Source of the DNA: Anaeromyxobacter paludicola
Lineage (GTDB): Bacteria; Myxococcota; Myxococcia; Myxococcales; Anaeromyxobacteraceae
Direction of reading: 5' to 3'
Length of the DNA: 64,000 bases
NCBI RefSeq assembly: GCF_023169965.1
Contig: NZ_AP025592.1
Coordinates: forward strand, 3,038,001-3,102,000
Shown piece after piece: positions 1-64,000 of the stretch (positions are counted from its first letter, which is position 1; every line of letters starts with the position of its first letter). The notes below the pieces were generated by a model. It was not told where the DNA came from, ran no database searches, and saw only the letters and a list, made by a program, of their open reading frames with translations. The position numbers and the translations under genes were made by a program.

Positions 1-433
1 TGCCGCCCTGCCAGCGGTCGGCGCGGGAGCTGTCGAAGCCGCCGCGGCCGCCGAACATCGGGTGGCCGCCCACGAACTCCACGCCCGGCCGGACCTCGCG
101 CCGCGCCGCCGCCAGCACCCGCTCCTTGGCGCCGCCCACGTCGGTGAGCACCGCGCCGTCGGGGAGGAGGCGCGACACCGGGCCGAGCAGCCCCTCGATG
201 GCGGCGATGGGGGTGCAGAGCGCGACCAGATCGCACTCGGCGAGCGCCGGGCCGGCCTCGGCGAGCGCCAGGTCGGCGACGCCCTCGGCGAGGGCCCGGG
301 CGCGGACGGACCCGTCGGGCTCGACCGCGACCACCCGCGCGCCGGGCGCGGCGGCCTTGAGGCCGCGGGCGAGGCACCCGCCCATGAGCCCCAGCCCGAC
401 GACGCCGAGCGAGCGCGGGAAGGGCCCGGTCAC
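1..433 (-). CDS. tyrA: Prephenate dehydrogenase (N-terminal part, cut by window start)
   Basis: Only the first 144 codons are present; the gene runs off the left edge. The start is a GTG that overlaps the aroH stop as GTGA. The N-terminus carries an NAD(P)-binding Rossmann motif (GLGLMGG, residues about 12-18). It is followed by the family landmarks CTPI, TDVGGAKE and FVGGHPMFGG. These match the TyrA family, which oxidatively decarboxylates prephenate (or arogenate) in tyrosine synthesis. Coupling to a chorismate mutase, which makes its substrate, supports the call. Whether it prefers prephenate or arogenate cannot be told from this fragment. Confidence 0.9.
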   Translation of the reverse strand, partial: MTGPFPRSLGVVGLGLMGGCLARGLKAAAPGARVVAVEPDGSVRARALAEGVADLALAEAGPALAECDLVALCTPIAAIEGLLGPVSRLLPDGAVLTDVGGAKERVLAAARREVRPGVEFVGGHPMFGGRGGFDSSRADRWQGG

Positions 434-807
434 GCCGGGGCTCCGGCGGGGCCGGTGAAGAGGTCGGGCCGGAGCGCCCGCGCGCCGCCCAGGTACACGT
501 GGCGGACGCCGGCGCCGCTGCCGCCCTCGACGTGCAGCAGCACCCGCACCACGCGCGGCAGCGAGCCCGGTACCGGGATCTCCTGCGAGCAGATCATGGG
601 CACCCGGGACCAGCCGCCCGCCTCGCGGGCGGCCCGGGCGGGGAAGTCGGCGTCGAGGTCGTGGGTCACGGTGAAGATCGCCCAGACGATCTCGTCCTGG
701 GAGAGCCCGTTCTCCTCGTTGAGCGCGCGGCAGAGCTCGACCACGCCGTCGTAGATGGCCTCGACGGTGTTGGACGCGATCTGCGTGGCGCCGCGGATTC
801 CGCGCAT
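430..807 (-). CDS. aroH: Monofunctional chorismate mutase, AroH class
   Basis: The 125-residue product begins MRGIRGATQIASNTVEAI, the typical start of AroH-type trimeric chorismate mutases, and is close to their usual length. It would convert chorismate to prephenate, feeding TyrA encoded immediately downstream with a 4-nt overlap. The start is fixed by this N-terminus. There is no Shine-Dalgarno before the ATG, and a good promoter (-35 at 842-847, -10 at 819-824) ends only 11 nt upstream, so the mRNA is probably leaderless or nearly so. It is distinct from the helical AroQ class fused to many TyrA or PheA enzymes. Confidence 0.92.
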   Translation of the reverse strand: MRGIRGATQIASNTVEAIYDGVVELCRALNEENGLSQDEIVWAIFTVTHDLDADFPARAAREAGGWSRVPMICSQEIPVPGSLPRVVRVLLHVEGGSGAGVRHVYLGGARALRPDLFTGPAGAPA

Positions 808-818
808 GGGGGTCGGGC

Positions 819-847
819 AGTATACCGGCGCGCGCGAACCGGGTCCA
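819..847 (-). promoter_or_regulatory. Probable promoter of aroH-tyrA, leaderless type
   Basis: Read on the minus strand, the -35 element is TGGACC (847-842), then a 17-bp spacer, then a -10 element TATACT (824-819). The ATG of aroH is 11 nt beyond the -10, so transcription would start about 5 nt before the start codon. Confidence 0.6.
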
Positions 848-880
848 CGCGGGAGGGCGGCAGCACGAGTCAGGGAGGGG

Positions 881-926
881 CCCCGCCGGATAGCGTGCAA
901 GCGACGAGCGGAGCGAGGCGCGCAGC
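881..926. repeat. 46-bp direct repeat, copy 1
   Basis: This segment recurs exactly at 1021-1066, 140 bp away, within the non-coding region 808-1073 downstream of the HIT gene. Between the copies lie GC-rich inverted repeats, including arms 956-962 and 974-980 (CCCCGCC/GGCGGGG). No open frame in the region looks coding. Confidence 0.9.
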
Positions 927-1020
927 GCGCTCGGCTCCGGCGCAGCAGGGTGGGGCCCCGCCGGGCTTTGCCTGGCGGGGCGGGGCGCAGCCCCGTTTCA
1001 CCGGCCGGGGCAGCGCCCCT

Positions 1021-1066
1021 CCCCGCCGGATAGCGTGCAAGCGACGAGCGGAGCGAGGCGCGCAGC
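1021..1066. repeat. 46-bp direct repeat, copy 2
   Basis: Second exact copy of the element at 881-926. It lies 7 bp beyond the stop of the HIT gene, so it would be transcribed if that gene is not terminated. The 266-bp gap it sits in shows no other feature except the aroH promoter. Confidence 0.9.
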
Positions 1067-1073
1067 CCCCTTT

Positions 1074-1418
1074 CTAACCAGGAGGCCAACCGAACGCGCG
1101 CCCGCCGAGCAGGTGCAGGTGGAGGTGGAACACCGTCTGGCCGGCGTCGCGGTTGCAGTTCATCACCGCCCGCCAGCCGCGCTCGGCGAGGCCGCGCTCC
1201 TTCGCGATCTTCGCCGCCACCCGGTGGAGCTTTCCCACGACGGCCTCGTCCTCGGGCGCGAGGTCGTTGAGGGTCGCGACGTGCTTGCGCGGGACCACGA
1301 CCACGTGCGTGGGCGCCTGCGGGTTGATGTCCTCGAAGGCGACCGTGTCGGGGTCCTCGTGGACCAGCTTCGCCGGGAGCTGCTTCGCCGCGATCTTGCA
1401 GAAGAGACAGTCGGACAT
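1074..1418 (-). CDS. HIT family nucleotide-binding protein (HINT-like)
   Basis: The 114-residue protein carries an N-terminal CLFCKI segment and a C-terminal histidine triad HLHLHLL. Both are hallmarks of HINT-type nucleoside phosphoramidate hydrolases, which act on purine nucleotide conjugates in the cytoplasm; the middle contains the usual HVVVVPRKH segment. I chose the ATG at 1418 (MSDCLFC). An ATG at 1430 is in frame, but it forms part of a -10-like TATGCT (1431-1426) placed 7 nt before the chosen start, and there is no Shine-Dalgarno. The physiological substrate is unknown. Confidence 0.88.
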   Translation of the reverse strand: MSDCLFCKIAAKQLPAKLVHEDPDTVAFEDINPQAPTHVVVVPRKHVATLNDLAPEDEAVVGKLHRVAAKIAKERGLAERGWRAVMNCNRDAGQTVFHLHLHLLGGRAFGWPPG

Positions 1419-1491
1419 GCGGCGGAGCATAACGCGGCGCCGGCGCGCCGGCGGGGCGCATCGGCGGCGCCCCGGCGCGGGCGGGGCCGGC

Positions 1492-1941
1492 CTAGAACAG
1501 CTTGCCCGAGTCGAGCAGGATCGTGACCGGGCCGTCGTTCACGAGCTCCACCTGCATCTCGGCGCGGAAGACGCCCTGCGCGACCGGCAGCCCCTTCTCG
1601 CGCAGGAGGGCGCAGACCCGCTCGTAGAGCCCGTTCGCCGCCTCGGGCTGCGCGGCGTCGCTGAAGCCGGGGCGGTTCCCCTTGCGCGCGTCGCCGAGCA
1701 GGGTGAACTGCGAGACCACCAGCAGCCCGCCGCCCACGTCGGCCACCGAGCGGTTCATCTTGCCGGCCTCGTCCTCGAAGATCCGCAGCGCGGCGAGCTT
1801 GTCGGCGACGAAGCGCGCGTCCTCCTCGAGGTCGCCGGCGGCGACGCCGAGGAGCACCAGCAGCCCCCGCTCGATCCGGCCCACCACCTCGCCCGCCACC
1901 CGCACTTCCGCCCGGGTCACCCGCTGGACGACGACGCGCAT
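1492..1941 (-). CDS. dtd: D-aminoacyl-tRNA deacylase
   Basis: The 149-residue product matches DTD in length and motifs: an MRVVVQRV start, the SQFTL active-site segment near residue 77, and NDGPVT near residue 136, which holds the Gly-cisPro pair that excludes L-amino acids. The enzyme hydrolyses D-aminoacyl (and glycyl-Ala) tRNAs and so proofreads translation in the cytoplasm. It stands alone, 73 bp upstream of the HIT gene on the same strand, and may be cotranscribed with it. Confidence 0.93.
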
Positions 1942-2012
1942 GCGGTCTGGATGGCACGTCCGGGGGCGCGCGGCAACCGCGGCGCGGGGGGCCGCAGGCC
2001 GCCCCTCCCCCG

Positions 2013-2090
2013 CCCTCCCCGCCCGAGCGGGGAGGGAGTGCTGCTCTTCCCCTCTCCCGCGGAGCGGGGGAGGGAAAGGGAGGGGGTGAG
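2013..2090. repeat. Dispersed hairpin repeat, copy A (modules Y then X)
   Basis: Module Y is a perfect 10-bp hairpin (CCCTCCCCGC / GCGGGGAGGG, 2013-2036, loop CCGA). Module X (about 2045-2090) carries a GC-rich imperfect palindrome centred on CCCGCGGAGCGGG. The same modules recur at 29025-29068 (X), 54612-54712 (Y and X) and 60200-60343 (X and Y), always between genes. Here it separates dtd from the divergent astA-like gene. Confidence 0.85.
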
Positions 2091-2136
2091 ACGCGCGGCG
2101 CCCCGCCCTACCCTTTCGGCGCTATGTTGACGGGGC

Positions 2137-3165
2137 ATGTACCTCCTCCGGGACGCCCAGAAGAGCGACTCGAAGCAGTTCCAGGCGCTCGCCTCGGTCC
2201 TCAACTCGGTGAACCTCCCGAACGAGGAGCGGTCCCTCGCCGAGATCCTCGACCACTCCTGCCGCAGCTTCCAGGGGCGCATCCGCGACCCGCTCGGCCG
2301 GATGTACGTCTTCGTCCTCGAGGCGCCCGGCGGCGAGCTCTGCGGCACCTCGATGCTCATCGCGCAGCACGGCACGCGCGAGTCGCCCTGCACCTTCTTC
2401 GACGTGTCCACGCGCGAGCGCTACAGCTCCACGCTCGACCGCCACTTCCGGCACCAGGTGCTCTCGATCGGCTACCACTACGACGGGCCGACCGAGATCG
2501 GCGGCCTCGTGGTCCACCCGGCGGCGCGCGCCAGCCCGGACCGCCCGGGCAAGCAGCTCAGCTTCGTCCGCTTCCTCTACCTCGCCATGTTCCGCGACCG
2601 CTTCCGCGACACCGTGCTCGCGGAGCTGATGCCGCCGCTCACGCCGGAGGGCAAGAGCCTGTTCTGGGAGAGCCTCGGCAAGCGCTTCACCGGCCTCGAG
2701 TACCAGGAGGCCGACAAGGCGAGCCGCGAGAACAAGGAGTTCATCCAGCAGCTCTTCCCGCCGGGCGACCTCTACGCCACCCTGCTCCCGCCGCGCGTCC
2801 AGCGGCAGCTCGGCGCGGTGGGGGCGGCGACGGAGCCGGTGCGGCGGATGCTCGAGGCGATCGGCTTCCGCTACGTGAACCGGATCGACCCGTTCGACGG
2901 CGGCCCGCACTACGAGGCCCGCACCGACGAGATCGGCCCGGTGCGCGCCTTCCGCCGCGGCCGGGTCGCGGCGGAGCCGCTCCGCCCCGCGCCGCTGGAG
3001 CGGCCGAAGCTCGTGGGGCTGGCGCGGCCGGAGGGGAAGTGGCGCTTCCGGGCGGTGCGCGCCCCGGCCCGCTTCGACGGCGACGAGGTGCTCCTCACGC
3101 CCGAGGCGCGCGAGCGGCTCGGGGTGACGACCGGCGACCGGGTGGGGGTCATCCCGCTCGAGTGA
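2137..3165 (+). CDS. Arginine N-succinyltransferase family acyltransferase (AstA-like)
   Basis: The 342-residue length and sequence fit the AstA/AruF family, a GNAT-fold relative that transfers succinyl from succinyl-CoA to arginine in the AST catabolic pathway. Recognisable stretches include MYLLRDAQKSD at the start, EIGGLVVHPAAR and LMPPLTPEGKSLFWESLGKRFTGLEYQEAD, typical of the family. No other AST gene (astB, astC, astD, astE) lies in the window, so the role may be pathway-independent. A -10-like TATGTT (2123-2128) lies 8 nt before the ATG with no clear Shine-Dalgarno. Confidence 0.8.
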   Translation: MYLLRDAQKSDSKQFQALASVLNSVNLPNEERSLAEILDHSCRSFQGRIRDPLGRMYVFVLEAPGGELCGTSMLIAQHGTRESPCTFFDVSTRERYSSTLDRHFRHQVLSIGYHYDGPTEIGGLVVHPAARASPDRPGKQLSFVRFLYLAMFRDRFRDTVLAELMPPLTPEGKSLFWESLGKRFTGLEYQEADKASRENKEFIQQLFPPGDLYATLLPPRVQRQLGAVGAATEPVRRMLEAIGFRYVNRIDPFDGGPHYEARTDEIGPVRAFRRGRVAAEPLRPAPLERPKLVGLARPEGKWRFRAVRAPARFDGDEVLLTPEARERLGVTTGDRVGVIPLE

Positions 3166-3196
3166 CGCGCCGCCGGCGCGGCACCGCACGGCCGGC

Positions 3197-3478
3197 TCAG
3201 CCGCCCCGCCGCCGCGGCCCCATGGCGAGCCGCACCTCGCGCGGCACCCGCAGCACCTCGTAGAGCACGTCGTGGCGCGAGATGCCCACCGCCTCGCGCT
3301 GCACCACCACGTACCAGAGCAGCTCCGCGGCGCGGGCGAGCCGCTCCTCGCGATCGGCTCCGGCCTCCTGGAGCTCGGCGAGCGCGAGCTCGAGCCGCTC
3401 CACCAGGCGGGAGAGCGTGCCGGCCCGCTCGCCGACCAGCTCGTGCTCGACCCGGGCCTGGCCCTCGGCGCTCGCCAT
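3197..3478 (-). CDS. Small conserved-type protein of unknown function
   Basis: This is a 93-residue, probably cytoplasmic, helical protein rich in Ala, Leu, Arg and Glu. Residues about 10-70 read as a likely coiled coil or helical bundle, with the phrase ELLWYVVVQREAVGI near residue 53-67. That pattern reminds me of the small DUF6665-type family, but I am not certain. A weak AGGAA lies 6 nt upstream of the ATG. It lies between two plus-strand genes and has no obvious operon partner. No function is proposed. Confidence 0.65.
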   Translation of the reverse strand: MASAEGQARVEHELVGERAGTLSRLVERLELALAELQEAGADREERLARAAELLWYVVVQREAVGISRHDVLYEVLRVPREVRLAMGPRRRGG

Positions 3479-3494
3479 GAGCGGTTCCTAGCGC

Positions 3495-3523
3495 TTGGAG
3501 GCCGGCGGCGCCGCGGTTACATT
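3495..3523 (+). promoter_or_regulatory. Probable promoter of the FKBP gene
   Basis: TTGGAG (3495-3500), 17-bp spacer, TACATT (3518-3523). The start codon follows at 3552 after a GGGAG ribosome-binding site. The promoter of the histidine kinase gene near 14393 has a similar GCCGCGGTTACA context. Confidence 0.5.
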
Positions 3524-3551
3524 CCGGCGCTCCACCGAACCGGGAGCGCGC

Positions 3552-3875
3552 ATGGCGAAGCCGAAGATCGAGGAGCTGGTGAAGGGGAAGGGCGCGGAGG
3601 CCGTCCGCGGCAAGAAGGTGCAGGTCCACTACACGGGCTGGCTCACCGACGGCACGAAGTTCGACTCGTCGGTGGGGAGCGATCCCTTCGAGTTCGAGCT
3701 CGGCGCCGGCGAGGTCATCGAGGGCTGGGACCGCGGCGTGGCCGGCATGAAGGTGGGCGGCAAGCGCAAGCTCACGCTCCCGCCCGAGCTCGCGTACGGC
3801 GCCGCCGGCGCCCCGCCCGCCATCCCGCCCGGCGCCACGCTGGTGTTCGAGGTGGAGCTGCTCGCGGTCTACTGA
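3552..3875 (+). CDS. FKBP-type peptidyl-prolyl cis-trans isomerase
   Basis: A single-domain 107-residue [20 protein letters not shown], then a [29 protein letters not shown] core and a final LVFEVELL strand. The usual ligand-pocket residues (Tyr, Phe-Asp, Val-Ile, Trp, Tyr) are present. There is no signal peptide, so it should work in the cytoplasm, catalysing proline isomerisation during folding. The ATG at 3552 is preferred over an upstream in-frame start because it has a GGGAG site and gives the usual FKBP N-terminus. Confidence 0.93.
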
Positions 3876-3972
3876 CGCCCGGACGCGACGCGGGGAGGAG
3901 CAGCGCCCCTCCCCGCGTTCCGCTTCCGGCGGCGCCCTCCCGGCGGAGCGGCCACGCTCCGGCGGCGAGCGC

Positions 3973-4656
3973 CTAGCTCCTCAGGAACTCGCGCGCCACC
4001 TCGTCCCAGCGCTCCGGGTCGAGCTCGCGGGCCATCCCCGCGATGGGCGCGCCGCCGTCGGCCAGCGCCTGCCCGAGCTCGGGCTCGATGCGGGCGGAGA
4101 GCGCCTCGCCGGCCTGGGCGAGCAGCCGCCGCGCCGCGCCGCCGCCGAAGAGCTGCTTCGCGTTGGCGCCGAAGCGGGCCGGCCGCACGCGGTAGAGCCA
4201 CCCCTCGCCGTACGGATCGGCGAGCCGCGCCGGATCCTCGAGGACCGCCCGGTTCACCTCCACCACCTCGCCGTCCACCGGCGAGAGCAGGTCCACCGAC
4301 CGGCCGCCGTCGCCGAGGGCCACCGCCGCGTCCCCCTGCGCGACGCGCGTCCCGGGCGCCGGCAGCTCGACCCTGGCCGCGCCGACCAGCTTGTGGGCGA
4401 AGTCGTCGAGCCCCACGGTGACGGTCCCGTCGCCGGCGAGCCGGGCCCAGGCGTGGCCCGGGTGGAGCAGCAGCCCCTCCGGCAGCGTGAACCAGCTGGC
4501 GATGGCCGGCTTCCAGTCGAGGCGGCGGACCACCTCCGGCGCGCCGGCGCCGCCCTGCACGTAGCGCCAGAAGAGGACGAAGCCGGCGAGGTACGCGACC
4601 GCGGTGCCGTACTCGAGCAGCTTGGCTGGATAGACCGCCAGGAATTCGTGCGTCAT
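3973..4656 (-). CDS. Membrane-anchored H-protein-like protein lacking the lipoyl lysine
   Basis: The 227-residue product has one N-terminal membrane segment (about residues 15-32). It is followed by a domain resembling glycine cleavage H protein: LHPGHAWARL, VGLDDFAHKLVG, SPVDGEVVEVN and DPYGEGWLYRV. In H protein the lipoylated Lys lies eight residues before the Pro of the (S/A)P-x-x-GE turn. Here that position is Gly118 (GDGGRSVDLLSP, 115-126), so lipoylation looks impossible. A strong AAGGAGG site precedes the ATG. It lies 29 bp downstream of a 24-residue membrane peptide gene on the same strand and probably shares its sigma-54-like promoter. The function is unknown; a structural role in a membrane complex is my inference. 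Confidence 0.75.
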   Translation of the reverse strand: MTHEFLAVYPAKLLEYGTAVAYLAGFVLFWRYVQGGAGAPEVVRRLDWKPAIASWFTLPEGLLLHPGHAWARLAGDGTVTVGLDDFAHKLVGAARVELPAPGTRVAQGDAAVALGDGGRSVDLLSPVDGEVVEVNRAVLEDPARLADPYGEGWLYRVRPARFGANAKQLFGGGAARRLLAQAGEALSARIEPELGQALADGGAPIAGMARELDPERWDEVAREFLRS

Positions 4657-4685
4657 GGGGGGCCTCCTTCTCGAGCCTCCGTGGG

Positions 4686-4760
4686 CTAGTGGTGCGCGAC
4701 GAGGGTGGAGAGACCGATGACCGCGAATCCGCAGATTCCGAACGCGACGACGAGGATCAT
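4686..4760 (-). CDS. 24-residue single-span membrane peptide
   Basis: A tiny open frame with an AAGGAG ribosome-binding site placed well before its ATG. The product MILVVAFGICGFAVIGLSTL plus VAHH is almost wholly hydrophobic and would span the membrane once. It precedes the membrane-anchored H-protein-like gene by 29 bp in the same direction and follows a sigma-54-like promoter (4816-4831). This suggests that it is translated and may be a small subunit of the same membrane complex, as CydX or KdpF are for theirs. I know of no family to assign it to. Confidence 0.6.
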   Translation of the reverse strand: MILVVAFGICGFAVIGLSTLVAHH

Positions 4761-4815
4761 GACCCGCTCCTTCCTTGCTCCGGTGCGCTGCAGGGCTGCT
4801 GTCGAGCGCTGATTG

Positions 4816-4831
4816 AGCAAGGGCCGAGCCA
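4816..4831 (-). promoter_or_regulatory. Candidate sigma-54 (RpoN) promoter
   Basis: On the minus strand the sequence reads TGGCTCGGCCCTTGCT, matching TGGCAC-N5-TTGCT except for one base in the -24 box. The expected start of transcription is about 45 nt before the ATG of the 24-residue peptide. Further upstream lie a direct repeat CCGTTGA (4905-4911 and 4920-4926) and inverted arms AATTCC/GGAATT (4982-4987, 5011-5016), possible activator sites. Confidence 0.55.
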
Positions 4832-5056
4832 GCTCGCCAGCGCCTGGTCGCCGCGCGCCGTTTCGCATGAAAGACCGGCGGCTTTCGCGGATCGCGCTCC
4901 GGCGCCGTTGAATTGTTCACCGTTGAGCGGCTCACCGCGCGCAGAGGCCGTCTGGGACCGGCTCCTCGCGCATTGATGAGCAATTCCGCCGCGGGGCGTG
5001 GATCTGATCAGGAATTCACCGCACCGTCGGGAAACTCGACAGTCCGAGCCCTCGGC
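4832..5056. other. Non-coding upstream region with possible activator sites
   Basis: No gene is seen between the sigma-54-like promoter and the stop of the catalase-fold gene. The stretch is less GC-rich than its surroundings. It holds a 7-bp direct repeat CCGTTGA with 15-bp period (4905-4926) and an AATTCC-N23-GGAATT inverted repeat (4982-5016). These lie where enhancer-binding proteins for sigma-54 promoters usually bind, about 75-185 bp upstream of the -24 box. Confidence 0.4.
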
Positions 5057-5779
5057 TCACCGCGACGCGAGCGGGACCGCGCGCCGGCTCGCGCCGTACG
5101 CCGCCGGGCGAAGCGCGTGGACGAAGCCCACCGGACGGAGCCCGCGGCCTGCCCGGAAGGGGTGAAAACGGGCGGCTCGCGCCTCCCCCTCCAGCGGCGA
5201 CTCCAGCCGGATCCGGATCACCGGCTCCCACCGCCCCTGGAGCTTCAGCTGCAGCTCGAAGCGGGCCGCCCCGGCCTCGACCGCGCGCGCCAGCCGCGAC
5301 CAGCGGTCGGGGCCGTCGGGCGAGCCGCCCGGTCCGAGCAGCCGGAGCCACCCCTCGCCGACCGCGTCCATCCGGAAGGGGGAGACCGCGTAGTAGTCGT
5401 TCCCCAGGAAGTCGTGCTGGTCGGTGGTGAGCGGCGCGAGGAGCGTCGTCCACGGGTGGCGGATGGTGGCGAGGAGGAGGTCCTGATCCCGCGCCGAGGG
5501 GCTCCCGTCCTCCTCGACGAAGCGGAGCGCGCACCCGAGCACGTCGGGCAGCTCCCGCCCGCCGCGCCACCAGGCGTTGGAGAGCCGCGCCACCACCGGG
5601 CCGGCGAGCCGCTCCGCCAGCCGGCCGGCCCCGCCGCCCTCGGCCAGCCGCTCGGCGCGGGCCCGGTAGAGCGCCCCGCGCGGGTGGAAGAAGCGATCGC
5701 GCCGCAGGAGCCCGCCGACCCAGACCAGCGGCGCGAGCCCGAGCCCGGCCACCCTCCCCGCCACCTCCCGCGCCCGCAT
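5057..5779 (-). CDS. Catalase-fold-like protein of unknown function
   Basis: A 240-residue protein. The early phrase FFHPRGALYRA, then ARLSNAWW, LPDVLGCALRF and DQDLLLATIRHPW, and a late RFHPFRAGRGLRPVGFVHALRPAAYGASR, resemble the heme-dependent catalase-like fold in short uncharacterised proteins. The classical catalase proximal Tyr motif is not clearly present, so enzymatic catalase activity should not be assumed. I chose the ATG at 5779; an in-frame start at 5860 would overlap the upstream kinase gene by 67 bp. It lies just 14 bp downstream of the sensor kinase, suggesting cotranscription. Confidence 0.5.
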   Translation of the reverse strand: MRAREVAGRVAGLGLAPLVWVGGLLRRDRFFHPRGALYRARAERLAEGGGAGRLAERLAGPVVARLSNAWWRGGRELPDVLGCALRFVEEDGSPSARDQDLLLATIRHPWTTLLAPLTTDQHDFLGNDYYAVSPFRMDAVGEGWLRLLGPGGSPDGPDRWSRLARAVEAGAARFELQLKLQGRWEPVIRIRLESPLEGEARAARFHPFRAGRGLRPVGFVHALRPAAYGASRRAVPLASR

Positions 5780-5793
5780 CCTGCAAAGCTGCG

Positions 5794-6825
5794 TCAGGCG
5801 CGCGGGAGCGGCAGGCTGAAGGAGAACGTGCTCCCCTCCCCCGGCCGGCTCTCGACCCACATGCGGCCGCCGTGGGCGTCCACGATCCCCTTGGCGATGG
5901 CCAGCCCGAGCCCGGTGCCACGGTAGCGGGCCGACTTGGCCCGCCAGTAGCGGTCGAAGATGTGGGGCAGGTCCTCCTCGCGGATCCCCGGGCCGCTGTC
6001 GCGCACCTCGAAGATCACCACCTCGGCCTCGGCCCGCGCGCGCAGCGCGACGAAGCCGGCGCCGGTCGCCTGCACCGCGTTCATGGCCAGGTTCCCGAGC
6101 GCCTGCACGACCCGGTCGCGGTCGCAGGGGAGCTCCACCGGCTCGGGGCCGGCGTCCCAGGAGACCTCGAGCCCCTTCTTCTCGGCCGCCGCGCGCACCG
6201 CCTCGGCCGCCTCGCGCACCAGCGCCTCGGCGGGCCAGGGCGCCGGGCGGACCGAGAAGCGCCCCGACTCGATGCTCGACAGGTCGAGCAGGTCGTTGAT
6301 GAGCCGGTCGGCGCGCTGGGCGTTCCGCTCGATCATCGCGGCGTGCCGGCGCACCTTCTCGCCCGGCTCCCCGGGCGGCGCGGCCGCGGCGGCGTTGCGG
6401 GCGGCGAGGAGGATGGTGGCGATGGGGTTGCGCAGGTCGTGCGACACCACCGCCATCACCTCGTCGCGCTGGCGGCGGGCCCGCTGCTCCTCGCGGTAGA
6501 GGGCGTCGTGCTCGCTGGCGAGCCGCTCGGCCCGCAGCCGCGCCTCGCGCGCCGCGCCGCTCATCACCGCCACGCCGATCGCCACCGCGACGTAGATGGC
6601 GAGCGTGTGCAGCTCGTTGCGGTTGGCGATGCGGAGCGCGCCCGGCGCGCCGAGCAGGAGGTAGTCGGTGGTCCCGGCGGTGAGGGCGGTGGCGAGGAGC
6701 CCCGGGCCGCGACCGCCGAGCAGGCCCGAGCCGGCCACCGCCGCGAGGAGGAGGAAGTAGCGCGTGCCCTCGAACACGCCCGCGAAGAGGAGCGTGAGCG
6801 CCAGCGCCGCGAGCGAGAGCGCCAC
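5794..6825 (-). CDS. Membrane-bound sensor histidine kinase with DUF4118-like N-terminus
   Basis: The 343-residue product has about three or four N-terminal membrane segments resembling the KdpD-type DUF4118 region (RGPGLLATALTAGTTDYLLL). A dimerisation/H-box VVSHDLRNP, N-box GNLAMNAVQA, G1 DSGPGI, F-box DRYWR and G2 GTGLGLAI complete a full kinase core. There is no receiver domain and no adjacent regulator. The GTG at 6825 is the first ordinary start. The frame is open further up to the argB stop and reads RPAAYGTAV, which looks homologous, so translation may begin earlier at a rare codon such as CTG 6894. It follows argB closely. Confidence 0.85.
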   Translation of the reverse strand: MALSLAALALTLLFAGVFEGTRYFLLLAAVAGSGLLGGRGPGLLATALTAGTTDYLLLGAPGALRIANRNELHTLAIYVAVAIGVAVMSGAAREARLRAERLASEHDALYREEQRARRQRDEVMAVVSHDLRNPIATILLAARNAAAAAPPGEPGEKVRRHAAMIERNAQRADRLINDLLDLSSIESGRFSVRPAPWPAEALVREAAEAVRAAAEKKGLEVSWDAGPEPVELPCDRDRVVQALGNLAMNAVQATGAGFVALRARAEAEVVIFEVRDSGPGIREEDLPHIFDRYWRAKSARYRGTGLGLAIAKGIVDAHGGRMWVESRPGEGSTFSFSLPLPRA

Positions 6826-6895
6826 CGCCGTTCCGTAGGCGGCGGGGCGGTTCTCGATCGGGCCGACCGGGACCGGCGAGAGTTGCGGGCTCAGC

Positions 6896-7711
6896 TCACG
6901 CCTCCAGCACCGTGCCCACGCTGCCGGGCTCGAGCACCGCCCGCAGGAGCTCTCCCGGCGAGAGCTTGCCGACGATGACGATCGACCGGGCGCCGCGCGC
7001 CAGCACCTCGAAGGACTCCTCGAGCTTCGGGATCATGCCGCCGGAGATGCTGCCGTCGGCGACGCCGCGCGCGAAGTCGGCCCGCGTCATCCGCGGCACC
7101 CGGCTCGACGGGTCCTTCACGTCGCGCAGCACCCCCGGCGTGGAGGTCACGAGCACGAGGGCGTCGGCGCGCAGCGCCGCGGCGAGCTGGCTCGCCACGG
7201 TGTCGCCGTTGATGTTGAGCGGCTGCCCGGCGGCGTCGCAGCCGAGGCAGGCGAGCACCGGCACGTAGCCGCGCTCCTGCAGGTCGCCGAGGAGGGGCAG
7301 GTTGAAGCCGGTGACGTCGCCCACGAGCCCGAGGTCCACCGGGTCGGGGCCGGCGCCGGTCATGACCTGCGGCGGCCGCCGCGCCGCCTGGAGCACGTGG
7401 CCGGAGGCGCCGTGCAGCCCCACCCCGACCACGCCGTGGGCGAGGAGCTTCGCGCACAGGTCCACGTTCACCTTGCCGGCGACCACGTACTTCATGACCT
7501 CGAGCGTGGCCGGATCGGTGTAGCGGCGCCCCGCCACCATGCGGGTCTCGAGCCCGAGCGTCTTCTGGAGGGCGGAGGCCTGCGGCCCGCCCCCGTGCAC
7601 GACGGCGACCCGGTGGAAGCCCTCCACCAGCGCGCGCACGTCCTCGGCGATGGCGTCGGCCTCCGGGCTCGACACCACCTCTCCACCGACCTTGACGACG
7701 ACGTTCTTCAT
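6896..7711 (-). CDS. argB: Acetylglutamate kinase
   Basis: The 271-residue product is a complete amino acid kinase family enzyme: KNVVVKVGGEVV at the start, VVHGGGPQ, the arginine pathway block NINGDTVAS and GGMIPKLEES near the C-terminus. It phosphorylates N-acetylglutamate, the second step of arginine synthesis. Its ATG overlaps the argC stop as ATGA, so translation is coupled to the next enzyme of the pathway. An arginine-sensing N-terminal helix is not evident, which suggests the arginine-insensitive form, though that is inference. Confidence 0.95.
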   Translation of the reverse strand: MKNVVVKVGGEVVSSPEADAIAEDVRALVEGFHRVAVVHGGGPQASALQKTLGLETRMVAGRRYTDPATLEVMKYVVAGKVNVDLCAKLLAHGVVGVGLHGASGHVLQAARRPPQVMTGAGPDPVDLGLVGDVTGFNLPLLGDLQERGYVPVLACLGCDAAGQPLNINGDTVASQLAAALRADALVLVTSTPGVLRDVKDPSSRVPRMTRADFARGVADGSISGGMIPKLEESFEVLARGARSIVIVGKLSPGELLRAVLEPGSVGTVLEA

Positions 7712-8766
7712 GGGGGCCACGGTCCTCGGTCCTCGAGCGAGAGCGTCTCGTCGAGGCCCAGCACGAGGTTCATGTTCTCGATCGCCTGCCCCGCCCCGCC
7801 CTTCACCAGGTTGTCGAGGGCGCAGAACAGGGTGGCGGTGCGCCGGCCGCCGAGCGCCGGGCCGGCGGCGAGGCCGACCTCGGCGTAGTTGGAGCCCGAG
7901 ACCGCCGCCACCTCCGGCAGCCGCCTCGCCGGGACGCGCACGAACGGCTCCCCGGCGTAGGTCTCCTGGTAGAGCCGCCGCAGCCGCTCCTCGGTCCAGG
8001 CCTCCGGCACCTCGACGAAGCAGGTGGAGAGGATGCCGCGCCCGAGCGGCGCGGAGACCGGCACGAAGCGCAGCGCCAGGTCGCGCGCGCCGGCCTGGAG
8101 GAGCGCCTCGGCGATCTCGGGCACGTGCTGGTGCTCGAGCGGCTTGTAGGTCTTGAGGTTCGCGGCGCGGACCGGGTGGTGGGTGCCGGCGGAGGGCGCG
8201 ATGCCGGAGCCGGAGCTGCCGGTGATGCCCTGCACGTGGACCACGCCCTCGAGGAGGCCGGCCCGCGCGAGCGGCAGGAGCGCGAGCTCGATCGAGGTGG
8301 CGAAGCAGCCGGGGCTGGCGACGAGCCGCGCCCCGCGCAGCCGCTCGCGGTTGAGCTCGGGGAGGCCGTAGACGAACCGCTCGAGGAGCTCGGGGTGCGG
8401 GTGGGCCTGGCCGTAGGCGCGGGCGTAGGCGGCGGCGTCCTTGAGCCGGAAGTCGCCGCTCATGTCCACCACCCGGACCCCGGCGGCGACGAGCTCGGGC
8501 ATGAGCGTGGCGGAGACCTTGTGCGGCAGGCCGAGCAGCACCACGTCGGCGCCGGCGGCGGCCTCGCGCGGCGGCAGGTTCTCGTAGACGCCCGGCACGC
8601 CCTCGAGCGAGGGGTGGGCCGCGGCGAGCGGCTCGCCCACGTGATCGACCGCCGCCACCCGCAGGAGCGCCACCTCGGGGTGGACGAGCAGCCGGCGGAT
8701 CATCTCCGCGCCACCGTAGCCGGTGCCGCCGATCACCGCCGCCTTGTAGGGTCTCGCCTTCGCCAT
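7708..8766 (-). CDS. argC: N-acetyl-gamma-glutamyl-phosphate reductase
   Basis: The 352-residue product has an N-terminal Rossmann motif GGTGYGGAE, the catalytic cysteine in SPGCFATS, and HHPVRAANLKTYKPLEHQHVPEI typical of ArgC. It reduces the acyl phosphate made by ArgB using NADPH. GCFAT rather than GCYPT around the cysteine is like the form found in Bacteroidetes and other lineages. A -10 TACACT lies at 8793-8788, divergent from the M20 peptidase promoter. The pair argC-argB is overlapped by 4 nt. Confidence 0.95.
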   Translation of the reverse strand: MAKARPYKAAVIGGTGYGGAEMIRRLLVHPEVALLRVAAVDHVGEPLAAAHPSLEGVPGVYENLPPREAAAGADVVLLGLPHKVSATLMPELVAAGVRVVDMSGDFRLKDAAAYARAYGQAHPHPELLERFVYGLPELNRERLRGARLVASPGCFATSIELALLPLARAGLLEGVVHVQGITGSSGSGIAPSAGTHHPVRAANLKTYKPLEHQHVPEIAEALLQAGARDLALRFVPVSAPLGRGILSTCFVEVPEAWTEERLRRLYQETYAGEPFVRVPARRLPEVAAVSGSNYAEVGLAAGPALGGRRTATLFCALDNLVKGGAGQAIENMNLVLGLDETLSLEDRGPWPP

Positions 8767-8787
8767 GGACGCCTCGGTCGGGCGGGC

Positions 8788-8793
8788 AGTGTA
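8788..8793 (-). promoter_or_regulatory. -10 element of argC
   Basis: TACACT on the minus strand, 21 nt before the argC ATG. No convincing -35 is seen. It lies back to back with the -10 of the M20 gene, so the 64-bp spacer carries divergent promoters. Confidence 0.4.
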
Positions 8794-8818
8794 GCGCGCC
8801 GGCCGCCCCGGCAGCGGA

Positions 8819-8824
8819 TATAAC
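8819..8824 (+). promoter_or_regulatory. -10 element of the M20 peptidase gene, leaderless type
   Basis: TATAAC, five of six matches to consensus, with only 6 nt between it and the GTG start at 8831. Transcription would start at or next to the start codon. Confidence 0.5.
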
Positions 8825-8830
8825 GAGCCC

Positions 8831-9991
8831 GTGAGCCCCGGCCCCGAACCCCGCCTCGACCTCGCCCTGCGCTGGCTCGCGGGGCAGCTCCCCGCGATGA
8901 CCGCGCTCCTCGAGCGGCTGGTCCTCCAGAACTCCCACACCGGCAACCCGGCCGGCGTCGCCGCCGTGGTGGAGGTCGTCGAGGCGCGGCTCCGCGCCCT
9001 CGGCCTCGCCACCGAGCGGCTCGCGAGCGCGCGCTTCGGGCCGCACCTCGCCTTCTCCGGTCCGGCCCCGGGCGCGCCGGCGTTCCTCGTCGGCCACGCC
9101 GACACCGTCTTCCCGCCGGGCTCGTTCGAGGGCTTCCGGGTCGAGGGCGATCTGGCGCGGGGGCCGGGCACCTTCGACATGAAGGGCGGGCTGGTGGTCG
9201 GGCTCTTCGCGCTCGAGGCGCTGCGCGAGGCGGGGCTCCTCGAGCGCGTGCCGGTCCGCGGCATGTTCGTCGCGGACGAGGAGGTGGGCTCGCCCGAGTC
9301 GTCGCCGCTCCTCGCCGCGCGGGCGCGGGGCGCCGCCTGCGCGCTCGGCCTCGAGTCGGGCCGCCAGGGCGACCTGCTCGTCACCCGGCGCAAGGGGGTC
9401 GGCGCCGTGCAGGTGGAGGCGCGCGGAGTCGCCGCGCACGCCGGCAACGAGCACGAGCGCGGCCGGAACGCCGTCTGGTCCCTCGCGCGCTTCGTCGACG
9501 CGGCCCAGGGGCTCACCGACTACGGGAGCGGCGTCACCGTGAACGTCGGCCGCTTCGAGGGCGGGACGAGCAAGAACACCGTGCCCGACCGCGCCCTGGC
9601 GCAGGTGGACCTCCGCTACCTCACCGCCGGGGACGGCGACGCCCTCCTGGCGCGGCTCGCCGCGCTCGCCGCCGAGGTGGCGGTCCCCGGCACGTCGATC
9701 GCGGTGAGCCGCGGCGCGGCCCGGCCGCCGCTCGAGCGGACCGCGGCCTCGGCGGCGCTCGCGGCCGCGTACGGCGCCTGCCAGGTCGCGGCGGGGCTCG
9801 GCAGCGGCGAGGCGCCCCTGGTGGGCGGCGGCTCCGACGCCAACACCACCGGGGCGGCCGGCGTCCCGTCGATCGACGGGCTCGGGCCCCGCGGGGCGGC
9901 CTTCCACACCGCCGACGAGCGGATCGAGCTGTCGTCCCTGGTGCCCAAGGCCGCGGCGCTGGTCCGCTTCCTCGCGCGCTCCGCCGCCTGA
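8831..9991 (+). CDS. M20 family metallopeptidase, carboxypeptidase G2-like
   Basis: The 386-residue cytoplasmic enzyme has the zinc-site motifs of the family: GHADTVFPPGS, GTFDMKGG, VADEEVGS and a late FHTADER, with an inserted dimerisation domain holding AAHAGNEHERGRNA. CPG2-type enzymes remove C-terminal glutamate or cleave N-acylated amino acids. Being divergent from argC-argB, it might serve as an acetylornithine or related deacetylase, but nothing in the sequence proves that. The GTG start is forced by the short gap; the -10 box is 6 nt upstream and there is no Shine-Dalgarno. Confidence 0.85.
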   Translation: MSPGPEPRLDLALRWLAGQLPAMTALLERLVLQNSHTGNPAGVAAVVEVVEARLRALGLATERLASARFGPHLAFSGPAPGAPAFLVGHADTVFPPGSFEGFRVEGDLARGPGTFDMKGGLVVGLFALEALREAGLLERVPVRGMFVADEEVGSPESSPLLAARARGAACALGLESGRQGDLLVTRRKGVGAVQVEARGVAAHAGNEHERGRNAVWSLARFVDAAQGLTDYGSGVTVNVGRFEGGTSKNTVPDRALAQVDLRYLTAGDGDALLARLAALAAEVAVPGTSIAVSRGAARPPLERTAASAALAAAYGACQVAAGLGSGEAPLVGGGSDANTTGAAGVPSIDGLGPRGAAFHTADERIELSSLVPKAAALVRFLARSAA

Positions 9992-10020
9992 GGGCGCCCC
10001 CGCCGGCAGCCCCTCCCGAG

Positions 10021-10043
10021 CCCTCCCCACCCCGTGGGGAGGG
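10021..10043 (+). terminator. Strong hairpin after the M20 gene
   Basis: A 10-bp perfect stem CCCTCCCCAC / GTGGGGAGGG with a 3-nt loop, 30 bp after the M20 stop. There is no T-run after it, so it may be only a transcript stabiliser. Confidence 0.4.
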
Positions 10044-10154
10044 GGTGCTTCGGGCGCGTGGCAGGGATACTTACACCAGCCCCACGCGGCAGAGCGTGCG
10101 GGCGCGCAACCGCTGGCCCTGTCCCGTGTTCAAGCGACCAGGGAGAAACTCACC

Positions 10155-11306
10155 ATGAACCCGATCCGACGCTCCGCCCTCCTCGCCCTCGCCGCCTTCG
10201 CGCTGTCCGGCCTCGCCGCCGGCTGCGGCGGCTCCACCTCCGGCTCGACCGGCAGCATGAGCGTCCACCTCGTGGACGCCCCCGGCGACTACCTCCACGT
10301 CTCGCTCGACGTCCAGACCATCGAGATCCAGAGCGGCACGAGCGGCTGGATCGTCCTCGGCCACCCGAACAAGGTCATCGACCTGCTCGCGCTGGTGAAC
10401 GGCCTCAGCGAGGAGCTCGCCAACGGCGCCAGCCTCCCCGCCGGCCACTACGACCAGATGCGGCTCGTGCTCGGCACGGACAACACGGTCACCCTCTCCG
10501 ACGGCTCGGTCGTGGCGCTCAAGGTGCCCTCCGGCAGCCAGTCGGGCCTGAAGTTCCCCGTGAGCTTCGACGTCGCCGCCGGCACCACCAAGGACGTCTT
10601 CATCGACTTCGACGCCCACAAGTCGATCTTCGTCCACGAGGCCGGCCGCTCCGGCAAGTACCTGCTCCGCCCCGTCGTCCGCGCGGTGGACCGCGTGGTC
10701 ACCGGCTCCATCAGCGGCCTCGTCACCGACGCGACCACCCACGCCCCGCTCGCCGGCGCCGTGGTGACCGCCCAGCAGCTCGACACGACCGGCACGCCGG
10801 TGGTGGTGCGCACCGCGCTCACCCAGGCCGACGGCAGCTTCCAGCTCGACCTGCTCCCGGTGAACGCCTCCTATTACGTCGTGACCCAGCCGGTCGTCGG
10901 CGGCACCTCCTACGAGGCGAAGGCGAGCGGCCCGCAGGCCCTCACCGCCGCGGCGCCCCTGCCCACGGTGAACCTGGCCTGCGCGGCGGTCTCCGCCACC
11001 GGCTCCATCACCGGCGCGGTCACCCCGGCCGCCGGCGACGCCGACGCCGACGCGATCGTGGTCCGGCAGCGGCTCGACGCCGGCACCCTCGACGTCCATC
11101 CCTTCGTGGTCCGCGTCACCCTGCCCACCGAGGCGAGCGGCGTCGAGACCTACACGGTGGACGCGCTGCCGCCCGCGACCTACGGGCTCGTGCTCGAGCG
11201 CCGCACGGTGGCGAGCGACGGGACCGAGACCACGGCGGCCACCGCCTCCGTCGACGCCGCGGTCCTGGCCGGCGCGCCGATCACCCTGAACTTCACCGCC
11301 CCGTAG
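10155..11306 (+). CDS. DUF4382-type lipoprotein with carboxypeptidase-like repeat domains
   Basis: The 383-residue product has a lipoprotein signal peptide ending GLAAGC (Cys24). It is followed by a domain beginning GSMSVHLVDAPGDYLHVSLDVQTIEI, characteristic of DUF4382. From about residue 180 there are two stretches that look like beta-sandwich regulatory-like repeats (GSISGLVTDATTHAPLAGAVV; GSITGAVTPAAG). It is therefore probably a surface or periplasmic lipoprotein of unknown role. An AGGGAGAAA ribosome-binding site precedes the ATG. It appears to be monocistronic, bounded by a hairpin on each side. Confidence 0.82.
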   Translation: MNPIRRSALLALAAFALSGLAAGCGGSTSGSTGSMSVHLVDAPGDYLHVSLDVQTIEIQSGTSGWIVLGHPNKVIDLLALVNGLSEELANGASLPAGHYDQMRLVLGTDNTVTLSDGSVVALKVPSGSQSGLKFPVSFDVAAGTTKDVFIDFDAHKSIFVHEAGRSGKYLLRPVVRAVDRVVTGSISGLVTDATTHAPLAGAVVTAQQLDTTGTPVVVRTALTQADGSFQLDLLPVNASYYVVTQPVVGGTSYEAKASGPQALTAAAPLPTVNLACAAVSATGSITGAVTPAAGDADADAIVVRQRLDAGTLDVHPFVVRVTLPTEASGVETYTVDALPPATYGLVLERRTVASDGTETTAATASVDAAVLAGAPITLNFTAP

Positions 11307-11331
11307 CGCTCACGCCGACGCGGGCAGCACC

Positions 11332-11372
11332 CCGGCCCCGGCCGGCCCCTCCGCGGGCCGCGCCGGGGCCGG
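11332..11372. terminator. Bidirectional hairpin between convergent genes
   Basis: An 11-bp perfect inverted repeat (CCGGCCCCGGC at 11332-11342, GCCGGGGCCGG at 11362-11372) fills the 77-bp gap between the DUF4382 lipoprotein gene and the convergent hybrid kinase gene. The stem is very stable but has no clear T-tract on either side. Confidence 0.55.
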
Positions 11373-11383
11373 CGCGTCCGGGG

Positions 11384-13033
11384 TCAGGGCGCCCGGGCGG
11401 CGGCGGCGGAGATCGCGTCGAGGAGCGCCGCCGCCGAGAAGGGCTTCTCGAGGAAGGGCACGCGCCCCTCGCGCAGGAACGCCTGCCCGCGCTCGGAGAA
11501 GGCGCCGCCGGTCAGGACCACCATCCGCGCCGCCTGGTCCGGGAAGCGGGCCGCGAGCTTCTCGTGGAAGTCCACCCCGCCGAGATCCGGCATCATCAGG
11601 TCGCAGAGGATGGCGTCGAACCGCTCGCCGGCCTCGAGCCGCTCGAGCCCGGCGCGCGCCCGGGAGCAGGGGCGGACCTCGTGCGCCTGCGCCACCATCC
11701 GCTCCACCGCCTTGAGGCAGAGCGGATCGTCGTCGATGACGAGCACCCGGAGGCGGCGGGCCTCGGCGGCGCCCCCGGGCCCCGCGGCCAGCCCGCCCGG
11801 CGCCTCCCGCCGCGACGGCGGAAGCCGCAGGCGCATCCGGGTGCCGGCGCCGGGGGCGCTCTCGACCTCGAGGCTGCCGCCGAGCGCCGTCACGATGCCG
11901 TGGCAGATGGCGAGGCCGAGCCCGGTGCCGAGGCCGGCCGGCTTGGTGGTGAAGAAGGGGTCGAAGATCCGCGGCAGGTGCTCCGGCGCGATGCCGCAGC
12001 CGGTGTCGCGCACCTCCACCATGGCGTCGCCGCGCTCGGTCCAGGTGGAGATCCGGATCTCGTTCCGCTCGGCGGCGCCGTCCGGGATGGCCTGGGCGGC
12101 GTTGACGAGCAGGTTGATGAAGAGCTGGGTCAGGCGCCCGTCGTTGGCGCGCACCAGCGGGATCTCCTGGTACCGCTTCTCGAGCCGCGCCCGGTGCCGG
12201 ATGTCGTTGGCGGTCATCGAGGCGGCGATGTCGAGGAGGGGGCGCAGGTCCACCGGCTCGCACTCGTCCGCCTCCGCGCGGGAGAAGACCTTGAGGTCGC
12301 GCACGATCCGCTGCACGCGGTCGGCCCCGGCGCGCACGTCCCCGAGCGCCGCCTGGGCGTCGGCGAGGCACTCGTCCAGCCGCGGGCGGACCGCGCCGGC
12401 GACCGCCGCGCCGGCGATGGCGCGGATCTCCTCGAGCTTCGACTCCACGTACTCGAGGTTGCCGAGGACGTAGGAGAGCGGGTTGTTGACCTCGTGCGCC
12501 ACCCCCGCCGCCACGGTCCCGAGCGAGACCAGCCGGTCGGCGAGGGCGAGGCGCGCCTGCATCTGCTGCCGCTCGGTGACGTCGCGGGCCACGATCACCG
12601 CCACCGCGTGCCCCTCGAGCCGCACCAGGGTGACGCCGAGCTCGGCCGGGAAGCGGCTGCCGTCCGCCCGCGTGAGCGCGGCGGCGAGCGTCTCGCGGAC
12701 CTCGCCGGCGTCCTCGCGGGCGAGCAGCGCGCGCAGCCGCTCCCGGTGCGCCGGCGCGAGCCGCGCCTCGAGCGCCCCGCCGAGCAGCGCCTCGCGCGGG
12801 AGACCGAGCTGCTGGCAGGCGGAGCCGTTCACGTCGAGCAGGGCCCCGCCCGGCACCTCGGCGAGGAAGATGGCCTCCGTGCTGTGGTCGAGCAGCGCGC
12901 GGAACCGCTCCAGCTCCGAGAGGCGCTGCTGCAGCTCCGGGTAGTAGCTCTTCCGGTGCGAGCCCTCGGCGAGCCCCGCCAGCCGCTCGCGGAAGGCCTC
13001 CCGGGTGGCCGGATCGTCAAAGCGCGGCTTCAT
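11384..13033 (-). CDS. Cytoplasmic PAS hybrid histidine kinase with C-terminal receiver
   Basis: The 549-residue product has no membrane segment. Order: N-terminal helix, PAS domain (about 45-160, ending VIVARDVTERQQMQ), H-box GVAHEVNNPLSYVLGNLEY (about 180), N-box FINLLVNAAQAI, G1 DTGCGI and G2 GTGLGLAI. After a linker comes a receiver domain (about 430-545) with VIDDDP, phospho-acceptor Asp in ILCDLMMPD and Lys in FLEKPFS. It would sense a cytoplasmic or redox signal. It overlaps the end of the iron alcohol dehydrogenase gene by 17 bp, so it is probably cotranscribed with it. Confidence 0.9.
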   Translation of the reverse strand: MKPRFDDPATREAFRERLAGLAEGSHRKSYYPELQQRLSELERFRALLDHSTEAIFLAEVPGGALLDVNGSACQQLGLPREALLGGALEARLAPAHRERLRALLAREDAGEVRETLAAALTRADGSRFPAELGVTLVRLEGHAVAVIVARDVTERQQMQARLALADRLVSLGTVAAGVAHEVNNPLSYVLGNLEYVESKLEEIRAIAGAAVAGAVRPRLDECLADAQAALGDVRAGADRVQRIVRDLKVFSRAEADECEPVDLRPLLDIAASMTANDIRHRARLEKRYQEIPLVRANDGRLTQLFINLLVNAAQAIPDGAAERNEIRISTWTERGDAMVEVRDTGCGIAPEHLPRIFDPFFTTKPAGLGTGLGLAICHGIVTALGGSLEVESAPGAGTRMRLRLPPSRREAPGGLAAGPGGAAEARRLRVLVIDDDPLCLKAVERMVAQAHEVRPCSRARAGLERLEAGERFDAILCDLMMPDLGGVDFHEKLAARFPDQAARMVVLTGGAFSERGQAFLREGRVPFLEKPFSAAALLDAISAAAARAP

Positions 13034-14168
13034 AGATCGCGCGGACCTCGGCCTCGCTGGGGCAGCGGGGGTTGGTGGCCATGCAGGGATCCTCGACCGC
13101 CTTGCGGGCGAGGTCGGGGAGGTCCTCGGGCCGGACGCCCACCTCGCGGAGGCGGGGCGCGCCGCCCACCCGGTCGATGAACCCGCGGAGCGCGCCGGTC
13201 AGCGCGCGCCGCAGCGCCGCGCCCGCGAGCCCCGCCGCGGCCGCCCCCATCGCCTCCGCCACCGCCCGGTACCGCTCCGGGGCGGCCTCGAAGTTCCACT
13301 CCACCACGTGCGGCAGGAGGATCGCGTTGCAGTCGCCGTGCGGCAGGTCCTTCAGGCCGCCCAGGGCGTGCGCCATGGCGTGGACCGCCCCGAGGCTGGC
13401 GTTGGAGAAGGCGATCCCGGCGTGGAGGCAGGCCTGCAGGGTGCCGGCGCGGGCGGCGAGGTCGGCCGGGCGCGCCAGCGCCTCGGGCAGGTGACGGACC
13501 ACGAGCCGGATCGCGTCGAGCGCCAGGAGGTCGGTGATGGGCGCCGCCGCGGTCGAGACGCAGGCCTCGACGGCGTGGCAGAGGGTGTCCACGCCGGTGG
13601 CGGCCGTGAGCGCGGCCGGCTGGGTGGTGAGGACGAGCGGGTCGAGCAGCGACAGGTCGGGCACGAGCGTCTTGCCGACGATGGCGATCTTGGTGCGCTG
13701 CGCCGGGTCGGAGACGATGGCGAACTGCGAGACGTCGGCGCCGCTGCCGGCGGTGGTGGGCACGCAGACGAGCGGCGGGATGGCGGCCGGGATCCGGTCG
13801 ATCCCCTCGTAGTCGAGGATCTCGCCGCCGTTCGCGGCCAGGATCCCGATCCCCTTGGCGCAGTCGATGGGGCTCCCGCCGCCCACGGCCACGATGGCGT
13901 TGCAGCGCTCCCGCGCGTAGAGCGCCGCGCCGGCCGCCACCTCGGCGGCCCGAGGGTTGGAGGTGACCGCGGTGAAGAGGACGTGCGGCACCTCGGCCTC
14001 GTCGAGCGACGCGCAGACCGCGGAGGTCCAGCCGGCCGCCCGCACGCCCGGGTCGCTCACCACGAGCGCCCGCCGCGCGCCGAGCCGGCGCAGGCTCGCC
14101 CCGGCCAGCCGGTGCGAGCCGGGGCCGCTCATCACCTCCGGAGCGACGAACTTCCGCAACACATCCAT
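13017..14168 (-). CDS. Iron-containing alcohol dehydrogenase
   Basis: The 383-residue length and motifs fit the Fe-ADH family: VAVGGGSPIDCAKGI (NAD-binding), VPTTAGSGADVS, GVDTLCHAVEACVS and the metal-site segment HAMAHALGGLKDLPHGDCNAILLPH. Such enzymes interconvert primary alcohols or diols and aldehydes using NAD(P)H and a bound Fe2+. The ATG at 14168 has a GGAGG site and gives the usual start DVLRKFVAPEV; longer in-frame starts lack one. It is the first gene of a pair with the PAS hybrid kinase. The actual substrate is unknown. Confidence 0.88.
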   Translation of the reverse strand: MDVLRKFVAPEVMSGPGSHRLAGASLRRLGARRALVVSDPGVRAAGWTSAVCASLDEAEVPHVLFTAVTSNPRAAEVAAGAALYARERCNAIVAVGGGSPIDCAKGIGILAANGGEILDYEGIDRIPAAIPPLVCVPTTAGSGADVSQFAIVSDPAQRTKIAIVGKTLVPDLSLLDPLVLTTQPAALTAATGVDTLCHAVEACVSTAAAPITDLLALDAIRLVVRHLPEALARPADLAARAGTLQACLHAGIAFSNASLGAVHAMAHALGGLKDLPHGDCNAILLPHVVEWNFEAAPERYRAVAEAMGAAAAGLAGAALRRALTGALRGFIDRVGGAPRLREVGVRPEDLPDLARKAVEDPCMATNPRCPSEAEVRAIYEAAL

Positions 14169-14246
14169 CCGTGGGCCTCCGGTGAGGGCGAGAGCACGGC
14201 GCGTGCCGCTCGCCGGCGGGGGAGATCTCGCGAAACCAGCCGGATT

Positions 14247-14262
14247 CCGGGATTCATCCCGG
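14247..14262. promoter_or_regulatory. 16-bp palindrome in the divergent promoter region
   Basis: CCGGGAT-TC-ATCCCGG is a perfect inverted repeat about 80 bp upstream of the Fe-ADH start and 170 bp upstream of the divergent kinase start. It could be an operator, but no regulator is identified. Confidence 0.35.
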
Positions 14263-14368
14263 CGGGTGCCCTTCACCCGGGGTCCAGCCTACCCGATCCG
14301 CGCACCGGCCCGGGGGGCCCCCCGCCGCCCGGGCGGCTTCCGCCCCAGAAAGGTTTTCGCGCGCCCCT

Positions 14369-14398
14369 TTGCGAGCCCCACCGCGCCGCGGTTACACT
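14369..14398 (+). promoter_or_regulatory. Probable promoter of the PAS histidine kinase gene
   Basis: TTGCGA (14369-14374), an 18-bp spacer, then TACACT (14393-14398), 33 nt before the ATG. Confidence 0.5.
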
Positions 14399-14431
14399 CG
14401 CCGGCATCCGCGCCGGGGGCCCCGAACGAGC

Positions 14432-16009
14432 ATGAGTCACGAGGACAGCCAGGCCCTCCCCGAGGCGCCGCACCCGCGCGAGCAGGAGCTCCGCGTGCAG
14501 GAGGAGCAGCTGCGGCTCTGCATCGAGCACGCGCCGGCCGCCATCGCCCTCTTCGACCGCGAGATGCGCTACCTCGCGGTGAGCCGGCGCTACCTCGCCG
14601 ACTACCGCGTGGGCCCGTCGCTCATCGGGCGGAGCCACTACGAGGTCTTCCCCGAGCTGCCGGAGCGCTGGAAGGAGATCCACCGCCGCTGCCTCGCCGG
14701 GGCGGTCGAGCTCGCGGAGAACGACGAGTTCCTGCGCGCCGACGGCAGCGTGGACTACCTCCGCTGGGAGCTCCGGCCCTGGCGCGAGGCCTCGGGGGAG
14801 GTGGGCGGGCTGGTCCTCTTCAGCGAGGTGATCACCGACCGCAAGCGCGAGCAGGAGGAGCTCCGGGCCGAGCGCGAGCGGGCCCGCCGGCGCGCCGACG
14901 AGGTGCAGGCGCTCCTCGACGCGGTGCCGGCGGTGGTGTTCATCACCCGCGACCCCCAGGCCCGCCACATGGAGGGCAACCGCTTCGGCTCCGAGACGCT
15001 GCGGGTCCGGCCGGGGGAGAACGTCTCCCGCAGCGCGCCCGAGCCCAACCCGGCCCTCGGCTTCCGGCTCACGCGCGACGGCGTGGAGATCCCGGCGGAG
15101 GAGCTCCCGGTCCAGCGGGCGGCGCGCACCGGGCGGGACGTCCGCGGCTGCGCCTACGACCTGAGCTTCGAGGACGGGACGGTCCGCCACCTCGTCGGCA
15201 ACGCCGCGCCGCTGCGCGACGCCGCCGGCCGGCCCGCCGGCGCGGTGGGCGCCTTCCTCGACGTCACCGAGCAGCGGCAGCTCGAGGAGCAGTTCCACCA
15301 GGCCCAGAAGCTCGAGAGCATCGGCCGGCTCGCCGGGAGCGTGGCCCACGACTTCAACAACCTGCTCACGGTGATCCTGACCTGCGCCGAGGGGCTCTCG
15401 GGGGCGCTCGACGCGAGGCGCCCGGTGGACCCGGAGGACGTGCAGCAGATCCGGGAGGCCGGGGAGCGGGCGCGCGATCTCACGCGGCGGCTGCTCGCGT
15501 TCGCGCGGAAGCAGGACGTCGCGCCGGTCCGACTCGACCTCGGGGCGGCCGTGCTGGGCGCCGAGAAGCTCCTGCGGCGGGCGCTGGAGGGGCGAGCGCT
15601 CGAGGTCGAGGTCGAGCCGGGGCTCTGGCCGGTGCGCGCCGATCCGAGCCAGGTGGAGCAGGTCCTCATGAACCTCGCCGTGAACGCGCGCGACGCCATG
15701 CCGGACGGCGGCCGGCTCTCGATCCGCGTCGCCAACCTGCCGGGGCCCGGCGCCGGGGCGGGGCGGCCGGAGCCCTCGGACTTCGTCGAGCTCACGGTGC
15801 GCGACACCGGGGTGGGCATGAGCCCGGAGGCGCTGAAGCACCTCTACGAGCCGTTCTTCACCACCAAGCCGCGCGGGAGCGGCACCGGGCTCGGCCTCGC
15901 CACCGTGTACGGGATCGTGAAGCAGTGCGCCGGGGACCTGCAGGTCGCGAGCGAGCCGGGGCGGGGCACCACCTTCCGGATCCGGCTGCCGCGGCTGCTC
16001 GAGCCGTAG
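14432..16009 (+). CDS. PAS-domain sensor histidine kinase (soluble)
   Basis: The 525-residue product starts MSHEDSQALPE; an upstream in-frame ATG at 14369 is rejected because it falls inside the promoter. It has two PAS-like regions (about 25-150 and 170-300, the second ending GAFLDVTEQRQLEEQF). These are followed by H-box GSVAHDFNNLLTVI, N-box LMNLAVNARDAMPDGG, G1 DTGVGM and G2 GTGLGLATVYGIV. The HDFNN form of the H-box is typical of kinases paired with a receiver, but none is attached or adjacent. No membrane segment is seen. The gene ends 3 bp before the convergent TetR gene. Confidence 0.9.
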   Translation: MSHEDSQALPEAPHPREQELRVQEEQLRLCIEHAPAAIALFDREMRYLAVSRRYLADYRVGPSLIGRSHYEVFPELPERWKEIHRRCLAGAVELAENDEFLRADGSVDYLRWELRPWREASGEVGGLVLFSEVITDRKREQEELRAERERARRRADEVQALLDAVPAVVFITRDPQARHMEGNRFGSETLRVRPGENVSRSAPEPNPALGFRLTRDGVEIPAEELPVQRAARTGRDVRGCAYDLSFEDGTVRHLVGNAAPLRDAAGRPAGAVGAFLDVTEQRQLEEQFHQAQKLESIGRLAGSVAHDFNNLLTVILTCAEGLSGALDARRPVDPEDVQQIREAGERARDLTRRLLAFARKQDVAPVRLDLGAAVLGAEKLLRRALEGRALEVEVEPGLWPVRADPSQVEQVLMNLAVNARDAMPDGGRLSIRVANLPGPGAGAGRPEPSDFVELTVRDTGVGMSPEALKHLYEPFFTTKPRGSGTGLGLATVYGIVKQCAGDLQVASEPGRGTTFRIRLPRLLEP

Positions 16010-16012
16010 GCC

Positions 16013-16636
16013 TCAGGCCCGGTACGCCCGCAGGAACACCTGGACGGCGCCGCGGACGGTCTCGCGGATCTGCTCGTCGGCGGGGACGTCGACGACCCCG
16101 AGCTCGGTGAGGAGGTAGAGCTCGCCGCGGCAGAGCGCGAGGAACTGGCCCGAGGCGGCCGAGAGATCGGCGATGCGCAGCACCCCCGCGTCCACCCACT
16201 TCTGCAGGAACTCCGAGAACCGGGTGCGCATGCAGCAGGCGCCGTCCTCCCAGAGCGCGCGCCCCAGCTCCGGGAAGCGCGACGCCTCGGCGACGACCAC
16301 GCGGCGCAGGGCGATGGCGTCGCGCGAGAGCACGTAGCGCATCACCGTCTCGCCGAGGCGGAGCAGGTCGTTCTCCAGATCGCCGCTCGAGGCCTCGAGG
16401 AGCTGGAGGACGCCTTGCCGCATGCCCGCCGACTGCTCGATCGAGCACGCCACGAAGAGCGCCTTCTTGTCCTGGAAGTGGCTGTAGACCGTCGCCTTCG
16501 AGACCCCGGCGCGCGCGGCCATGACGTCCACGCTGGCGCGCTCGAAGCCGACCTCGAGGAAGACGGCCCGGGCGCCGGCCAGGATCTGCTGCTGCTTCGC
16601 TTGTGAGAGCGCGGCGCGAGCCATCGTCTCGGACAT
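16013..16636 (-). CDS. TetR/AcrR family repressor of the efflux operon
   Basis: The 207-residue regulator has an N-terminal helix-turn-helix (QQQILAGARAVFLEVGFERASVDVMAARAGVSKATVYSHFQDKKALF) and a ligand-binding C-terminal half containing a CC pair (GACCM). It is divergent from tolC-adaptor-RND. Two mirror-image operators lie in the 142-bp gap, one inside its own promoter, so it very probably represses both itself and the pump. I chose the ATG at 16636 because AAGGGGG lies 7-8 nt upstream; an ATG at 16624 is also possible. Confidence 0.9.
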   Translation of the reverse strand: MSETMARAALSQAKQQQILAGARAVFLEVGFERASVDVMAARAGVSKATVYSHFQDKKALFVACSIEQSAGMRQGVLQLLEASSGDLENDLLRLGETVMRYVLSRDAIALRRVVVAEASRFPELGRALWEDGACCMRTRFSEFLQKWVDAGVLRIADLSAASGQFLALCRGELYLLTELGVVDVPADEQIRETVRGAVQVFLRAYRA

Positions 16637-16658
16637 CCATCGACCCCCTTGGGAGATG

Positions 16659-16708
16659 ACTATACTGGACGGTTCAGTATTGACCGTCAAGCCGGAACGC
16701 ACTACAAA
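16659..16708. promoter_or_regulatory. Divergent promoters of tetR and the efflux operon
   Basis: Plus strand: TTGACC (16680-16685), 17-bp spacer, TACAAA (16703-16708). Minus strand: TTGACG (16690-16685) and a -10-like TATAGT (16664-16659), spacing 20 bp, or AGTATA at 18 bp. The two -35 boxes overlap in the palindrome TTGACCGTCAA. Confidence 0.65.
16664..16678. promoter_or_regulatory. TetR-type operator O1
   Basis: ACTGGACGGTTCAGT, itself a near-palindrome (ACTG...CAGT). Its exact reverse complement occurs at 16708-16722, 44 bp centre to centre. O1 sits in the tetR promoter spacer and just upstream of the efflux -35. Confidence 0.8.
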
Positions 16709-16722
16709 CTGAACCGTCCAGT
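16708..16722. promoter_or_regulatory. TetR-type operator O2
   Basis: ACTGAACCGTCCAGT, the exact reverse complement of O1. It begins at the last base of the efflux -10 and covers the expected transcription start, the classic position for repression. Confidence 0.8.
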
Positions 16723-16778
16723 TTCGTTCGCCGGGAACACCTCACCTCGGCCCGACTCCTCCCAGGACCAGAAAAACC

Positions 16779-18065
16779 GTGAAGATCCGGACTCTTTTTC
16801 TTCTCCGCGCCCTCCCCGCCGCCGCTGCCCTCGGGCTCGCCGCCCCGGCGCACGCCCTCCAGCCGCTGGAGGTCTTCGTCCGCGGCGCCCGCACCGCCTC
16901 GCCCGACGCTCGCGAGGCCCGCGCCAACACCGCCCTCTCCGGCGCCCAGTCGGCCGCGGCGCTGAGCCGGCTCCTGCCGGGCGTGTCGGTCGCGGGCACC
17001 TACACCCGCAACCAGTACGAGTCGGCGCTCCCGCTCGGCAACGGCCAGCTCGCGGTGCTCACGCCGGAGGAGTCCTGGGACGCCTCGGCCGTCCTCTCCG
17101 TGCCGCTCGCCGACCTCGGCAACTTCGCGCGCGCCGGCGCCGCCCGGACCGCGGAGCGCGCCGCGCGGCTCTCCGAGGAGGACGTCGCCTTGCAGGACGA
17201 GGCGCTGGCGGCGCAGGACTACTTCCAGGTGCTCGCCGACCGCGGCCTCGTCGAGTCCTCTCAGCGCGCGCTCGACGTGGCGCGGGCCACCCTCACCCTC
17301 ACGCAGCAGCAGCGCGCCGCCGGCGCCGTGGCCGGCCTCGACGTGGACCGCGCCCAGGCCGAGGTGGAGCGGCAGGTCCAGCAGCTCGCCGCCGCGCAGC
17401 TCCGGCTCGAGCTCGACGCCCGCGCCCTCGCCTCGCTCACCGGCGTCGCGCCGGAGCTGACCGGCCCGGTGGCGCTCGCCGACGACCTGCGCGAGGAGCC
17501 GCCGCTCGAGTCCTTCGTGCCCGCCGACCAGGCCCTGCCCGGCCTCGCCGCCGCCGTCGAGACGCGGCGCGCGCAGGAGGAGACGGCCAGGGCGCAGCGG
17601 CTCTCGCTGCTCCCCTCGCTCGCCGGCACGCTCTCGGAGCGCGCCACCACCGCGCCCGGCGCCCACGACACGGCGTACCAGGCGGTGGTGGGGCTGCGCT
17701 GGAGCTTCGACGGCACGAGCCTCGCGTCCATCCGCGCCGAGGACGCCCGGCTCGACGCCACGGCCGCGCGCGAGGTGCGGGCCCGGCTCGCCACCCACGA
17801 CGCCATCCACCGGACCTGGAACACCGTGAAGAGCGACATCGCCCGCAGCCGTTCGGCCCGCGCGCAGGCCGAGGTGAGCCAGCGCGCCGCCGACCTCGCC
17901 CGCGACCGCTACCGCCTGGGCGCCGCCGCCCAGCTCGACCTGCTCCAGGCCCAGCGCGACGCCTTCGCCGCCGACGTGAACCGGATCCAGGCCGACGCCG
18001 ATCTGGTGAACGCCCGCGCGCAGCTCCGGGTGGCCGCCGGCCGCTCCCTCCTCTCCCACGACTGA
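16779..18065 (+). CDS. TolC family outer membrane efflux channel
   Basis: The 428-residue protein has a Sec signal peptide ending near AHA-LQ (about residue 26). Two repeated long helical halves follow, with the usual beta-barrel strand sequences and the late RYRLGAAAQLDLLQAQRDAF segment of the TolC/OEP family. It would form the outer membrane exit duct for the adaptor and RND pump encoded next. The GTG start is supported by the signal peptide; a weak CAGGA lies upstream. Channel-first gene order is less usual than adaptor-pump-channel. Expression should be controlled by the two TetR operators. Confidence 0.9.
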   Translation: MKIRTLFLLRALPAAAALGLAAPAHALQPLEVFVRGARTASPDAREARANTALSGAQSAAALSRLLPGVSVAGTYTRNQYESALPLGNGQLAVLTPEESWDASAVLSVPLADLGNFARAGAARTAERAARLSEEDVALQDEALAAQDYFQVLADRGLVESSQRALDVARATLTLTQQQRAAGAVAGLDVDRAQAEVERQVQQLAAAQLRLELDARALASLTGVAPELTGPVALADDLREEPPLESFVPADQALPGLAAAVETRRAQEETARAQRLSLLPSLAGTLSERATTAPGAHDTAYQAVVGLRWSFDGTSLASIRAEDARLDATAAREVRARLATHDAIHRTWNTVKSDIARSRSARAQAEVSQRAADLARDRYRLGAAAQLDLLQAQRDAFAADVNRIQADADLVNARAQLRVAAGRSLLSHD

Positions 18066-18093
18066 CGAACCGACGCCGCACGACGAGAACGCC

Positions 18094-19335
18094 ATGACCC
18101 TCCGCTTCTGCTTCAGCCCCACCACCCTCCTCGCGGCCCTCGCCGGCATCGCCGTCCTGGCCTCCGGCTGCTCCAGGGCCGCCCCGCCCAAGGCGCCGCC
18201 GCCCGCGGCGGTCACGGTCACGCCGGTGGTCCGCCAGGACGTCCCGGTGAACGTCGAGGCGGTCGCCACCGTGGACGGCTACGCCAACGTGGACATCCGG
18301 GCGCGGGTGCGCGGCTTCCTCGAGCGGCAGCACTACGACGACGGCGCCACCGTGAAGGAGGGGCAGCTCCTCTTCACCGTCGAGCGGAGCGAGTACGAGG
18401 CGGCCCTGGCGAGCGCCCGCGCCGCGCTCTCCCGCGCCCTCGCCGCGCAAGCCCACGGCAGGACGCAGCTCGAGCGGCGCACCGCCCTCGCCAAGGTGGA
18501 CGGCCTGAGCCAGCAGGAGCTCGAGGACGCCCAGGCGCAGGCCCGCGACGCCGACGGCCAGGTGGAGGCGGCCCGCGCGCAGGTCCGCCAGGCGGAGCTC
18601 AACCTCTCCTACACCGCCATCCGCGCCCCGATCGGCGGCGTGGCCGGCCTGGCGCAGGTGCGCGCCGGCAACCTCGTCGGCCAGGACGGGCCCACCCTGC
18701 TCACCACCGTGTCCCAGGTGGATCCGGTCCGCGTCACCTTCCCGCTCTCCGAGGTGGACTACGTCCGCGCCCCGGACCGGCTGAAGAAGCTCGCCGGCCG
18801 CGACCTCGCCTGGGCGCGGCGGCAGTTCCCCCGCCTCGACCAGGGCCAGCCCGGCGACGGCGGCGACCCGGGGGTGGAGCTCCTCCTCTCCGACGGCAAG
18901 CCCTACGCGCACCGGGGCGTGATCGTGGCCGCCAACCGGCAGGTGGATCCCACCAGCGGCACCATCCAGCTCCAGGCGCTCTTCCCCAACCCCGACCACG
19001 CGCTCCGCCCGGGCCAGTACGGCCGCGTGCGGCTGCGGCAGGAGGGGGCGGGCGGCAACGTGCTCGTGGTCCCGGAGAAGTCGCTGGTGCAGCTGCAGGG
19101 CACCTACTCGCTCGCGGTGGTGGGGCCGGACGCCAAGGTGCAGCTGCGCCAGGTGAAGGTCGGCCCGAACGTCGGCGCGCTCCGGATCGTCGAGGCGGGC
19201 GTCTCCGAGGGCGAGCGGGTGGTGGTGGACGGGCTGCAGGCGGCGCGCGACGGCGCCACCGTGGCGCCGAAGGACCTGACCGCCACCGCCGCGAACCTGC
19301 CGGCCCCGGCCGCGCCCGCGACCGGCCGGCCCTGA
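18094..19335 (+). CDS. RND efflux periplasmic adaptor lipoprotein
   Basis: The 413-residue membrane fusion protein has a lipobox LASGC with Cys26. It shows barrel-sandwich (lipoyl-like) halves VDIRARVRGFLERQHYDDGATVKEGQLLF and LSYTAIRAPIGGVAGLAQV, flanking a helical hairpin of about residues 100-170. Beta-barrel and membrane-proximal domains follow (VVPEKSLVQLQGTYSLAVV). It links the inner membrane pump to TolC and is anchored in the inner membrane by lipid. It lies 28 bp after tolC and 18 bp before the pump gene. Confidence 0.93.
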   Translation: MTLRFCFSPTTLLAALAGIAVLASGCSRAAPPKAPPPAAVTVTPVVRQDVPVNVEAVATVDGYANVDIRARVRGFLERQHYDDGATVKEGQLLFTVERSEYEAALASARAALSRALAAQAHGRTQLERRTALAKVDGLSQQELEDAQAQARDADGQVEAARAQVRQAELNLSYTAIRAPIGGVAGLAQVRAGNLVGQDGPTLLTTVSQVDPVRVTFPLSEVDYVRAPDRLKKLAGRDLAWARRQFPRLDQGQPGDGGDPGVELLLSDGKPYAHRGVIVAANRQVDPTSGTIQLQALFPNPDHALRPGQYGRVRLRQEGAGGNVLVVPEKSLVQLQGTYSLAVVGPDAKVQLRQVKVGPNVGALRIVEAGVSEGERVVVDGLQAARDGATVAPKDLTATAANLPAPAAPATGRP

Positions 19336-19353
19336 CCCGAGGAGCGCGACCCC

Positions 19354-22300
19354 ATGTCGAACTTCTTCATCCGCCGGCCCATCGTGGCCATCGTGATCGC
19401 CATCGCCACCGTGCTGGTGGGGGCGATCTCGCTCCTCGGGCTGCCCATCTCGCAGTTCCCGCAGATCCTGCCGCCGCAGATCAACCTCTCCGCCGTCTAC
19501 ACCGGCGCCGACGCGCTCACGGTGGAGCAGTCGGTGGCGACGCCGATCGAGCAGCAGATGAACGGCGTGGACCAGTCGCTCTACATCAAGTCCACGAACG
19601 CCAACGACGGGACGATGCAGCAGCAGGTCACGTTCGACGTCGGCACCAACATCGACATCGACAACGTCCTCGTCCAGAACCGCTTCTCGCAGGCGCAGCC
19701 GTTCCTGCCGAACGACGTGAAGAACGTCGGCGTCACCATCAAGAAGTCGCTCAACTTCCCGCTCATCGTGGTGTCGCTCTACTCGCCCGACGGGCGCTAC
19801 GACGCCAAGTTCCTCGGCAACTACGCCGTCATCAACCTCAACGACGCGCTCCTCCGGCTCAAGGGCGTGGGCGACATCCGCAACCTGGGCGGCGGCGACT
19901 ACGCCATGCGCATCTGGGTGAAGCCCGACGTGCTGGCGCGCCTGGGCCTCACCGTGGGCGACGTCCAGAACGCCATCCGGGCCCAGAACGTGGTGAACCC
20001 GGCCGGCCAGGTGGGCGGCGAGCCGGCGCCGGAGGGCCAGCAGTTCTCGTACACCGTCCGCGCCCAGGGGCGGCTCGTCACGCCGGAGGAGTTCGGCAAC
20101 ATCCTCGTCCGCCAGAACCCCGACGGCTCGGCGGTGCGGGTGCGCGACGTGGCCCGGGTGGAGCTCGGCACCGCCACCTACTCGATGTCCGGCCGCTTCA
20201 ACGGCAAGCCGGCCGCCATCGTGGCCGTCTTCCAGGCCCCGGGCTCGAACGCCCTCGACGTGGCGGCGAGCGTCCGGCAGACGATGGAGCAGCTCAAGGC
20301 GCAGTTCCCGCCGGGCATGAGCTACGAGGTCTCGCTCGACACCACCGCGCCGGTGAAGGCGGGCATCCAGGAGATCCTGCTCACGCTCTTCGAGGCCATC
20401 CTCCTCGTGGTGCTGGTGGTCTTCGTCTTCCTGCAGAGCTGGCGCGCCACGCTCATCCCGCTGCTCACCGTGCCGGTGTCGCTCGTCGGCGCCTTCGCCG
20501 TCTTCCCGCTGCTCGGCTTCTCCATCAACACCCTGTCGCTCTTCGGGCTCGTGCTCGCCATCGGCCTGGTGGTGGACGACGCCATCGTGGTCGTCGAGGC
20601 GGTGGAGCACCACATCGAGCGCGGCCTCCCGCCGCGCGAGGCGACGAAGAAGGCCATGAGCGAGGTCTCCGGGCCGGTGATCGGCATCGCCCTCATCCTG
20701 GCCGCGGTCTTCGTGCCGGTGGCCTTCCTGAGCGGCATCACCGGCCGGCTCTACCAGCAGTTCGCGCTCACCATCGCGGTGTCGGTGCTCATCTCGGCCT
20801 TCAACGCCCTGACGCTCAGCCCGGCCCTGTCGGCGATCCTCCTCCGGCCGCGCAGCCACGCCCCGAAGGGCTGGCTCGGCAAGGCCGGCGCCGGCTTCAA
20901 CCGCTGGTTCGAGGGGGTCACCCACAGCTACGTGAGCATCAACCGCCGGCTCATCCGCAAGCTCGCCATCCCGCTCGTGCTCCTGGCCGGCGTGGCCGGG
21001 CTCGCGGCGGCGGTGGGCGGGAAGCTCCCCTCGGGCTTCCTCCCCACCGAGGACAACGGCTACGCGGTCACGGTGGTGCAGCTCCCCGACGCCGCCTCGC
21101 TGCAGCGGACGCAGGAGGTCTTCCGGCAGGTGGAGGACGTGCTCGCGAAGACCCCGGGGGTGCGCTTCTTCAACACCATCTCCGGCTACAGCTCGCTCTC
21201 CGGCGCGAGCGCGAGCTACCTCGGCACCGCCTTCATCATGTTCCAGCCCTGGGACCAGCGCGCCTCGAAGGACATGGAGGCGGGCGAGATCGTGAAGCGG
21301 CTCAACGGGGCGTTCTCGAAGATCCAGGGGGCGCGCGTCTTCGCCATCACCCCGCCCGCCATCCCCGGCATCAGCGCCGCCGGCGGCTTCAGCATGATGC
21401 TGCAGGACCGGAGCGGCGGGCCGGTGGAGTTCCTCGCCGAGAACGTCCAGAAGTTCCTGGCCGAGGCCCGCAAGCGCCCCGAGCTCCAGAACGTGGTGCC
21501 CAACTTCTCCCCCGCGGTGCCGCAGGTGTTCGCCGAGGTGGACAAGGAGAAGGCCATGAAGCAGGGCGTCGCCATCGGCGACGTCTACGCCGCGCTCCAG
21601 TCGTTCCTGGGCGGCAGCTACGTGAACGACTTCACCCGCTTCGGCCGGCAGTGGAAGGTGTACGTGCAGGCCGAGCCGGAGTTCCGCCGCAGCCCCGACG
21701 ACCTCAAGTCGTTCTACGTGAAGGCCGGCAACGGCCAGATGGTGCCGCTCTCGTCGTTCGTGACGGTGCGCAACGCCGCCGGCCCCGAGTACACGGTGCG
21801 GTTCAACCTGTACCGCGCCGCCGAGATCATCGGCGCCCCGGCGCCGGGCTACAGCTCGGGGCAGGCGCTGGCCGCGCTCGAGGACGTGGCCGGGAAGACG
21901 CTCTCGCCCGGCATGGGCTACGCCTGGAACTCGCTCTCCTACCAGGAGAAGACGGCGCAGGGCGGCACCGCCAAGGTGCTCGGCCTCTCGCTGGTCTTCG
22001 TGTTCCTCATCCTGGCGGCGCTCTACGAGAGCTGGTCGCTCCCCTTCAGCGTGCTCCTCAGCACCCCGATCGCGGTGCTCGGCGCCTACCTCGGCATCCT
22101 CTCGCGCAGGTTCGACAACAACGTCTACGCGCAGATCGGCCTGGTGATGCTGGTCGGGCTCACCGCCAAGAACGCCATCCTCATCGTGGAGTTCGCCAAG
22201 GCGGAGCTCGAGAAGGGCCGGCCGCTCGTCCAGGCGGCGCTCGAGGGGGCGCGGCTCCGGCTCCGGCCGATCCTCATGACCTCCTTCGCCTTCATCTTCG

Positions 22301-22527
22301 GCTGCATCCCGCTCTGGATCGCCGAGGGGGCCGGCGCCGCCGCCCGGCAGGTGATGGGCACGGTGGTGGTCGCGGGGATGCTCGCCGCCACCCTCTTCGG
22401 CGTCTTCTTCATCCCGTCGCTGTTCGTCTTCGTGGAGCGGCTGGCGGGGAAGGGTCGCCACGCGCCGCCCGCGGCCGGCAACGAGCCGCCGGCGCTCGAG
22501 GAGCGGACCGAGAAGGCGGCGTCGTGA
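19354..22527 (+). CDS. RND multidrug efflux pump (AcrB/MexB, HAE1 family)
   Basis: The 1057-residue length is that of the hydrophobe/amphiphile efflux pumps. MSNFFIRRPIVAIVIAI is the first membrane helix. The proton-relay helix 4 reads AIGLVVDDAIVVVEAVE with both aspartates, and helix 10 has LTAKNAILIVEFAKAE with the essential lysine. Large periplasmic loops lie between helices 1-2 and 7-8. It exports drugs, dyes or solvents in exchange for protons; the substrate here is unknown. Its TGA overlaps the GTG of the universal stress gene (GTGA), coupling the two. Confidence 0.95.
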   Translation: MSNFFIRRPIVAIVIAIATVLVGAISLLGLPISQFPQILPPQINLSAVYTGADALTVEQSVATPIEQQMNGVDQSLYIKSTNANDGTMQQQVTFDVGTNIDIDNVLVQNRFSQAQPFLPNDVKNVGVTIKKSLNFPLIVVSLYSPDGRYDAKFLGNYAVINLNDALLRLKGVGDIRNLGGGDYAMRIWVKPDVLARLGLTVGDVQNAIRAQNVVNPAGQVGGEPAPEGQQFSYTVRAQGRLVTPEEFGNILVRQNPDGSAVRVRDVARVELGTATYSMSGRFNGKPAAIVAVFQAPGSNALDVAASVRQTMEQLKAQFPPGMSYEVSLDTTAPVKAGIQEILLTLFEAILLVVLVVFVFLQSWRATLIPLLTVPVSLVGAFAVFPLLGFSINTLSLFGLVLAIGLVVDDAIVVVEAVEHHIERGLPPREATKKAMSEVSGPVIGIALILAAVFVPVAFLSGITGRLYQQFALTIAVSVLISAFNALTLSPALSAILLRPRSHAPKGWLGKAGAGFNRWFEGVTHSYVSINRRLIRKLAIPLVLLAGVAGLAAAVGGKLPSGFLPTEDNGYAVTVVQLPDAASLQRTQEVFRQVEDVLAKTPGVRFFNTISGYSSLSGASASYLGTAFIMFQPWDQRASKDMEAGEIVKRLNGAFSKIQGARVFAITPPAIPGISAAGGFSMMLQDRSGGPVEFLAENVQKFLAEARKRPELQNVVPNFSPAVPQVFAEVDKEKAMKQGVAIGDVYAALQSFLGGSYVNDFTRFGRQWKVYVQAEPEFRRSPDDLKSFYVKAGNGQMVPLSSFVTVRNAAGPEYTVRFNLYRAAEIIGAPAPGYSSGQALAALEDVAGKTLSPGMGYAWNSLSYQEKTAQGGTAKVLGLSLVFVFLILAALYESWSLPFSVLLSTPIAVLGAYLGILSRRFDNNVYAQIGLVMLVGLTAKNAILIVEFAKAELEKGRPLVQAALEGARLRLRPILMTSFAFIFGCIPLWIAEGAGAAARQVMGTVVVAGMLAATLFGVFFIPSLFVFVERLAGKGRHAPPAAGNEPPALEERTEKAAS

Positions 22528-23126
22528 CCCCCCCGCTCCAGCGGATCCTGGTCGCGACCGACCTCTCGCCCGCGAGCGTGACCGCGTTCGAGCGGGCCCT
22601 GGAGCTCGCGACGCGCTACGGCGCCCGCCTGCTCGTGGCGCACGCCTACCAGGACCACCACCTCCCGCAGGCCGGGTTCGCCTGCACCGAGACCTGGGAC
22701 GAGTGGGACCGCGGCTTCCGCGAGGACGCGCGGAAGCGGCTCGCGCCGCTGGTCCGGCGGGCATGGGAGGCGGGGCTCGAGGCGGACGCGCTGCTCCTCC
22801 CCGGCTTCCCGGACGAGGCGCTGGTCGAGGCCGCGCGGGCGCAGGACGCCGACCTCCTCGTGGTCGGTACCCACGGCCGGCGCGGCCCGGCCCGGCTCCT
22901 CCTCGGCAGCGTGGCGGCCCGGGTGGTGGCGACCGCGCCGTGCCCGGTGCTGGTCGTCCGCCCCGCCGGGCCCGCCGCGTCAGACCGTGCTGGCCGACCT
23001 CCGGCCGCGGAAGAAGCCGGCGATGAACAGGATCACCGCCGCGACCAGCGCGATGTGGATGATGCCGGTCGTGACCTTGAAGGCGAGCCCGACGATCCAG
23101 ATGGCGAGCGCCAACGCCGCGAGTAG
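22524..23126 (+). CDS. Universal stress protein with a charged C-terminal extension
   Basis: The first 152 or so residues are a UspA domain: ILVATDLSPASVTAFERALELA at the start and ADLLVVGTHGRRGPARLLLGSVAARVVATAPCPVLVVRP with the ATP-binding G-x2-G-x9-G-S pattern. The frame does not stop there but runs about 48 residues more as an Asp/Arg/Glu-rich tail. That tail is antisense to a real small membrane protein gene (22980-23135), so its composition is a by-product of that overlap. It is coupled to the RND gene by GTGA. The role is probably stress- or ATP-linked modulation, by inference. Confidence 0.8.
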   Translation: MTPPLQRILVATDLSPASVTAFERALELATRYGARLLVAHAYQDHHLPQAGFACTETWDEWDRGFREDARKRLAPLVRRAWEAGLEADALLLPGFPDEALVEAARAQDADLLVVGTHGRRGPARLLLGSVAARVVATAPCPVLVVRPAGPAASDRAGRPPAAEEAGDEQDHRRDQRDVDDAGRDLEGEPDDPDGERQRRE

Positions 23127-23135
23127 CCAGAGCAT
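22980..23135 (-). CDS. Small lmo0937-type membrane protein
   Basis: The 51-residue product has two membrane segments (about 2-18 and 25-41) and a basic tail FRGRRSAST. The pattern MLWLLAALALAIWIVGLAFKV...IHIALVAAVILF matches the small lmo0937 family found near stress genes in many bacteria. GGAGGGG lies just before the ATG. It overlaps the end of the universal stress protein frame by 147 bp on the opposite strand. The function is unknown; it is often associated with envelope stress. Confidence 0.8.
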   Translation of the reverse strand: MLWLLAALALAIWIVGLAFKVTTGIIHIALVAAVILFIAGFFRGRRSASTV

Positions 23136-23255
23136 GGATTCCCCTCCTCGAAGGGCCGCACCACGCGCGGTCCCTCCAACAAGCTAGGGACTCGCCCGGC
23201 GCCGCCCAAGGCGCGCCCTTGCATCTTCGCGCCGCCTCTGGAATGACGGGCGCAC

Positions 23256-24422
23256 ATGCGGCCGTCCGTCCCGTCCAGGCTCGCCCCCTACGCGCTGGCC
23301 GCGCTGCTCCTCGCCGCCGGCTGGGCGAACCTCGCCCGCGGCGCGGCCCACCCCGGCGTGCCCTACCGCCCCTGGGCCTTCGCGCACCAGAGCTACTCCG
23401 ACCTCCTCGCCATGGGCGGCGACCGCTACTTCAACGGCGGCCGGCCGCTGCCCTACCTCGAGGACCGGATCGAGTACCCGGTGCTGCTGGGGCTCGCCCT
23501 CTGGCTCCCCTCCTTCGCGCCCGGCGGCCCGCTCGGCTACTTCACGGCCGGCTACCTTGCGCTCGCCGCCTGCGGGCTCCTCGCCGTCTGGCTGCTGCGG
23601 CGGCTCCCGGGGTCCGACCCCTGGTGGCTCGCCGCCACCCCCGCCCTCGTGGTCTACGCCGGGCTGAACTGGGACCTGCTCCCCATCGCCCTCACCGTCG
23701 GGGCGCTGGTGGCGCTCTCGCGCGGGCGGAGCGGGCTCGCCGGCGCGCTCTGCGCCCTCGGCGTCGCGGCCAAGCTCTACCCGGTGGCGCTCGTGCCCGG
23801 GGCGGCCGCGCTCCTCTGGCGACGGCCGCGCGACCTCGCCCGCTTCGGCGGCGCGCTCGGCGCGGTGCTCCTCGCCGTAAACCTGCCGGTGGCGCTCGCG
23901 GCCCCGGAGAGCTGGAGCTGGTTCTTCCGCTTCAACGGGCAGCGCGGGGCGGAGAACTCGATCTGGGAGGCCCTGCCGTTCGCGCTCTCGCCGGCGGCGC
24001 TCAACCGGATCACGGCCGTCCCGCTGCTCCTCGCCGCCGCGGCCGCGGCGCTCGCCGCCTGGCGCGCGGGGTCGCGCGGCGACGCGAGCGGGGCCGCGGC
24101 CCTCCGCCTCGGCACCGGCCTCGTCCTCGTCACCTGGATCACCGTGAACAAGGTCTGGAGCCCGCAGTACGCGCTCTACGCGCTGCTCGCCGGGGCCCTC
24201 GCCGCGGCGCCGCGCTGGATGATGGGCGCGCTCTCGGCGATGGCCCTCCTCGACTACTGGACCGCCTTCGCGTACCGCGCCCGGGGCATGGACCCCGCCT
24301 TCCGCGACCTCGCCGTCCACCCGGGCGAGTGGCTCCGCACCGCCCTCCACCTCGCCTTCGCCCTCTGGCTCGCCCGCGCGCTCTGGCGCGCCGCGCGCGC
24401 GCCCGCCCCGGAGCTCTCATGA
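23256..24422 (+). CDS. GT87-type polyprenol-dependent glycosyltransferase
   Basis: A 388-residue inner membrane protein with about ten membrane helices. The order YPVLLGLAL, GLNWDLLPIAL, AAKLYPVALVPG, FRFNGQRGAENSIWEAL and NKVWSPQYALYALL is the pattern of the GT87 (DUF2029) family. Its known mycobacterial members are mannosyltransferases using polyprenyl-phosphate sugars on the outer face of the membrane. It is the first of three coupled membrane protein genes; its TGA overlaps the next ATG. Confidence 0.82.
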   Translation: MRPSVPSRLAPYALAALLLAAGWANLARGAAHPGVPYRPWAFAHQSYSDLLAMGGDRYFNGGRPLPYLEDRIEYPVLLGLALWLPSFAPGGPLGYFTAGYLALAACGLLAVWLLRRLPGSDPWWLAATPALVVYAGLNWDLLPIALTVGALVALSRGRSGLAGALCALGVAAKLYPVALVPGAAALLWRRPRDLARFGGALGAVLLAVNLPVALAAPESWSWFFRFNGQRGAENSIWEALPFALSPAALNRITAVPLLLAAAAAALAAWRAGSRGDASGAAALRLGTGLVLVTWITVNKVWSPQYALYALLAGALAAAPRWMMGALSAMALLDYWTAFAYRARGMDPAFRDLAVHPGEWLRTALHLAFALWLARALWRAARAPAPELS

Positions 24423-26692
24423 GCCAGCGGCCCCGCCGCCTCCTCTCCTGGCCCGCCGCCTTCCTGCTCGTCCCGGCGCTGGTCGCGCTGGTGCACTGGC
24501 GGGTGGTCCTGCCCGGGCAGGCGTTCATCAACTTCGACCTCCCCGCCTTCTTCATCCAGATGCGGGACGCGCTCCAGCAGTCGCTCCGCCACGGCGACCT
24601 CCCCACCTGGCAGCGCGGCATCTTCCTCGGCTTCCCCTTCTTCGCCGATCCGCAGGTCGCCGCCTTCGAGCCGACCGCCTGGCTCACCCTCGGGCTCGCG
24701 CCGGCGCGCGCGCTCACCGTGGGCACCCTCCTGCACCTCGTCCTCGCCGGCTGGGGCACGCTCTACTGGGTGCGGCAGCGCGGGCTGGGCCCGTCGGAGG
24801 GGCTCCTCGCCGCGGTGATCTTCGCGCTCGGCGGCAAGGTCACCGCCCACCTCCTGCACTGGAACTTCCCGGCCTCGCTCTGCTGGTGGCCCTTCATGCT
24901 GGGCGGGATCGAGGGGTTCGTGCGGCGGGGGCGCGGCCGCCACCTCGCGGTCACGGCGGTGGCGGGCTGCCTCTCCTGGTTCGGCGGCGCGCCGCAGATG
25001 GGCTACTTCGGGACGGTGGTCACCGGGCTCTACGCGCTCGTCCACGCGCCGGTGCTCTGGCGCCGCCGCCCCATGGACGCGCTCCTCGCCCTGGCCGCGG
25101 CGCCGCTCGGGTTCGTGGTGGCGGCCCCCTCGGTGCTGCCGGTCTCGGAGCTGGCGGCGCTCGGTCCGCGCGGCGCCGGGGTGGACTACGCCTTCGCGAC
25201 CTCGTGGAACTGGACGAGCTGGCGCGACCTCTTCGTGCTCGTCGTCCCGCGCGCGTACGGCATGGGCTGGGGCTATCGCGGCCCGCTCAACGGCTGGGAG
25301 ATGACCGGCTACGTCGGGGTCTTCGCGCTGGCGCTCGCCTGCGCGGCGCCGCTGCGGCAGCGCGGGAACGCCACCCTCGCGGCGGTGGCGGTGCTCGGCA
25401 TCGCGGTGGGCTTCGGCGAGCGCGCGCCGCTCCACCTCCACTGGCTGCTCTACCGGTTCCTCCCCGGCTTCGGGAACTTCCGGAACCCCACCCGGCTCGC
25501 GCTGGTCAGCGCGCTCTGTGTGGCCGTGCTGGCGGCCGAGGGGCTCGCCGCGATCCGGACCGCGCCGCGGCGCACGCTCCGCGCCGCGCTGGTCCTCGGG
25601 CTCTGCGAGGCGGCCGCGCTCGCGTTCCTGTTCCTCGTGCCGGGCTTCCCGCCCGAGGGGATCGCGCAGTCGGCCGCCATCACCGGCGCCGTCGCGGCCG
25701 CCGGCTTCGCCTTCCTCTGGCTGTCGCGACGCGGCCTGGCGGTGGGGCTCGCGGCGGCCGCCATCGCGCTGCTCGACTTCGGCCTCAACTTCCGCGACGC
25801 GAACCCCGTCGGCCCCGTCTCCGAGCAGGGGCCGAAGCTCCTGGCGGCGCAGCCCCTCCTGCCGGCGCCGCCCGCGCCGCGGCGGGTGGCCGTGCTCACC
25901 TGGGACGGCTTCGGGCTCGCCAACGACGTCATCCGCCACGACTGGGAGGGCGTGAACGGCTGGGGACCGACCATGATCGGCCGGGTGCGGGCGCTCCTCG
26001 GGGCCACCCGCGACGGCCACCTCGGCGGCGTCCCGCGCGTGCGCCAGGACACGCTCTGGCCGCACCCCGACCCGACCTCGCCCTACTGGCCGCTGCTCGC
26101 CTGCCCCCTCGTGCTCTCGGACGAGCAGCCGGCGCTCCCGCCGGCCGGGGCGCCGGTGCCGGCCGAGGGGCGCCGCCTGCAGCCCTACCGCGCGCCGGCC
26201 CTGCCGCGGGTCTACTGGACCGGCGCCTACACCGTGGCCTCCGACGCCGCGGTCGCCGCGCCGCTCCTGCGCGCCGCCGGCGGCGCCGAGGCGGTGGTGG
26301 CCGCCGCCGACCCGGCGCTGCCGCCCTCGGGCGCGCCCGCCGGCCCGATCGCAGCCTCGGCCGTGGCGGTGGACGGGCCGGAGCTCGAGGCGGAGCTCGA
26401 CGCCCCGCGCGACGGGCTCGCGGTGGTGGTGGACCCGTGGTTCCCCGGCTGGCGCGCCACCGTGGACGGCAGGCCCGCCGCGCTGGTCCGCGCCAACTAC
26501 GCCTTCATGGCGGTGCCGGTGAAGGCGGGGCGCCACGCGCTCCGGCTCGAGTACCGCCCGCGCCTCCTCTGGCCCGGCGTGGCGCTCTCGGCCGCCGCGC
26601 TCCTCGGCCTCGCCGCCGCGCTCGGCTGGCGCCACCGCCACCCGGTGAAGCAGGGCGCGGCCGGGAGCGGCCCCAAGGTCGCCGCCGCGTGA
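24419..26692 (+). CDS. YfhO-like large membrane protein
   Basis: The 757-residue protein has about 12 membrane helices in its first 480 residues and a C-terminal soluble part ending WFPGWRATVDGRPAALVRANYAFMAV, followed by a final helix. This PGW-x-ATVDG motif and the early INFDLPAFFIQ are typical of the YfhO family. Some Gram-positive members glycosylate lipoteichoic acid; members in Gram-negative bacteria are uncharacterised. It is coupled on both sides by 4-nt overlaps, suggesting that the three products act on the same glycan or lipid. Confidence 0.82.
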   Translation: MSQRPRRLLSWPAAFLLVPALVALVHWRVVLPGQAFINFDLPAFFIQMRDALQQSLRHGDLPTWQRGIFLGFPFFADPQVAAFEPTAWLTLGLAPARALTVGTLLHLVLAGWGTLYWVRQRGLGPSEGLLAAVIFALGGKVTAHLLHWNFPASLCWWPFMLGGIEGFVRRGRGRHLAVTAVAGCLSWFGGAPQMGYFGTVVTGLYALVHAPVLWRRRPMDALLALAAAPLGFVVAAPSVLPVSELAALGPRGAGVDYAFATSWNWTSWRDLFVLVVPRAYGMGWGYRGPLNGWEMTGYVGVFALALACAAPLRQRGNATLAAVAVLGIAVGFGERAPLHLHWLLYRFLPGFGNFRNPTRLALVSALCVAVLAAEGLAAIRTAPRRTLRAALVLGLCEAAALAFLFLVPGFPPEGIAQSAAITGAVAAAGFAFLWLSRRGLAVGLAAAAIALLDFGLNFRDANPVGPVSEQGPKLLAAQPLLPAPPAPRRVAVLTWDGFGLANDVIRHDWEGVNGWGPTMIGRVRALLGATRDGHLGGVPRVRQDTLWPHPDPTSPYWPLLACPLVLSDEQPALPPAGAPVPAEGRRLQPYRAPALPRVYWTGAYTVASDAAVAAPLLRAAGGAEAVVAAADPALPPSGAPAGPIAASAVAVDGPELEAELDAPRDGLAVVVDPWFPGWRATVDGRPAALVRANYAFMAVPVKAGRHALRLEYRPRLLWPGVALSAAALLGLAAALGWRHRHPVKQGAAGSGPKVAAA

Positions 26693-28335
26693 GCGCCTCC
26701 CACCCGAGCCCGTCGCGGGCTCCCGAGGCCGGCCGCGCGGCTCGAGCGCGCGCCGCCGGCTCCGCGACCGGCGTCGAGCTCCTGGAGCGCGGCCTCTTCG
26801 CGCTCCTCCTCGCGCTCGCCGCCGCCCCGCTGCTCCTGCCCACCGTCGGGCTGCTCGACTACCCCGAGCACCTGCTCCAGCTCACGCTCGCGGGCCACCT
26901 CGGCGAGCCGGCCTTCGGCGGCGGCGCGCTCTACCGCGCCCACCTCGCCTCGCCCTACGGCGGGATGGTGCTGCTCGGGCGGCCGCTCGCGGCCGCGTTC
27001 GGCGAGGACGCCGCGCTCCGCCTCCTCGTCTTCGCCGGGATCGCCGGCTTCGCGCTCGCGGCGCGCCACCTCCTCGGCGCGCTCGGCCGCGACCGCGGGC
27101 TGGCGCTCCTCGCCGTGCCGCTCGGGTGGAGCTGGTGCGCCTGGATGGGGTTCGTGCCCTTCCTGCTCTGCCTGCCGGTCGTGCTCCTCTGCGGCGCCGA
27201 GGCCTGGCGGGTCGCGCTCCGCCCCGCGGTGCGCTGGACCCACCTCTTGCCCCTCGCCGCCCTCGCCCTCCTCGCCTTCGCGTTCCACCCGTTCGCGCTC
27301 CCGCTCGCCGCGCTCCTGGCGGCGGTCCTCCCGCTCGCGGCCGGGCGCCCGCGCCGCGCCGTCGCCGCCGGGCTGGCGCTCGCGCCCACCCTGGCCGCCG
27401 CGCTCGCGTGGCTCGTCACCCGCCCGCGCGGGCTCCACCCCGAGCCCCTGCCGCTCTTCTGGTGGACCGTCTCGTCGCGCTTCGAGTGGCTCTGCGCCTA
27501 CCTGAACGGCCTCGGCCCCGAGGAGCTCCGGCCGAAGCTCTTCGCCGGCGCCGCCGCGCTGGTCCTCGCCGGCGCGGCGCTCGCGAGCCGGTACGAGGCG
27601 AGCCCGCGCGGCCGGCGGGCCTGCGCGATCGCGGCGCTCGCCCTGTTCCTGGCGATGTTCGCCGTGCCCCAGCAGGCCATGGACGCCTGGGGGCTCCCCG
27701 GCCGGCTCCCGCCGCTCGCCGCCGCCTTCGCCCTCGGCCTCTCCCGGCTGCCGCGAAGGCCCGGCCGCCGCGCCCTGGCGCTCGCCGCGCTCGCCGCCGT
27801 CTCCGCCGCCGACCTCGCCGGCGTCCACGCCCAGCTCGCCGCCTTCTCGCGCGAGGCCACCCCCGGCCGGCTCCTGGCCGCCTCGCTGCCGCCCGGGACC
27901 GACCTGCAGGTCGTGTTCCGGCTCACGAGCCGCCACCTGCCCCAGTCGGTCTACCGCCACTTCGGCGCCTATCACGTCGCCGCCGCCGGCGGCTCGACCA
28001 ACGGCGGGTTCCTCGAGATGCCGCACCAGCCCGTGCGCCTCGCGAGCGGCCGCGCGCTCCCGCCGCCCGCCCTCGCCGACCACGTGCTCCTGCAGGCCGA
28101 GGACGACACCTGCCCCGTCCCCCCGCCGCTCGCCGGCGAGCTCGTCGGCGCCGCCCCGCCGCTCTGGCTGTTCCGCGGCCGGCTCCCCGACGCCGGCTGG
28201 CGTCTCGTGCTCGCGGGCGGCGCCCCGCGGTCGCGCTGCCGGCTGGAGGAGGCGCTGAACGGCCCCTCCCCCTGGTGCCGGGACGATCCCTACGACGACG
28301 ACGCCTGGTGGGCGTGGCCGCCGTCGCCGCGCTAG
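26689..28335 (+). CDS. Polytopic membrane protein of unknown function
   Basis: A 548-residue protein with about ten membrane helices between residues 25 and 375 and a soluble C-terminal region of about 170 residues. LPTVGLLDYPEHLLQL near residue 45 places an acidic residue after the first helix, as in GT-C fold glycosyltransferases, but I cannot assign a family. The C-terminus is acidic and Trp-rich (DDPYDDDAWWAW). The GTG start overlaps the previous stop as GTGA. By context it belongs with the GT87 and YfhO-like proteins in a membrane glycosylation unit. Confidence 0.7.
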   Translation: MSASHPSPSRAPEAGRAARARAAGSATGVELLERGLFALLLALAAAPLLLPTVGLLDYPEHLLQLTLAGHLGEPAFGGGALYRAHLASPYGGMVLLGRPLAAAFGEDAALRLLVFAGIAGFALAARHLLGALGRDRGLALLAVPLGWSWCAWMGFVPFLLCLPVVLLCGAEAWRVALRPAVRWTHLLPLAALALLAFAFHPFALPLAALLAAVLPLAAGRPRRAVAAGLALAPTLAAALAWLVTRPRGLHPEPLPLFWWTVSSRFEWLCAYLNGLGPEELRPKLFAGAAALVLAGAALASRYEASPRGRRACAIAALALFLAMFAVPQQAMDAWGLPGRLPPLAAAFALGLSRLPRRPGRRALALAALAAVSAADLAGVHAQLAAFSREATPGRLLAASLPPGTDLQVVFRLTSRHLPQSVYRHFGAYHVAAAGGSTNGGFLEMPHQPVRLASGRALPPPALADHVLLQAEDDTCPVPPPLAGELVGAAPPLWLFRGRLPDAGWRLVLAGGAPRSRCRLEEALNGPSPWCRDDPYDDDAWWAWPPSPR

Positions 28336-28364
28336 GATCGCCGCCCGTCCACCCGGAGGCACAC

Positions 28365-29015
28365 GTGAAGATCGTCCTCGGCAACAAGGCCTACTCGTCC
28401 TGGTCGCTCCGCCCGTGGCTCGTGCTGCGCCACTTCGGGATCGCGTGCGAGGAGCAGGTGATCCCGCTCGACCAGCCCACCAGCGAGGCCGACCTCCGTC
28501 GCGCGTCGCCCTCCGGCCGCGTACCGGCGCTCCTCGACGGCGAGCTCACCGTCTGGGACTCGCTCGCCATCTGCGAGTACCTCGCCGACAAGTTCACCGG
28601 GAAGCCGCTCTGGCCCGCCGACCCCGCCGCGCGCGCCGTGGCCCGGTCGGTGAGCGCCGAGATGCACTCCGGCTTCACCGCGCTCCGCAACCACCTCCCC
28701 TTCAAGATCAAGGAGACGTTCGACCCCGCGCCGCTCCTCCCCGAGGTGCAGGCCGACGTGGACCGGATCGTCGCCCTCTGGAACGACTGCCGCCGCCGCT
28801 TCGGCAAGGGCGGGCCCTTCCTGTTCGGCCCGTTCTCGATCGCCGACGCCATGTACGCGCCCGTCGTGAGCCGCTTCCGGACCTACGGCGTGAAGCCCCA
28901 GGGTGAGGCCGCCGCGTACGCCGAGGCCGTCTGGGCGCTGCCCGAGCTGCAGGCCTGGCTCGAGGAGGCGCGGAAGGAGACGTGGCGGATGAAGAGGTAC
29001 GAGCAGAAGGCGTAG
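28365..29015 (+). CDS. Glutathione S-transferase family protein
   Basis: The 216-residue cytoplasmic protein begins with a thioredoxin-fold GST N-domain, VKIVLGNKAYSSWSLRPWLVLRHFG, with the probable catalytic Ser/Tyr region in YSSWS and the VPALLDGELTVWDSLAICEYL substrate loop. The all-helical C-domain includes FLFGPFSIADAMYAPVVSRF. It would conjugate or reduce electrophiles with glutathione. The GTG start has a GGAGG site 6 nt upstream. It follows the membrane protein operon by 29 bp but is not obviously related. Confidence 0.9.
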   Translation: MKIVLGNKAYSSWSLRPWLVLRHFGIACEEQVIPLDQPTSEADLRRASPSGRVPALLDGELTVWDSLAICEYLADKFTGKPLWPADPAARAVARSVSAEMHSGFTALRNHLPFKIKETFDPAPLLPEVQADVDRIVALWNDCRRRFGKGGPFLFGPFSIADAMYAPVVSRFRTYGVKPQGEAAAYAEAVWALPELQAWLEEARKETWRMKRYEQKA

Positions 29016-29024
29016 CCGCGCGTC

Positions 29025-29068
29025 GCACCCCCTCCCCGTCCCTCCCCCGCTCCGCGGGAGAGGGGAAG
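29025..29068. repeat. Dispersed hairpin repeat, copy D (module X only)
   Basis: Same X module as in copies A, B and C, here 9 bp after the GST stop. The palindromic core is CCCGCTCCGCGGG. No Y module is found nearby. Confidence 0.8.
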
Positions 29069-29402
29069 AGGAGCTCGAGGCCGGCAGCTGTGACCGCGCA
29101 GCAGCTCGCGTCCCGAGCGCCGCATCCAACGGCCGACGGGAGCCCTCCCGAGGCGCGCAGCGCAGGCGGGCCGCCCACCGGCGTCGGACCGCGTGACACG
29201 ATGGAAGCGCCGCTCCCCCGTGCAACGCCACAGCCGGAGCCGCATGCCGTAGCCGGATCGGCACCGCAGCGGGCCCGAGCGCTCTGCGCCCACCGCGCCG
29301 CTCGCCCATCGGCGACCGGGCGGAGCCGCCGGAGCGAGCACCGCAGCGGTGGGCTCCCGGCGGCCCCGCGGCGCGGGCCGAGAGCGTGGAGCGGAAGCTC
29401 CC
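29069..29402. other. Non-coding spacer between GST and ahcY
   Basis: About 330 bp between two convergent gene ends. No frame shows the strong third-position GC bias of the genes around it, and I see no RNA gene. It contains only scattered short GC-rich inverted repeats. It may be a decayed gene or just spacer. Confidence 0.5.
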
Positions 29403-30875
29403 CTAGTACCGGTAGTGGTCCGGCTTGAACGGCCCCTTCGGCGAGACGCCGATGTACTCGGCCTGCTTCTTCGTGAGCTTGGAGAGGCGGGCCCCGATCT
29501 GGTCGAGGTGCAGCCGCGCCACCTTCTCGTCGAGGTGCTTCGGGAGCACGTAGACCTTCTTCTCGTAGCGGTCCCGGTGCTGCGCGAGCTCGATCTGGGC
29601 CAGCGTCTGGTTCGTGAAGCTGTTCGACATCACGAAGCTCGGGTGGCCCGTCGCGCAGCCCAGGTTGAGGAGGCGCCCCTCGGCGAGGATGAGGACGCGG
29701 TGGCCGTCCGGGAAGACGAAGGCGTCGTACTGCGGCTTGATGTTGACCCGCTTCAGGCCCGGGACCTTCTTCAGCCCCGCCATGTCGATCTCGTTGTCGA
29801 AGTGGCCGATGTTCCCGACGATGGCGCAGTCCTTCATCTTCTTCATGTGGTCCACCGTGATGATGTCCACGTTGCCGGTGGCCGTGACGAAGAGGTCCGC
29901 GTCCCGGACCACGTCCTCGAGCCGGACCACCTGGTAGCCCTCCATCGCCGCCTGGAGCGCGCAGATCGGGTCCACCTCGGTGACCAGCACCCGGCAGCCC
30001 TGGCCGCGGAGCGACTGGGCGCAGCCCTTGCCCACGTCGCCGTAGCCGCAGACCACCGCCGTCTTGCCGGCCAGCATGACGTCGGTGGCGCGCATGATGC
30101 CGTCCACGAGCGAGTGGCGGCAGCCGTAGAGGTTGTCGAACTTCGACTTGGTGACCGAGTCGTTCACGTTGATGGCGGGGAAGAGGAGCGTCCCCGCCTT
30201 CTGCATCTCGTAGAGCCGGTGCACGCCGGTGGTCGTCTCCTCGGTGACCCCCTTGCACTCGGCCGCGACCCGCTGCCAGCGCTTCGGGTCGGCCTTGAGG
30301 AGGCGGCCGAGGAGCTTCAGCACCACCGCGAGCTCCTCGGAGTCGGCGGTCTTCGGGTCCGGCACCTTGCCGGCGCGCTCGTACTCGAGCCCCTTGTGCA
30401 GGAGCAGGGTGGCGTCGCCGCCGTCGTCCACGATCTGGGTCGGGCCGCGGCCGTCGCCGAAGTCGAGGGCGCGCTCGGTGCAGTCCCAGTACTCGTCGAG
30501 CGTCTCGCCCTTCCAGGCGAAGACCGGGACGCCGCGCGGGTCGTCCGCCGTGCCGCCGCGGCCGACGGCGATGGCCGCCGCCGCGTGGTCCTGGGTCGAG
30601 AAGATGTTGCAGGAGCACCAGCGCACCGTCGCGCCCAGGTCCACCAGCGTCTCGATGAGGACCGCCGTCTGGATGGTCATGTGGAGCGAGCCGGTGATGC
30701 GCTGGCCGGCGAGCGGCTGCCTGGCCGCGTACTCGGCCCGGATCGCCATGAGCCCGGGCATCTCCTTCTCGGCGAGCTCGATCTCCTTGCGGCCCCAGTC
30801 GGCCAGGGAGAGGTCCTTCACCTTGAACTCGATGCGGGGGGCGCTCTTGCGCGAACGGGCGGTGCTCACGGCCAT
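29403..30875 (-). CDS. ahcY: Adenosylhomocysteinase (SAH hydrolase)
   Basis: The 490-residue length, [15 protein letters not shown], the NAD-binding [17 protein letters not shown], and the C-terminal KPDHYRY end mark SAH hydrolase. It splits S-adenosylhomocysteine to adenosine and homocysteine in the cytoplasm, with a tightly bound NAD. It works in the same methyl cycle as metK at 45.4 kb. It includes the approximately 40-residue insert common in bacterial forms. AAGGAG precedes the ATG. It stands alone. Confidence 0.97.
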
Positions 30876-30902
30876 GGCTGCTTCTCCTTGTAAGGGCTCG
30901 AC

Positions 30903-30931
30903 CGATTAACCCGGCCCACCCGGCGCGTCAA
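30903..30931 (-). promoter_or_regulatory. Probable promoter of ahcY
   Basis: Minus strand TTGACG (30931-30926), a 17-bp spacer, then TAATCG (30908-30903). The -35 is good and the -10 weak. The leader of about 20 nt is too short for a riboswitch. Confidence 0.45.
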
Positions 30932-31010
30932 CTCACGGGGGCTGCGCCCCTGCCGCGCCGGAGCCGGGCGCGCCGCGCCCTCGCTCCACTCGGGCCCGCG
31001 CGCCTTCCGG

Positions 31011-31034
31011 CGGGGGAGGCTCCGCCCTCCCCCG
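31011..31034 (-). terminator. Hairpin downstream of tamB
   Basis: A 9-bp stem CGGGGGAGG / CCTCCCCCG with a 6-nt loop, 45 bp beyond the tamB stop. No T-tract follows on the minus strand, so termination is uncertain. Confidence 0.35.
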
Positions 31035-31078
31035 GCTGCGCCGGGGCCCCCCTCCCTGATCCCCCCCTGACGTAGGCG

Positions 31079-34000
31079 CTAGTAATCCTTCGACCAGATG
31101 AGGCTCGCCGCGCCCGCGTTGGCGTCGCCGTACGAGGACTCGAACGTCCAGCGCGGGGTGATCTGGTACTCCACCCGGACCTCGTTGGTGTTCTCGGCCT
31201 GGTCGAGCGAGACCGTGAACCGCCGCGTGTAGCCGACGTAGATCTTGTCGGTGACGTACTTGCCGGCGCGCAGCTGCGAGCTGTCGAGCGAGACCGAGTC
31301 GATGGGCAGCTTGTCGGCCAGCACCTCCTTGAACGCGAGCGTGGCCGCCGCGCCCAGGGCCGCCCGGCCCGCCTCGTCGCCGGTGAGGGTGCCCACGCCG
31401 CCCGCGCCCGGCTTGAGCTCGGTGCGCCCGGTGGCGATGAGGATCGCGATCTGCGACTCGTCGAGCGGCGGCTCGCTGGTGAGGGCGATCTTCGGCTCCT
31501 CCGGCGTCCCGCTCACGTGCACGTTCACCTTCGCCGTCGGGTTCTGCCAGGTCGCCGCCACGTCGAGCGCCGCCTCCTGCGGGCTCGCGCCGGTGAAGGT
31601 GACCTTGCCGCGCTGCAGGTTGAACACCTTGCCGCCGATCGGCTCCACGAAGCCGCGCACCGTCTCGACGCCGCCCGTCGCGGTCAGCTCCTCGTCCTGG
31701 TACTCGAACTGCGCGTCGGCCTTGAGCTCGATGTCGAGCTTGGGGTTGTCGCTCTTCACGAAGAAGCGGTTCGGGACGAGCAGGTGGACGAGGGCGTGGA
31801 GCGGCGGGGCCTCGCCCTCCGCCGCCGCGCCGGCCTGCCCCTTCCGCGGATGGCCCACCACGATGTCGGCCCGCTCCTCGAGCGGCTGCAGCTTGCGCGG
31901 GCTCCGCTTCGGCAGCCGGACCGTGCCCTGCGGGACGGTGACGTCGGCCTTGAGCTCGCCGGCGCGCCAGCTCCCCGTGCCGCGGGCGTCGAGGTCCACC
32001 GTGGCGAGGTCCTGGCCGGCGCGCGACAGGGTGAGGTCGCGCATGCCGAGCCGGAGCGTCACGTCGGCCGGGGCCGCCGGGCGGGAGAGCCCGACCGCCT
32101 CGGCCGTGAGCTCGAGCCGGCCCGCGCCGCGCCGCGCCTCGAGCCGCGAGAGCTTGAAGAGGTCCTCCGAGAGCGAGGCGTCGGCCTCGATCCGGGTCCA
32201 CTCGCCCAGCTCGGCGACGGCGACCCGCCCGTCCACCACCCGCGCCGTGCCGAGCGGGCGCAGCTTGCCGAGGGGGCCGCGGGCGACCACGTCGGCCCCG
32301 AGCTTCCCGCCGGCCGAGCGGACCAGGTCCGGCACCACCGCCGGGAGGAAGCCGAGGTCGAGCCGGTCGGCCACCACCGAGGCCTCCGCCGGGGCCTCGC
32401 GCCAGGCCTTGCGCCGCAGCGACGGGAGCGACAGGTCGGCGTCGGCGGAGAGCCGCGCCGAGAGCGTGCCCCCCTGCGCCGCGGCGAGGTCGGCGGAGGC
32501 CTGCGCCTTGCCCGCCGCGTAGCGGCCCGCCAGCCGGAGGTCGCCGAGCCCGTTCCCCTTCACCGCGAGCCGGCGGCCCGCCAGCGCGAGCTCGGCCCGC
32601 GGCGCGTCGAGGCTGCCCTCGAGGAGCGCGCGCCCCTCCACCTCTCCCGCGACCGGCACGATCGCCCCCGCGCGCGCGAGGTCGTTGCGCGGCACCGTCA
32701 GCTCCACCCGCAGCGGGGCCCGGCCGAGCGCCGCCGCGTCGGAGAGCCGCTCCGGCGGGAGCCCGAGCCGCGCCGCCAGGCGGGCCACCTCGCCCCCCGC
32801 GAGCGCGAGGCGCGCGGTGGCCTCGGCGCCGTCGGGCCGCGCCGTGGTCGCGAGCCGGGCGGCGAGGTCGAGCTCGCGGTAGCCCTCGAGGCGGCCGTCG
32901 CGGACCGAGAGCTCCACCGCGCCCCGCGGCGCCGCGAAGGTGCCGGCCAGCGCCGCCTTGCCGGAGAGGGTCCCGCCGAGCGAGGCCGGCACGCTCCCCT
33001 TGCCGCCCAGGAGCGCGAGCTCGTAGCCGGGCACGGTCGCGTCGAGCTGGAACCCGCCGGCGCGGACCCGCCGCAGCTCCGGGCCGGGCGCCCGCAGGAT
33101 CGACGCCAGCCGGACCGGCACCGACCCGCGCGCGTCGAGCAGGTGCGCGCCGAACAGGTCGGCGGCGAGCGTGAGCGCCAGCTTCCCGCCGCGCCCGTCG
33201 GCGTCGAGCCGCGCCGAGGCCGGCCCCCACTCGCCGGCCTGGACCCGGTCGAGCCGGAGCCGGCCGGTGAGCGCCGGTGCGCCGACGGTGCCGGCGAGGT
33301 CGAGGTCGAGGCTCGCCACGCCGGTCGCGACCGGCTCGCGGCCGGCGAGCGCCTGGGCGGTCGCGAGGGAGAGTTTCGCGAGCCGCACGCGCGCCGCGAG
33401 CCGCGCGTCGTCGCGGGCCCGGGCGAGGTCGGTCGGGAGCCCCGCGGTGAGGGAGAGGGTGGTGCCGCTCGCCTCCGAGAGGTCGAGGGCGAGCTCGGCC
33501 CGCCGCGCCGCCCCCTCGTAGCGCAGGTCGGCGCTGGCCCGCACGCCGCCCACCTTGCGGAAGCGGCCGTCCTCGAGCGAGACGTGGGCCACCGCGAGGG
33601 GCGCGTCGAGCGGGCCGCGCGCGGTGGCGCTGGCGGAGAGCCGTCCGCCGAGGTCGAGGCCGGGAGGGAGGAGCCGGGCCGGGAGGGTGGAGAGGTCGAA
33701 GCCGGAGACGGCGAGGCGAGCGTCGAGCGCCTTCTCGGGGGTGGCGGGCGGCGCCGCGGCGAGGCCACCCTCGAGCGCGATCCGCGCGCCGCCGGAGGCG
33801 AGCTCCAGCCGGTCCACCGCCGGCCGGGTCAGGTCCACCGTGGCGGGCCGGGTGAGCGCGTAGCGGGTGCCGGGGAACGCGAGGTGCAGGTCGCGGAGCA
33901 CGAACTGCGCGCCGCCGGGCTGCAGCGCGCCGGCGACGCGGAAGTCGAGCGGGTCGGGCCCGAGGTCGGGGACCCTCGCCCCGAGGGAGAGGTCGAGGTC

Positions 34001-35584
34001 GCGCCCGTCGAAGGTGCCGGAGAGCGAGAGCGCGCGGGCGTCGAGCCGCCCGGCGGTGAGGCGCTCGGCCTTCCCCTGCACGCTCCCGGTCGGCTTCGCG
34101 AGCGGTCCGGCCACGGCGGCCGAGAGCGTGAGCCCGCCGGCGGAGACGGCGCCGTGGGCGAGCTCGGGCGAGGTGACCGCCAGCGTGAGGCGCGGCGCGG
34201 CCGCGGTGCCGGAGACCGCCGCCTCCACCGCGGCGCTGCCCCGGAGCGGGGGCGGCGGGACGCCGGCGAGGGCGGCCCCGTTCCGCGAGGCGAGGGCGAG
34301 GTCGGGCGAGGCGAGCGCGCCGCGGCCGGCGACGGCCCCCTTCGCGTCGTAGCGGCCGGTGGCGTGGAGCGAGAGGCCGGGCGCGGCGAGGTCGAGCCGG
34401 CTCACCTCCACGAGCCCGTCGCGCGCGGTGGCCCGCACCTCCCCCGGTCCGAGGCGGCCGTCGCGCAGCCGCGAGGGGGCGAGGTGCAGCGCGAGGGCGC
34501 CGCGCAGCGTCTCGAAGGTGGTGCCGGTGGCCCGCCCCTCCGCCGAGAGCGTGAGCGCGCCGGGGGGCGCGGGGGCGAAGAGCCGCGAGGGATCGAGCGC
34601 CTCGACCGCCAGGTCGAAGCCGCCGGCGAGCGTCCCGGGCGGCAGGTGGACCGCGGCCGCGCCCCGGGCCCGGCCGGCGCCGGAGGCGGGCGTCACCTCG
34701 AGCGCCGCGGTGGCGTCGCTCCCGTTCGACTCGGCGTAGAGCCAGCCCGAGAGGTCCGACGGGAGCGGCGAGCGGGGCGCCAGCGCCCGGAGCTCCCGCG
34801 CGTCCACCCTCCAGGCGAGGAGCCCGGCCCGGCCGCGCTGGGCGCGCAGGTCGCCCTCGGCGACGAGGTCGAGGGCCGTCCCGCCCACCTGGGCGCGCAG
34901 GAGCGGCAGGAGGAGCTGGTCGCCGCGCACGGCGGCCGAGAGGTCGAGCGCGGCCGCGGCCCGCACCGGCGCGGTGAGCTCGCCGCGGAGGCGGACCTCG
35001 CCCCACTCGCCGCGCGGCTGCCAGGCGCCGCGCGCGTCGAGGGAGACGTCCTGCGCCGCGAAGGCGACCGCGCCCGCGGCGTCCTGGTACCGGACGATCC
35101 CGCCGCGCAGGATGAGCCGCTCCAGCCGGACCGTGAGCGCCGGCCGCCCGCCGCCGGCCTTCGGCGGCGAGGGGTGGGTGGGCGCGAAGGCGCGGGCGAG
35201 GGAGAGGCCGCCGTCGGGCTCGCGCTTGAGGAGCACCTCCGGCCGCTCGAGCTCGACCCGGACCCCCACGGTGCGGGAGAGGAGCTTCGAGACGTCGAGC
35301 GTGAGCCGCAGCCGCTCGACCCGGAGCACCTCGTCGCCGTCCGGATCGACGATCCGCACCCCCTCGAGCTCCGCGCCGGCGCCGGGCAGGAGCCGCATCC
35401 GGCCCACCGCCACGCTCCCGGCGATGGCGTCGTCCACCGCGCGCACGGCGCGGGGCAGCACCAGCGCCCGGCCCGGCTCGGTGTCGAGGGCGAGGTAGAC
35501 CGCGCCGAGCGCCAGGCCGGCCAGCGCCGCCGCCGCCGCGAGCGCGAGGCCCAGCGCGGCGGCGAGCTTTCGGACGGCGGACAT
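31079..35584 (-). CDS. tamB: Translocation and assembly module subunit TamB
   Basis: The 1501-residue protein has one N-terminal signal anchor (about residues 5-30). A very long repetitive beta region follows (AsmA/DUF490-like, Ala/Leu/Arg rich, with recurring LDL/LRG strands), and the C-terminal TamB domain (about 1150-1501) ends TPRWTFESSYGDANAGAASLIWSKDY. Such proteins bridge the periplasm and, with TamA, help insert some outer membrane proteins or move phospholipids. I chose the ATG at 35584; starts at 35596 and 35599 are possible. It follows the TamA gene by 23 bp. Confidence 0.9.
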   Translation of the reverse strand: MSAVRKLAAALGLALAAAAALAGLALGAVYLALDTEPGRALVLPRAVRAVDDAIAGSVAVGRMRLLPGAGAELEGVRIVDPDGDEVLRVERLRLTLDVSKLLSRTVGVRVELERPEVLLKREPDGGLSLARAFAPTHPSPPKAGGGRPALTVRLERLILRGGIVRYQDAAGAVAFAAQDVSLDARGAWQPRGEWGEVRLRGELTAPVRAAAALDLSAAVRGDQLLLPLLRAQVGGTALDLVAEGDLRAQRGRAGLLAWRVDARELRALAPRSPLPSDLSGWLYAESNGSDATAALEVTPASGAGRARGAAAVHLPPGTLAGGFDLAVEALDPSRLFAPAPPGALTLSAEGRATGTTFETLRGALALHLAPSRLRDGRLGPGEVRATARDGLVEVSRLDLAAPGLSLHATGRYDAKGAVAGRGALASPDLALASRNGAALAGVPPPPLRGSAAVEAAVSGTAAAPRLTLAVTSPELAHGAVSAGGLTLSAAVAGPLAKPTGSVQGKAERLTAGRLDARALSLSGTFDGRDLDLSLGARVPDLGPDPLDFRVAGALQPGGAQFVLRDLHLAFPGTRYALTRPATVDLTRPAVDRLELASGGARIALEGGLAAAPPATPEKALDARLAVSGFDLSTLPARLLPPGLDLGGRLSASATARGPLDAPLAVAHVSLEDGRFRKVGGVRASADLRYEGAARRAELALDLSEASGTTLSLTAGLPTDLARARDDARLAARVRLAKLSLATAQALAGREPVATGVASLDLDLAGTVGAPALTGRLRLDRVQAGEWGPASARLDADGRGGKLALTLAADLFGAHLLDARGSVPVRLASILRAPGPELRRVRAGGFQLDATVPGYELALLGGKGSVPASLGGTLSGKAALAGTFAAPRGAVELSVRDGRLEGYRELDLAARLATTARPDGAEATARLALAGGEVARLAARLGLPPERLSDAAALGRAPLRVELTVPRNDLARAGAIVPVAGEVEGRALLEGSLDAPRAELALAGRRLAVKGNGLGDLRLAGRYAAGKAQASADLAAAQGGTLSARLSADADLSLPSLRRKAWREAPAEASVVADRLDLGFLPAVVPDLVRSAGGKLGADVVARGPLGKLRPLGTARVVDGRVAVAELGEWTRIEADASLSEDLFKLSRLEARRGAGRLELTAEAVGLSRPAAPADVTLRLGMRDLTLSRAGQDLATVDLDARGTGSWRAGELKADVTVPQGTVRLPKRSPRKLQPLEERADIVVGHPRKGQAGAAAEGEAPPLHALVHLLVPNRFFVKSDNPKLDIELKADAQFEYQDEELTATGGVETVRGFVEPIGGKVFNLQRGKVTFTGASPQEAALDVAATWQNPTAKVNVHVSGTPEEPKIALTSEPPLDESQIAILIATGRTELKPGAGGVGTLTGDEAGRAALGAAATLAFKEVLADKLPIDSVSLDSSQLRAGKYVTDKIYVGYTRRFTVSLDQAENTNEVRVEYQITPRWTFESSYGDANAGAASLIWSKDY

Positions 35585-35607
35585 GGTCGCTTCCATCATG
35601 GGCGCGC

Positions 35608-37653
35608 CTAGAACGCCTCGCCAACGGAGAGGTGGACCGAGACGATCGGGTTCACGTGGACCCCGCCGGCGGCGACCACCCGCGGGGCGGCGGCGGCGCT
35701 CCCGGGCGTCTGCTCCACGACCTGGACGCCTGGCTGCCGCAGGGAGCCGTCCCGCCAGGAGGGCAGGCGCCCGGCGACGTCGAGCCGTACCGGGCCGAAG
35801 GGCGTCTTGTAGCGCAGCCCGAACCCGCCGGCGTACTGCAGGCCGGAGAGGTCGAGGGCGTCCACCGAGAACAGGGTGACGTTGCCGAAGTCGAGGAAGG
35901 TCGCGCCCCCCAGGTTGCCGGAGATGGGGAAGCGCAGCTCGAGCGAGCCGTCGAGCAGGCCGTCGCCGCCCCAGGGCAGGTACTGCTTGGCGCAGGTGGC
36001 GCCCTTGCAGTTGGGATCGACGTTCACGTAGATGACCGGCGAGAGGTTGCGCGTGTAGTAGCCGCGCATCCCGTTCGGCCCGCCGGAGGTGAAGCGGGCC
36101 ACGATGGGCGTGAGCTGGGTCTCGTCGAAGCCGCTGGTGTTCCCGATCGGCTTGAGGACGCCCAGCCGCACGCGGCTCGCCAGCACCACCCCCCGGCCGA
36201 AGGGGACGAAGCCGCGCGCCTCGGGCGCGAAGCGCAGGTAGTCGAAGCCGGTCCCGAAGAGCTTGAACCCCTCCTGGAGCGAGAGCGCGAGGTACAGGCC
36301 CCGGGTGGTGTTGACGGCGTCGTCGCGCAGGTCCCAGGCGATCCGCTGCTCGAAGTACGAGAGCAGCACGTTGCAGGAGGTGCTGTTCGGGCAGTTCTGG
36401 AAGAGCTGGGGCGCGGTCGAGCCCGGTCCCGGGAGCGCGCCCGGCGGCGACTGCACCTGGTAGTCCTCGAGGTTGTAGGAGGGCACGAGGGTGAGCTCGC
36501 GCGCGACCTTGATCGGCACGGCCACCCGGAACCGCTCGGCGAAGAAGTCGTAGGCCGGCTCGAGGCCGCGCTCCACCTCGACGTGCAGGTTGAAGTCGGT
36601 GAGCCGGGTGAAGGCGGCGGGCTGGGTGAAGTCGGCGCTGGCGAGCCCGACGGGCCCCTGCTTCCCGGCGGAGGGGAGCCAGGCGTAGCCCACCCGCCCC
36701 TCGAGCTGCAGCTTGCGCAGCCCGCCGAGCCAGTTGCGGTTGGCCCAGCTCGCCACGCCGTGCGCGTCGAGGCGGGTCGAGCCCTGGATGCCGAAGCCGG
36801 GCCCGGCGCGGATGGTCCGGAACGGGGCCTCGCGCACCGAGACCACCACCGGGATGGTCTGCTTGACCGGGTCCTCCTTGCCGGGCCCGACGCGCACGCC
36901 GCCGAAGACGCCCAGGTCGAAGATGCGCCCCTGCGCCTTGCCGAGCTGCGACTCGTTCCAGGTGGCGCCCGGCTTCACCGAGATCTCGGCCTCCTCGCGG
37001 ACGCGGGCCCGCGGCACCACCGCGGTGCCGGCGACGAGGACGTTGCCGAACCGGTAGCGGGGGCCGGCCTTCACCGTGTAGGTGACCCGGGCGGTGCGGG
37101 CGAGCGGATCCACCTCGGCCCGCTGCGACACCTCGCCCCTGGCCCAGCCGGTGTCGTGGAGCGCCTTCTGGATGGCCGCCCGCGCGGCGTCGAAGCGGGC
37201 CTCGGTGAAGACGTCGCCCGGGCGGAGCGGCAGCTTGCCGAGCTTCGCCGCCGCCTCCGGCGCGGCCTCGAGCCCGGGCGTGGCGACCTCGGCCACCTTC
37301 ACCGGCTCGCCCTCGCGGATCCGGAAGACGACCTTCACCTGGCCGTCGCCGGCCCGGGGGGTCTCCACCCCCTCGACGTGCGCGTCGTAGAACCCCTGCG
37401 CCCGGTAGAAGCGCTCGATCCGCTTCCGGTCGGCGGCGATCGCGTCGGGGTCGAGATCGTGCTCGTCCTGCCAGAACCAGCGGCCCGACGCCTCGGTGGC
37501 GATGCGCCCCTCCAGCTCGGAGGACGAGACCTGGTGGACCCCCTCGAGCTCGACCTTCTTCACCGCGGGCCGCTCGGCCGTGCCGCGCGGGTTGAGGCAG
37601 CCCGCGAGGGCGAGGGCGACGAGGAGGGCCGTCGGCTGGGCGGGCGCGCGCAT
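35608..37653 (-). CDS. TamA/BamA-type Omp85 protein with a lipobox (TamL-like)
   Basis: The 681-residue product has an N-terminal signal with lipobox LAGC (Cys19), about three POTRA domains (residues 35-290, with VKKVELEGVHQVSSSELEGRI and RFGNVLVAGTAVV), and a C-terminal 16-strand barrel (about 300-681). The barrel includes GGPNGMRGYYTRNLSPV, matching the Omp85 lid-lock (V/I)RG(Y/F) motif. Pairing with tamB points to the TAM complex. The lipobox is unusual for Omp85 proteins but is known in Bacteroidetes TamL. A TTG at 37665 is also possible. A -10-like CATAAT (37670-37665) is 11 nt before the ATG. Confidence 0.85.
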   Translation of the reverse strand: MRAPAQPTALLVALALAGCLNPRGTAERPAVKKVELEGVHQVSSSELEGRIATEASGRWFWQDEHDLDPDAIAADRKRIERFYRAQGFYDAHVEGVETPRAGDGQVKVVFRIREGEPVKVAEVATPGLEAAPEAAAKLGKLPLRPGDVFTEARFDAARAAIQKALHDTGWARGEVSQRAEVDPLARTARVTYTVKAGPRYRFGNVLVAGTAVVPRARVREEAEISVKPGATWNESQLGKAQGRIFDLGVFGGVRVGPGKEDPVKQTIPVVVSVREAPFRTIRAGPGFGIQGSTRLDAHGVASWANRNWLGGLRKLQLEGRVGYAWLPSAGKQGPVGLASADFTQPAAFTRLTDFNLHVEVERGLEPAYDFFAERFRVAVPIKVARELTLVPSYNLEDYQVQSPPGALPGPGSTAPQLFQNCPNSTSCNVLLSYFEQRIAWDLRDDAVNTTRGLYLALSLQEGFKLFGTGFDYLRFAPEARGFVPFGRGVVLASRVRLGVLKPIGNTSGFDETQLTPIVARFTSGGPNGMRGYYTRNLSPVIYVNVDPNCKGATCAKQYLPWGGDGLLDGSLELRFPISGNLGGATFLDFGNVTLFSVDALDLSGLQYAGGFGLRYKTPFGPVRLDVAGRLPSWRDGSLRQPGVQVVEQTPGSAAAAPRVVAAGGVHVNPIVSVHLSVGEAF

Positions 37654-37719
37654 GCGGCCCGCCAATTATGAACCACCGGGGCGGCGGGCGCTCGGGGGAA
37701 CGCGGTCGGCCGCGGACGG

Positions 37720-38508
37720 TCACCCGCGGAGCAGGAGCCGGATGTTCTCCTGCTCCCAGCGGCGGGCCCGCTCGTGGTCGGGCCAGGCCCGCTCGCGCCG
37801 CCGGAACTCCTGGCCGTGGACCACGCGCCGGCCGTTCCGCTCCACCGCCGGGACCGCCTGGTGGAGCATCTCGTGGAAGACCACCGCGGCGACGTAGTAC
37901 TCCGGCACCTCCGGGCGATCGAGGGCCGGGTGGATCCGGATGAGCTTCGCGTCGGCCACGTAGACGCCGGTCTTGATGCTCCGGTGGCGGCGGCCGCGGC
38001 GGAAGGCGCCCCAGCCGATGGTGGCCTCGATGCGCCCCTCGAAGTGCGCCGCGTTGAGCCGGTCGAAGATCTCCTGCAGGTCGTGGCAGCGGCCGCGCGG
38101 CTGCAGCCGCTCCAGCCGCGGCGCGCCGATGCGGGCCCGGTGGACCTTCACGTAGTCGTCGATGGCCACCCCGGCCTGGCGCCGGCGGGCGGCGGCGCCG
38201 CGCCCCGCGTCGGCGAAGGCGGCCAGCGCGCGCTGCACCTCCTCGGGGGCGTCGAGGAACATGTGGTGGATCCGGTACCGGACCGCCCCCGGCTCGCGCC
38301 GGAAGGAGACCATGGTGGAGCGGTTGTCGTGCACGGTGAGCCGCACCGGCTCGCGCAGCTCGGCGGCGATGACGTCGGCGAGGAGGCGCGCGCGGGCGAC
38401 CCGCTCCTCGCGCCCCCAGGCGCGCGGGTCGAGCAGGCTCAGCTGGCGGTCGAGGGGCTTGCTGCTCAAGGCGGGCCCGATCCTACGGATGGGGCGCCCG
38501 GCCTTCAA
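37720..38508 (-). CDS. SprT/WSS1-like putative zinc metallopeptidase
   Basis: The 262-residue protein carries HEMLH (about residue 210) with a third histidine and acidic residue downstream (VVHGQEFRRRE), the SprT-type zinc site. Before it lie HDLQEIFDRLNAAHFEGRIEATIGWGAF and TGVYVADAKLIRIHPALD, as in SprT-like proteins. No signal peptide is evident, so it is probably cytoplasmic. Eukaryotic SprT proteins act on DNA-protein crosslinks; a similar role here is speculation. The N-terminal 120 residues are less typical and include a predicted helical region. Confidence 0.78.
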   Translation of the reverse strand: MKAGRPIRRIGPALSSKPLDRQLSLLDPRAWGREERVARARLLADVIAAELREPVRLTVHDNRSTMVSFRREPGAVRYRIHHMFLDAPEEVQRALAAFADAGRGAAARRRQAGVAIDDYVKVHRARIGAPRLERLQPRGRCHDLQEIFDRLNAAHFEGRIEATIGWGAFRRGRRHRSIKTGVYVADAKLIRIHPALDRPEVPEYYVAAVVFHEMLHQAVPAVERNGRRVVHGQEFRRRERAWPDHERARRWEQENIRLLLRG

Positions 38509-38541
38509 GGGGGCGGGGGGCGCGCGGGCGAGCGAGCGCGG

Positions 38542-40026
38542 CTACGCCTGCTGCTCCTCCGCGAGCAGCCGCTCGATCCGCGGCGGCTCCACGCGGAGGT
38601 GGAGCGTCCTGTCCTGGCTGTAGGTGACCGCCCCGGGCGCGGAGCCCTTGGCCTTCCGCACGTACTTCGCCCGAGTGTAGGTGACCTCGACCGACGGCTC
38701 GCCGCGCGCGTCGCTGAACCAGGCGGCGAGGTGCGCGGCGTCGAGGAGCGTCTCCTGGTCCGGGCCCGCGCCCTTCTTCGGGAGGCGCACCACCACGTGC
38801 GCCCCCTTCTGCCCGCGGGCGTGGAGCCAGAGGTCGTTGCCCTTGGCGAAGCGCAGCGTGAGCCGGTCGTTGTCGGCGGCGCCGCGCCCGACGAGGAGCT
38901 CGAGCCCCGCGAGCGAGCGGAAGAGCCGGTACGGCGGCGCGGGCTCGTCGTCCTTGCGCCGGCGGGGCGCCTGCTGCGGGCGCGGACCGGCGGAGAGCTT
39001 GCGGGCCTCGCGCTCCAGCCGGGCGAGGTCGCCCTCGCGGGCGCCGTCCACCTCGGCGAGGAGGGCCGCCAGCGCCGCCACCCGCCCGCGCACCTCCGCC
39101 TCGCGCGCCGCCACCCGCGCGGCGCTCTCCACGATGCGCCGGTAGCGCCGGTAGTAGCGCTCCATGTTCTCGCGCGGCCCGAGCGCCGGGTCGAGCGCGA
39201 GGGTCACCTCGCGCGGCCCCTCCTCGGTGTACTCGGTGACCCGCGCCTCGCGGGCGCCGCGCCGCACGGCCTGGAAGTTCTGCTTGATGAGGTCGGCGGC
39301 CCGCCGGTCCACCTCGGCCGCCGGCACCCGCGCCGCCTCCTCGGCGAGCTTCTCGAGGGCCCGGCGCGAGCGGGCCAGGGCCGCCCGCAAGGGCTCGCGG
39401 AGCCGCCGGCGCGCCTCGGCGAGGAGCCGCTCGCGCTCCCGCTCGGCGTAGGCCGCCTCGATGGCCGCGGAGAGCGGGAAGGGCGCGCCGGCCACGGGCG
39501 TGAAGCGCGGCGGTCGCGCCGGAGCGCTTCCTCCCTGGCCCTCCGCCCCGTCGCGCGGCGCGGGCGGCAGGTACGGCTTCCCCGGGACGAGCTCGCGGCG
39601 CTGCGAGAGGTTCCGCCCCGCGCTCGCGAGGAGGGTGCCGTCGTCCCGGACCAGGAAGAGGTTGCCGTGGCGGCCGGTCAGCTCCGCCACGAGCGCGATG
39701 GGGCCGGCGGCGCGGAGGAAGCGGAGCGTCACCACCCGGTCGGCGCCGGCGGCCTCGATCGCGGCGAGCTGCGCGCCCTCCAGCTCGCGCCGCAGCACCG
39801 CCTGGAAGCCGTACGGCGCGGCCGGCGCGGGCGGGCGGCGCGAGACGGCGTGGAGCCGGGTGAGGTCGGGCTCGGCGGAGAGCAGGATCGTCGCCGCATC
39901 GCTGCGGGAGAAGAGCTCCAGCGTGATCGTCCGCTCGGCGTGGACCCGGGCCGCGTCCACGCGCGCGCCCGCCAGCGGGGCGAGCTCGTGGACCACGGCG
40001 GCGATCTCGGCGGCGTCGAGCGACAT
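38542..40026 (-). CDS. rqcH: RqcH/Rqc2 homologue (NFACT family)
   Basis: The 494-residue product has an NFACT-N domain (about 1-190, with HAVSRRPPAPAAP and NLFLVRDDGTLLASA), a coiled-coil middle (about 200-360, rich in Arg, Glu and Ala), and the NFACT-R domain (DNDRLTLRFAKGNDLWLHARGQKGAHVVVRLPKKG). Bacterial RqcH binds obstructed 50S subunits and adds poly-Ala tails for degradation of stalled chains. I chose the ATG at 40026 (MSLDAAE) with GGGGG upstream. It begins 20 nt after a strong terminator hairpin, which is odd for an operon partner. Confidence 0.88.
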   Translation of the reverse strand: MSLDAAEIAAVVHELAPLAGARVDAARVHAERTITLELFSRSDAATILLSAEPDLTRLHAVSRRPPAPAAPYGFQAVLRRELEGAQLAAIEAAGADRVVTLRFLRAAGPIALVAELTGRHGNLFLVRDDGTLLASAGRNLSQRRELVPGKPYLPPAPRDGAEGQGGSAPARPPRFTPVAGAPFPLSAAIEAAYAERERERLLAEARRRLREPLRAALARSRRALEKLAEEAARVPAAEVDRRAADLIKQNFQAVRRGAREARVTEYTEEGPREVTLALDPALGPRENMERYYRRYRRIVESAARVAAREAEVRGRVAALAALLAEVDGAREGDLARLEREARKLSAGPRPQQAPRRRKDDEPAPPYRLFRSLAGLELLVGRGAADNDRLTLRFAKGNDLWLHARGQKGAHVVVRLPKKGAGPDQETLLDAAHLAAWFSDARGEPSVEVTYTRAKYVRKAKGSAPGAVTYSQDRTLHLRVEPPRIERLLAEEQQA

Positions 40027-40045
40027 CCGGACCCCCAGAAACAAC

Positions 40046-40069
40046 AACGGCCGCCCGGAGGCGGCCGTT
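40046..40069 (-). terminator. Rho-independent terminator of the histone-like gene
   Basis: A 10-bp perfect stem AACGGCCGCC / GGCGGCCGTT with a 4-nt loop, followed on the minus strand by GTTGTTTCT. It lies between the histone-like stop (40099) and the rqcH start (40026). Confidence 0.85.
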
Positions 40070-40098
40070 CGCGCATCGGAGCGCGGACTGCGAAGCGA

Positions 40099-40227
40099 CT
40101 AGCTGGCCTTCTTGGTAGCGACCTTCTTCGCGACCTTCTTGGCGGCCGGCTTCTTGGCGGCAACCTTCTTCGCCGGCTTCTTGGCGGCGGGCTTCTTCGC
40201 AGCGACCTTCTTCTTGGCAACGGCCAT
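40099..40227 (-). CDS. 42-residue lysine/alanine-rich histone H1-like protein
   Basis: An AGGAGGG site stands directly before the ATG. The 42-residue product is built of AAKK, PAKK and VAKK repeats with 17 lysines and no acidic residue, like the C-terminal tail of histone H1 and bacterial H1-like proteins. It would bind DNA or RNA by charge. Its strong ribosome-binding site and perfect terminator suggest a highly expressed monocistronic gene. Repetitive sequence may let its length vary between strains. Confidence 0.8.
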   Translation of the reverse strand: MAVAKKKVAAKKPAAKKPAKKVAAKKPAAKKVAKKVATKKAS

Positions 40228-40373
40228 GTGTTCCCTCCTGAGGTCAAATCCAGTGGAATGGATAAGACAACGGCACGTTAGCGCGGCGCGATCTCGATCG
40301 TCAACTAAGCGAGAGCCTCGGAGGTCGAATTTTCTGGACTCCGCTTCGCGCGATCGATCGCCGGCGCGCCGCC

Positions 40374-41336
40374 TCACTCGAGCAGCGCGGCGCCGATGAC
40401 GCCGGCGTCGTCGCCGAGGAAGGCGCGCTCGACGCTGAGCCCGCGCCGCGCCGAGGCCGACACCTGGCGCTCGAACTGCGCCAGCGTCAGCGCCGCCAGC
40501 TGCGGGCAGCCGAGCACCACGCCGCCGCCGAGGATGACCCGCGCCGGGTTGAGCAGCGTGACCACGTTGGCGATGGCGCCGCCGAGGAGCTCCGCGACCT
40601 CCTCCCAGAGGGCGCGCGCGTAGTCGTCGCCCTCGGCGAAGGCCTGGTCCACCACGGAGGCGGTGACGCGCCCGACGTCGCCGCCCACGAGCGCGCCGAC
40701 CCGCGAGGCGGCGCCGCCCGCGAGCTCCTCGCGCACCCGGGCGGAGATGTTCATGCCGCTCGTGTAGGCCTCGAGGCACCCCTCCATGCCGCAGCCGCAG
40801 CGCCGCACCGCCGTGCCGGGGCGCGACGGCCGGACCTTCATGTGCCCGAGCTCGCCGGCCACGCCGTAGGCCCCCTCGTGCAGCTTCCCGCCGAGGATGA
40901 GCCCGGATCCGACCCCCGAGCCCACGAAGACCAGCGCCACGTCGGAGATCCCCCGGGCCGCGCCGAAGGCCTTCTCGCCCCAGGCGGCGGCCGAGAGGTC
41001 GTTCGCCACCCGCACCGGCGTGCCCAGCTTGCGCTCGAGGAGCTCCCCGAACCGCACGTCGCGCCAGCCGAGGTTCGGGGCGTTGAGCACCACCCCGGAG
41101 GAGCCGAGGCACTGGCCGGCGACGCCCACGCCGAGCCGCCCGAAGCTCGCCGCCGAGACCCCCTGCGCGTCGGCCGCCTCCTGGATGGCGTGCGCGACCG
41201 TGTCCACCACCGCCTCGGGCTCGCGGGTGCGCAGCGGCTCCTTGTGGGCGGCGAGGATCTCGCCCGAGTCGCGGTCCACCACCGCCGCCCGGGCGTTGGT
41301 GCCGCCCAGGTCCACGCCCAGCGCCAGCGACGCCAT
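40374..41336 (-). CDS. ROK family sugar kinase, probable glucokinase
   Basis: The 320-residue kinase has the N-terminal phosphate loop LGVDLGGTNARAAVVD, the catalytic Asp in VANDLSAAAWGE, the GELGHM segment, and the zinc site CGCGMEGCLEAYTSG. ROK glucokinases phosphorylate glucose at O6 with ATP. Unlike ROK repressors it has no helix-turn-helix. It lies 19 bp downstream of the phosphohexomutase, which uses glucose- or mannose-6-phosphate, so the pair is likely one pathway. Glucose versus N-acetylmannosamine or fructose cannot be decided here. Confidence 0.88.
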   Translation of the reverse strand: MASLALGVDLGGTNARAAVVDRDSGEILAAHKEPLRTREPEAVVDTVAHAIQEAADAQGVSAASFGRLGVGVAGQCLGSSGVVLNAPNLGWRDVRFGELLERKLGTPVRVANDLSAAAWGEKAFGAARGISDVALVFVGSGVGSGLILGGKLHEGAYGVAGELGHMKVRPSRPGTAVRRCGCGMEGCLEAYTSGMNISARVREELAGGAASRVGALVGGDVGRVTASVVDQAFAEGDDYARALWEEVAELLGGAIANVVTLLNPARVILGGGVVLGCPQLAALTLAQFERQVSASARRGLSVERAFLGDDAGVIGAALLE

Positions 41337-41355
41337 CCCCGCTCCTTCCGTCGGC

Positions 41356-42741
41356 CTACGCGCCGACCTCGCGCTTGAGCTCCTCGACCTTCGCCTCCAC
41401 GAGCGCCTGGATCTCCTCGAGCCGAGCCCGCGAGGTCGCCTCGAACCGCAGCACCAGCAGGGGCTGCGTGTTGGAGGCGCGCACCAGCCCCCACCCGTCG
41501 GGGAAGGTGACGCGCACGCCGTCCACCGTGACCGTCTCGTACCGCTCGGAGAACCAGGCCTGCGCCCGCTTCACCACCTCGAACTTCTTCTCCTCCGGGC
41601 AGTCCACCCGGATCTCGGGCGAGAAGAAGGTCTTCGGCACGTCGGCGAGGAGCTGCGAGAGCGGCCGGTCGGCCCGCGACACGAGCTCGAGCAGCCGCCC
41701 CGAGGAGTAGATGCCGTCGTCGAAGCCGAACCAGCGGTGGCCGAAGAAGATGTGGCCGCTCATCTCGCCGGCGAGGAGCGCCCCCTCCTCCTTCATCTTG
41801 GCCTTGATGAGGCTGTGCCCGGCCCGCCACATGATGGGCCGCCCGCCCCTGCGGGCGATGTCGTCGTAGAGGTTCATGGAGCACTTCACCTCCCCGACGA
41901 TGCCGGCCCCCGGCTCCTCCTCGAGCAGCGCCCGGGCGAAGAGGATCATGAGCTGGTCGCCCCAGAGCACGTTGCCCTGCTCGTCCACCGCCCCCACCCG
42001 GTCGGCGTCGCCGTCGTAGGCGATGCCGAGGTCGGCCTTCACCTCCAGGACCTTGGCCTTGAGGTGCGCCAGGTTGGCCTCGACGGTCGGATCGGGGTGG
42101 TGGTTGGGGAAGCGCCCGTCCATCTCGAGGAAGAGCGGCACCACCTCGAAGCCGAGCGCCTCGAAGAGCGGCACCGCCACCACGCCGCCGGTCCCGTTCC
42201 CGGCGTCCACCACCACCTTGAGCTTCTTCGGCCCGGGCTGGAGGTTCTCGCGGACGTAGGCGCGGTAGGGGGCGACGATGTCGTGCGACGTCACCCGGCC
42301 CCGCCCGCGGACGAAGCGCCCCGCCTCGATCCGCTGCCGCAGCGCCTGGATCTCGCCGCCGTGCAGCGTGCTCTTGCCGATCCCGACCTTGAGCCCGTTG
42401 TACTCCGGCGGGTTGTGGGAGCCGGTGATCATGCAGAGCCCCTGCACCGGCAGGGTGGCGGCCGCGAAGTAGGTGAGCGGCGTCGGGACCACGCCCAGGT
42501 CCACCACGTCGCAGCCGGTGGAGGTCAGGCCGGCCACCATCCGGTCGAAGAAGCGCGGGCCGGAGAGGCGGCAGTCCCGCCCCACGGCCACCGCGCGGGG
42601 CTCGTCGTCCGGCCGGCCGATGGCGAGCTGCGAGCCGAGCGCCTTGCCCACCAGCTCGACCGCCTCCTCGGTCAGGTCCCGGTCGACGATGCCGCGGATG
42701 TCGTACTCGCGAAAGATGGTGGGGGAGACCGCGTTGGACAT
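41356..42741 (-). CDS. Phosphomannomutase/phosphoglucomutase
   Basis: The 461-residue enzyme has the four-domain alpha-D-phosphohexomutase layout: IFREYDIRGIVD at the start, phosphoserine loop ITGSHNPPEYNG, metal-binding DGDADRVG and sugar loop GEMSGH, and a C-terminal phosphate-binding RASNTQPLLVLRFEA. It interconverts the 6- and 1-phosphates of mannose or glucose, feeding ManC, which is encoded just upstream. The gene order manC-mutase-ROK kinase reads backwards through the pathway from glucose or mannose to GDP-mannose. Confidence 0.93.
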   Translation of the reverse strand: MSNAVSPTIFREYDIRGIVDRDLTEEAVELVGKALGSQLAIGRPDDEPRAVAVGRDCRLSGPRFFDRMVAGLTSTGCDVVDLGVVPTPLTYFAAATLPVQGLCMITGSHNPPEYNGLKVGIGKSTLHGGEIQALRQRIEAGRFVRGRGRVTSHDIVAPYRAYVRENLQPGPKKLKVVVDAGNGTGGVVAVPLFEALGFEVVPLFLEMDGRFPNHHPDPTVEANLAHLKAKVLEVKADLGIAYDGDADRVGAVDEQGNVLWGDQLMILFARALLEEEPGAGIVGEVKCSMNLYDDIARRGGRPIMWRAGHSLIKAKMKEEGALLAGEMSGHIFFGHRWFGFDDGIYSSGRLLELVSRADRPLSQLLADVPKTFFSPEIRVDCPEEKKFEVVKRAQAWFSERYETVTVDGVRVTFPDGWGLVRASNTQPLLVLRFEATSRARLEEIQALVEAKVEELKREVGA

Positions 42742-42769
42742 GGGGTTCCGTGCCTCGTTCCGATTGAAG

Positions 42770-43852
42770 TTAGATCAGGTCCTCGCGGCCGCGGCGCTTC
42801 AGCTCGTCCACCGCCTGCCGGACGTCCTGGGCCCTGGCCCGCGGGCAGACCAGCACGGCGTCGCCCGCGTCCACCACCACGAGGTCGTCCACGCCGACCA
42901 CCGCCACCGTCCGGCCGCCGCGCGCCACCACCACGTTCCCCCTGCCGAGCACCAGCGCGTCGCCCTCGGTCACGTTGCCGGCCCGGTCGGCCGGACGCAC
43001 CTCCGGCAGGGCGGCGAAGCTGCCCACGTCGCTCCAGCCGAAGTCGGCGGGCACCACCGCGATCCGGTCGCTCCGCTCCATCACGCCGTAGTCGATGGAG
43101 GTGGCGGGGCACCTCGGGAAGAGGCGCGCCAGGGTCGCCTTCTCCTTGCGGGTGCCGAGGTCGCGGTCGATGCCGGCGAGGAGCGCCGAGAGCTCCGGCA
43201 TGCGCCGGGCGATCTCGTCGAGGATGACGTCGGCCCGGAAGGCGAAGACGCCGCTGTTCCAGAGGTAGCCGCCCCCGGCGAGGTAGCGCTCCGCGGTGGC
43301 GAGGTCGGGCTTCTCGACGAAGCGCCTCACCGCGAACCCCTCGGCGCGCGCCCGGCCCTTCGCGGGCGGGAGCGGCGCGCCGACCTCGAGGTAGCCGTAG
43401 CCGGTCTCGGGGCGGGAGGGGCGGACGCCGATGGTGGCGATGCGCCCCCGCGCGGCGAGCCGCGCCGCCGCGGCGAAGGCGGCCCGGAGCTTCGCCGGCC
43501 GGGCCACGTGGTGGTCGGCGGGGAGCATGAGGAGCACGCCCTCCGGATCGCGGCGGCGCACGTGCAGCGCCGCGAGGCCGACGCAGGGGGCGGTGTTGCG
43601 CGCGCACGGCTCGACGAGCACGTTCCGGCGCGGCACCTGCGGCAGCATCCGGCGCGCCGCCTTCTCGTGCGCCGGGCCGAGGACCACGAGCGTGTCCTCC
43701 GGCCGCGCCAGCGGCGAGAGGCGGGCCACCGTCTCGGCGAGGAGCGGCCGCTCGCCGGCGAGGGCCAGGAACTGCTTGGGCCAGGCCTTGCGCGAGAGCG
43801 GCCAGAAGCGGGTGCCCGACCCGCCGGCCATCACCACGGGGAAGATCTTCAA
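42770..43852 (-). CDS. manC: Mannose-1-phosphate guanylyltransferase
   Basis: The 360-residue nucleotidyltransferase has the signature GGSGTRFWPLSRKAWPKQFL near its start, then VEPCARNTAPC, LPADHHV, the FVEKPD segment and YLWNSGVF. It makes GDP-mannose from GTP and mannose-1-phosphate. It lacks the C-terminal isomerase domain of the bifunctional type II enzymes. The start is a TTG overlapping the Nudix stop as TTGA, with GGAG 7 nt upstream; no ATG gives a complete signature. GDP-mannose feeds O-antigen, capsule or lipid glycosylation. Confidence 0.92.
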   Translation of the reverse strand: MKIFPVVMAGGSGTRFWPLSRKAWPKQFLALAGERPLLAETVARLSPLARPEDTLVVLGPAHEKAARRMLPQVPRRNVLVEPCARNTAPCVGLAALHVRRRDPEGVLLMLPADHHVARPAKLRAAFAAAARLAARGRIATIGVRPSRPETGYGYLEVGAPLPPAKGRARAEGFAVRRFVEKPDLATAERYLAGGGYLWNSGVFAFRADVILDEIARRMPELSALLAGIDRDLGTRKEKATLARLFPRCPATSIDYGVMERSDRIAVVPADFGWSDVGSFAALPEVRPADRAGNVTEGDALVLGRGNVVVARGGRTVAVVGVDDLVVVDAGDAVLVCPRARAQDVRQAVDELKRRGREDLI

Positions 43853-44442
43853 GGTTCGCTCCAGACGGCGACGAGCTCGCGCAGGACGCGCGCGGTGGCG
43901 CCCCAGATCGTCTCGCCGCCGAAGTCGAGGTGGTGCACCTCGTGCCGGAGCCCGTAGGCCTCGCGCTCCTCGACGCGCCACGCCCCGGGTCGCGACAGCG
44001 CGGACAGTGGCACGTGCAGGATCGCCTCCACCTCTCCCGGACTGGGCCGGTACGGGTAGGGGTATGGCACACTTGCCACCCACGGCGTCAAGCGGAACGC
44101 CGAGACCAGCACCAGCACCTCGGAGAGCCGCCCGAGCACCTCGACCCGCGCGGGATCGAGCCCCACCTCCTCCTCGGCCTCGCGCAGCGCCGCCCGCAGC
44201 GTGCCCTCGTCGGCGGGCTCGACGCGCCCCCCGGGGAAGCTCACCTGTCCGGCGTGCCGCGACAGGGTGGCGGGGCGCTTGGTGAGGAGGACGTGCGGCT
44301 CGCCGTCCTTCAGGAAGAGCGGGACCAGCACCGCGGCCTCGGCGAGCGCGCCGCCGGGGATGAGCTCCGGGGAGATCCCCTCCAGCGAGAGCGGGCGCGG
44401 CTCCCGGTGGGACAGGAGCTCGGCGAGCCGCTCGAAGCTCAT
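43849..44442 (-). CDS. Nudix hydrolase, CoA pyrophosphatase-like
   Basis: The 197-residue protein has a Nudix box GGRVEPADEGTLRAALREAEEEVGLD, preceded by HVLLTKRPATLSRHAGQVSFP, the UPF0035-type motif of CoA diphosphatases (NudL/PCD1 group). It would cleave CoA or oxidised CoA to 4'-phosphopantetheine and 3',5'-ADP. It is coupled by 4-nt overlaps to uppP before and manC after, an odd neighbourhood for CoA turnover, so another diphosphate may be its real substrate. Confidence 0.85.
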   Translation of the reverse strand: MSFERLAELLSHREPRPLSLEGISPELIPGGALAEAAVLVPLFLKDGEPHVLLTKRPATLSRHAGQVSFPGGRVEPADEGTLRAALREAEEEVGLDPARVEVLGRLSEVLVLVSAFRLTPWVASVPYPYPYRPSPGEVEAILHVPLSALSRPGAWRVEEREAYGLRHEVHHLDFGGETIWGATARVLRELVAVWSEP

Positions 44443-45317
44443 CGCGCCTCGCTCGACGGGGCCGGCACCGGCGGCCGCTCCTCCGCGCCGGACGGGAGCA
44501 CGCCCTTCCAGATGAGCAGCGCGATGAGGAGCCCGGCCGCGATCCGCCAGGCCACGAAGAGGAAGGTGGAGCGGGTGCGCAGGTACCGGAGCAGCCAGCC
44601 GATGACGAGGTAGCCGAAGACCGCCGAGACGACCGTGCCGAGCAGGGTCGCGCTGCGCCACTCCGGGTGGGCGGAGAGGACGGGCAGCTCCTTCTTCAGC
44701 TTGTAGAGGCCGGCGCCCAGGATGATGGGGACCGAGAGCAGGAAGCTGAAGCGCGCCGCGTCCTCGCGCTTCAGGCCGAGGAGCATGCCGGTGGTGATGG
44801 TGCAGCCGGAGCGGGAGCTGCCGGGGACGAGCGCCACCGCCTGGCCGCAGCCGATGAGGAGCGCGTCGAGCACGCCCACGTCGCCGACCGTCCGGACGTG
44901 GCGCGCCTTCAGCTCGGCGCCGAGGAGCACCAGCCCGAGCACCACCAGCGAGCCGGCGATGACGCCGTTGCCGAGCGCCTCGATCCGCTTCTCGAAGAGC
45001 TTGCCGAGCACCGCCGCCGGGATGGTGCCGAGCACGATGAGCCACGCGAGGCGCGACTCCGGGGTCTCGAAGGGCGCGCCGTGCGCGAGCGAGCGCAGGC
45101 CGGCCGCGGTGAGCCCGTACAGCTCCGCGCGGAAGTAGCCGATCACCGCGAGGGTGGTGCCCATCTGGATGATGGTGGTGAAGGCGCGGAAGCCGGGGTC
45201 CCCCAGGCTCTGGCCGAAGAGCTCGCCGAAGACGAGGAGGTGCGCGGTCGAGCTGACCGGGAGGAACTCGGTGGCGGCCTGGACGAGCCCCAGGAACGCC
45301 GCGGTGAGGAGGGACAT
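44439..45317 (-). CDS. uppP: Undecaprenyl-diphosphatase (BacA family)
   Basis: The 292-residue inner membrane enzyme has the family motifs VQAATEFLPVSSTAHL (near residue 12) and ALVPGSSRSGCTITTGMLLGLKREDAARFSFLLSVPIILGAG, with about eight membrane helices. It dephosphorylates undecaprenyl diphosphate, recycling the lipid carrier for peptidoglycan and other envelope glycans, and can give bacitracin resistance. ATG 45317 is chosen; a -10-like TATTCT (45332-45327) is 9 nt before it, and there is no Shine-Dalgarno. Confidence 0.93.
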   Translation of the reverse strand: MSLLTAAFLGLVQAATEFLPVSSTAHLLVFGELFGQSLGDPGFRAFTTIIQMGTTLAVIGYFRAELYGLTAAGLRSLAHGAPFETPESRLAWLIVLGTIPAAVLGKLFEKRIEALGNGVIAGSLVVLGLVLLGAELKARHVRTVGDVGVLDALLIGCGQAVALVPGSSRSGCTITTGMLLGLKREDAARFSFLLSVPIILGAGLYKLKKELPVLSAHPEWRSATLLGTVVSAVFGYLVIGWLLRYLRTRSTFLFVAWRIAAGLLIALLIWKGVLPSGAEERPPVPAPSSEAR

Positions 45318-45364
45318 GGGGCCGGGAGAATAAGCGCCGCGCACAGGGGCGGCGCGAAAAAATG

Positions 45365-45395
45365 GCGGGGGCCGGACGCATGGCCCGGCCCCCGC
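45365..45395 (-). terminator. Rho-independent terminator of metK
   Basis: An 11-bp stem GCGGGGGCCGG / CCGGCCCCCGC, followed on the minus strand by CATTTTTTC, 18 bp beyond the metK stop. It isolates metK from uppP downstream. Confidence 0.9.
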
Positions 45396-45413
45396 GAGAG
45401 CTGCCCGAAGGAG

Positions 45414-46604
45414 CTACGCGCCGACGACCTGGAGCGCGCCGAGGCCGGCGGCCTCGCGCAGCTCGGCCTTCTTGTCGGCCCGCTCCCAGGTGAACTCCTT
45501 CTCGGAGCGCCCGAAGTGGCCGTACGCGGCGGTCTTCTCGTAGATGGGCCGCAGCAGGTCGAGGTCGCGGGTGATCTCGGCCGGCTTGAGCCCGAAGACG
45601 GCGCGGATGGCGCGGGCGATCTTCTTCTCGTCCACGAGCCCGGTGCCGAAGGTCTCCACCATCACCGAGACCGGCTCGGCGACGCCGATGGCGTAGGCCA
45701 CCTGCACCTCGCAGCGGCTGGCGAGCCCGGCGGCGACCACGTTCTTGGCGATGTAGCGCCCCATGTACGCCGCGGAGCGGTCCACCTTGGAGGGGTCCTT
45801 GCCGCTGAAGGCGCCGCCGCCGTGGCGGCCCATGCCGCCGTAGGTGTCCACGATGATCTTGCGGCCGGTGAGGCCGGTGTCGCCCATGGGGCCGCCGACC
45901 ACGAACCGGCCGGTCGGGTTGATGAAGACCTTGGTCTTCGCGTCCATGAGCTTCTTCGGGAGGGCCTTCTTGATGACCTCCTCGAGGACCGCCTCGTGCA
46001 GCGCCTTCGGCGAGATCTCGGCCGAGTGCTGCGTGGAGACCACCACCGTGTCGATGCGGGCCACCTTGCCGCCGGCGTACTGCACCGTCACCTGGCTCTT
46101 GCCGTCGGGCCGGAGGAAGTCGCGGCCGGCCTTGCGGACCTTGGCGAGCTGGCGGGTCACCGCGTGCGCGTAGTGGATCGGCGCCGGCATCAGCTCCGGC
46201 GTCTCGTCGCAGGCGTAGCCGAACATCATCCCCTGGTCGCCGGCGCCCTGCTCCTTCTTGCCCTTCTTGCCGGTGTCCACGCCCATGGCGATGTCGGGGC
46301 TCTGCTCGTCCACCGCCACCAGCACCGCGCAGGTGCCGGCGTCGAAGCCCATGGCCGCGTCGGTGTAGCCGATCTTCTTCACCACCCGCCGGGCGATCTT
46401 GGGGAAGTCGAGCCGGGCCTTGGTGGTGATCTCGCCGGCGATCATGACGTAGCCGGTCTTGAGCAGGGTCTCGCAGGCCACCCGCCCCGTCGGATCCTCC
46501 GCCAGCACCGCGTCGAGGACGGCGTCGGAGATCTGGTCGGCCATCTTGTCCGGATGGCCCTCGGTGACGGACTCGGAGGTGAAGAGGTAGTCGGTGTGGG
46601 GCAT
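45414..46604 (-). CDS. metK: S-adenosylmethionine synthetase
   Basis: The 396-residue enzyme has [24 protein letters not shown] at the start, [16 protein letters not shown] and the signature [16 protein letters not shown]. It makes SAM from methionine and ATP in the cytoplasm. ATG 46604 (MPHTDYLF) is the normal family start; an upstream in-frame ATG at 46631 falls in the promoter. It has its own TTGACA promoter and terminator, so it is monocistronic, though it lies 174 bp behind ptsI on the same strand. No SAM riboswitch is visible in its leader. Confidence 0.97.
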
Positions 46605-46630
46605 GAGGGATCCCTGGGAAAAGGGTGGCA

Positions 46631-46660
46631 AAGGTAGACGGCCCCGGAGAGGTCTGTCAA
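46631..46660 (-). promoter_or_regulatory. Probable promoter of metK
   Basis: Minus strand TTGACA (46660-46655), an 18-bp spacer, TACCTT (46636-46631), 26 nt before the ATG. Confidence 0.6.
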
Positions 46661-46778
46661 GGTAGCGACCCGTCCGTCATAACGGAAATGTCCGCTTGCC
46701 GCAGCAGCCGCGCAAGCGCGCGGGATTGGGCTCGCGGGCGGGCGGCCGGTCGCCCGGCCGGATGCTCCCCCCGCGCCC

Positions 46779-48557
46779 CTACCCGCCCGCCGGCCCGATG
46801 GCGGCGTCGCCCTCGAGCAGCCCGTGGAAGCGGCGCGCCATCTCGAGCTTCACCACGTCCTCGATCTCGCCGGCGGTGGTGAGCTCGAGGATCTGGGCCA
46901 CGAGCGCCTGCCCGTCGCCCGCGCTGGCGGCGCGCACCACCCGCTTCACGAGCGGGATGGCCGGGCCGTTCATCGAGAGCTCGTGGATGCCGAGCCCCAG
47001 GAGCACGAGGACGTAGAGCGGGTCGCCGGCCATCTCGCCGCACATCGAGACCGGGATCCCGGCCGCGCGCGCCGCGTCGCAGACGAAGCGGAGCGTGCGG
47101 AGCACCGACAGGTGGAGCGGCCGGTACAGGTAGGCCACGTCCTTGTTCTGCCGGTCGATGGCCATCGTGTACTGGATGAGGTCGTTGGTCCCGATGGAGA
47201 AGAAGTCGCACTCGCGGGCGAGCCGGTCGGCCACCTGCGCCGCGGCGGGGACCTCGATCATGATCCCCATGGGCGGGAGCCGGGTCTCGATCCCCTCGCG
47301 GCGCAGCTCGTCGCGCAGCTCGGCGACGAGCCGCTTGGCGGCGCGCACCTCGGCGGCGCCGCTCACCATCGGGAACATGATCTTGAGGTGGCCGTGGACG
47401 CTGGCGCGCAGGAGCCCGCGCAGCTGCGGCTTGAAGATGTCGAGGTGGCGCAGGCAGTAGCGCAGGCCCCGCAGCCCCATGGCCGGGTTCTCCGCCTCGA
47501 CGCGCGTGCCCACCGGCAGCTTGTCGCCGCCGAGGTCGAAGGTGCGGATGGTGACCGGCCGCGGCGCCATCGCCTCGAGCACGCGCCGGTAGGTCTGGTA
47601 GTGCTCCTCCTCGTCGGGCAGGTCCTGGCGCGCCAGGAAGAGGAACTCGGTGCGGTAGAGCCCCACCCCCTCGCCGCCGTGGGCGAGCAGGTTCGGGATC
47701 TCCTCGGCGAACTCGATGTTGCCGACGAGCTGCAGCCGGACCCCGTCGTGGGTCTCCGCCGGCAGGTCGCGGGTGGCGAGCAGCTCCTTCTCCCGCTCCG
47801 CCAGGCGCTGCCGCGCCTCCTCGTAGTCGGCCCGCTCGGCGGCGCTCGGGTGGAGCAGCACCATGCCGCGGGAGCCGTCCACCACCACCCAGTCGCCGCG
47901 CGCCACGATCGAGGCGAGCCGGCCGGTGCCGACCACCGCCGGCACCTCCAGCGCCCGGGCCACGATGGCGGTGTGGCTGGTGGCCGTGCCGGCGTCGGTG
48001 ACGAAGGCCCCCACCTTGCGCTCGTGCAGGAGCAGCGCGGTGTCGGCCGGGGAGAGGTCGTGCGAGATGACGATGGCGCCGTCGGGCGGGGGCTCCTCCA
48101 CCTCGGTGCCCTCGCCCATGAGGTTCTTCACGATGCGCTCGCCGACGTAGTCGATGTCGGCGCGCCGCTCCTTGAAGTACTCGTCGGCGAGCTCGCTGAA
48201 GGAGGCCTTGATCTTGCGGATGGCCCGGCGGACCGCCCACTCGGCGTTCACGCGATCCGACTGGATGAGCCGCTGGGCCTCGGCCACCAGCATCTCGTCC
48301 TTCAGCATCAGCCGGTGCATGTCGATGATGGCGAGGTGCTCCGAGCCCTCGAGCCTGGCCACCTTCTCGCGCACCTCGGCGAGCTGCGCGTCGGCGGCCT
48401 CGATGGCCGCCTTGAAGCGGGCCACCTCCGCCGGCACCTGCTCGGGCTCGAGCCGGGCCCGGGGGGTCTTGAGCTTGCGCCGATCGATCGGCCAGGCCTT
48501 CCCCACGGCGATCCCGGGGGAGGCGGCGAGGCCGATGAAGGTGGTCCCGACGGGCAC
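46779..48557 (-). CDS. ptsI: PTS enzyme I (phosphoenolpyruvate-protein phosphotransferase)
   Basis: The 592-residue enzyme has an N-terminal HPr-binding domain, the phosphohistidine His195 in DAGTATSHTAIVARAL, the PEP-binding barrel with IRTFDLGGDKLP and the signature DFFSIGTNDLIQYTMAIDRQN, and the catalytic cysteine in MCGEMAGDP. It takes phosphate from PEP and passes it to HPr. The GTG start overlaps the HPr stop by one base (TAGTG). It is the last gene of the operon beginning with hprK. Confidence 0.96.
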   Translation of the reverse strand: MPVGTTFIGLAASPGIAVGKAWPIDRRKLKTPRARLEPEQVPAEVARFKAAIEAADAQLAEVREKVARLEGSEHLAIIDMHRLMLKDEMLVAEAQRLIQSDRVNAEWAVRRAIRKIKASFSELADEYFKERRADIDYVGERIVKNLMGEGTEVEEPPPDGAIVISHDLSPADTALLLHERKVGAFVTDAGTATSHTAIVARALEVPAVVGTGRLASIVARGDWVVVDGSRGMVLLHPSAAERADYEEARQRLAEREKELLATRDLPAETHDGVRLQLVGNIEFAEEIPNLLAHGGEGVGLYRTEFLFLARQDLPDEEEHYQTYRRVLEAMAPRPVTIRTFDLGGDKLPVGTRVEAENPAMGLRGLRYCLRHLDIFKPQLRGLLRASVHGHLKIMFPMVSGAAEVRAAKRLVAELRDELRREGIETRLPPMGIMIEVPAAAQVADRLARECDFFSIGTNDLIQYTMAIDRQNKDVAYLYRPLHLSVLRTLRFVCDAARAAGIPVSMCGEMAGDPLYVLVLLGLGIHELSMNGPAIPLVKRVVRAASAGDGQALVAQILELTTAGEIEDVVKLEMARRFHGLLEGDAAIGPAGG

Positions 48558-48829
48558 TACTTCTCTCCGAAGCCGGCCTCGATGACGGTCGCGAGCGCCA
48601 TCATGGCGCTCTCGGCGTCGTCCCCCTCGCAGGAGACGGTGATCTCCGTCCCCTTGGCGGCGGCGAGGGTGAGCACCCCCATGATGCTCTTTCCGTTGAC
48701 GCTGAGTCCATCCTTCTCGACGTGGATCTCGCTCTTGTAGCGGTTGGCGGCCTGGACGAGCTGGGCCGCGGCCCGGGCGTGGAGGCCGAGCACGTTGATG
48801 ATGAGGAAGGTGCGTTCTTGCCTGGGCAT
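48557..48829 (-). CDS. ptsH: Phosphocarrier protein HPr
   Basis: The 90-residue protein has the catalytic His17 in GLHARAAAQLV and the regulatory Ser48 in NGKSIMGVLTLAA. With hprK in the same operon, both EI-dependent His phosphorylation and HprK-dependent Ser phosphorylation are expected. In Firmicutes Ser-P-HPr mediates catabolite control with CcpA; CcpA is not expected here, so the output is unknown. It lies 4 bp after the EIID gene. Confidence 0.95.
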   Translation of the reverse strand: MPRQERTFLIINVLGLHARAAAQLVQAANRYKSEIHVEKDGLSVNGKSIMGVLTLAAAKGTEITVSCEGDDAESAMMALATVIEAGFGEK

Positions 48830-48833
48830 CCGA

Positions 48834-49601
48834 CTATGAGCTCCCGTGCCAGCGGGCGGCCACGAGGGCCGCGCCGATCCCGGCGACGACGATGGCGTAG
48901 GCGGCCGGCAACAGGCGCGCGCCGCCCACGAGTGCGAGGTAGCCGAAGGCGGCCGCCGCCAGCGCGACCGCCCCGGAGAGGAACCCGGCCTGCACGGCGC
49001 CGCGCCAGAGGAGCAGCGCCGCGGTGAGGCCGCAGAGGAAGGCCCCGCCGAGCCGGAGCCGCTCGGCCAGCGTGGGCAGGGAGAGGCGCGCCACCTCGGC
49101 GACGATGCCGTCGCCCTTCCGGTAGCCGGCGCGGAACAGCCCGAACCGCAGCGCGAGGTGGACCACGTTGTAGAGCGCGAGCGCGAACACCACCGCCGGC
49201 CAGCCCACCGCGAGCGCCCCGAGCGCCGCCAGCGCGCCGAAGAAGGGCCGGAGCGCAGTCCAGAAGAAGCCGTCGCCGATGGCGGCCAGCGGCCCCTGCA
49301 GCGTGGACTTGTAGAGCGTGGGCCCGCCCGGCGGCTCGGCGCCGGCCGCCACCCGCTCCTCGTGGTGGATCGCCCCGCCGAGGATGGCCGCGGCGGTGTA
49401 CGGGTGGCAGTTGAAGAAGCCGAGGTGGCGCCCCACCGCCTCGCGCCGCCGCTCCGGCTCGGGGTAGAGGGCCGCGAGCGCCGGGGCGATGGCGTAGGCG
49501 AAGCCGAGGTTCTGCATGCCGCGCCGGTTCCAGGCGGCCTGCAGGAACAGGCTCCGCCAGAACACCCGCAGGAGGGTGCGCCGGGGCACGCGCGCGCTCA
49601 C
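48834..49601 (-). CDS. PTS mannose-family EIID membrane subunit
   Basis: The 255-residue protein matches EIID of mannose/fructose/sorbose systems: LLRVFWRSLFLQAAWNRRGMQNLGFAYAIAPAL, then FFNCHPYTAAAILGGAIHHEE and STLQGPLAAIGDGFFW, and about four C-terminal membrane segments. With EIIC it forms the sugar channel. The GTG start overlaps the EIIC stop (GTGA). Confidence 0.9.
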   Translation of the reverse strand: MSARVPRRTLLRVFWRSLFLQAAWNRRGMQNLGFAYAIAPALAALYPEPERRREAVGRHLGFFNCHPYTAAAILGGAIHHEERVAAGAEPPGGPTLYKSTLQGPLAAIGDGFFWTALRPFFGALAALGALAVGWPAVVFALALYNVVHLALRFGLFRAGYRKGDGIVAEVARLSLPTLAERLRLGGAFLCGLTAALLLWRGAVQAGFLSGAVALAAAAFGYLALVGGARLLPAAYAIVVAGIGAALVAARWHGSS

Positions 49602-50296
49602 GCCCGCGCCCCCCGCCACATCACCGTGAGCACGGCGGCGGCGCCGGCGGCGAGCGCGGCGTAGTAGACGACCCGGGCCCGGGGCGCGCGCATGGCCTTC
49701 GCGCCCGAGGCGCAGGCGAGGCCGCAGAAGGCGAACCACCCGGCCGCCACCGGCAGCCGCGAGAGCGGCCCGAGCAGGAGCCAGGGCACGAGCGCCTCGG
49801 CCGCCGCCGCGCCGAGCGGGGCGAGCACCGCCGAGATGAGGAAGGGCGCGCCCAGGCCGAGCAGGTTGACGTTCACCGCGGCGGCGGCGTCGCCGCGCAG
49901 GAGCGCCGCCTCGGCCCGCGCCGCCAGCCGCTCGTTCGCGACCTCGGTGAATCGTTCAGCCCGCCGGCCGAGGACGGCGAGCGGCGCCCCCACGAGCAGC
50001 GCGAGCACCGCCACGTCGGGCGTCACGCCGCCGAGGGCGCGGCCGGCCAGCACGGCGCCGCCGGCCACCGCCGCGGTCCCGAGCGCCTCGTGCACCGGCA
50101 GCGCCGCCCCCAGGTTCACCGCCCCGAGCCAGAAGAGCTCGAGCGGCGCCCCCACCAGCACGCCGCCGCGCACGTCGCCGAGGGCGAGCCCGGTGAGGGT
50201 GGCGAGCGCGATGGGGCGCGCCAGCATGGCCTGGAGGAAGCCCTTGCGCTCGATGGCGGCCAGCCCGGCGAGGATGGCGAGGAGGAGGTAGCTCAC
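49598..50296 (-). CDS. PTS mannose-family EIIC membrane subunit
   Basis: The 232-residue protein has about seven membrane segments and the family phrases ERKGFLQAMLARPIALATLTGLALGDVRGGVLVGAPLELFWLGAVNLGAALP. It carries the sugar-binding site of mannose-class permeases. It is shorter and more Ala-rich than enteric ManY, so substrate and even transport activity are open. GTG start, 14 bp after the EIIB stop. Confidence 0.88.
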   Translation of the reverse strand: MSYLLLAILAGLAAIERKGFLQAMLARPIALATLTGLALGDVRGGVLVGAPLELFWLGAVNLGAALPVHEALGTAAVAGGAVLAGRALGGVTPDVAVLALLVGAPLAVLGRRAERFTEVANERLAARAEAALLRGDAAAAVNVNLLGLGAPFLISAVLAPLGAAAAEALVPWLLLGPLSRLPVAAGWFAFCGLACASGAKAMRAPRARVVYYAALAAGAAAVLTVMWRGARA

Positions 50297-50310
50297 GCGT
50301 CCCCTGGAGT

Positions 50311-50811
50311 CTAACCGCGCCCGGAGGCGTTGTACCGCGCCTCCAGCTCGCCGGGCCCGGCCGGGGGGTCGGAGGGGACGGCCCGCGCCTCGACCTCGAA
50401 GCCGGCGCGGGCGGCGTCGAGCACCGACGCGAGCTCCGCCCCCGAGAGGAAGACCGACGGCGTCACCGGCCGCCGGCCCGGCGCGTAGTGGACGTTGCCC
50501 AGGTTGACGCGCGGCGCCAGCGCCGGCGTGAGCCCGGCCCGGCGAGCCTGGTCGAGCGCCGCCACCTCGCGGAGGAGCACCAGCACCGGGTCGGGGCGCG
50601 CCGCGAGCGCGGCCCAGTCCACCGCGGCCACCGGCGAGATGGTGGCCGGCAGGTCGGGAGGGAGCGCGAGGGTCATGGCGGCCTGGGCGAGGGGGCTCCC
50701 CGCGGCCTCGTCGTCGGCGACCACCACCGCGCGCGCGCCGAGCCGCGGGGCCCAGGTCTCGAGGATCTGCCCGTGCAGCAGCCGGTTGTCGATGCGGACG
50801 AGCGGGATCAC
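50311..50811 (-). CDS. PTS mannose-family EIIB subunit
   Basis: The 166-residue cytoplasmic protein has the phospho-accepting His13 in RIDNRLLHGQI, typical of EIIB of the mannose class. It should receive phosphate from EIIA and give it to the sugar bound by EIIC/EIID. The GTG start overlaps the EIIA stop by GTGA, so the two are translated together. Confidence 0.92.
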   Translation of the reverse strand: MIPLVRIDNRLLHGQILETWAPRLGARAVVVADDEAAGSPLAQAAMTLALPPDLPATISPVAAVDWAALAARPDPVLVLLREVAALDQARRAGLTPALAPRVNLGNVHYAPGRRPVTPSVFLSGAELASVLDAARAGFEVEARAVPSDPPAGPGELEARYNASGRG

Positions 50812-51230
50812 GCCTTGCGCTCGCCCCGGCTCCGCGTGCGCAGGAGCTCGCTCGCGAGGGTGATGTTCTTCTGCCCGTACGCGGTGAGCAGCTGCGCCGT
50901 CGCCGGGAGCGTCAGCTTCTCGGTGCGGCAGGTGGAGAGCTTGAGCAGCATCGGCAGGTTCACGCCGGTGAGGACCTCGATGCCCTCGTCGAGGAAGGTG
51001 AGGGCGAGGTTCGCGGGCGAGCCGCCGAACATGTCGGTGAGGACCAGCACGCCATCGCCGCCGTTCACCGCCTGGATCGCGCCCGAGAGCTGCTCGCGCG
51101 CCACGGCCATGTCGGTGCCGGAGCCGATCGACACGGTGCGGCACGCCTCGAGCTTGCCGACGATGCCCTCGGCGGTGCGGACGAGCTCGTCCGCCAGTCC
51201 CCCGTGCGTCGCGACGACCAGACCGACCAT
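50808..51230 (-). CDS. PTS mannose-family EIIA subunit
   Basis: The 140-residue protein has the phospho-accepting His9 in LVVATHGGLADEL and the VLTDMFGGSPANLAL segment of EIIA-Man. It takes phosphate from HPr. In Proteobacteria such domains may also regulate other processes through their phosphorylation state. It lies 37 bp downstream of rapZ, in the standard hprK-rapZ-EIIA order. Confidence 0.93.
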   Translation of the reverse strand: MVGLVVATHGGLADELVRTAEGIVGKLEACRTVSIGSGTDMAVAREQLSGAIQAVNGGDGVLVLTDMFGGSPANLALTFLDEGIEVLTGVNLPMLLKLSTCRTEKLTLPATAQLLTAYGQKNITLASELLRTRSRGERKA

Positions 51231-51267
51231 GGCGCGAACATAGCCCCTTCGCCGGCGGCGGGCAGCC

Positions 51268-52151
51268 CTAATCCTTCTCCACGTCGCGGTGCCAGACGCG
51301 CACCTCGTTGCCGCCCTGCTCGAGCCGCCGCGCCAGCTCCTCGGAGATGGCCACCGAGCGGTGGCGCCCGCCGGTGCAGCCCACCGCGAGGGTGAGGTAG
51401 CTCTTCCCCTCGGCGCGGAAGCGGGGCAGCAGGAAGGCGCAGAGATCGGCCGTCTTGTCGAGGAAGGCGCGCGCGTCCGGCTGCGACAGGACGAAGTCGG
51501 AGACCCGGCGGTCGGTGCCCGGCAGGTGCTTCAGCTCGGGCACGAAGTAGGGGTTGGGCAGGAACCGGACGTCGAGCACCAGGTCGGCGTGGGTGGGGAG
51601 GCCGTAGCGGAAGCCGAACGACACCACCGTCGCGCCCATGCCCGAGGCGGCCCCCTCCACGAAGCGGTGGTGGATGAGCTGCTTCAGCTGGTGGACGTTG
51701 AGCTGCGAGGTGTCCACCACCTCGCCCGCCAGGGCCTTGAGCGAGGCGAGGGTGGTCCGCTCGGCCGCCACCGCCTCCGGCACCGTGCGGCTCTCGCCGG
51801 CGAGCGGGTGGCGGCGGCGGGTCTCGGAGAAGCGGCGAAAGAGGGCCTCGTCGCCGGCGTCGAGGTAGATGACGTCCACCCGGGCGCCGGTGCGGCGCAC
51901 CTCCTCGATGACGCGCGGCGCGTCGGGCAGGAAGCGCCCCTCGCGCGCGTCCACCACGAGGGCGATGCGCGAGACCTCGCCGGCCGTGTGCGCCGAGAGC
52001 TCGAGCAGCTTCTCGAGGAAGACGATGGGCAGGTTGTCGATGCAGTAGAAGCCGGCGTCCTCGAGCGCCCGCAGGGCGGTGCTCTTCCCCGACCCGGCCA
52101 CGCCGGTGAGGATCACCACGTGGGCGGCGTGGTGGGGCAGGCGGGAGGCGC

Positions 52152-52155
<4 letters not shown>
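51268..52155 (-). CDS. rapZ: RapZ/YvcJ-type P-loop regulator
   Basis: The 295-residue protein has a Walker A motif GVAGSGKS (18-25), [39 protein letters not shown] and the C-terminal [19 protein letters not shown], all hallmarks of RapZ. In E. coli it binds the GlmY/GlmZ RNAs and the sensor QseE to control GlmS; in Bacillus it is YvcJ, a GTPase. Its ATG overlaps the hprK stop as ATGA. Confidence 0.95.
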
Positions 52156-53117
<962 letters not shown>

Positions 53118-53125
53118 CGGGGCGG

Positions 53126-53154
53126 AGTCTAACCTTGCGGTGAGCGGGCGTCGA
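53126..53154 (-). promoter_or_regulatory. Promoter of the hprK-pts operon, leaderless type
   Basis: Minus strand TCGACG (53154-53149), 17-bp spacer, TAGACT (53131-53126), then 8 nt to the ATG. There is no ribosome-binding site. Confidence 0.6.
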
Positions 53155-53188
53155 CCAAACGGGTCCCGGCCGGGTCCGCGCGCATTCG

Positions 53189-53217
53189 TTGACCGCCCCA
53201 CCCCCGATCACTAGATT
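53189..53217 (+). promoter_or_regulatory. Promoter of the DHH phosphoesterase gene, leaderless type
   Basis: TTGACC (53189-53194), 17-bp spacer, TAGATT (53212-53217), then 9 nt to the ATG at 53227. It is divergent from the hprK promoter. Confidence 0.65.
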
Positions 53218-53226
53218 GCGCCGCCG

Positions 53227-54201
53227 ATGCGCCTCGAGATCCTCCACCACGCCAACTGCTTCGACGGATGCGCCTCGGCGGCCCTGTTCGGCCGCTGGTT
53301 CACGGAGCGCGAAAACGACAGGCTCGAGGGGGTGACCTACCGGCCGGTGCAGCACGGCCACGGCGAGGTCTTCCCCGTCGACGCCTTCCGCGCCGACGTG
53401 AACGCGGTGGTGGACTTCCGCTTCTCGCCCTCGCCCCGCCTCGACTGGTGGTTCGACCACCACGCGAGCGGCTTCCCAACCCCCGCCGACCGCGCCGCGT
53501 TCGAGGCCGACCGGAGCGGGCAGAAGTTCTGGGACCCGAAGGCCCCCTCCTGCACCGGCTTCATCGCCCGCACCCTCTCCGGCCGCTTCGGCTGGCGGGC
53601 GCCGGAGCTCGACGAGCTGGTGCGCTGGGCCGACGTGATCGACGCCGCGCGCTTCCCCTCGGCCGCGATGGCGGTCCGCCTCGAGGAGCCGGCGCTCCGG
53701 GTCATGACGCTGCTCGAAGCGAGCAAGGACCCGGCCCTGCAGCCCCGGATCATCGAGGCGATGCAGCGGCAGCCGCTCGCCGCGATCGTCGCGGAGCCCT
53801 GGGTGGCCGGCCCGCTCGCCCCGATCCTCGAGCGTCACGTCCGCTCCATCGACACGGTGCGCCGTCAGGCCCGGATGGAGCGGGGGGTGGTGTTCGCCGA
53901 CCTGTCCGAAACGGGGCTGGAGGCGGCCAACAAGTTCATCGCCTACGATCTCTTCCCGGAAGCCCGTTACACTGTGGTGGTGTCGCGCGATCCCAAGCGG
54001 ACGAAGGTCTCGGTGGGCTCGAACCCCTGGTCCCAGGTGCCGAGGACGCACGACATCTCGAAGATCTGCGAGCGGTACGGCGGCGGCGGGCACCCGGTGG
54101 TCGGCGCGGTCTCGCTGCCGCCCGACCGGCTCGACGAGGCCCGCCGCGTCGCCGCGGAGATCACCCGTGAGCTGCAGGACGGCTCGGAGCCGCGCCCATG
54201 A
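53227..54201 (+). CDS. DHH/DHHA1 family phosphoesterase
   Basis: The 324-residue protein has an N-terminal [15 protein letters not shown] (DHH motif I), the conserved WWFDHHASG (motif III), and a C-terminal DHHA1 segment with [15 protein letters not shown]. Such enzymes hydrolyse oligonucleotides, pAp or cyclic dinucleotides with Mn2+; which one cannot be told. It is cytoplasmic. Its stop overlaps the start of a receiver-domain gene (ATGA), so the regulator may be tied to the enzyme's signal. Confidence 0.85.
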
Positions 54202-54578
54202 CCCCAGGCCAGTACATCCTCGTGGTGGACGACGACGACGACTTCCGTGAGGCGCTCGGCGAGGTCCTGAGCGTGGCCGGGTACCCGGTGCAGCAGGCCG
54301 AGAACGGCGAGGTCGCGCTCAAGCGGGTCAAGGAGGAGGCGCCGGGCATGGTGCTCCTCGACCTCAAGATGCCGGTGCTCGACGGCTGGGGCGTGATGGA
54401 GCGGATGCGCGGCGACGCCCGCAGCGCGGCGGTGCCCATCCTCATCCTCTCGGCCTACGGGTTCGAGTGGGAGGCGGAGCTGCTCGGCGCGCAGGGCTAC
54501 ATCCCGAAGAGCGTCGGGATGGACGAGATCCTGGAGCGGGTGCGCAAGGCGGCGGGGCCGCCGCCGATGCGCCACTGA
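54198..54578 (+). CDS. Single-domain response regulator
   Basis: The 126-residue protein consists of one receiver domain: [10 protein letters not shown] acidic pocket, phospho-acceptor Asp in [14 protein letters not shown], Ser/Thr position in ILSAYG, and Lys in GYIPKSVG. It lacks an output domain, so it may act by protein contact. It is coupled to the DHH phosphoesterase by a 4-nt overlap; no kinase is adjacent. Confidence 0.9.
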
Positions 54579-54611
54579 GCTGCACCTCACCCAGAGTACC
54601 CCCGCTGCACT

Positions 54612-54712
54612 CCCTCCCCGCTCGGGCGGGGAGGGTTGGGGAGGGGCGGCCAGCGGTGCCTCGCGTCTCACCCCCTCCCTGTCCCTCCCCCGCTCCGCGA
54701 GAGAGGGGAAGA
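54612..54712. repeat. Dispersed hairpin repeat, copy B (modules Y and X)
   Basis: Y hairpin at 54612-54635, followed by a shared flank up to about 54666, then module X at 54667-54712. The flank after Y is identical over about 30 bp to that in copy C at 60344-60375. It lies between the response regulator and the convergent dehydrogenase gene, close to both stops. Confidence 0.85.
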
Positions 54713-54720
54713 CCCCGCGG

Positions 54721-55368
54721 CTACGTCTCGGCGTAGCGCTTGGCGGCCGCCAGGTCGCGCCGGAGCTCCTCCGCGTTCCGGCGCGGTCCGTAGCCGGGGG
54801 TGTCCCGCTGGATGCGCCACCCTTCCCGCAAGGGCCCGGCGTCCACCACGTCGAACCCGAACTGATCGATGAGCCGGCCCACCACGGCCTTGGCCGCGTC
54901 GTCGTCGCCGGCGATCACCAGCGCCCGGCGGTTCGGGGTGCCCTTCGGCTGGCCGTGGGTGGTGAGCTCCGCCGCGTAGATGTGGTTGAAGGCCTTCACC
55001 ACCTTCGACCGGGGGAGGTGGGCCTGGAGCAGCTCGGAGGTGGTGGTGGTCTCCTCGTCGAGCTCCCGGAGGTGGCCGTCGCGCTCGGGGTAGTAGTTGT
55101 CGGTGTCGATCACCACCTTGCCGGCCAGCGGCTCGACCGGCACCGCCCGGTAGGCCTTGAGGGGAACGGTGACCACCACGAGGTCGCCGGCCTGGGCCGC
55201 CTCCTCGGGCGTGGCGGCGCGGGCCCGCGGACCGAGCTCCTTCACCAGGGGGGCGAGCGTCTGGGGACCGCGCGAGTTGCTCAGCACCACGTCGTAGCCG
55301 TTCGCCACCGCCAGCCGCGCGAGCTGGCTGCCGATGTGTCCTGCCCCGATGAGGCCGATGGTCTTCAT
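54721..55368 (-). CDS. NADPH-dependent F420 reductase-like oxidoreductase
   Basis: The 215-residue protein has a Rossmann motif IGLIGAGHIGSQLARLAV, then VLSNSRGPQTL, VVVTVPLKAY and VIDTDNYYPERDG, as in the NADP oxidoreductase, coenzyme F420-dependent family. Many members act on other cofactors, so F420 use is not proved. ATG 55368 (MKTIGLIG) is the family start. It is probably monocistronic. Confidence 0.82.
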   Translation of the reverse strand: MKTIGLIGAGHIGSQLARLAVANGYDVVLSNSRGPQTLAPLVKELGPRARAATPEEAAQAGDLVVVTVPLKAYRAVPVEPLAGKVVIDTDNYYPERDGHLRELDEETTTTSELLQAHLPRSKVVKAFNHIYAAELTTHGQPKGTPNRRALVIAGDDDAAKAVVGRLIDQFGFDVVDAGPLREGWRIQRDTPGYGPRRNAEELRRDLAAAKRYAET

Positions 55369-55426
55369 GGCGCGATGGGTACCCACCGGCCGGCCGCGGC
55401 GCAACCACCGCCGGGGCTCCTTTCGA

Positions 55427-56200
55427 TCAGTGCACCGAGGGCGCCTCCTCGGCGAACGCGGGCGCGGCGTCGGCCGAGAGGTCCACCACCCGGAACTTCC
55501 GGTCGAGCGCGCTCTTCAGCACCGGGACGGCCACGTTGTAGACCGGCACGCCCTTGGGGGTCCGCGCCTCGAGCCGGCCGTGGTGGGCGTGGCCGTGGAA
55601 CACCGCCTGCGCGCCGAAGGCGTCCACGGGCGCCACGAGCCGGCTCGTGCCGAGGAACGGGTAGAGGCCGGAGGCCTCGCCCTCGCAGGTGGCCGCCACC
55701 GGCGCGTAGTGGAGGATGACCACCCGCAGCGGCGTGTCGAGCTGCGCCAGCGCCGCCTCGAGCTTCAGCGACTCCGAGACCCCCTCCTGCACGAAGGCCT
55801 TCACCGCCGGCTCCCCGAAGGCCTGCAGCGTCGAGCCCTCGAAGCCGCCGCCGAACCCCTTCACGCCCGCCACCCCGAGCCGCCGGTCGAGGATCGCGTG
55901 GTCGCCGTCGAGGAGCTGAACGCCCGCGTCGTGGAGGATGGCGCAGAGCTCCTTCACCTTGCCGGCGTCGAAGTCGTGGTTGCCGAGCACCGCGGCGCAG
56001 GGCACCCGCAGGCCGGAGAGCGCCTCGGCGAGCGTCTGCGCCTCCTCGGGCAGGCCGCGGTCGGTGAGGTCGCCGCAGAGGACGAGCCCCTCCGCCTCGC
56101 CGTTCACCGCCCGGACGAAGTCGCGGAACCGGCCGTGCTGGTCCTCGCGGCAGTGCAGGTCAGCGGCCGCCGCCAGCCGGAAGCTCTGCGGTCTCGCCAT
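55427..56200 (-). CDS. Metallophosphoesterase (calcineurin-like)
   Basis: The 257-residue protein has the metal-site motifs AAADLHCRED (D-x-H), LVLCGDLTDRG (GDxxD), AVLGNHDFD (GNHD), VILHYAP and VFHGHAHHG (GHxH). It would hydrolyse a phosphomonoester or phosphodiester with two metals. It overlaps the end of the upstream nucleotidyltransferase gene by 41 bp, so the two are cotranscribed. Substrate unknown. Confidence 0.88.
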   Translation of the reverse strand: MARPQSFRLAAAADLHCREDQHGRFRDFVRAVNGEAEGLVLCGDLTDRGLPEEAQTLAEALSGLRVPCAAVLGNHDFDAGKVKELCAILHDAGVQLLDGDHAILDRRLGVAGVKGFGGGFEGSTLQAFGEPAVKAFVQEGVSESLKLEAALAQLDTPLRVVILHYAPVAATCEGEASGLYPFLGTSRLVAPVDAFGAQAVFHGHAHHGRLEARTPKGVPVYNVAVPVLKSALDRKFRVVDLSADAAPAFAEEAPSVH

Positions 56201-56996
56201 GCCGTCCCTCGCCCTCTGCCCGCCTGAGCCGCTCCTCGAAGCGGCGGCCGTCCTCGTACCCGAGCTGCTCGAGCGCGTGCTGGTACTGCACGCGGCTGAG
56301 GAGGTTGCCGCGGCAGACCGGCCGGTCCCAGTCGCCGGCGCGGTGCTCGTCGAGCGTGCGCCGGCACAGCTCGGTCACGACCCACCCCGGCACCTTCGAG
56401 CGGTCGCTCGGGTAGGCGTACATGAAGCTCGTGACGTGCGCGAAGAGCACCTGCCAGTGCCGGTCGAAGCGGGCCAGGAGCCGGCGCCAGTCGAGCTCGT
56501 CCCCCACGGCGCGCAGGAGGTTGGCGACGTCGGCGCCGTCGAAGCGCTCGCGCTCGCAGACGAAGGCCTTCGACCAGATGATCTCCTCGGGCGGCGCGAG
56601 GAGCACCGGCACGCCCATCACCACCCCCTCGCGCGCGTGGGTGAACCAGAGGTCGTCCACCTCGGCCACGCCGTTCCCGGAGGAGAAGATGAGGTCCACG
56701 AAGTAGTCGCCGGCCCAGGCCTTGCCGATCCAGCCCGGGTCGGTGAGCTCGGTGCGGAACCCGGCGCGCTCCAGCACCTCGAACGCCTGCTCGAGCGCCC
56801 CGCGGTCGAGGAAGACGTCGAGGTCCTTGGTGTCGCGGAACTGGCCGGTGTACTCGAAGAACGCGTAGGCCCCCGCCACCACGAACGGCACGCCGGCGTC
56901 GCGGAGCGCGCGCAGGGCGAGCGCCCGGGCGTCCAGCTCTTCCCGGCTCCGGCCGTTGGTGGCGAGCTCCTCGCCGGCTCGGTCGGTGGGGACCAT
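56160..56996 (-). CDS. Nucleotidyltransferase family protein
   Basis: The 278-residue protein has a pol-beta-like nucleotidyltransferase core: VPFVVAGAYAFFEYTGQFRDTKDLDVFLD (with the DxD pair in KDLDVF), then FRTELTDPGWIGKAW and YFVDLIFSSG. A long helical C-terminal region follows. Such proteins are often annotated as uncharacterised nucleotidyltransferases and some act in toxin-antitoxin pairs, but no HEPN partner is adjacent. The metallophosphoesterase follows with a 41-bp overlap. Confidence 0.75.
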   Translation of the reverse strand: MVPTDRAGEELATNGRSREELDARALALRALRDAGVPFVVAGAYAFFEYTGQFRDTKDLDVFLDRGALEQAFEVLERAGFRTELTDPGWIGKAWAGDYFVDLIFSSGNGVAEVDDLWFTHAREGVVMGVPVLLAPPEEIIWSKAFVCERERFDGADVANLLRAVGDELDWRRLLARFDRHWQVLFAHVTSFMYAYPSDRSKVPGWVVTELCRRTLDEHRAGDWDRPVCRGNLLSRVQYQHALEQLGYEDGRRFEERLRRAEGEGRHGETAELPAGGGR

Positions 56997-57061
56997 GAGA
57001 GCAACCTAGGGACGCCGCGGCCCCGAGGGGAGCGCCGCGAGGCGCCCGGCAGCCGGGCGGA

Positions 57062-58246
57062 TCAGCGCCCGCGACGCGTCGAGGCGGGCACCACCGCGCC
57101 GTCGCCGTACTTGTCGGCCAGCCGATCGAGGGCCGCGTTGAGCCGGCTGCGCTTCTCCTGGCCGGGCGGGGCGGCGGGCGCGAAGAGCCCGAGCTGCTGG
57201 CGCGCGCCGTCCTCGGCCTCGAACCCGCTCACCGAGATGCCGGTGAGCCGCACCCGGCGCGAGAGGTCCACGCGGGCGAGCTGGGCCGCCGCCGCCTCGT
57301 AGATGGCGTGGCCGTCGTCCTGCGGCGCGGGGAGCGTCACCCGGCGGGTCACGAGCGAGAAGTCGGCGTGCTTCACCTTGAGCGTCACCACCCGTCCCGC
57401 GAGCCCGGCCGCCCGGAGCCGCCGCGCCACCCGCTCCGCCTGGCCGCGCAGCCAGGGCAGCAGCGCCTCGTCGCCGAGGAGGTCCTCCTCGAAGGTCTCC
57501 TCCGCCCCCACGCTCTTCGCCGCCTCGTCGGGCACCACCTCCCGCGGATCCTCGCCGCGCGCCAGCGCCACCAGCCAGGCGGCGCTCGACGCGCCGACCG
57601 CCGGCTCGATCCGCGCCGCCCCGGCGCGCGCCAGGTCGCCGATGGTGGCGATCCGCAGGCGCGTGAGCGCCGCCTCGGTCACCTGGCCCACGCCCCAGAG
57701 CCGCCCCACCGGCAGCGGCGCCAGGAAGGCCGCGGTCCCGCCGGGCGGCACCACCGTGAGCCCGTCGGGCTTGCCGAGGTCGCTCGCGATCTTGGCGGCG
57801 AACTTCACGTCGGCCACCCCGGCCGACACCGTGAGGCCGGTCTCCGCCTTCACCTCGCGCCGGAGCCGCCGCGCGATCTCCTCGGCCTCGCCGAAGAGGG
57901 CCCGGCTCGCGGTGACGTCGAGGAAGGCCTCGTCGAGCGAGAGCGGCTCGACGAGCGGGGTGACGCGCCGGTAGACGCCGAAGACCTGGTCCGAGAGCGC
58001 GCCGTACCGGTCGAAGCGCGGCGGCAGGAAGACGCCCGCGGGGCAGAGCTGGCGCGCCCGGACGGTGGGCATGGCCGAGCGGACGCCGAAGCGCCGGGCC
58101 TCGTAGCTGGCCGCGCAGACCACCCCCCGGTTCGAGGCGCCGGCGACGATGACCGGGCGGCCGCGCAGGGCCGGGTCGTCGAGCTGCTCCACCGACGCGT
58201 AGAAGGCGTCGAGGTCGAGGTGCAGGATGGCCCGGGCGCGCTCCAC
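57062..58246 (-). CDS. dinB: DNA polymerase IV (Y family)
   Basis: The 394-residue polymerase has ILHLDLDAFYASVEQ, then YEARRFGVRSAMP and EPLSLDEAFLDVT carrying the catalytic carboxylates, and a helix-hairpin-helix near LPVGRLWGVGQVTEAAL. Its C-terminal little-finger domain is complete (QLGLFAPA). It performs translesion synthesis. No obvious LexA box is seen upstream. It is divergent from the TetR gene at 58382. Confidence 0.94.
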   Translation of the reverse strand: MERARAILHLDLDAFYASVEQLDDPALRGRPVIVAGASNRGVVCAASYEARRFGVRSAMPTVRARQLCPAGVFLPPRFDRYGALSDQVFGVYRRVTPLVEPLSLDEAFLDVTASRALFGEAEEIARRLRREVKAETGLTVSAGVADVKFAAKIASDLGKPDGLTVVPPGGTAAFLAPLPVGRLWGVGQVTEAALTRLRIATIGDLARAGAARIEPAVGASSAAWLVALARGEDPREVVPDEAAKSVGAEETFEEDLLGDEALLPWLRGQAERVARRLRAAGLAGRVVTLKVKHADFSLVTRRVTLPAPQDDGHAIYEAAAAQLARVDLSRRVRLTGISVSGFEAEDGARQQLGLFAPAAPPGQEKRSRLNAALDRLADKYGDGAVVPASTRRGR

Positions 58247-58299
58247 GGCCCCTGTCTACCAGACCGGGGCGACGGCCGCCGGAGACCGATTCCCCGGGC

Positions 58300-58328
58300 G
58301 GGGCCTTGACGCGGGGCGGCAAGGGCCC
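58300..58328. promoter_or_regulatory. Imperfect inverted repeat between dinB and tetR
   Basis: GGGGCCTTG (58300-58308) and CAAGGGCCC (58320-58328), 8 of 9 bases pairing, separated by 11 bp. It could be the operator of the adjacent TetR protein. Confidence 0.35.
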
Positions 58329-58381
58329 ACCCCGCCCCACACCGCCTTCCCTACCCCGTGCGGTCTTGATATTTACGCAAC

Positions 58382-59008
58382 GTGCCCTCCCCCTCGAGCG
58401 CCGCCCCGACCCGTCCCCCCGGCAGCATCGCCGACCGGCTCTGGAACGCCGCCCGCGGCGAGTTCGCGCTCCGCGGCTACCACGGGGCGCGCGTGCAGGG
58501 GATCGCGCGGCGCGCCGGCTGCAACGTCGCCCTGCTGTACCGGCACTGGGCGTCCAAGAAGGGGCTCTACCTCGAGGTGCTCCGCGAGATCTGCCTCGCG
58601 ACGAACCGCCTGCTCGACCAGGCGGCGGAGCGCCGGGAGGGGGCGGTGGGCATGGTCCGCGCCTACCTCGAGGCGATGAGCGCCGACGGCGAGGGGGCGC
58701 AGATCCTCATCCGCGAGTACCTCGACGGCGGCCCCTTCCTGCTGCAGCTCATCGTGGACGACCCGGCGCTCGGGAACACGCTGGCGCGCTACTCGGCGGC
58801 CCTCACCGTCGGGCCCGAGGACCAGCGGCTCCGCGCCGAGCTCAACCCGCGCCTGGCGCTCATCACCATCTTCGGGCTCTCCTCGCTCGTGTCGGCGTCG
58901 GAGACCTCGGCGCAGCCGTTCCTCGAGGCGCCCACGCCCATCGAGCGGCGCAAGGAGCACCTCACCGACATCCTGCTGCACGGGATGCTCGCCCCCCGCG
59001 CCCGCTAG
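58382..59008 (+). CDS. TetR family transcriptional regulator
   Basis: The 208-residue protein has an N-terminal HTH (LWNAARGEFALRGYHGARVQGIARRAGCNVALLYRHWASKKGLY) and a C-terminal domain of the TetR_C type (GPEDQRLRAELNPRLALITIFGL). It starts at a GTG with a -10-like GATATT 8 nt upstream. No target transporter is adjacent; the divergent dinB and the downstream thiO are the candidates. Confidence 0.88.
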   Translation: MPSPSSAAPTRPPGSIADRLWNAARGEFALRGYHGARVQGIARRAGCNVALLYRHWASKKGLYLEVLREICLATNRLLDQAAERREGAVGMVRAYLEAMSADGEGAQILIREYLDGGPFLLQLIVDDPALGNTLARYSAALTVGPEDQRLRAELNPRLALITIFGLSSLVSASETSAQPFLEAPTPIERRKEHLTDILLHGMLAPRAR

Positions 59009-59080
59009 GCGGGCCGGCGCGCGGCGGCGAGGCGGAACTCCGCTTCCCGCCGCGGCCGCGCGGCGCTAAGGTCGCCCGCC

Positions 59081-60190
59081 ATGCAGACCACGGACGTCGT
59101 CGTCGTCGGCGCGGGCGTGCAGGGGTGCGCCGCGGCGCTCCGGCTCGCGCAGGCGGGCCTCAAGGTCACGGTCCTCGAGCGCAGCATCCCCGGCGCCGAG
59201 GCCTCCAGCGCCGCCGGCGGGATCCTCTCGCCGGGCGTCGAGGCGCAGGAGCCCTCCCCGTTCTACGACCTCTGCGCCGCCTCGCTGGCGCGCTACCCCG
59301 CGTTCGCCGCGGAGGTGGAGCGGCTCTCCGGGATGTCGGTCGGCTACCGCGGCGGCGGCACGCTCGAGGTCGCGCTCGACGACGCCCACGCCCGCGTGCT
59401 CGCGGCGCGCGCCCCGGCGCTGGCCCGCATCGGCGCGCGCGTCGAGGTGATCGACGGCGACGAGGTGCGGCGGCTCGAGCCGGGCGTGTCGGCCGAGACC
59501 CGCGGCGCCCTCTGGTTCGTGGACGAGGCGTCGCTCGACCCGCGGCTCCTCGCGAAGGCCCTCTCGGTGGCCGCCGCCCGCGCCGGCGCGCGCTTCGTGA
59601 CCGGCATCGTGCGGCGCATCGCCCTGGAGGGCGGGCGCGCCGCGGGCGTGGACCACGAGACCGGCCGCATCTCCGCGGGCGCGGTGGTGCTCGCCGCCGG
59701 CGCCTGGTCGATGCTGGTGGAGGGGAACGGGCTCCCGCCGAACGCGGTCCACCCGGTGCGCGGGCAGATGATGCTCCTCGACACCCGGCCCCCGCTCCTC
59801 TCGCGCGTCTGCTTCAGCGACAAGGGCTACCTCGTGCCCCGCGCCGACGGCCGCGTGCTCTGCGGCTCCACCATGGAGGACGCCGGGTTCGAGAAGGCGG
59901 TCACGGCGGGCGGCATGCGCCACATCCTCGAGATGGCCGTGGAGCTCGCGCCGGACCTCGCCCGCGCCCCCTTCCTCGAGTGCTGGAGCAACTTCCGGCC
60001 GGCCTCGCCGGACGGCTCGCCCATCCTCGGCGCCGGCGCGGTGCCCGGCCTCTTCTACGCGGCCGGCCACACCCGCAACGGCATCCTCCTCACCCCCATC
60101 TCCGCCGACAGCGTGGCGGCGCTGGTGCTCGGGAAGGCGCCGCCGGTGGACCTCGCGCCGTTCTCGCCGTCCCGCATCGTCTCGCGCTGA
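59081..60190 (+). CDS. thiO: Glycine oxidase ThiO-like FAD amino acid oxidase
   Basis: The 369-residue enzyme has the FAD-binding VVVVGAGVQGCAAALRLAQAG, a SSAAGGILSPG loop, HPVRGQMMLL, and the C-terminal GLFYAAGHTRNGILLTPISAD, which matches ThiO. It oxidises glycine to iminoacetate for the thiazole of thiamine. No other thiamine gene is in the window, so a related D-amino acid oxidase role remains possible. Confidence 0.85.
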   Translation: MQTTDVVVVGAGVQGCAAALRLAQAGLKVTVLERSIPGAEASSAAGGILSPGVEAQEPSPFYDLCAASLARYPAFAAEVERLSGMSVGYRGGGTLEVALDDAHARVLAARAPALARIGARVEVIDGDEVRRLEPGVSAETRGALWFVDEASLDPRLLAKALSVAAARAGARFVTGIVRRIALEGGRAAGVDHETGRISAGAVVLAAGAWSMLVEGNGLPPNAVHPVRGQMMLLDTRPPLLSRVCFSDKGYLVPRADGRVLCGSTMEDAGFEKAVTAGGMRHILEMAVELAPDLARAPFLECWSNFRPASPDGSPILGAGAVPGLFYAAGHTRNGILLTPISADSVAALVLGKAPPVDLAPFSPSRIVSR

Positions 60191-60199
60191 GCCGCGGGA

Positions 60200-60343
60200 C
60201 TCACCCCCTCCCTGTCCCTCCCCCGCTCCGCGGGAGAGGGGAAGAGGGGCTCGCGGCGAGCCGCTCCCGCCACCCCGGCGCGCATCTCCCGCCAGCTGGG
60301 AGCACAGCGGGCGGCCGCTCCCTCCCCGCTCGGGCGGGGAGGG
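60200..60343. repeat. Dispersed hairpin repeat, copy C (modules X and Y)
   Basis: X at 60200-60244 and Y hairpin at 60320-60343, with a shared flank to 60375. The order X then Y on this strand is the reverse of copy B, so the modules can be arranged in either order. It fills the gap between thiO and the SIR2 gene. Confidence 0.85.
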
Positions 60344-60411
60344 CTGGGGAGGGGCGGCCAGCGGTGCCTCGCGTCCCGCTCTCCCTCGGCCGGCCCCACC
60401 TTTCGGGAGCG

Positions 60412-61315
60412 ATGTCCCTCGACGCCTCCCTCGACGCCTCCCTGCGGCCGGCGCTCGACCACCTGCGCGGCCGGCTGGCGCGCGGCCAGCTCCTGCTGCT
60501 GGTCGGCGCCGGCGCGTCGCGGTGGGCCGGGCTGCCCGGCTGGAAGGAGCTCGCGTGCGCGCTCGCGGCCGAGCTCGCGCCGGCGCTCCGGGCCGCGGTG
60601 CCCGACGCGGCGGTCCGCTTCCGTCCGCCCGGTCCCGACGATCCCCTGCCCACCGAGAGCTGGCTCCGGATCGGCGAGACCTACCGGCGGCTCTGCGGCG
60701 AGGACCGGCTGCGCCGGAAGCTCGCCGAGGTCTTCGCCACCGCCGGCGTGGACGCGGCGGCGCTGCCGCTCCACCGCGAGCTGGTCCGGCTCTCCCGCGC
60801 CCTCCCGGCCCTCTACACCACCAACTTCGACGACCTCCTGGAGCGGGCCTTCCGGGAGGCCGGGGAGCCGGTGCAGGTGGTGGCGGACGCGCGGGACCTC
60901 GACGACTGGAAGTTCGCGGAGCGGGGCGGGGCGTTCACGCCGCTCTTCCCGATCTACAAGCTGCACGGCACGCTCGACCGCCCCGAGACCGTCGTCCTCG
61001 GCGAGGCCGACTACCAGCGCCGGCTCTCGCTCGCCGCCCACCCCATCGACCTGCGCTTCGCCTCCGACGTGATCGGCCGCGACGTCCTCTTCGTGGGCTA
61101 CAGCTTCTCCGACCCGAACGTGCGCTGGATCTGGAGCCGGCTCGGCGACCTCGGGGTGCAGCCCAAGGCCTGGTTCCTCGAGCTCGGCGAGTCGTCGGAC
61201 CTCGACGTGGCCTGGCACCTCGAGCACCGGATCCGGCGCCTGGACCTGCGCGCCACGGACCGGACCCACCCGGCCGAGCTGGTCGAGTTCCTGGCCGCCC
61301 TGCGCGAGCGCCCGC

Positions 61316-61338
<23 letters not shown>
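60412..61338 (+). CDS. Standalone SIR2-domain protein
   Basis: The 308-residue protein has the SIR2 NAD-binding motifs GAGAS (32-36), TTNFD (136-140), KLHG with the catalytic His185, and GYSFSDPN (229-236). It lacks the zinc-binding cysteines of deacetylase sirtuins. This is the SIR2_2 group, members of which act as NAD-consuming effectors in anti-phage systems such as Thoeris and DSR, while others are uncharacterised. No defence partner (TIR, Argonaute, helicase) is adjacent. The start has GGGAGCG 1 nt before ATG. It overlaps the convergent PD40 gene by 23 bp at the stops. Confidence 0.85.
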
Positions 61339-62395
<1,057 letters not shown>

Positions 62396-62479
62396 GGCCC
62401 GTTCTGTAGCGGGACGACGGGCCGTCTGCCGTGCCGCCGGTTGCACCCCGGGCGCCGGGTCCCCATCTTCGGTCCGGGG

Positions 62480-62869
62480 ATGACCTTCCTCGTGCTCGCG
62501 CTGGTCGGTTCGGTCCAGGGCGCCGCGCTGGCGGCCGCCCCGGTCGCGGCCCACGCGCGGGTCGCCTACCCCGGCGTCCGGCTGCTCCGGCTGCTCCGGC
62601 CGGGGCCGCCGCGGCTCCGCCCCGACCCGGACAGCCCGCTCGCGACCTGCCTGCTCCGCCCCTGCGGTCCGCCCCGGTCGGAGCCGCTGCGCTGGGGGCC
62701 GCGCGGCTACGCCTACCCCCGGCCGGAGCAGATGGTCGCCGACCTCACCCGCCACCTCACGCGCGACCCGCTCCTCACGCAGGCGGCGATCTGGCTCGGG
62801 ACCGACCGGATCCGCGTGGACGTCCGGAACAACCGCTGGTTCCTGAGCCTCCGGCTGCCGACGCCCTGA
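62480..62869 (+). CDS. Predicted exported protein of unknown function
   Basis: The 129-residue product has a probable signal peptide (MTFLVLALVGSVQGAALAAAPVAAHA). A Pro/Arg/Leu-rich middle is followed by a basic C-terminal part with GTDRIRVDVRNNRWFLSLRLP. The frame shows the codon bias of a real gene, but no family is recognised. It lies 84 bp from the divergent PD40 gene, so the two may share a control region. Confidence 0.55.
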   Translation: MTFLVLALVGSVQGAALAAAPVAAHARVAYPGVRLLRLLRPGPPRLRPDPDSPLATCLLRPCGPPRSEPLRWGPRGYAYPRPEQMVADLTRHLTRDPLLTQAAIWLGTDRIRVDVRNNRWFLSLRLPTP

Positions 62870-62962
62870 GGCCCCTCGCGGCGCCGGCGCCCGCTGGGCG
62901 GCGCGGCGAGCGGCCCCCCGACCCTTTTTCTCCCCGGCGGGCCTGTGGCAAGCTGCCGCGCG

Positions 62963-64000
62963 ATGATCGACCGGCTGCGCTGCGCCACCCTGCTCGCCTT
63001 CCTCCTCGCCGCCTGCAACCGGGCCCCCGCGAACCACCCGGCCCGCCCGGCGCCGGCCCAGGAGGCGGCCGCCCGCACGGACGGCGGCCAGCTCGCGCAC
63101 GTCCGTCCGCCCCGCGCGCCCTGCCTGGGAGCCCGCGGCCGCGGCACGCCCGACGCGCTCACCGACAAGGCGCTCGACGCCCTCGACCGGAGCCAGGGCG
63201 AGAAGGCGCTCGCCTGCAGCGAGGAAGCGCTCCAGCTCGAGCCCGACCACCTCCCGGCGCTGCACGCGCGCGCCGCGGCGCTGGTGGCCCTCGGCCGGCT
63301 CGACGAGGCGAAGGTGGCCTACGCCCGCGCGCTCGCCGCCGCGCCCGACGACGCCGAGGTGCTCCAGGGGGCGGCCGACCTCTACGTCTCGCGGCTCGGC
63401 TCCGACCGCGAGCTGCTCGAGCTGGGGCGGGCCTACGCGGTCCGCGGGCTCGCCGCGGCGCGAAAGGCGGCGAAGCCCGATCGCGACCTGGTGGGCGGCC
63501 TCGCCTCGCTCGCGGCCATGGCCGAGAACGACCTGGGCGAGAGCCGGGCCGCGCTCGGCCACGCCGACGAGGCCTTGCGCGTGCTGCCGGGCGACGCCGA
63601 CGCGCTCTACGAGCGCGGCGTGGCGCTCTACGAGCTCTGCCGGTTCGACGACGCCCGCGGCGCCTTCGACCGGATGCTGAAGAAGATCCCCGACGACCCG
63701 TGGGCCCTCCACTACCTCGGCCTCCTCGCCGAGCGGAGCGGCGACGGCGGGCACGCCGACGAGTACCAGCGCAAGGCGCGCACCCTCTCGCCGAGCGACT
63801 TCCGCAACCCGGTGGAGGTGGGCGAGGCCGACTTCCGGCGCGAGGTGGCCTCCGCGCTGGCCGCCCTGCCGGACGAGGACCGGCGCGCCATCCGCAACGT
63901 GCCGGTGGAGGTGGCCGACCTCCCGGCCCTCGACGACCTCACCGCGGTCGAGCCGCCGCTCTCGCCCTCGATCCTGGGGCTCTTCCGCGGGCCGGCGGAG
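62963..64000 (+). CDS. Lipoprotein-TPR protein with C-terminal zincin-like peptidase domain (cut by window end)
   Basis: 346 codons are present and the frame is still open at the edge. A lipobox FLLAAC (Cys18) is followed by several tetratricopeptide repeats (about 60-290, e.g. ALQLEPDHLPALHARAAALVALGRLDEAKVAYARAL). From about residue 295 it reads FRREVASALAALPDEDRRAIRNVPVEVADLPAL...PPLSPSILGLFRGP. This matches the N-terminal part of the zincin-like metallopeptidase family (COG3824/DUF1025); the zinc motif HExxH would come next, outside the window. Those enzymes are normally small and cytoplasmic, so the lipoprotein-TPR fusion is unusual. Confidence 0.7.
   Translation, partial: MIDRLRCATLLAFLLAACNRAPANHPARPAPAQEAAARTDGGQLAHVRPPRAPCLGARGRGTPDALTDKALDALDRSQGEKALACSEEALQLEPDHLPALHARAAALVALGRLDEAKVAYARALAAAPDDAEVLQGAADLYVSRLGSDRELLELGRAYAVRGLAAARKAAKPDRDLVGGLASLAAMAENDLGESRAALGHADEALRVLPGDADALYERGVALYELCRFDDARGAFDRMLKKIPDDPWALHYLGLLAERSGDGGHADEYQRKARTLSPSDFRNPVEVGEADFRREVASALAALPDEDRRAIRNVPVEVADLPALDDLTAVEPPLSPSILGLFRGPAE

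Follow-up and report, generated by a model that had tools for sequence, protein, structure and literature searches.

A lysine-less relative of the glycine cleavage H-protein in Anaeromyxobacter paludicola, a candidate accessory subunit of Hmc/NrfD-type membrane complexes

Background

The H-protein of the glycine cleavage system (GcvH) carries its lipoyl group on a lysine, and lipoyl ligases require an exact position of this residue in a hairpin. Relatives with the same fold also act outside glycine cleavage. GcvH-L (PDB 5a35) is a soluble, lipoylated and ADP-ribosylated protein from SirTM/macrodomain operons. LbpA, a paralogue of GcvH, serves an electron-transfer system, that of sHdr sulfur oxidation; the lysine is present in all 95 aligned LbpA proteins, and most of them have two conserved cysteines (PMC6067878).

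Among membrane complexes, the one closest to the genes described below is Hmc (HmcABCDEF), with the 16-haem cytochrome HmcA, the Fe-S protein HmcB, the NrfD-type protein HmcC, the NarI-like HmcE and the HdrD-like HmcF. A review of NrfD makes no mention of a lipoyl or H-protein subunit (PMC8076601). Modules of Fe-S/NrfD proteins and multihaem cytochromes from MBNT15 and Melioribacter are proposed as quinol-oxidising complexes for metal reduction, and the passages on them mention neither an H-like subunit nor a micropeptide (PMC9386147).

In this work we focused on a 64,000-nucleotide stretch of the Anaeromyxobacter paludicola genome, hereafter the window, in which an initial annotation had noted a membrane-anchored H-protein-like domain without the lipoyl lysine. 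We compared this gene and its surroundings with homologous loci (L numbers, from genomes with G numbers) in Myxococcota, Acidobacteriota and Desulfobacterota.

Methods

Proteins were scored against Pfam and NCBIfam profiles, with a gathering cut-off of 22.2 bits for Pfam GCV_H. The structure of the window protein was predicted by AlphaFold2 from a 40-row alignment, and the model was compared with known structures using Foldseek and VIA-align. The search for a regulator site by exact inverted repeats gave lineage-specific hits only, and a weight matrix was then used.

Results

Four features were located in this part of the window:
3973..4656, minus strand: gene of the H-protein-like protein, here named A, an ORF of 227 amino acids
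4686..4760, minus strand: micropeptide u, MILVVAFGICGFAVIGLSTLVAHH, 24 amino acids with one hydrophobic segment and an AAGGAG ribosome site
4816..4831, minus strand: sigma54 (-24/-12) promoter, TGGCTCGGCCCTTGCT, score 16.0
4907..4921, minus strand: palindrome-like element, GGTGAACAATTCAAC, a candidate site with a score of 16.2 (p 0.001-0.009)

The last three had been overlooked by the initial annotation, as had the DGG-bearing C-terminal extension of protein A. Gene A starts with ATG behind a GAAGGAGG ribosome site, and its product consists of a helix (residues 8-33), a linker, the H-protein fold (about residues 57-182) and the C-terminal extension, in which residues 194-202 read LG-x4-DGG. 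The H-protein landmarks originally quoted are all present in the ORF. Residues 68-175 match Pfam GCV_H (PF01597) with an E value of 2e-19 and 70.1 bits, above the gathering cut-off, and the score against the NCBIfam gcvH equivalog TIGR00527 is 62.3 bits, below the cut-off of 115.85 bits. The strong matches in a PDB sequence search were all H-proteins. The AlphaFold2 model (pLDDT 87.8) contains the helix 8-33, a low-confidence linker, the full H-protein fold, a helix at 172-194, a weaker loop and a helix at 214-224. Residues 56-188 of the model superpose on H-proteins, with a Z score of 18.8 and an rmsd of 1.5 Å over 129 residues for the pea H-protein 1htp.

The lipoyl-lysine site corresponds in the model to the turn between strands 110-116 and 119-125, where protein A has Gly118-Arg119 and H-proteins have Lys followed by Ala, Ser or Thr. 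A gapless alignment with the Thermus thermophilus H-protein pairs the lipoyl lysine with Gly118, the replacement named in the initial annotation. Another lysine filling the site was sought and is ruled out, as the only lysines of the protein are at positions 12, 49, 89 and 167; the hairpin lies in the lysine-free interval from 89 to 167. There are no cysteines. Protein A has kept the fold and lost the reactive residue.

Helix 8-33 had been described as a membrane helix. It was modelled as a helix, with a Kyte-Doolittle hydropathy of 1.31 in a 19-residue segment, for a family median of 1.54; the usual threshold of 1.6 is reached by 18 of 42 family copies, and the window copy lies below it. Because of this weak hydrophobicity, a membrane helix is likely, not proven, in the window copy.

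Survey of close homologues showed that the loss of the lipoyl lysine is old and family-wide. In an alignment named A1 the lipoyl column holds K in 21/21 GcvH vs 1/19 family members. All fetched loci were then sorted by profile fit into 130 unique sequences of the H-like family and 87 of GcvH, and Lys occupies the column in 87/87 GcvH-type proteins vs 11/130 family members, a sorting that partly depends on the lysine since its column is one of many in the profile. The C-terminal extension, which GcvH lacks, separates the two groups by itself, with its D in 119/130 and its G in 126/130 members of the H-like family. The lipoyl column of this family contains G (51), S (17), D (15), A (11), K (11) and others. 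With 119/130 members devoid of Lys at the site, a lone oddity of the window is ruled out. Among 247 genomes sampled from the phylum to which G044 belongs (L012, a Desulfobacca MAG), 101 had a hit at 1e-15, and true GcvH proteins are included in these hits; in the phylum of G041 (L006, Acidobacteriota), 26 of 149 genomes gave a match at 1e-20. Loss of the lysine through inability of the organism to lipoylate is unlikely, as a Lys-bearing GcvH is encoded in the genome. Besides the window gene, the GCV_H genes of this genome, four in all, comprise this true GcvH at 1341806, with ESTK at the site and a gcvT-like gene upstream, and two genes at 570 kb.

Gene A in the window is adjoined by an FKBP-type gene and one unrelated gene, with no gcv genes and none of the complex genes described below beside it. 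Neither a sigma70 promoter nor an intrinsic terminator was found at the window locus, and there was no Rfam match to a structured RNA. The protein is 62% identical to a copy at 570323 in the same genome (dN/dS 0.48 between the two genes), which is part of an operon (L085). This locus begins with a haem-binding histidine kinase bearing CxxCH, an archaemetzincin (M54), an NtrC-type sigma54 regulator, a small Cys-rich protein and a micropeptide. It continues with a Tat-type HmcB-like 4Fe-4S protein, an HmcC/NrfD-like protein, H-like A, a triheme cytochrome, a second H-like protein (B) and a cytochrome with 9 CxxCH motifs and a hydrophobic helix at its C-terminus. The lipoyl site is T in H-like A and G-K in H-like B. 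The Fe-S protein matches HmcB (NF045715) with an E value of 3e-98 and 328.6 bits, for an equivalog cut-off of 420, and the NrfD protein matches HmcC (NF045714) with an E value of 2e-133 and 445.6 bits, for a cut-off of 550.

The gene order is repeated in other Anaeromyxobacteraceae and in Acidobacteriota, where nrfD is directly followed by the A gene, and is looser in Desulfobacterota. These conserved neighbours of the homologues (HmcB-like and HmcC/NrfD-like proteins, multihaem cytochromes) support at the family level the initially proposed non-lipoyl role in a membrane complex; the window copy itself stands without these partners, and it is from gene order that we infer the complex role of the A family.

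Several further observations were made at these loci. The archaemetzincin is a steady operon member; in L085 (5557-6105) it scores just over the cut-off of NF033823, has an intact HEVGHAYGLLHC motif and lies between kinase and regulator. In L127 (genome G004) the operon is otherwise complete and A (9278-9430) is reduced to an ORF of 52 amino acids comprising the membrane helix only. In Desulfobacterota-type loci (L195, L197, L199-L201) soluble proteins join a Cys-rich segment to the same H-like domain, and HmcB/C-like genes are absent. The Cys-rich N-terminus of the fusions reads C-x-W-M-x-A-G-V-V...C...C..C, it is covered by no Pfam family in the fusions scanned, and the neighbouring genes encode sigma54 regulators, kinases or HdrA-like proteins. 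Near operons and cassettes there is also a recurrent small membrane protein, which has a hydrophobic hairpin and a GGYYW-like N-terminus:
L085, 18388-18813: GGYYW-like small membrane protein
L085, 18883-19314: GGYYW-like small membrane protein
L120, 8968-9441: GGYYW-like small membrane protein
L182, 1296-1607: GGYYW-like small membrane protein
L182, 9710-10027: GGYYW-like small membrane protein

The window micropeptide, apparently unannotated, lies directly upstream of gene A, with 29 nt between its end and A. A hydrophobic ORF of 22-25 amino acids was found upstream of every examined A copy that does not directly follow nrfD, namely those of the window, L118, L202, L203, L120 (twice), L121, L125, L130, L206 and L209; those of L118, L202 and L203 are near-duplicates of each other, as are the two of L120. 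In most examined operons of Anaeromyxobacteraceae and Acidobacteriota the micropeptide instead precedes the Fe-S gene (L085, L117, L124, L126, L127, L133, L006-L009 with 28 amino acids, L182, and a candidate in L186); it was not found in L128 or in most Desulfobacterota loci examined. The counterparts overall measure 22-29 amino acids. As a control, the upstream regions of 349 genes were scanned, which yielded 10 hydrophobic tiny ORFs with a ribosome-binding site, all of them from the micropeptide/H-like system, and 12 of 10,000 random 200-nt stretches contained such an ORF. Values of dN/dS are 0.14-0.47 in Acidobacteriota copies and about 0.7-1.5 in some stand-alone copies; these substitution patterns support translation of the micropeptide in Acidobacteriota.

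A tree of 42 A rows requires at least 4 changes between nrfD-linked and stand-alone positions, as do 200 bootstrap trees, so that stand-alone cassettes as a single clade are ruled out; in this tree three divergent fusions have long branches, and the placement of the window gene has no strong support. The stand-alone A copies are under purifying selection, with dN/dS of 0.13-0.29. The cassette is linked to the complex by L121, where the Fe-S, NrfD and triheme cytochrome genes are followed by the micropeptide and A. Two near-identical cassettes lie 3.6 kb apart in L120 (genome G022; 8045-8785 and 11680-12420), each with its own sigma54 site, and further copies are present in this genome. The window pair is most likely a satellite copy of two operon parts, the micropeptide and A.

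The sigma54 promoter is located 55 nt upstream of the window micropeptide, and its exact match was observed once in the 64-kb window for 0.05 expected. Sites scoring at least 11.8 occur upstream of 10/11 stand-alone cassettes and sigma54 sites also precede most of the operon Cys genes; random stretches score at least 12 in 0.5% and at least 11 in 1.1% of cases. The genome encodes rpoN. It contains 12 sites of the sigma54 pattern (6 for a control pattern), and the window site is the only one with a palindrome score above 9.0. The element GGTGAACAATTCAAC resembles the palindrome GTTGA-N5-TCAAC found upstream of the operon promoters and is a putative response-regulator site; the match is moderate in the window and weak in other stand-alone copies of Anaeromyxobacteraceae. 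We infer, with this support, that the window pair is co-regulated with the operon.

Among 622 ORFs of the fetched loci, 44 contain LG-x4-DGG-like motifs. These are 35 H-like proteins, 3 apparently chance matches and the following:
L183, 9960-10175: small single-helix protein
L184, 3966-4226: small single-helix protein
L185, 8599-8874: small single-helix protein
L187, 8991-9260: small single-helix protein
L189, 5893-6141: small single-helix protein
L189, end of 6819-8324: C-terminal tail of an NrfD protein
On one reading, the motif may be a docking motif common to unrelated subunits.

Discussion

Protein A shares with GcvH the fold over about 125 residues and most sequence landmarks, and differs from it by the missing lysine, the N-terminal helix, a 45-residue C-terminal extension bearing DGG and the absence of gcvT/P neighbours; it is not GcvH, as both the lysine and the equivalog score fail. 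Nor is it LbpA, since it has neither the site lysine nor any cysteine. GcvH-L gives a Z score of 11.7 with the model, and neither the window gene nor the L085 operon has recognisable sirtuin or macrodomain genes in its surroundings. For the operon, HmcB and HmcC are the closest NCBIfam relatives of the Fe-S and NrfD subunits, and the two systems also have in common a multihaem cytochrome and a small membrane protein. Unlike Hmc, however, the operon has H-like subunits and a peptide of 22-29 amino acids, its cytochrome has 9 CxxCH motifs vs the 16 haems of HmcA, and neither HmcE nor HmcF was recognised in it by eye. With core subunits below the HmcB and HmcC equivalog cut-offs and 9 haems, it is not a strict Hmc complex. 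The MBNT15 and Melioribacter modules resemble it in leading from quinol to a multihaem cytochrome. No description of H-like subunits with NrfD/Hmc genes was found in open-access full texts, and the system is best called one of the Hmc/NrfD kind with subunits lacking description in the open-access literature searched.

We consider it probable (roughly 0.6) that A, without a cofactor, serves as an accessory subunit in a quinone-cytochrome complex of the Hmc/NrfD type, the window pair being a co-regulated satellite copy. The data suggest an early recruitment of the H-protein fold, stripped of its cofactor, into an electron-transfer complex of the membrane. As an H-protein paralogue without cofactor, A would act as a structural or docking subunit instead of a lipoyl carrier, held in the inner membrane by its single N-terminal helix. 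Judging by a positive-inside tendency, the DGG-bearing tail and the H-fold would face the cytoplasm, the charge bias that sets this topology being present in only 27/42 A copies. The Tat-exported HmcB-like Fe-S protein and the HmcC-like quinone subunit would link menaquinone and multihaem cytochromes c by electron exchange, and the H-like subunits and the membrane peptide of 22-29 amino acids would finish the membrane part and present a cytoplasmic binding surface. Through its own sigma54 promoter, the window satellite would allow the same pair of haem-sensing kinase and NtrC-type regulator to raise or alter the supply of subunits. Several observations weigh against this reading: the window copy stands apart from any complex genes, its helix lies under the hydropathy threshold, the charge bias is limited to part of the copies, the palindrome match is moderate, the Fe-S and NrfD proteins of the operon score under the equivalog cut-offs, and the L127 operon retains only the membrane helix of A.

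The stand-alone pair might instead act outside the complex, as a membrane adaptor or sensor in a signalling branch made up of the haem kinase, the sigma54 regulator, the archaemetzincin and the Cys-rich proteins, with the DGG tail as a recognition or cleavage site of a cytoplasmic partner. L196 (Desulfobacterota) encodes a soluble fusion of a Cys-rich part and an H-like domain of this family near a kinase, a regulator and an archaemetzincin homologue, without HmcB/C-like genes, the fusions of L195 and L199-L201 lie near kinase or regulator and HdrA-like genes, and LG-x4-DGG is also carried by unrelated small membrane proteins and once by an NrfD tail. However, A directly follows nrfD in the operons of Anaeromyxobacteraceae and Acidobacteriota, and the L121 cassette comes after Fe-S, NrfD and c7 genes; we regard such an adaptor as rather unlikely. 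The retention of membrane anchor and micropeptide partner in the cassettes fits a stoichiometric membrane part better than an assembly or maturation factor that is not a permanent subunit; an H-like domain devoid of cofactor ligands, the lack of any Cys in A and of Lys at the site, and the occurrence of two paralogues, A and B, in each operon speak for such a factor, which we regard as improbable.

The window copy could also be a functionless duplicate in decay, with its partner genes absent nearby, its lysine lost, and a dN/dS of 0.48 to the operon paralogue that reflects faster divergence than in other pairs. Its frame is nevertheless intact, both genes have ribosome sites, the sigma54 site is intact, the micropeptide and the H-protein landmarks are retained, and like cassettes in other lineages are kept with dN/dS of 0.13-0.29, so that decay appears very improbable. 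That a group is still covalently bound to A, at another position or through other chemistry, is scarcely credible: R or K directly follows the old site in 86/130 members and paralogue B has Gly-Lys, but residue 119 of the window protein is Arg in a stretch free of lysine, and lipoyl ligases need the exact hairpin position.

Beyond the preferred reading of A as an accessory subunit, we tentatively envisage a broader picture, which we rate as less likely than not. Lipoate-free H-folds may serve as membrane-anchored docking subunits, along with the conserved micropeptide of 22-29 amino acids, in widespread undescribed respiratory complexes. The micropeptide and H-like pair may spread as a satellite cassette driven by sigma54 and, under the control of a haem-sensing two-component system, retune the complex, and the LG-x4-DGG tail on otherwise unrelated subunits may recruit a common cytoplasmic partner, possibly the archaemetzincin.

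A GCV_H domain match without the lysine should not be taken as glycine cleavage, and genes of the H-like family risk the label 'glycine cleavage system protein H'. The haem kinase and the sigma54 regulator offer a testable regulon in Anaeromyxobacter. If our reading is true, NrfD-type respiratory complexes would gain a micropeptide that is apparently unannotated as well as H-like subunits, and this would be a clear example of a cofactor-carrier fold that lost its cofactor early and still has a function across Myxococcota, Acidobacteriota and Desulfobacterota.
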